A program made the position numbers and the translations under genes. A DNA stretch of 24,760 bases from a virus, in the IMG/VR virus record IMGVR_UViG_3300028835_000998, positions 1-24,760 of that record; one strand, 5' to 3'. The notes beneath the pieces are model-generated. The model saw nothing but the letters and a program-made list of their open reading frames with translations, was not told the origin of the DNA and made no database searches. Below, piece after piece: positions 1 to 24,760 of the stretch (positions are counted from its first letter, which is position 1; every line of letters begins with the position of its first letter).

Positions 1-40
1 ATTCCTCTATTCTTTCTTTTATATCTTTTGCCGATTTCAC
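1..40 (-). CDS. Truncated gene start, function unknown
   Basis: Only the first 13 codons lie inside the window. They begin at a GTG at position 40, preceded by a clear AAAGGAG ribosome binding site about five bases away. The visible residues (MKSAKDIKERIEE) are charged and probably helical but too few to identify a family. The gene sits directly downstream of a structured segment (61-236) and is probably co-transcribed with the recombination ATPase gene. Confidence 0.55.
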   Translation of the reverse strand, partial: MKSAKDIKERIEE

Positions 41-60
41 CTTTTTCTCCTTTCTTTTAA

Positions 61-236
61 GGGGTTCGCCGGCAGGATTCAAATTGGGAAGCCAAGCCTG
101 AAAGAGTCTAAGTTTGTGGTATGCTGGAATCTAATCCCACTTTGCCTACCTGCTGTGCGGATGTCCTATTGTGCCATCATTCCGCACCGCATAAGGGCAC
201 GTATTCGGGTTTCCTCAGAACGCCACGACGAACCCC
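61..236 (-). ncRNA. Candidate structured RNA with closing helix and pseudoknot
   Basis: This gene-free segment folds, on the minus strand, into a closed domain. Its two ends pair over 11 bp (226-236 with 61-71), including one U-G pair that would be an A-C clash on the other strand. Directly stacked on it is a 5-bp helix (149-153 with 72-76). Between them lie two interleaved helices: 196-200 with 171-175, and 181-187 with 155-161. This gives a compact H-type pseudoknot. It lies between two co-directional genes, so it could be a riboswitch-like leader of the 1-40 gene or a processed small RNA. It is not a tRNA, tmRNA or RNase P RNA that I can recognise. Confidence 0.5.
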
Positions 237-248
237 ATTCAAGTAGTC

Positions 249-524
249 CTACCTTACCATAATCCTTCTCTTGGTTTCTTTTACTTCAAACTTTAAAAAT
301 CTGCCCTTGAAACCTTTAAGTTGGTTTTCAGGGATGTCCTCGTCCAGAAGGGATTCATATGCAAAACGAACATCGGGTAGTGTCTCAAATGCACCCAATG
401 GAGATAGGCTCCCATTTTGTTCTCTAAACAAAAAGAACGAGGCATTTTTTACTCTGGGCATAGCGACCTTCTTTTCCTTCTCTATCCTTTTTGCTTTACG
501 TTCTTCTAATTCATCCTTTGCCAT
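249..524 (-). CDS. Hypothetical phage protein, 91 aa
   Basis: I do not recognise a family. I chose the ATG at 524 because an AGGTGG ribosome binding site lies eight bases upstream; a GTG at 536 is possible but sits on top of that site. The first 25 residues are highly charged (KDELEERKAKRIEKEKK) and probably helical. The rest looks like a small globular domain with alternating hydrophobic residues (ASFFLFRE, GRFLKFEV). It follows the recombination ATPase gene by 26 bases, so the two are very likely co-transcribed and may act in the same process. Confidence 0.75.
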   Translation of the reverse strand: MAKDELEERKAKRIEKEKKVAMPRVKNASFFLFREQNGSLSPLGAFETLPDVRFAYESLLDEDIPENQLKGFKGRFLKFEVKETKRRIMVR

Positions 525-550
525 TTTTATCACCACCTTTCTTTGGGATT

Positions 551-1660
551 TTAGTGTTTTGGTCTGGGCTGTTCTTCTTTGCCCTCTGGCATTTTCAGTT
601 TGCCCAGATCAGCCTTTTTGGTCATTAACACTTGAAGGTTTTCAGGGACAGATAAAATCCTCTTGGCTTTTTCTAAAGCCTCATTATATTCTTCCTTGCT
701 CTTTCTCTCTAATTCCGTTTTACTGTAAGTGTTGAAAAGATACAAGGACAGGTTGGTCTTGGCGAGCTTGTCGTCTCCAGATGAACTTGGAAAATTGGCA
801 GTCATAAAACCAAAGAATTCTTCCATCGCAATTTGACGTTGATTTTCCTTAATCCTCCAATCTGTTTTCCCGTTATCATCGAACATTTCCTCAGAGGAGG
901 TCTCTGTATCAAGAGCGAAGTGTTTACCACCAAGGTTGAGGAGTTTAATGGTGGGCAGAAAATCTTCAAAGCTTGGGTTGTCAATGCCCTTGCCATCCAA
1001 AACATCGTTGCGGTCCTTTAGAATGTGTGCCCTGTGGACGATTCTTTCTCCAATTTTGGAACCCTCTCCACCTATTTTTAAGCGTTCCATTTCAATTAAA
1101 AGACTGGGTTCGTAACCAAATTCGGACTCAGCCTTCATTTTTGTGCCAATTTTTTCAAGCTTAGATTGTCCGTCCGCATCTTCCTTCTCATTATATTCCC
1201 ACCCAGCACGACCACAAATAATACAATGAAGTGGAGAGTTTATATACCAGTCGGTAAACCGTCCCCATTCTTCTTTGAGTATTCCCCAATCTGGAAAGCT
1301 AATGAAATTACGTCCCTTTTTCTTTTTGTAACTTTGCATGAGATCTTTCCAGAAGGCAGAAATTGAATCAACAATAAGAATATCCGCCTGTTTCTCTGCC
1401 TCTTGACACATGGGAATTAGGTCTTTAAAGGCTCGGCGTTTGGCTACCAAGAGCTTTACCTTTTCCTTTTCAAATCGCCGGATCATAAAGTCTGCACCAG
1501 TTTCGGTGTCTATGAAAAAGACAGGTTTTTTATTGCCCAACATTTTACTCAAACCGATAGCGAAAGAACATGAGGTGTAGGTCTTCCCCGATCCGGCAAA
1601 ACCTAATACGCCTATCTTGGCATAAGCCTGTGCCATTTTTGCTATTTCAAAGAACGCCAT
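551..1660 (-). CDS. Sak4/AAA_24-like RecA-fold recombination ATPase
   Basis: A 369-aa P-loop ATPase. Residues 20-27 (GFAGSGKT) form the Walker A motif, residues 49-57 (FIDTETGAD) a conserved acidic strand, and residues 94-98 (ILIVD) the Walker B strand ending in Asp98. This arrangement is typical of the phage AAA_24/Sak4 group, RecA-core ATPases that act with single-strand annealing or replication. The length is greater than a minimal Sak4 because of a charged C-terminal extension from about residue 270, ending in a Lys/Glu/Pro-rich tail. Translation starts at ATG 1660, which abuts the TAG of the upstream gene; its AGGAGGTGA ribosome binding site lies inside that gene's end, so the two are translationally coupled. 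The family assignment is firm; the exact pathway is inferred. Confidence 0.85.
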   Translation of the reverse strand: MAFFEIAKMAQAYAKIGVLGFAGSGKTYTSCSFAIGLSKMLGNKKPVFFIDTETGADFMIRRFEKEKVKLLVAKRRAFKDLIPMCQEAEKQADILIVDSISAFWKDLMQSYKKKKGRNFISFPDWGILKEEWGRFTDWYINSPLHCIICGRAGWEYNEKEDADGQSKLEKIGTKMKAESEFGYEPSLLIEMERLKIGGEGSKIGERIVHRAHILKDRNDVLDGKGIDNPSFEDFLPTIKLLNLGGKHFALDTETSSEEMFDDNGKTDWRIKENQRQIAMEEFFGFMTANFPSSSGDDKLAKTNLSLYLFNTYSKTELERKSKEEYNEALEKAKRILSVPENLQVLMTKKADLGKLKMPEGKEEQPRPKH

Positions 1661-1912
1661 CTAAATCACCTCCTCTTTTACTCGAAGCCACTCGCTTACT
1701 TTCTCTGGTGAACCCCAACAGTTAAAGGGCAATTCATTGTAGACATATTCCACGATCCCCCAGAGAGCTTCCCTGTTTTCGGAATCTGCTCGTGCAAAAG
1801 CCTCCGTAAGATTGTTTTCAAGCACAGCTCGAAGAAAATCACCTGTTGGTATTTTGTCTGCAACGTATCTCTTTAATGCGTTTATAGTTCTTTCTGGAAT
1901 TTTTTCTTCCAT
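1661..1912 (-). CDS. Conserved small phage protein, 83 aa
   Basis: The protein reads IPERTINALKRYV near the start, NNLTEAFARADSENR in the middle and a GSPEKVSEWL ending. I associate this pattern with small conserved phage proteins of unknown function. It is predicted mainly helical with one cysteine. I prefer the ATG at 1912, which has a GGAG/AGGTGG purine stretch upstream, over a GTG two codons earlier. Its stop codon touches the start of the recombination ATPase gene and its end carries that gene's ribosome binding site, so the two products are probably made in a fixed ratio. Confidence 0.8.
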   Translation of the reverse strand: MEEKIPERTINALKRYVADKIPTGDFLRAVLENNLTEAFARADSENREALWGIVEYVYNELPFNCWGSPEKVSEWLRVKEEVI

Positions 1913-1952
1913 TTCCACCTCTCCCTCCGTATTAAGATTGACGGTTGACTGG

Positions 1953-1980
1953 GCGGGTTTCCTTGAGCGAGGAGACCCGC
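1953..1980. other. Inverted repeat between small genes
   Basis: Eleven bases at 1953-1963 pair with 1970-1980 around a six-base loop. On the plus strand the single imperfect position is a U-G pair; on the minus strand it is a C-A mismatch, so the better hairpin is antisense to the surrounding genes. The plus-strand hairpin is followed by a modest U-rich stretch. It may be an antisense terminator or a protein site, but the evidence is only the repeat itself. Confidence 0.45.
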
Positions 1981-1985
1981 TCTTG

Positions 1986-2141
1986 TTATCTTAGTCTTTT
2001 CAATGCAAAATCGAGACTTTCCTTTATTTCATCATCGCTAAGATTTTCATATTTGGTTTTACCAATTAGAACTCTAAAAAGGTATATCAATTCATTCTTG
2101 GTGCGAATAGGTTCTGATATATGAATAGTTACTGCATTCAT
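1986..2141 (-). CDS. Small hypothetical protein, 51 aa
   Basis: This short gene has an excellent AAAGGAGGTGA ribosome binding site in front of the ATG at 2141. The product begins MNAVTIHISEPIRTKNELIY and ends in a charged helix (SDDEIKESLDFALKRLR). I do not recognise a family. It follows the 2149-2319 gene by seven bases, and the end of that gene contains its ribosome binding site, which supports both reading frames. It is the last in a run of five tightly linked tiny genes. Confidence 0.7.
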   Translation of the reverse strand: MNAVTIHISEPIRTKNELIYLFRVLIGKTKYENLSDDEIKESLDFALKRLR

Positions 2142-2148
2142 CCCTCTC

Positions 2149-2319
2149 TCACCTCCTTTCAGCTAAGGATTTAATCGTTACCGATCCACCCTTAAAATCC
2201 TCTTCCTCCAAGTTCTCCATCCGTCCCGTCACATCCTCCACGTTCTCCCCGGAAACACTAAAAGTAACATTATCTTCAAAAATAACCGTGCATACAACTC
2301 TGATTATTTTTTTGTTCAT
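2149..2319 (-). CDS. Small acidic hypothetical protein, 56 aa
   Basis: The start ATG at 2319 overlaps the TGA of the upstream gene as TGATG and is preceded by an AAAGGAGGG ribosome binding site. The product has a hydrophobic beta-like N-terminal half (IIRVVCTVIFEDNVTFSVSG) and an acidic middle (RMENLEEEDF). This looks like a small beta-hairpin domain, but no family is recognised. The stop codon lies within the next gene's ribosome binding site. Confidence 0.7.
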   Translation of the reverse strand: MNKKIIRVVCTVIFEDNVTFSVSGENVEDVTGRMENLEEEDFKGGSVTIKSLAERR

Positions 2320-2474
2320 CAGCTACCCTCCTTTGTTTCATATTCTTGACAAGCCATTTCATCAAACCACTTATCAAGATGAACTTCCAGCAGTCCGCAA
2401 ATTCCTTCTTCCTCCCCCTTATTGACATCTTTGATATGTTTACATCTAATCTCCGAACAGATTATCTTTGTCAT
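2319..2474 (-). CDS. Small four-cysteine protein, 51 aa
   Basis: The ATG at 2474 overlaps the previous stop codon (ATGA) and has AAAGGAGG upstream. The product starts MTKIICSEIRC and carries four cysteines (residues 6, 11, 25 and 42) plus two histidines, spaced in a way that could hold a metal ion. The family is unknown. Overlapping start and stop codons on both sides show that it belongs to a translationally coupled mini-operon. Confidence 0.72.
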   Translation of the reverse strand: MTKIICSEIRCKHIKDVNKGEEEGICGLLEVHLDKWFDEMACQEYETKEGS

Positions 2475-2638
2475 CGCTCATCCTCCTTTGCGGTTTCAGA
2501 GTCATTGCCACCGCCCCCATCACTTGCACATCCATCACACATATCCCCCTCTTTTTCGACCTCAGTTGTTCCGCACTTGCGACAATAAATCGGGGGATAA
2601 ATTTGCCAACCCTGTCCAAGATTAAATTCCTCTTTCAT
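2471..2638 (-). CDS. Small zinc-ribbon protein, 55 aa
   Basis: A CRKC pair at residues 19-22 and a CDGC pair at residues 34-37 form a classic four-cysteine zinc ribbon. A low-complexity Gly/Asp/Glu tail follows. The ATG at 2638 follows a GGAGGATAAAC ribosome binding site, which lies at the end of the upstream membrane-peptide gene. No function can be assigned; such ribbons often mediate nucleic-acid or protein contacts. Confidence 0.75.
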   Translation of the reverse strand: MKEEFNLGQGWQIYPPIYCRKCGTTEVEKEGDMCDGCASDGGGGNDSETAKEDER

Positions 2639-2641
2639 TGT

Positions 2642-2728
2642 TTATCCTCCTGGATATAGCATTCCCCAACCCATAAAGCCGAATGCTATGGTTAAAAATA
2701 TTGGGTAATAGTCTTCATCATTCCACAT
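2642..2728 (-). CDS. 28-residue membrane micro-protein
   Basis: The ATG at 2728 lies inside the last codons of the upstream gene, and an AGGTG ribosome binding site sits just before it. The product has an acidic N-terminus (MWNDEDYYP) followed by one hydrophobic stretch with glycines (residues 10-24), then PGG. It would span the membrane once. The frame ends right at the next gene's ribosome binding site, which supports it as a real gene, but its shortness keeps confidence moderate. Confidence 0.55.
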   Translation of the reverse strand: MWNDEDYYPIFLTIAFGFMGWGMLYPGG

Positions 2729-2942
2729 AGCTTATCACCTTTTGAATGCGAAAATGTTCAGGCCTACCTCCACTGCAAAGACAATCGATCTCCTTTTCAA
2801 TCACCTGTTCGGCTAACTCTTTTGTTGAAAAAATCAATGCGGGTTTACCAGGTTTTGTCCTAAGCAAATCACCTTCGATACCCGTAATAAGTTTGTTTGT
2901 TGATCTATAAACTATCACATATCCAACAATTTCTCGGTTCAT
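2718..2942 (-). CDS. Hypothetical phage protein, 74 aa
   Basis: The ATG at 2942 has a GAAAGGAGA ribosome binding site six bases away. The product has a beta-rich N-terminus (IVGYVIVYRSTN), a helix (TKELAEQVIEKEI) and two close cysteines (CLCSGG). I do not recognise the family. It is the first gene after the structured segment at 2966-3117, so any regulation by that RNA would act on it and the four coupled genes behind it. Confidence 0.75.
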   Translation of the reverse strand: MNREIVGYVIVYRSTNKLITGIEGDLLRTKPGKPALIFSTKELAEQVIEKEIDCLCSGGRPEHFRIQKVISYVE

Positions 2943-2965
2943 TTTGTTCTCCTTTCTATTTTTAT

Positions 2966-3117
2966 GGTCAAGCCACCCGCCGAAGCTAACGGCACGGATC
3001 CAAAATCTTCATTATACGCCAAGACCTCTATCACTGAGTGGGCACCACTTAAGGTGAATTACTGCAAACCCAGCGATTGGCGGGGGTCTGTTTCCGCCAG
3101 ACCCAGATGGCTCGACC
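2966..3117 (-). ncRNA. Candidate structured RNA closed by a 10-bp helix
   Basis: A 152-nt gene-free segment. Its ends pair over 10 bp (3108-3117 with 2966-2975), with a G-U pair only if read on the minus strand. Inside are a perfect 7-bp hairpin (3098-3104 with 3084-3090), a 7-bp helix (3071-3077 with 3030-3036) that again contains a strand-specific G-U pair, a nested 4-bp helix (3053-3056 with 3043-3046) and a short hairpin at 2979-2993. An alternative 6-bp pairing (TGGCGG with CCGCCA) competes with the 7-bp hairpin and could be a switch. It sits just ahead of the ribosome binding site of the 2718-2942 gene, as a leader or excised RNA would. Confidence 0.55.
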
Positions 3118-3124
3118 AAAATTA

Positions 3125-3232
3125 TCAATCCTCCTCAAAAGGTAGGAAGGGGAGACCCTCTTGAAAGGGGTTAGTTACATAGAGGTTTTCTGGAATTTGA
3201 CTGTTGGTCGGATCTCCCCATCTGGGGCTCAT
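3125..3232 (-). CDS. Small hypothetical protein, 35 aa
   Basis: The ATG at 3232 overlaps the stop of the upstream gene (ATGA). The product begins MSPRWGDPTNSQIP and ends NPFQEGLPFLPFEED, rich in proline and acidic residues, without obvious secondary structure. No family is recognised. Coupling to the upstream gene is the main support; there is no independent strong ribosome binding site. Confidence 0.5.
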   Translation of the reverse strand: MSPRWGDPTNSQIPENLYVTNPFQEGLPFLPFEED

Positions 3233-3369
3233 GTTTTCTTCTCCATTAAAAGTTTAAGTTCTTCTGCCGCTTTTTCAACAAGGTCCGCTATCTTTTGGGT
3301 GGTCGCTCCGACCTTGTTGATCTCTTCGTAGCGTTTTAACTCTTCTTTTGTCTGTAAGGTTTCAGCCAT
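3229..3369 (-). CDS. Small helical protein, 46 aa
   Basis: The product is almost wholly charged amphipathic helix (KEELKRYEEINKV, TQKIADLVEKAAEELK) and may form a coiled coil. It starts at ATG 3369, three bases after the stop of the 3372-3995 gene, with a weak purine stretch (GGGGAA) upstream, so it is probably translated by re-initiation. The family is unknown. The coiled-coil character resembles the middle of the larger neighbour, so the two might interact; this is inference only. Confidence 0.65.
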   Translation of the reverse strand: MAETLQTKEELKRYEEINKVGATTQKIADLVEKAAEELKLLMEKKT

Positions 3370-3371
3370 GA

Positions 3372-3995
3372 TTAGCTTCCCCTTTGAGGTTCCCCTGCTT
3401 TTTCTGCATCATAGTCACAGATAATAAATTCTTCTGCATATTGAACACAATGCTTACAACCATCACAAACCCATTTTGCTTGAGGGCATCCGTCAAATTC
3501 CGGGCAACAAATCATTTCATAGTTTTTCAACTTAACCCCCCGCTCCAATCCCACTTCTGGCTTGCCGTCCTTGTCGGTGGGGACAGGTTCTTTCGCAGAA
3601 TGGGGATCAGGGCTGGTGCGTTCATCCAATTTTTTAACCCGTAACAACTCATCCAGCTTGATGATTTCACTTTTAATTTCCTTGATGTCTTGTTCGTTTT
3701 TAGGGATATAGATACTGGGGGTATCGGTATGAGCACAATCCTCCAGTGCCTTGATCTTCTCATCCTGCCCCCTCAGTTTCTTGCCGACGGTCTCGGAAAG
3801 TCTATTGATCCTTTCATCTTGCATTGTCAGCACCTGAGCGACAGAATCGGACTGTCTCTGGAGTTCGGATTCGATGGTTTCAAAGTGGGAGGTGATTTCC
3901 TGAAAAATCGCAAGAAAGTCGTCTTTGCTGGTTCCAGACAACCTTAGACAATTAATCCAATAAGTATTCGCACGAGCTACTACTTGTTGATCCAT
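3372..3995 (-). CDS. Coiled-coil protein with Cys-rich tail, 207 aa
   Basis: The N-terminal half is long helix with heptad-like spacing (about residues 25-85 and 100-122), suggesting an oligomeric coiled coil. A Pro/Asp-rich linker (about 123-150) leads to a compact cysteine cluster near the C-terminus (CCPEFDGCPQ, CDGCKHC, and one further Cys), which probably binds one or two zinc ions. The start is ATG 3995 with a GAGAGG site upstream. I do not recognise the family. A strong hairpin (4028-4069) lies in its leader. Confidence 0.8.
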   Translation of the reverse strand: MDQQVVARANTYWINCLRLSGTSKDDFLAIFQEITSHFETIESELQRQSDSVAQVLTMQDERINRLSETVGKKLRGQDEKIKALEDCAHTDTPSIYIPKNEQDIKEIKSEIIKLDELLRVKKLDERTSPDPHSAKEPVPTDKDGKPEVGLERGVKLKNYEMICCPEFDGCPQAKWVCDGCKHCVQYAEEFIICDYDAEKAGEPQRGS

Positions 3996-4027
3996 TTCTT
4001 CAAACCTCTCTTTCTATTTTTCCCTCC

Positions 4028-4069
4028 GGCGGACCGGGAAATTGCTTATCAGTAAAAACCCGATCCGCC
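4028..4069 (-). promoter_or_regulatory. 11-bp leader hairpin upstream of the coiled-coil gene
   Basis: Bases 4059-4069 pair with 4028-4038 over 11 bp around a 20-base loop. The one imperfect position is a U-G pair on the minus strand and an A-C mismatch on the plus strand. No U-run follows, so it is unlikely to be a simple terminator. It ends about 30 bases before the start codon of the 3372-3995 gene and could stabilise or regulate that message. Confidence 0.5.
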
Positions 4070-4081
4070 AGGAAGGTTCTT

Positions 4082-4259
4082 TCAAGAAGGAGGCGATAAC
4101 CATCCACTTGAAAGGAGTAAACCAATTACTTTATTCCCTTCGATACTTTCTGCTTTGAGAACCCCAAAGATTAAAATACAAAGAACGGCTATTATAAAAA
4201 TCATTATACCGACAGTAGCTACAAAAGAGAAGCCTTGATTCTGTGTCGTCTCTCATCAT
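4082..4259 (-). pseudogene. Small single-span membrane protein, apparently frameshifted
   Basis: The frame that starts at the ATGA-coupled ATG (4259) gives a 42-aa product that does not look natural and ends at 4131. A second frame encodes a convincing membrane peptide, with a hydrophobic span MIFIIAVLCILIFGVL and a polar tail ending SPPS at 4082, but it has no good start codon except an internal ATG at 4204. Adding two bases in the short GA run near 4250 would join the good start to the good frame, reading MMRETTQNQGF before the membrane span. A disrupted gene, a slippage-controlled gene or a base error would all fit. Confidence 0.45.
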
Positions 4260-4519
4260 GCCCTCCGCTTTGATCGTTTGACTATGGGCTTCTTTAGCCC
4301 CTTATTCTTGATTTTAGGTGCTTGGTGCATCACTCGGTTTTCACAGCTAAAACGAATTATCCTGCCGTTATTCGTGTCTTTCTGGATTTCGCCAGAGTGG
4401 TTAGAGCAGGGGCAAACCTTCCAGTCCACTTGAACAAGACTCCTCCACATTTTCTTTATTGCCACACAATTCAAACAGGGCTTTAAAGTCAGACCTTTTT
4501 CGTTTTTAAGGGTTTTCAT
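4256..4519 (-). CDS. Basic Cys-rich protein, 87 aa
   Basis: The cysteine pairs CLNC (residues 15-18) and CPC (36-38), plus a nearby His and a further Cys, suggest a zinc-binding fold. A strongly basic tail (KIKNKGLKKPIVKRSKRR) suggests nucleic-acid binding. The start is ATG 4519 with AAAGGA close by. The first nine codons are nearly the same as those of the 4535-4711 gene, so part of one gene appears to have been copied. No family is recognised. Confidence 0.75.
   Translation of the reverse strand: MKTLKNEKGLTLKPCLNCVAIKKMWRSLVQVDWKVCPCSNHSGEIQKDTNNGRIIRFSCENRVMHQAPKIKNKGLKKPIVKRSKRRA
4491..4519 (-). repeat. Duplicated gene start, copy 1
   Basis: These 29 bases, covering the first codons of the 4256-4519 gene, match 4683-4711 at 27 of 29 positions. 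Both copies encode MKT-(L/F)-x-NEKGL. The proteins diverge right after, so only the translation start region was duplicated. Confidence 0.8.
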
Positions 4520-4534
4520 GTCCTTTCTTTCTTT

Positions 4535-4711
4535 TTAGTTTCCCTTTAGTTTCTCTGCTATTTTCAAAATAGCACAACCTGCCTGGTATGGTGTTTCCTC
4601 AATCCACCAAGCACAACGCTCCTTATCACATACAAACGATTGATGCCCTTTTTTAAAATAACTAAGGGGACAAATCAAATCCAGACCTTTTTCGTTTTCA
4701 AAGGTTTTCAT
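4535..4711 (-). CDS. Small Cys-rich phage protein, 58 aa
   Basis: The product contains CPLSYFKKG, CDKERCAWWI and GCAILK segments. Four cysteines flank an aromatic core, a pattern I associate with small conserved phage proteins of unknown role. The start ATG at 4711 overlaps the upstream stop codon (ATGA), with an AAGGAAGAG site before it. The stop codon lies 15 bases before the next gene. The N-terminus is shared with the 4256-4519 protein through the local duplication. Confidence 0.78.
   Translation of the reverse strand: MKTFENEKGLDLICPLSYFKKGHQSFVCDKERCAWWIEETPYQAGCAILKIAEKLKGN
4683..4711 (-). repeat. Duplicated gene start, copy 2
   Basis: This is the second copy of the 29-base translation start region that also begins the 4256-4519 gene. 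It starts the 4535-4711 gene and differs at two positions. Confidence 0.8.
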
Positions 4712-4908
4712 GGCTTCTCTTCCTTCAAAGATTGTCCCAAAACCTCAATGGTTTTCCTTTTCGAACAGTCCGAACACTCATAAAGAATGGTGGTTACTCC
4801 GAAGCATAACCGCCCCATCTCTTCTTGAGTTATCCATTGTGCCTTAACACCTTCTCTTGGCGGTGCCCAAAACCGCTCTAATTCGACCCATTTATGTTTG
4901 TGGAACAT
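4708..4908 (-). CDS. Small zinc-binding protein, 66 aa
   Basis: The protein starts MFHKHKWVELERFW and later has LYECSDCSKRKTIEVLG. The HKHKW motif with a CSDC pair is typical of a small His/Cys zinc ribbon of the kind that fuses two beta strands. I prefer the ATG at 4908, seven bases after GGAGG, to an ATG two codons earlier that sits too close to the site. It overlaps the upstream gene by 17 bases and the downstream start by four. Function is unknown. Confidence 0.75.
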   Translation of the reverse strand: MFHKHKWVELERFWAPPREGVKAQWITQEEMGRLCFGVTTILYECSDCSKRKTIEVLGQSLKEEKP

Positions 4909-5119
4909 ACTCATCCCTCCTACTTTTTATAAATGACCGACAAACCTCATACCTCTTTCCGTTCATCCCGATAAACCAGGGAATATTGTCCCTCTTCAAC
5001 AAGTGGGTGGCGAACATAATTTCTTCGGGGTTAGGCCAAGGAACCGTTAGCTTTGTAATCTTCGCCTCCCGATTTATCCAGTCATCATACAGTTTTCTGT
5101 TACCTCTGTAATAGATCAT
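4892..5119 (-). CDS. Hypothetical protein, 75 aa
   Basis: The product (MIYYRGNRKLYDDWINREAK at the start) is basic and aromatic, with no recognised motif. I chose the ATG at 5119, which is nine bases after an AGGTG site; a GTG at 5131 is an alternative. It overlaps the next gene by 17 bases and follows the 5139-5402 gene by 19 bases, so it belongs to the same transcript from the promoter at 5446-5473. Confidence 0.68.
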   Translation of the reverse strand: MIYYRGNRKLYDDWINREAKITKLTVPWPNPEEIMFATHLLKRDNIPWFIGMNGKRYEVCRSFIKSRRDEYVPQT

Positions 5120-5138
5120 AAAAACCAACACCTGCTCT

Positions 5139-5402
5139 CTATGCTTGATTTATTAAAGCACTTGGTTCAAAACATTCCTTGCAAAGATAAACAGCGACAG
5201 CACAATTATCATGTAACCAATAGTCCCCCTTGCCACCGTTACTTCGTAAATGGCAAATAAATTCTTCAGTTTTAGGTGGAAAATCCTCAAATCCCACAAA
5301 CATGATCCTTGCCTCACCTTTGCACTTATGGCATTCAACGGTTTTGGGAAATTCTTTTTGCCATGATTGTTTTAAGCCCGTTTCTCCTAAATGTATTTTC
5401 AC
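5139..5402 (-). CDS. Conserved phage zinc protein, 87 aa
   Basis: A CHKC pair (residues 24-27) and a CKEC pair (74-77) frame a domain with GKGDYWLHDNCAVAVYLC in its second half. I recall this layout from small conserved phage proteins of unknown function. Translation starts at GTG 5402 with a textbook AAAGGAG site five bases away; no ATG fits. It is the first gene after the promoter at 5446-5473, so it leads a transcription unit. Confidence 0.8.
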   Translation of the reverse strand: MKIHLGETGLKQSWQKEFPKTVECHKCKGEARIMFVGFEDFPPKTEEFICHLRSNGGKGDYWLHDNCAVAVYLCKECFEPSALINQA

Positions 5403-5445
5403 TTTTTCTCCTTTAAAGGGTTAAAGATTTAAAAGCCTAAGTATC

Positions 5446-5473
5446 AATATAGGTGAAGTTAAAACCTTGTCAA
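5446..5473 (-). promoter_or_regulatory. Sigma70-type promoter, minus strand
   Basis: A perfect TTGACA (-35, at 5468-5473) and TATATT (-10, at 5446-5451) are separated by 16 bases. They point at the 5139-5402 gene in a 100-base gap with no open frame. The -10 hexamer and spacing are identical to those of the promoter at 7759-7786. Confidence 0.72.
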
Positions 5474-5505
5474 CCCTATTTTTAGGAAAGATTGACCCTA
5501 TATAT

Positions 5506-5787
5506 TTAATGTCCAAGCTCCTCAAATCTCTTTATGATTTGTTCAAAGAAGTCGGTTATGGGATCAATTACAAAAATACAAAAGAGAATTATTACAACAA
5601 TAATTAAGCCCATAAAAAGCAATTTTGTGTAGCCTTCGGGTTTCATTTTTTCCCTCCATCCTTTTTTCCTTCTTTTTAATTCTTCCCTTTTTTTCTTATC
5701 GCAATCCTTACAAATTCCATGACTAATATCCGGATCGTCTTTATCACCGGAGATATGTTTTCCACACCAAGCGCAAATCGTTTTCAT
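5506..5787 (-). CDS. Zinc-knuckle membrane protein, 93 aa
   Basis: Residues 1-30 hold a four-cysteine zinc knuckle (CAWC at 5-8, CKDC at 26-29). A basic stretch KKKREELKRRKK follows. Residues 56-75 are a single hydrophobic membrane span (LLFMGLIIVVIILFCIFVI), and a short amphipathic tail ends the protein. The basic residues before the span suggest that the zinc domain stays in the cytoplasm. Start is ATG 5787 with a GAGG site upstream. The role is unknown. Confidence 0.8.
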   Translation of the reverse strand: MKTICAWCGKHISGDKDDPDISHGICKDCDKKKREELKRRKKGWREKMKPEGYTKLLFMGLIIVVIILFCIFVIDPITDFFEQIIKRFEELGH

Positions 5788-5796
5788 TTTTTTACC

Positions 5797-6075
5797 TCAT
5801 TTAAGCAAAGGGGGGATTGTATCAATTTCCTTAATCACACTCGAAATACATTCTTTACTTTCCTTTGGATATTCCACAGCGACAATAATCGCCTTCGCAT
5901 CTAATTTTGCCCCTGTCTCCTTGTGTTGCACGGTTATTTCTATGGTGGAACCCAATAAGGTGCGATCCAAGAATCGCTGGGCAATCCTCTTTTCTTCGTT
6001 CTCCGTGAGCATCACCCATTCTGTCGCTGTCCGAATTGTTTGCTTTTTCTTGAAGATTTTTTTCAGTAGTTTCAT
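5797..6075 (-). CDS. Hypothetical protein, 92 aa
   Basis: The N-terminus is very basic (MKLLKKIFKKKQ), which could bind a membrane surface or nucleic acid. A compact alpha/beta domain follows (EEKRIAQRFLDRTLLGSTIEI, DAKAIIVAVEYP). No family is recognised. The ATG at 6075 overlaps the stop of the HNH gene (ATGA), and GGAGGTG precedes it, so it is coupled to that gene. Confidence 0.72.
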   Translation of the reverse strand: MKLLKKIFKKKQTIRTATEWVMLTENEEKRIAQRFLDRTLLGSTIEITVQHKETGAKLDAKAIIVAVEYPKESKECISSVIKEIDTIPPLLK

Positions 6076-6515
6076 TTCACACCTCCTTCGGCTTTGGCTA
6101 TGGCACGCCTTTTATTATGGTAGCATGAGTGTAGACCAAAACCCATTACTTTTAAGTTTTCAAGGTGATTGTCCATTTTATCTCCATTGATATGATGCAC
6201 AACTTGGTGCTGGGTTAGTTCTACGCCTAAAAGTTTTTCAACCAACCACCGATGATACCGCTTGGGTTTTTTTACTCCATTAATCCAGACTCGGCCAGTA
6301 ATATATCCCTTGTTGCTCACCCACCATGATTCGGGTTTTGTTTTTTGGTTCTTCCCGTTATTTGCCCAAGCACAATCTCTTGAGCAATAATGTGATGATG
6401 CTCTCTTTGGTCTAAACATTTTGCCACAGTGTAGACACCTCCGATCGGCGTGTTTCCGGTTTCGACGACCCCAACTATCTAACAATCCCCTCTGTTGTGT
6501 TTGTGCTCTTGGCAT
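6072..6515 (-). CDS. HNH endonuclease, free-standing
   Basis: Residues 27-48 hold a four-cysteine knuckle (CLHC then CSRDC). Residues 107-121 read HHINGDKMDNHLENL, the core of the HNH_3 nuclease family: a His pair, an Asn/Asp turn and a closing NHLENL. I chose ATG 6515 because GGAGGGAACT precedes it. Enzymes of this type cut DNA with a metal ion, often as homing endonucleases between phage genes. No intron or inteins flank it, so it is free-standing. It is coupled to the next gene by ATGA. Confidence 0.88.
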   Translation of the reverse strand: MPRAQTQQRGLLDSWGRRNRKHADRRCLHCGKMFRPKRASSHYCSRDCAWANNGKNQKTKPESWWVSNKGYITGRVWINGVKKPKRYHRWLVEKLLGVELTQHQVVHHINGDKMDNHLENLKVMGFGLHSCYHNKRRAIAKAEGGVK

Positions 6516-6562
6516 AGTTCCCTCCGTTTTTGTTTTTAAGATACCATGCCACAGGCAATAAG

Positions 6563-6832
6563 TCAAGCGTTTATTTTATTTATTATTGTCTCTGCTACAC
6601 CATCGCCTTGCTCTGCTTTTTCTTTGATGTATTTATACATGGAGGGACTTTCGGCGATCAGGCGGGCGTTGGCTTTATGGTCTGTGTGTTTCTCAATAAT
6701 CGGTGTTTCACATATAACCCTACGACTCGTATCGCTTCCCTCCCCTACCACCAGATAGAACACTCCCTTATCAATCGCTCTTGTTCTTTCGTGAAAGTTC
6801 CAAGGTCCCGGTGTGTGTTTTGTCTGTTTCAT
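6563..6832 (-). CDS. HTPGPW / NARLI phage protein, 89 aa
   Basis: The N-terminus carries HTPGPW (residues 6-11), and the middle carries KANARLIAESPSMY, the signature of a very common phage protein family of unknown function. The length is as usual. Start is ATG 6832 with GGAGG ten bases upstream. Many phages encode one or more copies in early regions near recombination genes, as here, but the activity is not known to me. Confidence 0.85.
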   Translation of the reverse strand: MKQTKHTPGPWNFHERTRAIDKGVFYLVVGEGSDTSRRVICETPIIEKHTDHKANARLIAESPSMYKYIKEKAEQGDGVAETIINKINA

Positions 6833-6859
6833 AATGCGACCTCCATAGGTTAAAGGGTT

Positions 6860-7021
6860 TTAGTTAGACGATGGTTCGTCGTCTTGATCTTCTACTATTT
6901 CTCCTGATGTAAAACCTTGTTTTATCAGCTCTGCAATGTGCTCCAAGTCTGTGTCATTTGGTTCGGATTCGATTCTGGGGGGTGTTATTTTCAGTTCCCA
7001 CCATCCTTGTTTTTTAGCCAT
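6860..7021 (-). CDS. Conserved small phage protein, 53 aa
   Basis: The product reads MAKKQGWWELKI, then DTDLEHIAELIKQGFTSGEIVE. The DLEHIAELIxxGxTSGEI pattern is one I associate with small conserved phage proteins. It starts at ATG 7021 with AAGGAAGGTGG upstream and ends in acidic residues. It lies just downstream of the pseudoknot element at 7043-7148, whose state could affect its message. Confidence 0.78.
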   Translation of the reverse strand: MAKKQGWWELKITPPRIESEPNDTDLEHIAELIKQGFTSGEIVEDQDDEPSSN

Positions 7022-7036
7022 AATCCACCTTCCTTA

Positions 7037-7135
7037 TTATAAGAAAAGACACCGGAGGGAGATCGTCCAAGAGGATGCAACACCCCTTATAGAAGCTCCG
7101 GCATCTTTTCGATTTGTTAAAGTTGTGAGTTGCAT
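7037..7135 (-). CDS. Possible 32-aa leader peptide inside a pseudoknot element
   Basis: An ATG at 7135 follows GGAG by nine bases, and a 32-codon frame ends 16 bases before the next gene. The peptide (MQLTTLTNRKDAGASIRGVA at the start) resembles no family. The same bases form a dense set of complementary segments (see 7043-7148), so the sequence may be selected for RNA pairing rather than for the peptide. If translated, it could act as a leader peptide. Confidence 0.4.
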   Translation of the reverse strand: MQLTTLTNRKDAGASIRGVASSWTISLRCLFL

Positions 7136-7148
7136 TTTGACGATCTCC
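7043..7148 (-). promoter_or_regulatory. Three-helix RNA pseudoknot over a translation start
   Basis: On the minus strand three perfect helices interleave. S1 is 10 bp (7139-7148 with 7058-7067), S2 is 7 bp (7129-7135 with 7075-7081) and S3 is two stacked segments of 7 and 6 bp (7104-7110 with 7043-7049, and 7096-7101 with 7052-7057) around a 2x2 loop. S1 contains the ribosome binding site and S2 the start codon of the 7037-7135 frame, so folding would hide both. S3 crosses S1/S2, making a pseudoknot with loops long enough to form. Confidence 0.65.
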
Positions 7149-7159
7149 AGATTAAGGGT

Positions 7160-7420
7160 TTATTTGATTAGTTTAAATGCCACATCTACCATACGTAGCG
7201 GATTCATACTTTCATACTTTGCCCGATTCTCTTTGCTTAGGGCATCATAAACCTTTACAACGGCTGACGCACTGAATAAATCCCAAAATGCCCAGCCTCT
7301 TTTATTCCCACCTTGATGGAATACTTTAACATCATACTGACCATATTCTCCTTTGCGTGGACGTAACAAGTGGCAAGTTTTAGTGTCCACAATCAACCTT
7401 GCGACTTCGATTGATTTCAT
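7160..7420 (-). CDS. Hypothetical protein, 86 aa
   Basis: The product starts MKSIEVARLIVDTKTCHLL and later has GNKRGWAFWDLFSASAVVKVYDAL, a probable alpha/beta domain with no recognised family. I chose ATG 7420 because it carries the same leader, GGAGATCGTCAAA, as the 7135 start. An upstream ATG at 7459 would extend it over the end of the previous gene and lacks a ribosome binding site. The fragment DALSKENRAKYESMN suggests a helical C-terminal half. Confidence 0.75.
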   Translation of the reverse strand: MKSIEVARLIVDTKTCHLLRPRKGEYGQYDVKVFHQGGNKRGWAFWDLFSASAVVKVYDALSKENRAKYESMNPLRMVDVAFKLIK

Positions 7421-7442
7421 TTTGACGATCTCCGGGTAAAGG

Positions 7443-7712
7443 TTAATGATAAGATTCAAACTCTTCTTTTGTATATCCAGCTTCTTGTGGAGTCAAGGTT
7501 GCGACACACTTTTGACTCATTTCAAAATGAGCCGCAACATAAACCCGCTTTTTGTCAAAGGGCTTATTGTCATACGTTGTCAGTGCCATAGACCATTCCA
7601 GTCCGGCGTGTTTTATTAGCACATTATACAAGCCGGTCTTTTTCTTAAAAGCAATTAGCTTGAGGATTGCTTCTTTTTGGATTTCAGGAATGTTGAGTTT
7701 AGTTTGTTGCAT
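7443..7712 (-). CDS. Hypothetical protein, 89 aa
   Basis: The product begins MQQTKLNIPEIQKEAILKL and contains GLEWSMALTTYDNKPFDKKR and a helical C-terminus (TPQEAGYTKEEFESYH). I do not recognise a family. The ATG at 7712 follows GAGGAGATCGGTCCA, a variant of the leader used by the next two starts. It is the first gene after the promoter at 7759-7786. Confidence 0.75.
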   Translation of the reverse strand: MQQTKLNIPEIQKEAILKLIAFKKKTGLYNVLIKHAGLEWSMALTTYDNKPFDKKRVYVAAHFEMSQKCVATLTPQEAGYTKEEFESYH

Positions 7713-7758
7713 TGGACCGATCTCCTCTTTTAAAGGTTCTACTTCTTTTGTCGACTAC

Positions 7759-7786
7759 AATATAATATATATATCGGCATTGTCAA
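7759..7786 (-). promoter_or_regulatory. Sigma70-type promoter, minus strand
   Basis: Perfect TTGACA (7781-7786) and TATATT (7759-7764) are separated by 16 bases within an AT-alternating gap between two genes. It should drive the 7443-7712 gene and those after it. The alternating TA run in the spacer may ease melting. Confidence 0.72.
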
Positions 7787-7799
7787 TAGAAACTTCACC

Positions 7800-8345
7800 C
7801 TATTTTGCATAAACAATATTACCTATTTTTGAGATAGTTTGAGGAATTAATTGCTTACTTACTATAAAATCCCTTCTTCTTTTCATCTTTCTGTGTTTTG
7901 GTGGACGACCCCTTCTATTGCATTTTGGTGGATGGTTTTTCGTATTACAAGGAATACTGTGTGCGCAAAGAATGTTCTTAATTGTTGAGTTAGAACAATT
8001 AAAAATCTTAGCTATCTTCGTCATGGTTATTAGGGATGTTATATACAAATAACAAATATCTATTTGTTGGTCAAAATCAAAGAATGCAAATCCCTTAGGT
8101 CGACCAACCACGTCTCGGTGAAAACTGCAATTACATTTATGGCATACTGGCAAAAGGTTTTCCTTTTTATGGTTTGTTTTGGTTTTATCTATATGATGAA
8201 CCTCGGTAGCTATCCCTCTGCAAACCTGACAGATATGGTTTGCCTTATTCAAAACGACCAAACGATTCTTTTTCAATTCACCATGATTAGGATATTCAGC
8301 AATTCCACCTTTCCACATTGGATTCTTTGCTCCAAAGTATGGCAC
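7800..8345 (-). CDS. HNH endonuclease with C-terminal helix-turn-helix
   Basis: Residues 39-42 (CQVC), 50-53 (HHID) and 68-71 (CHKC) make up an HNH nuclease core with its structural zinc. The opening GAKNPMWKGG is typical of homing-type HNH enzymes. Residues 109-126 (TKIAKIFNCSNSTIKNIL) form a helix-turn-helix, followed by the basic RRGRPPKHRKMKRRR, both likely to bind DNA. The GTG start at 8345 abuts the TAA of the upstream zinc-ribbon gene; a purine-rich GGGGGGAAA serves as its ribosome binding site. An internal ATG at codon 10 is a less likely start. Confidence 0.88.
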   Translation of the reverse strand: MPYFGAKNPMWKGGIAEYPNHGELKKNRLVVLNKANHICQVCRGIATEVHHIDKTKTNHKKENLLPVCHKCNCSFHRDVVGRPKGFAFFDFDQQIDICYLYITSLITMTKIAKIFNCSNSTIKNILCAHSIPCNTKNHPPKCNRRGRPPKHRKMKRRRDFIVSKQLIPQTISKIGNIVYAK

Positions 8346-8456
8346 TTATTTCCCCCCTTTCCACCTATGCCCACACTTGCGACAGACATGGGTTAAATCT
8401 TTTAGGGTATATATCTGTTGACTTTCACACTTCGGACACTTAATTTCTATCTTCAT
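8346..8456 (-). CDS. 36-aa zinc-ribbon protein
   Basis: Two cysteine pairs, CPKC (residues 7-10) and CRKC (25-28), with a trailing CGHRWK, give a minimal rubredoxin-like zinc ribbon. The ATG at 8456 has GAAAGGAGG upstream. It is the first gene of the minus-strand block after the divergent control region and is joined directly to the HNH gene. It might be a nucleic-acid-binding accessory factor, but this is a guess. Confidence 0.75.
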   Translation of the reverse strand: MKIEIKCPKCESQQIYTLKDLTHVCRKCGHRWKGGK

Positions 8457-8476
8457 GTTTTCCTCCTTTCTATTCT

Positions 8477-8482
8477 ATTATA
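8477..8482 (-). promoter_or_regulatory. Probable -10 element, minus strand
   Basis: A perfect TATAAT on the minus strand lies eight bases before the ribosome binding site of the 8346-8456 gene. No good -35 hexamer is present at 16-18 bases; the nearest is a weak TTCAAA at 19. If active, it gives a very short leader and may need an activator. Confidence 0.45.
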
Positions 8483-8507
8483 CGCACACCCACACACGTT
8501 GTTTGAA

Positions 8508-8531
8508 TTATTTTAATCTTTTTTAAAATAA
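8508..8531. promoter_or_regulatory. Inverted repeat between divergent promoters, possible operator
   Basis: TTATTTTAA (8508-8516) and its exact complement TTAAAATAA (8523-8531) flank a six-base spacer. The site sits between the minus-strand -10 (8477) and the plus-strand -35 (8535). This is a suitable place for a repressor operator or an AT-rich UP element; a chance AT palindrome is also possible. Confidence 0.45.
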
Positions 8532-8534
8532 ATC

Positions 8535-8562
8535 TTGACATGATTTGAGAAAGTGCTATTCT
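8535..8562 (+). promoter_or_regulatory. Sigma70-type promoter, plus strand
   Basis: TTGACA (8535-8540) and TATTCT (8557-8562) are 16 bases apart. The start of transcription should fall near 8568-8570, exactly where the leader pseudoknot begins. It is the likely promoter for the replication gene at 8686 and perhaps the whole plus-strand block. Confidence 0.68.
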
Positions 8563-8564
8563 AA

Positions 8565-8665
8565 GGATGCAATGACTATCTTAATGAAAATACCTGACAA
8601 AAACAAGCTGGTGAGTAGGATAATCCCCTTTATGGTCATTGCTCCGAAAACCGGCTTGTTTTGTC
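8565..8665 (+). promoter_or_regulatory. 5'-leader pseudoknot of the plus-strand transcript
   Basis: Two helices interleave in the untranslated leader. Helix X pairs 8569-8576 with 8635-8642 (8 perfect bp), and a bulged extension pairs 8565-8567 with 8643-8645. Helix Y pairs 8596-8611 with 8651-8665, 15 bp with one bulge and a U-G pair that fits only the plus strand. The loops are 19, 23 and 8 bases, so an H-type pseudoknot is sterically reasonable. It starts at the predicted 5' end of the transcript and ends 20 bases before the start codon, as for an attenuator, protein-binding leader or 5'-end protector. Confidence 0.6.
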
Positions 8666-8685
8666 TTTAAGGAGGGGGGAGAGGG

Positions 8686-9390
8686 ATGTCCCTAAAAAGA
8701 TACCATAGTCCACAGCAGGCAAAAGACCGATATTATGGAGCGTTGAGCTTTCCTGCCCGGTGTATGTTTAATGCCCTAATAAATTTGGCTGACGATGAAG
8801 GTTTTTTTCAGGCAGATGCAAGTTACTTGCAAGGAGAATGTTTCCCATACGACAACTTTACCATAGAAAAAGTCAAAAAACTACGTGAAGAGGTGCAAAA
8901 AGTTAAAGAAGATCGTCCAATGTTGCTCATTTTCACCTTAAAAAATGGCCAAGTTGTTGAGGAGTTCGGCTGGCTACCTCAATGGTTCAAGCATCAAGCC
9001 ATACCCGATTACCCTAAAGTTTCGGATATAGCTAACCTATTAATACAAAAGAAGATAATCAAACCAAACTTCAACGGAGGCATTCACCAGAAAGTAAGGA
9101 GAATGCAAGACAAACGCAAGCTTGCAAGATCCTTGCATCCTACTTCTATAGAGAGGTATAAGAGAAGTAGAATAGAAGAGAAGAGAAGTAAGGGGAAAAC
9201 TGATTTTTCTTCTTCTTCTTCTCAAAGTCAAAACCAAACTCATTGCGAAAGGGAGAAAACACACAACACCAAATACGAACCCGGCCCCAAATTCTGCTTT
9301 CCCGGATGTGGAAAGCCGATGGCCGATGAGGGAGATAATTGGTTCTGTGTAGACTGTGGAATTAGAAAGCCAAAAAAAGAGGTGAAATGA
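8686..9390 (+). CDS. Replication-initiator-like protein with C-terminal zinc ribbon
   Basis: Residues 15-115 match the winged-helix pattern found at the N-terminus of many phage replication (replisome organiser) proteins: a FNALINLADDEGFF segment (28-41), FPYD (53-56), a KKLREEV helix, then EEFGWLPQWFKHQAIP (92-107). A low-complexity Ser/Gln/basic linker (about 145-195) leads to a zinc ribbon (C204, C208, C221, C224). The ribbon may contact a helicase or DNA. Start is ATG 8686 after a long GGAGGGGGGAGAGGG tract. The family call is moderate because no helicase loader is seen nearby. Confidence 0.6.
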   Translation: MSLKRYHSPQQAKDRYYGALSFPARCMFNALINLADDEGFFQADASYLQGECFPYDNFTIEKVKKLREEVQKVKEDRPMLLIFTLKNGQVVEEFGWLPQWFKHQAIPDYPKVSDIANLLIQKKIIKPNFNGGIHQKVRRMQDKRKLARSLHPTSIERYKRSRIEEKRSKGKTDFSSSSSQSQNQTHCEREKTHNTKYEPGPKFCFPGCGKPMADEGDNWFCVDCGIRKPKKEVK

Positions 9391-9587
9391 TGGATGACAT
9401 AGAAAAAATTAGGCAAATAGCCGAGGCAATGATACGTGAATGTCAAAGGCAAACCCAATGCGCTAACTGCAAAACCCCTATCGAAAGCACCGAATGCTTT
9501 AAAGATTTAGATATACCCGTCCTATGTGAACGTTGCTCTAAACTAATAAAACTTATTGGAGATAATAATGGAACATACCAAACGTGA
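9387..9587 (+). CDS. Small zinc-ribbon protein, 66 aa
   Basis: A helical N-terminus (MMDDIEKIRQIAEAMIRECQRQ) is followed by CANC (25-28) and CERC (47-50) pairs, a four-cysteine zinc ribbon. The ATG overlaps the stop of the replication-like gene (ATGA) with GAGGTG upstream; the second ATG is equally possible. The coupling suggests that it works with that protein. No family name is supported. Confidence 0.75.
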   Translation: MMDDIEKIRQIAEAMIRECQRQTQCANCKTPIESTECFKDLDIPVLCERCSKLIKLIGDNNGTYQT

Positions 9588-9789
9588 TGGTGATTGGTGG
9601 AGTTTTATTAACTGGCTCTGGGAGATGTGCCGATCAGGTAAAAGAACGTGGGAACACCCAAACACAGAAGAAGAAGTGCTTGAGCTAAAGGCATACTTTG
9701 AGGAAACATATCCAGGCTGGAAACGAGGCGACGCTGTTAAGGATGTGCCCTCCCGGGCAAATAAACTGCCCTCCGAGTTGCCCTTCTAA
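9568..9789 (+). CDS. Hypothetical protein, 73 aa
   Basis: The start ATG at 9568 lies within the end of the previous gene and follows GGAG by six bases. The product is Trp-rich at the start (WWSFINWLWEMC) and has a helical acidic middle (TEEEVLELKAYFEETYPGW). The family is unknown. It is the last gene before the promoter at 9797-9824. Confidence 0.7.
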   Translation: MEHTKRDGDWWSFINWLWEMCRSGKRTWEHPNTEEEVLELKAYFEETYPGWKRGDAVKDVPSRANKLPSELPF

Positions 9790-9796
9790 AAAAACC

Positions 9797-9824
9797 TTGA
9801 CAAATAGCAAATAGTTCTTATCTT
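9797..9824 (+). promoter_or_regulatory. Sigma70-type promoter, plus strand
   Basis: TTGACA (9797-9802) and TATCTT (9819-9824) lie 16 bases apart in the gap between 9789 and 9854. An 8-bp palindrome CTACGTAG (9827-9834) covers the expected start point and may be an operator. It would drive the terminase and head genes separately from the replication genes. Confidence 0.62.
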
Positions 9825-9853
9825 GACTACGTAGGCAGATTTAGAGGGAGATT

Positions 9854-10009
9854 ATGAAACTTGAATCACTAAAGAAAACTGAAGTATTTGAACGGTTCAA
9901 CGAAAGAATACCCGAAAAAGAACTCGCCGATCTAACTCTGTTTATGGAGCGAAAAAGAAAGAAACAAAGACGATGGGAGCCAACACTTTTTAATAGAAGG
10001 GTGGAGTAA
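9854..10009 (+). CDS. Small basic protein, 51 aa
   Basis: The ATG at 9854 follows GAGGGAG. The product is helical and strongly charged (LKKTEVFERFNERIPEKELA, then MERKRKKQRRW), with a basic patch that could bind nucleic acid. No family is recognised. It is the first gene after the 9797 promoter. Confidence 0.68.
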   Translation: MKLESLKKTEVFERFNERIPEKELADLTLFMERKRKKQRRWEPTLFNRRVE

Positions 10010-10012
10010 ATT

Positions 10013-10108
10013 ATGCTTGGAATCTTTCTTTTTATTGTGTGTCCTCTTCTTGTTTTAGTGTGTGTTCTGGGGATGGTGAATGCTTTAGAGAAGAGGGAGA
10101 AAAATTGA
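10013..10108 (+). CDS. 31-residue membrane micro-protein
   Basis: ATG 10013 follows GGAG by six bases. Residues 2-23 are one hydrophobic span (LGIFLFIVCPLLVLVCVLGMV), followed by a charged tail (ALEKREKN). Its TGA overlaps the TTG start of the next gene. A tiny single-span protein could be holin- or regulator-like, but nothing specific shows this. Confidence 0.6.
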   Translation: MLGIFLFIVCPLLVLVCVLGMVNALEKREKN

Positions 10109-11001
10109 CAGCTACTCCGAAGGTTAGAAAACAAGCCAAAAGAGAGTTAAATGTTAGGCAAGCACAAGTTCTAACATACCTTGCTCTTGGGAAGCGTGTG
10201 CGTGAAATTGCCGAGCTGTTAGGTGTGTCCGATGATTCGATTCGTAGAGATATGAGACGGCTTGATGAAACAAAGACCCGCGACAACCGTCTTGAAATTG
10301 AGCTTGAAAAGCACCGGCTTCTTTGGAATAAGTCGCTTGCTTGCATTGAAGGAAACTTAGATCACGGTAACTTGAAGGCGGCCGAGGACGTTCTGAAATA
10401 CACTGGAGTCTGGACTGATAGGCTTGAAGTCACCGCCAAAGTCGACCCTGACGACCAGCAGAAGAAGATGATGGAGAACATGGAGGCTTTGCTCAAGCTG
10501 TCAAAGGGCAAGGTGCAAGGGGCTTTGCCGGAGAAGACGGAGGAAGAGCTTAGGCTTGCTCCGGGAGAACCAACGCTTGGAACGGTGTCCTGTGTAGAGA
10601 AGACTGGGCTTATGGAAAAGTTAGAGATAGCACCAGAAGAAATGAAGCCGGGAGCAATGATCCATGTGGACAAAGACGGCAACAGGGTTAAGACCACAGA
10701 GACTGAGACTCAATCTCAATTGGGTGCTTGCACCTGTGATTTTGGGCACTCTGCTATGGGTGATCCCGTAAACATTGATCCTAAGTGTCCGGTACATGGA
10801 GACAAGAAGCAAGCCATCTTCACAAACCCTAAGAGTCCTCGCTATGCTCAGATCGTTGACCTGCCCTCCGGGAAGGATGGGGACAAGGACAAGGACCTAA
10901 CTCCCGTTGACCAATTTCCACCTAAGAGTCCGGTGGTGAGCAAGGATAATGGGAAGGTTGTTAGGTTTGAGAAGAAGGACAGGGAGCAAGGGGGGGGATA
11001 A
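10105..11001 (+). CDS. HTH protein, possible small terminase subunit
   Basis: Residues 15-53 form a helix-turn-helix (LNVRQAQVLTYLALG, then VREIAELLGVSDDSIRRDM). Helical residues to about 115 include EGNLDHGNLKAAEDVLKYTG, seen in small terminases that recognise phage DNA. The remaining part is long, acidic and low in predicted structure, with a Cys/His group (CTCDFGH then CPVHG) that may bind zinc. At 298 aa it is longer than usual TerS proteins. I chose TTG 10105, coupled to the previous stop and preceded by GAGGGAG; longer starts would overlap the membrane-peptide gene. A regulator role is the main alternative. Confidence 0.6.
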   Translation: MTATPKVRKQAKRELNVRQAQVLTYLALGKRVREIAELLGVSDDSIRRDMRRLDETKTRDNRLEIELEKHRLLWNKSLACIEGNLDHGNLKAAEDVLKYTGVWTDRLEVTAKVDPDDQQKKMMENMEALLKLSKGKVQGALPEKTEEELRLAPGEPTLGTVSCVEKTGLMEKLEIAPEEMKPGAMIHVDKDGNRVKTTETETQSQLGACTCDFGHSAMGDPVNIDPKCPVHGDKKQAIFTNPKSPRYAQIVDLPSGKDGDKDKDLTPVDQFPPKSPVVSKDNGKVVRFEKKDREQGGG

Positions 11002-11087
11002 CCCGCCCCCTGGGGGGTCGGATGATTAGATATATGGATCCAGTCCCAATATTTATAATATTTTAGACCTTTTTTCGAGGTAAGTTG

Positions 11088-11252
11088 ATGACTAAATTAG
11101 AGATAGCTAAAGTTGATTTTGAGGCAGATATATTTACTTTAAATTTACAGAATTTATTTACCCCGGACATGGTTTATGGTGCATTTGAAAAGTTTTTAAA
11201 GGCTACTGGACACGCTAATCCCCTGATTCAATGGGGGCTTGAGGTAGATTGA
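11088..11252 (+). CDS. Small hypothetical protein, 54 aa
   Basis: The ATG at 11088 follows GAGG by about seven bases. The product is mixed and slightly acidic (MTKLEIAKVDFEADIFTLNL at the start) with a helical middle (DMVYGAFEKFLKATGH). No family is recognised. It ends four bases before the next start. The 86 bases before it hold G/C-rich runs and an AT-rich stretch but no gene. Confidence 0.6.
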   Translation: MTKLEIAKVDFEADIFTLNLQNLFTPDMVYGAFEKFLKATGHANPLIQWGLEVD

Positions 11253-11256
11253 TACC

Positions 11257-11547
11257 ATGAAACAAGATAGAATCCTAAACACAAAGAAAGATGGTTCTTT
11301 TCTTTTCACTTTCCCGCCTAAGAAGAACAGAAAAAAGAATAAGGATTGCTTGACTTTATTGGATTTACCTTCTGGTGCTTGTATTGAGGACTATGGTTTT
11401 ACTGTTGAGGGGCTCCTTGAGAGTGGTGAGCTTGTTCCGATTGGGGATGTTGAAAAATTTACTTGGTATGGGGATCGGCAAAAGTTTTATGCTCAGTTCT
11501 TAAAAGGTAAACGTCAAGCGGGGCAGAAGGAGATTAGTAGTGTCTGA
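11257..11547 (+). CDS. Hypothetical protein, 96 aa
   Basis: The basic N-terminus (FPPKKNRKKNKDC) is followed by a beta-rich domain (LTLLDLPSGACIEDYGFTVEGL, GELVPIGDVEKF). No family is recognised. The ATG 11257 has GAGG 12 bases away, a weak site. It overlaps the next start by eight bases. Confidence 0.7.
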   Translation: MKQDRILNTKKDGSFLFTFPPKKNRKKNKDCLTLLDLPSGACIEDYGFTVEGLLESGELVPIGDVEKFTWYGDRQKFYAQFLKGKRQAGQKEISSV

Positions 11548-11845
11548 TTTAGCTTTCACTTTAACTAACTTAAGTCAAGAAGAGGTTATAAATCTTTTAG
11601 CTGAGGATGTGATGAAGGCGAAGAGGATGGGGTTAGTTGCGTCTTTGTGTGAGGTTTTGGATTTACACCGACAAGCTATTGCGGGGGAGGTTCAGCCTCA
11701 GATTGCTTTGAAGAATATTTGTTTTACTGCTCTTACGCCGGAGTCTGAGAAACTCTCTGAGGCTTTAACGGTTTTTTATAAGCAGAAAGTATCTGGTACG
11801 ATTATTGATGAATTAAAAGCCCTTATTCGGGATGCTTTGAAATGA
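11540..11845 (+). CDS. Hypothetical helical protein, 101 aa
   Basis: The GTG start at 11540 follows AAGGAG and lies inside the end of the previous gene. The product looks all-helical (LSQEEVINLLAEDVMKAKRMG, ...VSGTIIDELKALIRDALK). No motif is recognised. It overlaps the next gene by ATGA. Confidence 0.7.
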   Translation: MSDLAFTLTNLSQEEVINLLAEDVMKAKRMGLVASLCEVLDLHRQAIAGEVQPQIALKNICFTALTPESEKLSEALTVFYKQKVSGTIIDELKALIRDALK

Positions 11846-12030
11846 AGGGAATTCTATACCCAGCGATAGACATGGGAGATTTGCCACCTCTTACTGAAGA
11901 AGAGTGGGAGACTGTTCCTGCTTTGATGGGGAAAAATGCGGGTAAGGTTTTAAGTGATTTAATTGAGAAATATCTGAAGCATCAAGCGGGGAGTTTGGAG
12001 GGGGGCGATTCCCTGCTTGAGGAGGGGTGA
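11842..12030 (+). CDS. Small hypothetical protein, 62 aa
   Basis: ATG 11842 overlaps the previous stop codon. The protein reads MKGILYPAIDMGDLPPLTEE, then a helix (GKVLSDLIEKYLKHQ) and an acidic tail. No family is recognised. It is coupled upstream and sits three bases before the next gene, with GAGGAGGGGTGA serving the latter. Confidence 0.68.
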   Translation: MKGILYPAIDMGDLPPLTEEEWETVPALMGKNAGKVLSDLIEKYLKHQAGSLEGGDSLLEEG

Positions 12031-12033
12031 GAA

Positions 12034-12198
12034 ATGATTAAGGTTATCAATAAGCAGGTTTTTGAAATTACGGTGCAGGGTATGATTATAACACCTGAGC
12101 TTATTTCTGGATTACTTCGTGACTATTTTATTTCTACTATTAGCAGATCTGAGTTTATTGAAGTTAAAGAGCTTGTTGTTGATGAGGAGAAGAGATGA
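12034..12198 (+). CDS. Small hypothetical protein, 54 aa
   Basis: ATG 12034 is preceded by GAGGAGGGGTGA. The product alternates beta-like and helical stretches (VINKQVFEITVQGMIITPEL, then LLRDYFISTISRSEF) and ends in charged residues. No family is recognised. Its stop overlaps the start of the membrane-peptide gene (ATGA). Confidence 0.68.
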   Translation: MIKVINKQVFEITVQGMIITPELISGLLRDYFISTISRSEFIEVKELVVDEEKR

Positions 12199-12320
12199 CT
12201 TTTCGTTTTTGCGATATTTTCTTTGTTTTGTTTGTAATTGTGATGGTTAGTGGATTGGCTGGTTTTTGTTTTTGGGTGGGTTCGGTTTGGAAAGAGAAGA
12301 AGATGCTTGAAGAGGAGTAA
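12195..12320 (+). CDS. Small membrane protein, 41 aa
   Basis: One hydrophobic span covers residues 8-28 (FFVLFVIVMVSGLAGFCFWVG), followed by a charged tail KEKKMLEEE. ATG 12195 overlaps the previous stop. It resembles the size and form of small phage membrane proteins but has no feature that marks it as a holin. Confidence 0.65.
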   Translation: MTFRFCDIFFVLFVIVMVSGLAGFCFWVGSVWKEKKMLEEE

Positions 12321-12321
12321 C

Positions 12322-12483
12322 ATGGAAGAAGAGCGGATAAGAGAGATAAGGAAAGGAATGGCAAGCGGCGAGATTGGGGGTTTTTTTATTTACGATGAGG
12401 GTGGTAGAGAGATAGATTTTATGGAAAAGAATCGACCCAAGAAATCTATTAAAAGGAAATTTTGGCAATTATGGAAACCTTAA
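12322..12483 (+). CDS. Small hypothetical protein, 53 aa
   Basis: ATG 12322 follows GAGGAG. The product starts MEEERIREIRKGMASGEIGG, then has a basic tail (RPKKSIKRKFWQLWKP). The family is unknown. It overlaps the terminase start by 13 bases and is therefore likely coupled to it. Confidence 0.65.
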   Translation: MEEERIREIRKGMASGEIGGFFIYDEGGREIDFMEKNRPKKSIKRKFWQLWKP

Positions 12484-13943
12484 CAGAACAAGTAACGGAC
12501 ACGCTCAAATCTACGAGTAAGGATCCTCTTTTGGCTTTGGAGCGAAAGTTGGATCGGACGGTTTACGAGTTATTTGCAGCTTGTTACTTGCCTCATCATT
12601 TGGTAAAGGAGGATGGTCGTGGTGGAACAGAGCCTTGCCCCAATGCCCCAATGCACGGGGAGATGTGTAAAAGATTTAGACATAAGACACGTTGTGTGGT
12701 TGTTGCCCCCGCTAAATATGCTAAGTCAACTTGGTGTTCGTTTATACAACCCCTCACAGACGGGGTTTTGGGTCTCGTCAAAGGTGATATCTTACTTATA
12801 TCGAATACGGGACGATTGGCAGAGCACTGGCTTTCGTTGATAAAGGAGGAGATTGAACACAACGTGGATCTTCGGAGCAGGTTTGGGAATCTGAAGGGGG
12901 ATATTTGGCGACAGGATATGATTAAGTTAAGGACGGGTATCACTATTGTTTCTTTGGGTTTGAACTATCAGATTAGGGGGACGGGTTGGGCTAAGGTTAT
13001 TTGTGATGACATGGAGGACGATGAGATGGTTCGGTCGGAGGAGCAGAGGGAAAAGTTTGAGGACTGGTTTGATGGTGCGTTGATGGGTAGGATGCACCCG
13101 CATACTCGGCTTTCGATAACGGGCACTTTTCTGCACCCGCTTTGCAAGATAAAGAAGATGTTTGAAAACATTGATGGAAGATATACTGCTTGGGACAGGA
13201 TCCTGTTTCAAGCCTTGAATGAAGAGGGTGAATCGACATGGCCGGAGCGTTGGCCGACTGATGTGGTTTTGAAGCAAAGAATAGAGATGGGGGAGAAGAA
13301 ATTTTTATCGGAGAAGATGAACGCACCCGTCTTTGGCAAGGATCACGTCTTCAAGGGGGAGTGGTTTAAATATTATGATACTTTGCCCAAGGACTTATAT
13401 ATGGTGGCGATGGTTGATCCATCTTCGAGCAAGGAGAAAGAGGTGGGGGACTATACAGTTTATGAGGTTTGGGGTAAGGATTTGTTGCTTGAGAATTATT
13501 ATTTCCTTGGCATGACACGTGGACGTTGGGCAAAGCATTCAAAGATCAAGGCTGGTCTCGACTATAACCAGGCTTACCATCCGGTTGTTAATTTGTTTGA
13601 ATGTGATGCTTATTCAAAAGAGTTAAAGGTGGACTTGCTTGAAGAGGCAAAGAAGAGGGGTCAATATTTTCCCTATCGGTTTTTGTCTACCAAGAAGAAT
13701 AAGATAGAGCGGGCACAGATGGTTACTGATCTTTGGGAGAAGGGCAAGGTTTTCTTGCCACGCAAAGGTGCTGAGAGGCTTAAAGAAGAGATGCTGATGT
13801 TTCCGTTCGGGGATTATGATGATTGTGTGGATCCTATGAGTGGTGCGCTTGGTTTTCTCCGTAAGCAAAGGGTTAAGATCAGACACAAAAAACAGATTTA
13901 TCGAAAAGAGTTAAAACCGAATAAGGCGGGGAGGTTGGTGTGA
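12471..13943 (+). CDS. terL: Large terminase subunit (TerL)
   Basis: 490 aa. Residues 79-88 (APAKYAKST) are the ATPase Walker A motif in the terminase variant without the usual glycines. Residues 176-185 (VICDDMEDDE) are the Walker B. The nuclease half shows MVAMVDPSSS (Asp316), the FECDAYSKEL segment (about 376-385) and GDYDDCVDPMSGALGF (447-462), matching the RNase H-like metal site. TerL packages phage DNA into proheads at the portal. I chose ATG 12471; a TTG three codons earlier is possible. The protein ends in GRLV, shared with the next two genes. Confidence 0.92.
   Translation: METLTEQVTDTLKSTSKDPLLALERKLDRTVYELFAACYLPHHLVKEDGRGGTEPCPNAPMHGEMCKRFRHKTRCVVVAPAKYAKSTWCSFIQPLTDGVLGLVKGDILLISNTGRLAEHWLSLIKEEIEHNVDLRSRFGNLKGDIWRQDMIKLRTGITIVSLGLNYQIRGTGWAKVICDDMEDDEMVRSEEQREKFEDWFDGALMGRMHPHTRLSITGTFLHPLCKIKKMFENIDGRYTAWDRILFQALNEEGESTWPERWPTDVVLKQRIEMGEKKFLSEKMNAPVFGKDHVFKGEWFKYYDTLPKDLYMVAMVDPSSSKEKEVGDYTVYEVWGKDLLLENYYFLGMTRGRWAKHSKIKAGLDYNQAYHPVVNLFECDAYSKELKVDLLEEAKKRGQYFPYRFLSTKKNKIERAQMVTDLWEKGKVFLPRKGAERLKEEMLMFPFGDYDDCVDPMSGALGFLRKQRVKIRHKKQIYRKELKPNKAGRLV
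13928..13943 (+). repeat. Repeated gene-junction motif, copy 1
   Basis: The 16 bases GGGGAGGTTGGTGTGA encode the GRLV tail of TerL, supply the ribosome binding site for the next gene and provide its overlapping start (GTGA). Near-identical copies end the next two genes. Confidence 0.85.
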
Positions 13944-14161
13944 AAGGAACGGATGTTTTAACTGCACAGCAAATAAGACAAGCAGTTAAAACCTTAAGGT
14001 CACACAGAGCAACAAATCAGCAATCTGATTTGACTCCTAAACAATGGAAAGAATTAAGGGAATCTTTTGATTTCTTTATGGAAAAAGATTTTAAGGACTC
14101 GCCAATAAAAGATGATGTAAATGAATTAAAAAATGTGATTACAACGGGGAGATTGGTATGA
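13940..14161 (+). CDS. Hypothetical helical protein, 73 aa
   Basis: Starts at GTG 13940, overlapping the terminase stop (GTGA), with GGGGAGG upstream. The product is helical and polar (TAQQIRQAVKTLRSH, TPKQWKELRESFDFFMEK) and ends in GRLV, as TerL and the next protein do. No family is recognised. The tail is a by-product of the shared junction or a conserved docking tail. Confidence 0.75.
   Translation: MKGTDVLTAQQIRQAVKTLRSHRATNQQSDLTPKQWKELRESFDFFMEKDFKDSPIKDDVNELKNVITTGRLV
14146..14161 (+). repeat. Repeated gene-junction motif, copy 2
   Basis: GGGGAGATTGGTATGA: the same GRLV-coding, ribosome binding and overlapping start motif as at 13928, here with an ATG start. Confidence 0.85.
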
Positions 14162-14376
14162 GAAGCAAAGTGCCAGAGAAAAAGATACCGGAGTTTAGTG
14201 AAGAGCCGGGGGGTGATCTTATAGATTTAGGTGAATGTGCCATGTATGATTGGGAAAAGGGTTGTTATGTTATTAAACCATGTTCTGTTAGAATGTATAC
14301 GCCAGAACAGTTAAAACGTAGGGATGAGATTAATGGGCAACAAGGGATGTTACCGGCGGCGGGGAGATTGGTGTGA
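14158..14376 (+). CDS. Hypothetical protein, 72 aa
   Basis: ATG 14158 overlaps the previous stop. The product has an acidic first half (FSEEPGGDLIDLGECAMYDW) and a short basic part (PEQLKRRDE), three cysteines, and the shared GRLV ending. No family is recognised. Confidence 0.74.
   Translation: MRSKVPEKKIPEFSEEPGGDLIDLGECAMYDWEKGCYVIKPCSVRMYTPEQLKRRDEINGQQGMLPAAGRLV
14361..14376 (+). repeat. Repeated gene-junction motif, copy 3
   Basis: GGGGAGATTGGTGTGA: the third copy of the junction motif, joining the 14158 and 14373 genes with a GTG start. Confidence 0.85.
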
Positions 14377-14573
14377 AGAAGGTTAAATTAGATTATGATG
14401 AATGGTATCCGGTGTTTTCATTGAAGGAAGACTATAATCCCAAGTGGCATGCTAAGGAAGTTGTTGAAATAGAAGATAAGTTTTATTCTGAATATTTGAA
14501 GGCATTGGAACAATTTTCTAATATGCAAAATAAACTGCAGAAACTGGCTGAAGAAAAGGGAATTTATAGTTAG
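14373..14573 (+). CDS. Small helical protein, 66 aa
   Basis: GTG 14373 overlaps the previous stop through the repeated junction. The N-terminal part is aromatic and acidic (YDEWYPVFSLKEDYN), the C-terminal part a likely coiled coil (YLKALEQFSNMQNKLQKLAE). No family is recognised. It ends nine bases before the co-chaperonin gene. Confidence 0.74.
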   Translation: MKKVKLDYDEWYPVFSLKEDYNPKWHAKEVVEIEDKFYSEYLKALEQFSNMQNKLQKLAEEKGIYS

Positions 14574-14582
14574 GGAGGATTT

Positions 14583-14921
14583 ATGAATTTCAAGCCTTAT
14601 GCTGACAAGATAATTGTCAAGTCTATCAAGAAAGGGAAGTCGGATGGTGGTATCATTTTAACCGAGATGCAAGGTATGGAAAATTTGGTGCGGGGTGAGG
14701 TTGTGGCGATCTCTGATGGCTTTCTTTTTGGTGACAAGGAGTGGCCTGTGACCTCTAAGGTTGGGGACATTGTATGGTTTCAGGAGGGCGTGGGTGTTCC
14801 ATTTCCATTTGAAGGGGAGAAATATTTGATGTTGCAGGATGGGGCGGTGCTTGGGAAGGAGAAAAAAATCAAAGACTTTAAAACTGATCGACCAAATATT
14901 ATACCAGTAGAGGGAAAGTAA
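14583..14921 (+). CDS. GroES-like co-chaperonin
   Basis: 112 aa aligned by eye to GroES/Cpn10: KPYADKIIVK (4-13) matches the first strand, a shortened mobile loop ends in GGIILTE (22-28), where Ile24-Ile25-Leu26 is the tripeptide that docks GroEL, and RGEVVAISDG, KVGDIVWFQEGVGV and a final ILxxx-like AVLG complete the beta barrel. A C-terminal extension of about 20 residues is not present in bacterial GroES. ATG 14583 has GGGAGG upstream. Phage co-chaperonins such as T4 gp31 adapt host GroEL to fold the capsid protein. The position beside the head genes fits such a role. Confidence 0.85.
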   Translation: MNFKPYADKIIVKSIKKGKSDGGIILTEMQGMENLVRGEVVAISDGFLFGDKEWPVTSKVGDIVWFQEGVGVPFPFEGEKYLMLQDGAVLGKEKKIKDFKTDRPNIIPVEGK

Positions 14922-14974
14922 AATAACTTTAAGCCGGAACTTAAAGTAAAGAAGTAGTCGGGGGGCGTAAAAGG

Positions 14975-16903
14975 GTGGCAAAAGAAAAAGCAGTAGAGGT
15001 AGACGAAGACGTCGGATCGGGTAGTATCGACATTGATACCGAAACAGACGAAAAACTTATAGCGCAAAAGATTGCGGAACAGATCTCTGAGTCTCGCACC
15101 TATTGGGAATCTTTCAAATCTTTATGCACTGAACTATATTTCGATTTTCTTGCCTACAAAGAATCCATCCAGGATTCTACCAAATCCAATACATTTATTC
15201 CTTTGCCTTATGTAGACATAAGGGTTACTAAGGCACGGATCAAACAGATCATTACGGGCACCAAGCCTTATGCTCGTGTTAAGCCTAAGCCCTACAGTCC
15301 TGATCTTAGTTTTAAAGCCAGCCACTTTGCCTACAATCTTTTGTATGAGGCTGAATTTGAGTCCTTCCTCGACTTACTCATACAGGATGCTTTGATTTAT
15401 ACTGGGGCTCCATTTCAAGAAACGTGGGGTGTGGAATATAAAGAGATGCCTGCCTTTTGGGATGCGGAGAGTTTAGGGGAGAAGTTTGGTGTTGATTTAA
15501 CGGGGGTAGATATTCGCATTCCCAAATTTGACGATAACGGCGAAAGGGTTTTTGAGCTTCAGGAAACAAGGGATGGAATTTTCTTGGAGGTCATTCCTAT
15601 TCAGGATTTTTACCTGATTAAGAATTCTAAGAACGTTGAAACGGATCCGTGGGCAGGTAAACATTATAAGGCTACCATAGAGAATTTAGAGAAAAAGGTT
15701 AATCCTGACGGCACCCCCTATTACGAGAATCTCGATCTATTGAGAGCGTTAGACACGACCAAGCGTGCCGACACTACGGGGGCGACACGTCAATCCCAGC
15801 CTGTTCAAAGAGACGAACCCTCTCAATCTACCTTCACCAAAGAATTTGACATTATCGAATTCTGCACAGATAAAAAGATTTTTCATTGGCCAGAAGGTGC
15901 GCAGTTTTTGATTGCCCAAAATCCCAATCCCTACAAGAGAAAACCTTATCATATCGCCAGGGTAGAAAAACTTACTGGTGAACCTTATGGACTTTCACCT
16001 AATCGAGTCAATCACCTGTTAACCCGGACTATGAATGAAGTTGTGGACATCATTATGGATGGTTTGTTTTTAGAGGACAACAAGGCGTTCGTCATTGATG
16101 AAAATCGAATAGATGATTTTGAGGTTGGGGCGACACAAGGCAATTTGATTCATGTTAAAAACCTTGATCCGGGTGAGAGTGTAACCAATGCTATTTATGC
16201 TCTTGAGACAAGAGCAGTAGCCAATGAAATTATGCCTCTTTGGGAAAAGCTTGATGTTACCCACCAGTTGGTGGCGGGTAGACCCAATATGAGTGTTGGG
16301 ATGCCACAGCAGGGTGCTGAGACCGCCTATGAGAACGCACAGTTGGCGGCGGGTGCAAACACCCCGGTTATTGATATGACGGCCAATCTTGTTGATACCG
16401 CTTTGAGACCAATTTATCAAGACCTGTTCCATTTAGCCATGATATATTTCACCAAAGAGAAAAGTATGGAGGCGCTGGATGATGATGGTAACTTGATTGG
16501 GGGGGAACCTTTAGTGATGACCCCACGTGAAGTTTATGCAAACTATGACTTTGAATTTGAGTTTTTGGGTAAGGAAAGAAATAAGATTGAAGAGCGGGCG
16601 GCGTTGACTAATATGTTGATGGTTTGGGGAAACGTTAAAAATGTAGATGAGGTTACGGCTTTAATTATGAAGAATCTTTTGTTGCAATCAGGCATATCGG
16701 ATACGGCTGCTATTAAGGGGGCTTTAGATAAAGCCATAGAGCAAAGACGGCAAATGGAGATGTTGGCAATGCAAGCCAAGATGGGGGGAGGGGAGCAAGG
16801 GAGACCAATGGGTGGCTTGCCAGAAGGGGGATCAGAGGCGGTTGGTGAGCCGATGCGGGACACAGGGAATATGATGAACGCTCTTAAACCTACGGGGATG
16901 TAA
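14975..16903 (+). CDS. Portal protein
   Basis: A 642-aa protein located between TerL and scaffold/capsid, where the portal is expected. Residues about 28-120 include YWESFKSLCTELYFDFLAYK and the IRVTKARIKQIITGTKPYARVKP region, and a later part has GLSPNRVNHLLTRTMNEVVD, all in line with large tailed-phage portals. The C-terminus is Gly/Met-rich and probably disordered. Portals form the dodecameric ring for DNA entry and exit. The GTG start is preceded by GGGGGGCGTAAAAGG. The call rests on size, position and general pattern. Confidence 0.8.
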   Translation: MAKEKAVEVDEDVGSGSIDIDTETDEKLIAQKIAEQISESRTYWESFKSLCTELYFDFLAYKESIQDSTKSNTFIPLPYVDIRVTKARIKQIITGTKPYARVKPKPYSPDLSFKASHFAYNLLYEAEFESFLDLLIQDALIYTGAPFQETWGVEYKEMPAFWDAESLGEKFGVDLTGVDIRIPKFDDNGERVFELQETRDGIFLEVIPIQDFYLIKNSKNVETDPWAGKHYKATIENLEKKVNPDGTPYYENLDLLRALDTTKRADTTGATRQSQPVQRDEPSQSTFTKEFDIIEFCTDKKIFHWPEGAQFLIAQNPNPYKRKPYHIARVEKLTGEPYGLSPNRVNHLLTRTMNEVVDIIMDGLFLEDNKAFVIDENRIDDFEVGATQGNLIHVKNLDPGESVTNAIYALETRAVANEIMPLWEKLDVTHQLVAGRPNMSVGMPQQGAETAYENAQLAAGANTPVIDMTANLVDTALRPIYQDLFHLAMIYFTKEKSMEALDDDGNLIGGEPLVMTPREVYANYDFEFEFLGKERNKIEERAALTNMLMVWGNVKNVDEVTALIMKNLLLQSGISDTAAIKGALDKAIEQRRQMEMLAMQAKMGGGEQGRPMGGLPEGGSEAVGEPMRDTGNMMNALKPTGM

Positions 16904-17166
16904 TGGAAAAGCAGAAAAGGATAAAATTTGAAATAATTGAATATCAAGATGGTTACGGCATTAAGGTCAACGGTCAAGATTTAATGCGAGGGGGACACAA
17001 AATGCGATACAGTGATCTCGACTTGGCTAAATGTGAAATGGTGAGTTTTGTTCTTGGGAATACAAAAGAATTGGAACGGTTTGTGAAATATCGCATCAAT
17101 GAGATAGAATCTATTTTGGAAGTAAATAGGGTGTCCATAGGATTAAGGGAACATTTGGGGATTTAA
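16903..17166 (+). CDS. Hypothetical protein, 87 aa
   Basis: ATG 16903 overlaps the portal stop (TAATG). The first half is beta-like (IKFEIIEYQDGYGIKVNGQD), the second helical (ELERFVKYRINEIESILE). No family is recognised. Coupling to the portal suggests a head-related or accessory role. Confidence 0.72.
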   Translation: MEKQKRIKFEIIEYQDGYGIKVNGQDLMRGGHKMRYSDLDLAKCEMVSFVLGNTKELERFVKYRINEIESILEVNRVSIGLREHLGI

Positions 17167-17168
17167 GT

Positions 17169-17309
17169 ATGCCAAAGGAAATGGAAAGAAAATTAAGGGC
17201 ACAGGTGAACAAAAAGTATCCTAACTGGTCAAAAACCAAAAAGGATGCCTATGTCTATGGAACTCTGAGAAAAACGGGATGGGTTCCCCAAAAAAGGAAA
17301 AAACATTGA
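17169..17309 (+). CDS. Small basic protein, 46 aa
   Basis: The product is rich in Lys/Arg and Tyr (MPKEMERKLRAQVNKKYPNW, then YVYGTLRKTGWVP). I associate this type with short phage proteins near the portal and scaffold, where similar K/Y-rich sequences are common. ATG 17169 lies two bases after the previous stop. It overlaps the nuclease gene by about 30 bases. Confidence 0.6.
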   Translation: MPKEMERKLRAQVNKKYPNWSKTKKDAYVYGTLRKTGWVPQKRKKH

Positions 17310-17701
17310 AATGTAATACCTGTGGTGAGGATAAGTCTGTTGAGGAATTTTATTTAGAACGAAAAAAGCCAAGACAAAGATGTAAGTCTTGTACCAGAAG
17401 GGCAATTAGAATATCGCATTGGAATAATCGTGGTGTTAAAATCACATGGGACGAATATGAAACGATGTTTTTATTTCAAAATGGGGAATGTGCTGTATGT
17501 AACAAAAAACTCCAAAGGGATAGCACAATAAAAAATAATACCGCTGTTATTGATCACGATCACAAAACAGGAATAGTAAGAGGGCTTTTATGTAATTCTT
17601 GTAATAGAGCCATCGGATTACTTGGTGATAATATAGAAGTAGTTTACAGCATCATAGATTATTTAGGCGGATGGAAACCCTCAACACAGAAAGGAAAATA
17701 A
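17279..17701 (+). CDS. Endonuclease VII-like HNH nuclease
   Basis: The motif set CNTC/CKSC (C12, C15, C35, C38), CAVC/CNSC (C71, C74, C105, C108) and IDHDHKTGIVRGLLC (91-105) matches the recombination endonuclease VII (T4 gp49-like) family, which resolves branched DNA and helps packaging. ATG 17279 lacks a good ribosome binding site; a TTG at 17306 with AAAGGA is an alternative, removing nine residues before the first cysteine pair. It sits in the head cluster, where a resolvase of packaging substrates or a homing enzyme could be. The stop overlaps the next start (TAATG). Confidence 0.88.
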   Translation: MGSPKKEKTLKCNTCGEDKSVEEFYLERKKPRQRCKSCTRRAIRISHWNNRGVKITWDEYETMFLFQNGECAVCNKKLQRDSTIKNNTAVIDHDHKTGIVRGLLCNSCNRAIGLLGDNIEVVYSIIDYLGGWKPSTQKGK

Positions 17702-18036
17702 TGGCATCTAATCCACACAATCAGGCAGAACTTGCAACTTTTGCTAAAAGAAAAAAAGAACAGATGGAAATGAATGTATTGCATAAAGCTGAATCCAATA
17801 CTCTTGAGTTCTTAAGTTGGGCGGAGTTGCCCATGACAAAAGAGATGAGAAGGATATTTGCAGATATGCGAAAAAAATTCCAAAATCACTTTGAATCCCT
17901 GAAATGGAAGGGTGAAGGTGAGGCGTTTGGTTTAGCATATTCAATGAGATTTTTGGATGTTTTGGAAAACGCAATTAACTCTGTTCGGAGAGAATACGCT
18001 AACATTCAAACTAAAAAACAACAAAAGGAGGGCTAA
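17701..18036 (+). CDS. Helical head-cluster protein, 111 aa
   Basis: The protein is helical throughout (ELATFAKRKKEQMEMNVLHK, TKEMRRIFADMRKKFQNHF) with no recognised motif. I chose ATG 17701, with AAAGGA seven bases away, rather than the upstream in-frame ATG at 17671. It lies before the scaffold gene and may serve the head, but this is position only. Confidence 0.72.
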   Translation: MASNPHNQAELATFAKRKKEQMEMNVLHKAESNTLEFLSWAELPMTKEMRRIFADMRKKFQNHFESLKWKGEGEAFGLAYSMRFLDVLENAINSVRREYANIQTKKQQKEG

Positions 18037-18039
18037 ATA

Positions 18040-18888
18040 ATGGCAACGCCAAAGACCAATCTGCCCCCGGAGACCGAGATATTATCTGAGACTCGTCGGG
18101 AAGTAACCGGTCCGCCTCAGACATCTCCTAATCAGGGATTAGCTGATCCGTCTCAGGTTGTGGCTGAAACCGCTCCAGAGGAACCTTTGGAGCAAGAACT
18201 GGAAACCGTGGATCAACCATTTACAATTGATGGGGGTGGTGAACCACTCCCAGAAGAACCATTGGGTGACGAGCCAACGGGTATTCCCTTAAAGGATACC
18301 CAGGCGGCACTTACCAAGGCGAGCCAAGAACTTGCTAAAATGAAAAAGGTTCTTGCCACAGTGGTAGCCAACACTCAATTGACGGGGCAACAACCACAGC
18401 AAACACCACTAACTTCACCCGAAATGTTTTCACCTGAACCAACCGATGATGAACGCCTTGATCCTACAAAATACACCCAGCGAATGATGGCTGTGCAGGA
18501 ACATAAAAACAAGATTCTCGAAATGCAGACCTTCACAGAGAATCATCCTGATTGGACGGACTTAATGGATACTATGGGGGAGATTAGCAACGAAGAAGAA
18601 CCGGGCACGTTTAACAAACCCGGTGGTTTGCGTCGTCTCCACAAGAGGGCTACAGAACGAGAAGAGTTAGCCGGACATCGGGCAGCCATGAAGGATGGTG
18701 CAGACAAGGCATTTCAGGCTGGAGCTAACATGCAGAGGAAGAAGGGTGGTAGTCCGTTTGTTTCTCCTGGTGGTAGTGGAGGTGTAAAATCAAGGTCTAC
18801 CGTGCCCTCTGATTTTGCTAAGTGGGACACGGACAAGCAATTGCAATGGTTGAAAGATCACGGTCGCTATAAAGATCAATTGGTTTAA
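18040..18888 (+). CDS. Probable scaffolding protein
   Basis: 282 aa, acidic, with a Pro/Glu/Thr-rich first third, a coiled-coil-like segment (about 90-110: TQAALTKASQELAKMKKVLA) and a charged C-terminal half ending GRYKDQLV. It lies immediately upstream of the capsid gene, where scaffolds commonly are, and has AAAGGAGG before ATG 18040. Scaffolds guide prohead assembly and leave the particle. A decoration or structural protein is the alternative. Confidence 0.68.
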   Translation: MATPKTNLPPETEILSETRREVTGPPQTSPNQGLADPSQVVAETAPEEPLEQELETVDQPFTIDGGGEPLPEEPLGDEPTGIPLKDTQAALTKASQELAKMKKVLATVVANTQLTGQQPQQTPLTSPEMFSPEPTDDERLDPTKYTQRMMAVQEHKNKILEMQTFTENHPDWTDLMDTMGEISNEEEPGTFNKPGGLRRLHKRATEREELAGHRAAMKDGADKAFQAGANMQRKKGGSPFVSPGGSGGVKSRSTVPSDFAKWDTDKQLQWLKDHGRYKDQLV

Positions 18889-18916
18889 AAACTGAAAGAA
18901 AAGGGGGTTTTAAAAA

Positions 18917-20254
18917 ATGGCACATGCTGTTCAAATAACCGGCACTTATGGAACTGGCGTAGGTCCAATTTATACTCATATCAACAAAAAGTTGTTAGAG
19001 ATTGCTCGTCCCATAATGCCACTTTATCAGTTTGCTCAGAAGAGGTTCATACCTTTAAATGCTGGGAAAACTGCACAGTTCACTCGGCTTTTGCATATTG
19101 CACCCGTAACCAGTGCTTTAACTGAGGGTTCACTAACGGACGCAGTTAAGGTCTATGCACAGGATTTTACTGTATCCGTGGCGGAATGGGGTAAGGCGGT
19201 AGCGGTGTCTACGCTTTTAGATGACACCTTTATTACTCCAGCCTTGCAAGCACAGGTTGAGCTTTTGGGTATTAATATGGGTGAGAGTATGCAGTTAGAG
19301 CTTCAGAAAACCTTGTGGGGAGAGGACTACGACGACGTTACACTTACCCATGAAGCCAATACCGGTGCTATCGGACTGGCTTGGGCTTCCACTGCGGCTA
19401 CGTTGAATGCGTTGAATTTTAATGTTGCCGCCAGCACAAGTGGTTCTACTGTCACCTTTGTTTCAGGTAGCTTGGTAGCTGCCGGGTCTCATTATGGACG
19501 AAACGATGATACGTTTCTTGGTGGTGGTATTGTATTCACTAATCCACAAAGCCCCAATTATGGATTAGGTAGGAGAGTATTCGATTATACCTCAGCTGCG
19601 GGAACGGTAACATGGAAAACTGCCGTTAAGACCACTACTGCAACCTTGGACAATGATGCTTTTGTTGCTGGATTGGAGACAGCCCGTGTGATGTCACTGT
19701 CATCTGCCACTACACTGTCCTTGACTGCCAATACCGACAGATTAAAGGCTGCTGCCCTAAGACGAGCTTGTGGAATTTTGCGGAAGGAATCAGCACCGCC
19801 ATTCCAGGCACCCTATTATGTGGCGGTGGTAAGCCCGGACGAATATCATAATTTATCTGCTTCGACAGCAACGGGAGAATTTATTGATATTCACAAATAT
19901 ACTGATATTGGTCCATTGCTGCAGAATGAAGTTGGAAGAATAGGTGGATGTAAGGTGATTTTGGATAATAAACCTTACAAACTGGCTATTACTTCACCGT
20001 TTGATTATTCGGCTACGGGTGGTCTGCATGTTTCCTTTGTTTTGGGCAAAAATGCTTTCGGGTGTGTAGGACTACAGGGGCAAAATCAGTTGGGTCAAAG
20101 TGACACCAAGGTTATCCTCAAGCGACCTGGACCACAGACAACCAGCGATCCACACGATATGATTAATACTGCTTCATGGAAAACGACCTTTGCTCGGTTG
20201 TCTTTGGATGCTTCTAATGCGGTAGCGATAATATCTTATCCTAACGAGATATAA
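18917..20254 (+). CDS. Major capsid protein, N4-gp56 type
   Basis: 445 aa. The first 120 residues follow the N4 gp56 capsid pattern: GPIYTHINKKLLEIARPIMPLYQFAQKR-like N-terminus, PLNAGKTAQFTRL, SALTEGSLTDA, and VSVAEWGKAVAVSTLLDD. An insert (about 165-245) with GGGIVFTNPQS is followed by a helical core (AALRRACGILRKESAPPF, AVVSPDEYHNL) that fits the HK97-like A domain and ends in GCVGLQGQNQLG. It builds the capsid shell. ATG 18917 follows AAAAGGGGG. A strong hairpin lies right after the stop, as often seen behind highly expressed capsid genes. Confidence 0.85.
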   Translation: MAHAVQITGTYGTGVGPIYTHINKKLLEIARPIMPLYQFAQKRFIPLNAGKTAQFTRLLHIAPVTSALTEGSLTDAVKVYAQDFTVSVAEWGKAVAVSTLLDDTFITPALQAQVELLGINMGESMQLELQKTLWGEDYDDVTLTHEANTGAIGLAWASTAATLNALNFNVAASTSGSTVTFVSGSLVAAGSHYGRNDDTFLGGGIVFTNPQSPNYGLGRRVFDYTSAAGTVTWKTAVKTTTATLDNDAFVAGLETARVMSLSSATTLSLTANTDRLKAAALRRACGILRKESAPPFQAPYYVAVVSPDEYHNLSASTATGEFIDIHKYTDIGPLLQNEVGRIGGCKVILDNKPYKLAITSPFDYSATGGLHVSFVLGKNAFGCVGLQGQNQLGQSDTKVILKRPGPQTTSDPHDMINTASWKTTFARLSLDASNAVAIISYPNEI

Positions 20255-20266
20255 TCAACCAACAAG

Positions 20267-20293
20267 TGGGGGCAGGGTTTATCTCTGCCCCCA
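20267..20293 (+). terminator. Strong GC hairpin after the capsid gene
   Basis: Nine perfect base pairs (20267-20275 with 20285-20293) enclose a nine-base loop in the 48-base gap after the capsid gene. The stem is GC-rich, but no U-run follows, so it is a weak terminator at best; it may protect the capsid message from 3'-end decay or lower transcription of the sugar genes. Confidence 0.55.
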
Positions 20294-20302
20294 TAGGCTA
20301 AA

Positions 20303-21319
20303 ATGAGTAAACTTAAGGTTGTCATAATATCAACGGCTGATTGGGCTGGTTCGCAATACCATGCGTGTCAAGCTATCAATTCGGTGGGTGAGTTTGAGTG
20401 TAGGCATATAACTATGTTCAAGCATCCATTTGAGTTTCCAACAGATATTTTTGTTGGCATTTATCCTAATTCAGGGGGGGAGCGGCTGAGTGAGTCAGTG
20501 AGGGCTTCTATGGATAGTCAATATTCGGTGGCGACTCAAGTGTTGGGAGAGGCGGATTTGATTCATTTGTGGAACACATATCCTGGTGAGGAGAAACTTA
20601 TGATAGCGGGGTTGCCGATTGATTTTGGAAAAGTTAAGGTGGTAACTATGAGCGGGAGTCTTTATCGAGACAATTTTGGGAAAGACCATCAACATCATCG
20701 GCTTATAAATCAACAGATAGCGGGGTTGGGTAATTGTAGGTTGACCGTACAGAATCCTATGTTGAAGTTCCCCGATGAAATTGACTCGACATTTATTCCT
20801 CATGCGGTAGATACGGATTTATTAAAACCAAAAGAGAAGCGGGAAAAAATTGTGGCTACCTATAAGCCCATAAATGTTGAATCATCTAAGTCGAGCGATG
20901 AAGAATTGAATCTTTTGAGGGATATGGTAAAAAAGTATCCTGATTGGCGGATTGATTTAGATTGGAGTATGGCGTGGAAAGAGCGAATGGCACGATTGGC
21001 GGAATGTAGTATTTTTGTCCAAGATATAAAATCATATATTGGTTATTGGGGGAGATCGGCACTTGAGGCTTGTGCTTTGGGTATACCCACCATTCAGAAT
21101 TACAACGGTGATGTTTTAAAACATTCAGAGGGTAAATTGGGTAATCCGCAAGTTGTGCGAGTAGACCAAGAAACCGTTGAAGATGCATTGGTCAAGTTGA
21201 TTCAAGGTGAAGATTATCGGAAAGATGTGGGACGTTGTTCGAGGAATTGGGTTAAATCTCATTTTTCTTATCCTGTGGTTGGTAAAATGTATTCTGATGT
21301 TTACGGGAGTGTTTTATGA
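20303..21319 (+). CDS. GT-B glycosyltransferase, probable
   Basis: The N-terminal domain begins with a Rossmann strand (LKVVIISTADWAGSQ). The C-terminal third has IGYWGRSALEACALGIPTIQ (about 245-265), the pattern of the nucleotide-sugar site in GT4-type enzymes (conserved Glu and PTI). This would transfer a sugar from an activated donor to a protein, DNA or glycan. ATG 20303 has only a weak AGG upstream, just after the post-capsid hairpin. It overlaps the next gene (ATGA). The acceptor is unknown. Confidence 0.75.
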   Translation: MSKLKVVIISTADWAGSQYHACQAINSVGEFECRHITMFKHPFEFPTDIFVGIYPNSGGERLSESVRASMDSQYSVATQVLGEADLIHLWNTYPGEEKLMIAGLPIDFGKVKVVTMSGSLYRDNFGKDHQHHRLINQQIAGLGNCRLTVQNPMLKFPDEIDSTFIPHAVDTDLLKPKEKREKIVATYKPINVESSKSSDEELNLLRDMVKKYPDWRIDLDWSMAWKERMARLAECSIFVQDIKSYIGYWGRSALEACALGIPTIQNYNGDVLKHSEGKLGNPQVVRVDQETVEDALVKLIQGEDYRKDVGRCSRNWVKSHFSYPVVGKMYSDVYGSVL

Positions 21320-22053
21320 AATTTGAAGATGCTAAAATTTTCATAGCCATATTGGATTATCCATACATTGAAAGTGAATGTGTGGTTTCGACTTTGAGTT
21401 TGTATGAATATTCCAAGTATTTGTGTCCTGGTGGAAGGAAAAACCGAGCTAAAACGACTTCCGTTAATGATGTCGAGCTTTGTTTTGCGTGTGGAACCAG
21501 TCCTGCCAGAGCACATAACAAGGCGATCAAGGATTTTCTTGATGACCCGCGGGGATTTAAACACTTATTAATAATTGGTCGGGATCATATATTCAAATGT
21601 GATGCACTACAGATATTGTTTGAGGCAGACAAGGACATAATCGCTGGAATTACTACGGGACGTTTGAGGGCTATGTCTCAGTTAAGAGAACCAGTATGGA
21701 GTGTAGTTAGTGATTGGCAGGATGGTATTCCCGTTACCTTGACTCGGATTCAATGTCTCGAAAAAATAAAGAAGGAAAAATATCAACCCTTTGAAGTGTC
21801 CGCTATCGGCGATGGTTTGATGTTGATTAAAAGAAAGGTGTTTGAAAAATTGCCGTCACCCTGGTTTTATGAACCACCTATTCCACATGAACAAAGAGTG
21901 AATCTTAAAGGAGCTACGGGGGGAACCATTGGTTGTGATATTGTCTTTTGTAGGGAAGCGCAAAAACGCGGTTTTAAAATATGGGCACATCCCGGAGTTC
22001 AATATGTTCATATTGGTAGAAGTTATTCGGCAGTAGAATATAAGGCGGATTAG
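21316..22053 (+). CDS. GT-A-like glycosyltransferase, probable
   Basis: 245 aa. SPARAHNKAIKDFLDDPRG followed by FKHLLIIGRDHIF (about 62-93) resembles the GT-A entry fold, with GRD at the metal-site position. ADKDIIAGITTGR (104-116), GDGLMLIKRKVF (about 165-176) and CDIVFCREAQKRGFKIWAHP (208-227) are the later GT2-type segments. ATGA coupling to the GT-B gene suggests both work on one glycan. The strict DxD is absent (GRDH), so activity is not certain. Confidence 0.68.
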   Translation: MKFEDAKIFIAILDYPYIESECVVSTLSLYEYSKYLCPGGRKNRAKTTSVNDVELCFACGTSPARAHNKAIKDFLDDPRGFKHLLIIGRDHIFKCDALQILFEADKDIIAGITTGRLRAMSQLREPVWSVVSDWQDGIPVTLTRIQCLEKIKKEKYQPFEVSAIGDGLMLIKRKVFEKLPSPWFYEPPIPHEQRVNLKGATGGTIGCDIVFCREAQKRGFKIWAHPGVQYVHIGRSYSAVEYKAD

Positions 22054-22055
22054 CT

Positions 22056-22649
22056 GTGCCATTAACAAAGTGTTGGGAGAAAAAGGTTCCTTCTATAAAC
22101 CCTGGTGCGTTACAGAAACTTGAAAAAATTATAGATGAAAAATCTAAGGTATTTGAATATGGAACGGGTGGTTCTACGGTATGGCTAACAAAGAGAGTGG
22201 GAGAATTGGTGTCGGTGGAACACAATAAGGATTGGTTTAGAATTTTAAAGGAAGGTTTTATGGAGACACTTGGTGGAATTCCTGATAATACAACCCTAAT
22301 GTTAAGGTCGGGCAATCCTGTTCTCAATGATACTTGGGTGGAGTCCGAAACGACCAAGGAGCACATTGGGCTGGATTTTATTGATAGCATTTTGGCTTAT
22401 CCTGACAATTATTTTGATTTGGTTTTCGTGGATGGAAGAGCGAGAATGTCGTGTTTGTTTAATTCTCGTTCTAAGGTCAATCCGGGTGGATTTATTCTTT
22501 TGGATGATTCACAGCGAGAGTGGTATCAAGACGGAATGGGTATGATGGCGGATTGGGAGTGTAGGGTTTGTAGGGGTAAAGACAACACAGAATTTCAGGG
22601 ATGTCAGTCAACCTTTTTTAGGAGGCCTTTAGAAAATGCCAATCTATGA
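22056..22649 (+). CDS. SAM-dependent methyltransferase-like protein
   Basis: 197 aa with class I methyltransferase features: VFEYGTGGST (32-41, motif I), SVEHNKDW (53-60, acidic residue for the ribose), FDLVFVDGRAR (120-130) and GGFILLDDSQR (144-154). Such enzymes of phage glycan clusters often cap sugars. GTG 22056 has a GGCGG site; its end overlaps the zinc-ribbon gene by 14 bases. The substrate is not visible. Confidence 0.72.
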   Translation: MPLTKCWEKKVPSINPGALQKLEKIIDEKSKVFEYGTGGSTVWLTKRVGELVSVEHNKDWFRILKEGFMETLGGIPDNTTLMLRSGNPVLNDTWVESETTKEHIGLDFIDSILAYPDNYFDLVFVDGRARMSCLFNSRSKVNPGGFILLDDSQREWYQDGMGMMADWECRVCRGKDNTEFQGCQSTFFRRPLENANL

Positions 22650-22947
22650 TTATCAGTGTGTAAAATGTGGTTACAGATCAGAGAACTTTGTTTGGCATTT
22701 GAAGCAAGGTGAAATAGTCTGTCCACATTGCAAGGGATCAATGGCTCGACTATTTACGACTTCAATTATGCCACTTTTGAATCGGCAGAAACCTTGCTCT
22801 TTCAAGCACGAGCCAAAGGAATGTGATGCAGACAAGGATATTTGGTTGAGCGTAAAAGCGGATGCGGAACGAGGAAATATGACCCAGAGAGAATATAGGT
22901 TTTGGAAAGACGAATTAGAAAAAAGTCACCCTGAAATAATACCATAA
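22636..22947 (+). CDS. FmdB-type zinc-ribbon protein, 103 aa
   Basis: MPIYDYQCVKCGYRSE and CPHCKGSMARLF are the signature of the FmdB-type zinc ribbon: two CxxC pairs (about 8-11 and 29-32). A helical acidic tail follows. In other genomes such ribbons accompany enzymes or regulators. It has a GGAGG site inside the end of the methyltransferase gene. The role here is unknown. Confidence 0.75.
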   Translation: MPIYDYQCVKCGYRSENFVWHLKQGEIVCPHCKGSMARLFTTSIMPLLNRQKPCSFKHEPKECDADKDIWLSVKADAERGNMTQREYRFWKDELEKSHPEIIP

Positions 22948-22948
22948 T

Positions 22949-23599
22949 ATGAACACAGCGACTTTATACAAAGACTTAAAGAATCTTTTCTTTCACTTGC
23001 AGATAGCCGATGAGCGCCTTCAGGTGGCAACGAAAGCGGGGTTCTTGGAGATGGCTCACTACATTGATCTGCCCGATGCTCAGGCTCATCCAGATGATAT
23101 TACGGTCGCATCCGGGACAGCACATTATAGTGTAACGCTTGCAAGTGGTGAGGATATGGATCGGATAACCAGTGCGGTTTTTGTCTCAGGAACTACCCGA
23201 CGAATCTTGGGTGATTCCTGGACTGAAAGGACATACCAACATCATTATCGGGGAATAGCCGAAACGGGAGTGCCGACTGAGTGCTGTTATTATAACGATG
23301 AGTTATGGCTTTATCCTATTCCAAATTTATCGGGAACTGTTTACTTGACCTGTCAATCCGTTATAGCCGACTTGACCGATTTTCCCGATAACTATTTTCC
23401 ATTGATGGTGGCACTGACGGCTAAAAATTTATTTAGAACAAACACCGATCCCGCAGGAATAGGAGTTTATCTTCGAGCCGATCGGGATAGAAAGGATTTG
23501 ATTAAATCCTTCAAGAAGCGAATGCATCCTAAGAAAATGGTGATGGAAAAATCTACTTATCGTTCACGGAGAATACAGAGATTGAATTCCTTGAGATAA
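22949..23599 (+). CDS. Head-tail adaptor-like protein
   Basis: 216 aa. The order of features fits adaptor/connector proteins of short-tailed and related phages: helical N-terminus (DLKNLFFHLQIADERLQVA), a beta segment, LWLYPIPNLSGTVYLTCQ (the recurring YPxP element of these proteins) and a long C-terminal helix (LRADRDRKDLIKSFKKR). The ATG 22949 has no ribosome binding site and may depend on re-initiation after the zinc-ribbon gene two bases upstream. It is probably bound to the portal ring. Confidence 0.62.
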   Translation: MNTATLYKDLKNLFFHLQIADERLQVATKAGFLEMAHYIDLPDAQAHPDDITVASGTAHYSVTLASGEDMDRITSAVFVSGTTRRILGDSWTERTYQHHYRGIAETGVPTECCYYNDELWLYPIPNLSGTVYLTCQSVIADLTDFPDNYFPLMVALTAKNLFRTNTDPAGIGVYLRADRDRKDLIKSFKKRMHPKKMVMEKSTYRSRRIQRLNSLR

Positions 23600-23612
23600 G
23601 GAGGAAAGATAT

Positions 23613-24302
23613 ATGAGGAAGATTGGATTGGTTTGTTTGGTTCTTTTATGTGTTTATTCGTTAGGTTTGGCTGATAACCTTTTAACTCTTTCTGATTTTC
23701 GCACAGAGGCTAAGAATCAATCCAGTCTTATCGTTCCCAGTTTTTATAGTGATACGGTCTGGAATAGTTGGGTAAATGAAGGTTGCCATGACTTGTCCAG
23801 CTATGGAATAGTTGAAAAATTAGATACCGTTGTCTTTGTTGTCGGAACCATGTTCTATGATTTAAACGTTGACCTTGTAAGTTTGATCGACCTTTTCCCA
23901 TTAACCCCAGAAGACAAGAGGGCATTGGATTTGATTACACCTGGTGATATAGGGAAAATCGCAGGTGCAACAGGCTTGAGTGTGACCCGTTACTACTGGA
24001 CAACGGGAAAGGATATTTCTGCTATCATCGGCTTTTATCCCACCCCCGCTGCCATAGATACGGTTCTGATTATTTATGGTGCACAAGCAGAATATTTAAG
24101 TTCAGATACAGACACAACCAATATTCCCTATTCGTTTCGACCGCTGATTACCGACTATGTGATTCATCGAGGTTTGTTTAGGGATGGTAGGACGGCTTTG
24201 GCTGACAAATATTATGAAAAATACAAGAACGGTGTTCAGGAAAAATTGAAAATAAAGGGAAAGCATTTAGATTATTTTGTGATACCAAAAGAAATTAAAT
24301 AA
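23613..24302 (+). CDS. Adaptor-like virion protein with a signal peptide
   Basis: 229 aa. Residues 1-20 (MRKIGLVCLVLLCVYSLGLA) are a clear Sec-type signal peptide with a likely cut after GLA. The mature part has TLSDFRTEAKNQ, a helical VNEGCHDLSSYG, IGFYPTPAAIDTVLIIYGAQ (YPTP element) and a C-terminal helix (LADKYYEKYKNGVQEKLK). This is the same layout as the protein encoded just upstream. The start is fixed by GGAGG eight bases before ATG 23613; no later Met keeps the first domain without the signal. Exported adaptor proteins are unusual for a phage virion. Confidence 0.72.
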   Translation: MRKIGLVCLVLLCVYSLGLADNLLTLSDFRTEAKNQSSLIVPSFYSDTVWNSWVNEGCHDLSSYGIVEKLDTVVFVVGTMFYDLNVDLVSLIDLFPLTPEDKRALDLITPGDIGKIAGATGLSVTRYYWTTGKDISAIIGFYPTPAAIDTVLIIYGAQAEYLSSDTDTTNIPYSFRPLITDYVIHRGLFRDGRTALADKYYEKYKNGVQEKLKIKGKHLDYFVIPKEIK

Positions 24303-24310
24303 AGGGTTCT

Positions 24311-24760
24311 ATGAAAAAATTTATTGGTGTAATATGTTTGTTCTTTTTGCTTACCTGCTCTGTCGGGGCACAGGGGTTGACTTCGGCGGACGTGGTGACG
24401 AGCTTGACTCAACGCCTACATTCGGACAATGTTTTATTTCCTGATAGCGTGAAACAACAATTTGCCAATTTTGGTGCGAGGGTTGCTACCGTGCATGGGT
24501 TTGCATATTCAAGAACTGATACTGTTTTACTTATGCCAGATTCGATGCGGTATGCTTTAAGTGAGATTGCTGTTTGGGTATATCGGGTAGGTAAGTTGGG
24601 AGCGGCACAGCCATCTTGGAAGCAGGTAGATTTGGGTGATTTTGGTAAAGCGGGTATGATTGAGCCAACCAGTTCTGCCTTTTGGGATTTTACGAATGAG
24701 ATGGGTAGTGTGGATAGTCAATTTACAGCGGGGGGTGAGACGAGTTGGGTTTATGTTTTT
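24311..24760 (+). CDS. Signal-peptide-bearing virion-like protein, truncated
   Basis: An open frame of 150 codons that runs off the window. Residues 1-20 (MKKFIGVICLFFLLTCSVGA) are a second signal peptide. The following part has LTSADVVTSLTQRLHSDNVL, then a region (TDTVLLMPDSMRYALSEIAV) which resembles the preceding protein's start-strand region, so the two may be related. ATG 24311 follows AAAGGG. It may be a tail or adaptor protein; the function is unproven because the rest is missing. Confidence 0.62.
   Translation, partial: MKKFIGVICLFFLLTCSVGAQGLTSADVVTSLTQRLHSDNVLFPDSVKQQFANFGARVATVHGFAYSRTDTVLLMPDSMRYALSEIAVWVYRVGKLGAAQPSWKQVDLGDFGKAGMIEPTSSAFWDFTNEMGSVDSQFTAGGETSWVYVF

Follow-up and report, generated by a model that had tools for sequence, protein, structure and literature searches.

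Genomic context of the element

The DNA analysed here, hereafter called the window, is a stretch of 24,760 nucleotides, positions 1 to 24,760 of the IMG/VR virus record IMGVR_UViG_3300028835_000998. On its minus strand, four small genes or frames with starts at 7712, 7420, 7135 and 6832 are each preceded by a leader of about 30 nt with the pattern AACCTTTAA-n-GGAGRTCG-n-ATG. The start at 7021, which lies between 7135 and 6832 and is unrelated, does not carry this shared leader. The structured element that is the subject of this work occupies positions 7148-7043 and begins within the leader of the frame at 7135. The surrounding features are the following:

7759-7786, minus: promoter-like TTGACA-16-TATATT ahead of gene 7712, a match to the consensus only
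7706-7738, minus: leader copy of the gene at 7712, the top-scoring partner of the antisense segment S2b-S1b (described below) among 107 start sites
7418-7444, minus: leader copy of gene 7420, sharing 16 identical nt with the leader of the element
7160-7420, minus: upstream gene, 86 aa when read from the leader-associated ATG
7133-7159, minus: the element's own leader copy, ACCCTTAATCTGGAGATCGTCAAAATG
6860-7021, minus: downstream gene, 53 aa, with its ribosome binding site about 10 nt past helix S3
6830-6858, minus: leader copy of the gene at 6832

The 16 nt shared by the leader at 7420 and that of the element are GGAGATCGTCAAAATG (7433-7418). When the same patterns were applied throughout, full leader copies were found around the element only, four in the window and two in the related 41.7-kb virus record IMGVR_UViG_3300024433_000003 (L018), where they belong to a gene starting at 6890 and to the element. 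A partial copy, AACCCTTTAAAGGAG, is present at 5421-5388 (minus) ahead of the gene at 5402. The block of leader-sharing cassettes is flanked by two genes for HNH endonucleases on the minus strand (window 6075-6515 and 7803-8345). A second promoter-like site with the same hexamers, TTGACA-16-TATATT, is located at 5473-5446 (minus), and both such sites (7786-7759 and 5473-5446) lie just ahead of genes with a CCTTTAA-type leader. At the place in L018 that corresponds to the site ahead of gene 7712, a weak TTGCAT-16-TATATT falls under the threshold of the promoter scan. Gene 7712 and its L018 counterpart 6890 are probably the first genes of their operons, a position that we infer rather than read directly because of this sub-threshold site.

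The neighbouring genes gave little indication of function. The leading genes matched nothing in Pfam and had only a weak PHROG hit of unknown function, no ssDNA-binding protein match was found for the 53-aa downstream gene, no RNA-binding protein was recognised among the neighbours, and nearby genes gave no hint of a ligand. IMG/VR contained no relatives of the upstream gene. The downstream gene does have relatives, though distant ones, and no such element occurs in the DNA upstream of them. In one of the records (L006), the homologous gene (start at 843) is preceded by a structured RNA that differs from this element, namely a Flavobacterium-1 RNA at 565-686, plus strand (RF02976, 115.9 bits).

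Architecture of the element

The first-pass annotation of this DNA had described three interleaved helices on the minus strand, with S1 covering a ribosome binding site, S2 covering the ATG of a 32-codon frame and S3 crossing both. Direct reading of the minus strand confirmed this arrangement. The helix S3, given as a split 13-bp helix, consists of 13 Watson-Crick and two G-U pairs and hence of 15 continuous pairs in RNA, and a fourth helix, S4, is present in addition. The parts of the element in the order of transcription are:

7139-7148, minus: S1 5' strand, GGAGATCGTC, holding the Shine-Dalgarno sequence of the leader copy (S1, 10 bp)
7037-7135, minus: 32-codon open frame, MQLTTLTNRKDAGASIRGVASSWTISLRCLFL, with its stop just ahead of the ribosome binding site of the next gene
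7129-7135, minus: S2 5' strand, ATGCAAC, holding the start codon of the 32-codon frame and identical in L018 (S2, 7 bp)
7111-7128, minus: unpaired linker, TCACAACTTTAACAAATC, conserved in 16 of 19 aligned columns
7096-7110, minus: S3 5' strand, GAAAAGATGCCGGAG (L018 counterpart GAAAAGGCAGACCGG)
7083-7088, minus: S4 5' strand, AAGGGG (the hairpin is retained in L018 as AGGGA/TCCCT)
7075-7081, minus: S2 3' strand (S2b), GTTGCAT, the anti-start sequence in the apical loop of S4
7069-7074, minus: S4 3' strand, CCTCTT
7058-7067, minus: S1 3' strand (S1b), GACGATCTCC, the anti-Shine-Dalgarno sequence of the shared leader (L018 TACGATCTCC)
7043-7057, minus: S3 3' strand, CTCCGGTGTCTTTTC, with a U-rich end

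Since S3 links the loop of S2 to sequence beyond S1, it crosses S1 as well as S2 and the topology is that of a true pseudoknot. The strands of the four helices have no bases in common, except that the 3' strand of S2 forms the loop of S4, which thus shows the anti-start GUUGCAU in the window and in L018. The unpaired linker, ACTTTAACAAAT in the 7128-7111 reading, is among the best-conserved stretches and resembles the leader motif AACCTTTAA.

S3 and S4 together were computed at -26.8 kcal/mol in the window and -29.4 kcal/mol in L018, and S1 and S2 together at -22.4 and -22.9 kcal/mol. Each of these pairs of helices is stable, and the two use different strands for pairing, so that both can be present at once in a kissing pseudoknot or one can replace the other. 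The nested minimum free energy fold of the element alone had a z score of -2.8.

So much complementarity had been judged unlikely to arise by chance, and a null model bore this out. An arrangement with S1 of at least 9, S2 of at least 6 and S3 of at least 11 pairs occurred seven times, overlapping hits included, in 40.9 Mb of first-order random sequence with the dinucleotide make-up of the window. In the window itself it was found at this site only and on the minus strand only, and the site also passed the stricter 10/7/13 setting.

Conservation and covariation in a related phage

A terminase search yielded few close relatives of the window. L018, whose terminase is 91% identical, retains the element at about 80% identity (6667-6565, minus), while the flanking genes on both sides have no detectable similarity between the two phages. 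The element is therefore conserved on its own. The ribosome binding site of the downstream gene is likewise conserved in L018, although the gene there differs.

Covariation in related phages had been proposed as a check of the structure, and in the comparison of these two natural sequences, both metagenome-derived virus records, all 37 compared pairs were retained: 26 were unchanged, four had changed on one side, seven had changed on both sides and none was broken. When the 18 substitutions that separate the two sequences at paired sites were scattered randomly over these sites, all pairs were kept in none of 200,000 simulations. In S1, the L018 strands GGAGATCGTA and TACGATCTCC carry a compensating change from C-G to A-U, whereas S2 is identical in both phages. 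S3 is internally rewritten from GAAAAGATGCCGGAG/CTCCGGTGTCTTTTC in the window to GAAAAGGCAGACCGG/CCGGTCTGTCTTTTC in L018 and still has 15 pairs; here the comparison was guided by the helix with its outer ends aligned, sequence alignment alone places a 2-nt indel at this position, and the pairing is kept either way. G-U pairs number three in the window (two in S3, one in S4) and one in L018 (in S3). On the opposite strand each would be an A-C mismatch, which favours minus-strand RNA over DNA as the conserved entity. Together, the two sequences support a conserved minus-strand RNA structure that would cover a ribosome binding site and a start codon.

The frame that starts at this codon is open through the element in both phages and stops just before the downstream ribosome binding site in both. 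Owing to indels, 48 of 97 aligned positions are out of frame between the window and L018, and the encoded peptides are 34% identical, so that selection appears to act on the nucleotides and not on the peptide. Homologues that keep the peptide and lose the base pairs had been named as the finding that would speak against the structure. The opposite was seen: the sole homologue, L018, keeps every pair and not the peptide. The earlier proposal of a hidden ribosome binding site and start of a 32-codon gene is thus supported as far as the structure covering both signals is concerned, but the element is not simply the leader of that gene.

Searches for homologues and known RNA families

Neither in the window nor in L018 did the element give a gathering-score match to a family of Rfam 15, and the C4 model (RF01695) did not match within 6950-7250 even at E<=10. 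In IMG/VR and in 84,980 prokaryote genomes, scans returned, besides L018, only chance matches in which S1 or S3 was lost; these scans used exact patterns, by which diverged homologues can be missed. The phage and plasmid record collections contained nothing relevant, and the terminase relatives other than L018 had no match to the element, several of them not covering the region. An HDV-like ribozyme layout, considered on account of the topology, was rejected because the linker lengths do not fit and no Rfam match exists.

Complementarity to the shared leader

The leader closed in S1 and S2 belongs to the leader family, and the 3' half of the element is therefore antisense to the leaders of its neighbours as well. 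We scored the antisense segment S2b-S1b against all start sites with a Shine-Dalgarno-like motif. The best partner in the window was the leader of gene 7712 (first of 107, -26.9 kcal/mol) and in L018 that of gene 6890 (first of 84, -27.5 kcal/mol; next best -20.9). The element lies downstream of both genes. Shuffled versions of the segment reached a best value over all starts of -23.3 +/- 2.3 in the window, so that the observed value is within their range, and -20.9 +/- 2.1 in L018, where the observed pairing stands out more strongly. With a longer antisense segment, gene 7712 ranks second in the window. The leaders are copies of each other, which accounts for part of the complementarity in trans, and an apparent action in trans may simply reflect leader duplication.

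Co-folding restricted to nested structures gave a net gain for the S3/S4 domain with the leader of the leading gene (-6.7, -9.7) and almost none with the element's own leader; this gain, part of which is tail pairing no better than that of shuffles, comes from a program that cannot represent the pseudoknot, and we do not rely on it. Two further candidate pairings were discarded. A third antisense block, in which the U-rich tail would pair to the leading gene's 5' UTR, was equalled by 1823 of 2000 shuffles in the window and 145 of 2000 in L018, and a 10-bp match of the S3 5' strand to the start of the element's own downstream gene in L018 is absent in the window.

Proposed mode of action and alternatives

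With moderate confidence, we propose that the element is a translational control RNA which shuts its own leader and may in addition repress the leading gene of the operon in the manner of C4. As a regulatory RNA it would belong to a phage operon of the early type. In the minus-strand mRNA, S3 and S4 would form a strong hairpin domain that displays the anti-start loop GUUGCAU and the anti-Shine-Dalgarno strand GAUCUCC, segments that would base-pair with GGAGRTCG...ATGCAAC of the shared gene leader. Pairing in cis would close the leader copy directly upstream, giving the pseudoknot, blocking ribosome entry and gating read-through to the next gene. The leader of the leading gene could be bound by the same half as well, which would then act as a C4-like antisense brake. 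The sequence and its helices, their covariation, the conservation between unrelated genes, the shared leader and the computed complementarity are observed, whereas formation of the pseudoknot in the cell, control of translation and the leading gene as a target are inferred. More speculatively, the element may be a self-targeting antisense module whose molecule also contains a decoy of the leader it targets, closed as a kissing pseudoknot. Processing or translation would free the antisense half, which would then silence exchangeable cassettes sharing the leader; such a module would represent an undescribed class of phage RNA.

The main rival is a translational gate that works in cis only, which we regard as possible though rather less than probable. 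The closed leader and the short frame would then form a leader ORF, and the likeness to the other leaders would be due to duplication only. Once the leader opens, ribosomes would melt S3/S4 and terminate at a stop that precedes the next start codon by 12-15 nt, and coupling would switch on the downstream gene. The position of the stop in both phages and the conservation of the downstream ribosome binding site next to a non-conserved gene agree with this. However, the predicted folds do not clearly sequester the downstream Shine-Dalgarno sequence, a frame of such length that is open in both phages is only modestly unlikely, and the peptide is not conserved.

We consider it unlikely that the element is an operator for a phage or host RNA-binding protein that recognises the shared leader, with the pseudoknot as a high-affinity site as for T4 gp32. 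The occurrence of the leader family before several genes, the strong conservation of the unpaired linker ACUUUAACAAAU and the use of a leader pseudoknot by T4 gene 32 (PMC3014915) are in line with such a site, but it need not be complementary to the leader, and the neighbouring genes include no recognised RNA-binding protein. A role at the DNA level, as a recombination, replication or cassette-exchange site with a folding single strand, would suit the location between unrelated gene cassettes in both phages; it is quite improbable given that the element begins with a translation leader and that four pairs across the two sequences are G-U in minus-strand RNA and A-C mismatches on the other strand. 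Hardly credible are a chance origin of the complementarity within one sequence, which the L018 homologue with its covariation and the rarity of the arrangement largely refute, and an over-read transcription terminator, which the U-rich end of S3 might suggest but which leaves S1, S2 and S4 unexplained. A scan for intrinsic terminators (short-loop GC stem followed by a T run) found none in 5400-8700, its 8-nt loop limit being one that would exclude the 38-nt loop of S3.

Comparison with known systems

In RBS-sequestering riboswitches and ribosomal-protein leaders, a pseudoknot hides the RBS or AUG. The element resembles them in this respect and differs in that it matched no known class of Rfam 15.

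In cluster K mycobacteriophages, a conserved leader including the Shine-Dalgarno sequence (SAS/ESAS) is repeated before several non-structural genes, in some cases with inverted repeats, which did not support RNA pairing (PMC3203893). The repetition of a Shine-Dalgarno-containing sequence within a few nucleotides of starts is common to both systems, with four leaders in the window and two in L018. The consensus sequences differ (GGGATAGGAGCCC for SAS, AACCTTTAA-n-GGAGRTCG here), and in our case the pairing covaries and an antisense partner is present.

Only a small number of phage mRNA pseudoknots are known to act in translation. That of T4-type gene 32, which binds gp32 and is located some 67 nt 5' of the start codon, is possibly the only viral example in translational autoregulation according to a 2010 review (PMC3014915). 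It is the nearest known phage case of an mRNA pseudoknot in translational control. Here, in contrast, the helices themselves, three to four in number, cover the ribosome binding site and the start codon, and the 53-aa product of the downstream gene has no match to an ssDNA-binding protein.

In its predicted way of working, the element appears closest to the C4 antisense RNA of phages P1 and P7 (RF01695), which displays in loops segments complementary to the RBS region of the phage's own mRNA (Citron & Schuster 1990, via PMC12197685) and is accompanied by extra target-like copies, the "c4-a1b1" motif (PMC2864571). In the same way, S2b-S1b is complementary to the RBS of the mRNA of its own operon (gene 7712, L018 6890) and to its own leader, and extra target-like copies are present in both systems. 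In C4, these copies lie upstream of c4. By the tests possible the element is not a member of the C4 family: the C4 model does not match it, no antirepressor gene was recognised among the leading genes, and the target copy is directly joined to the antisense half, which results in the pseudoknot. By pairing with a leader common to exchangeable cassette genes, such an element would offer control of newly acquired small genes at the RNA level.
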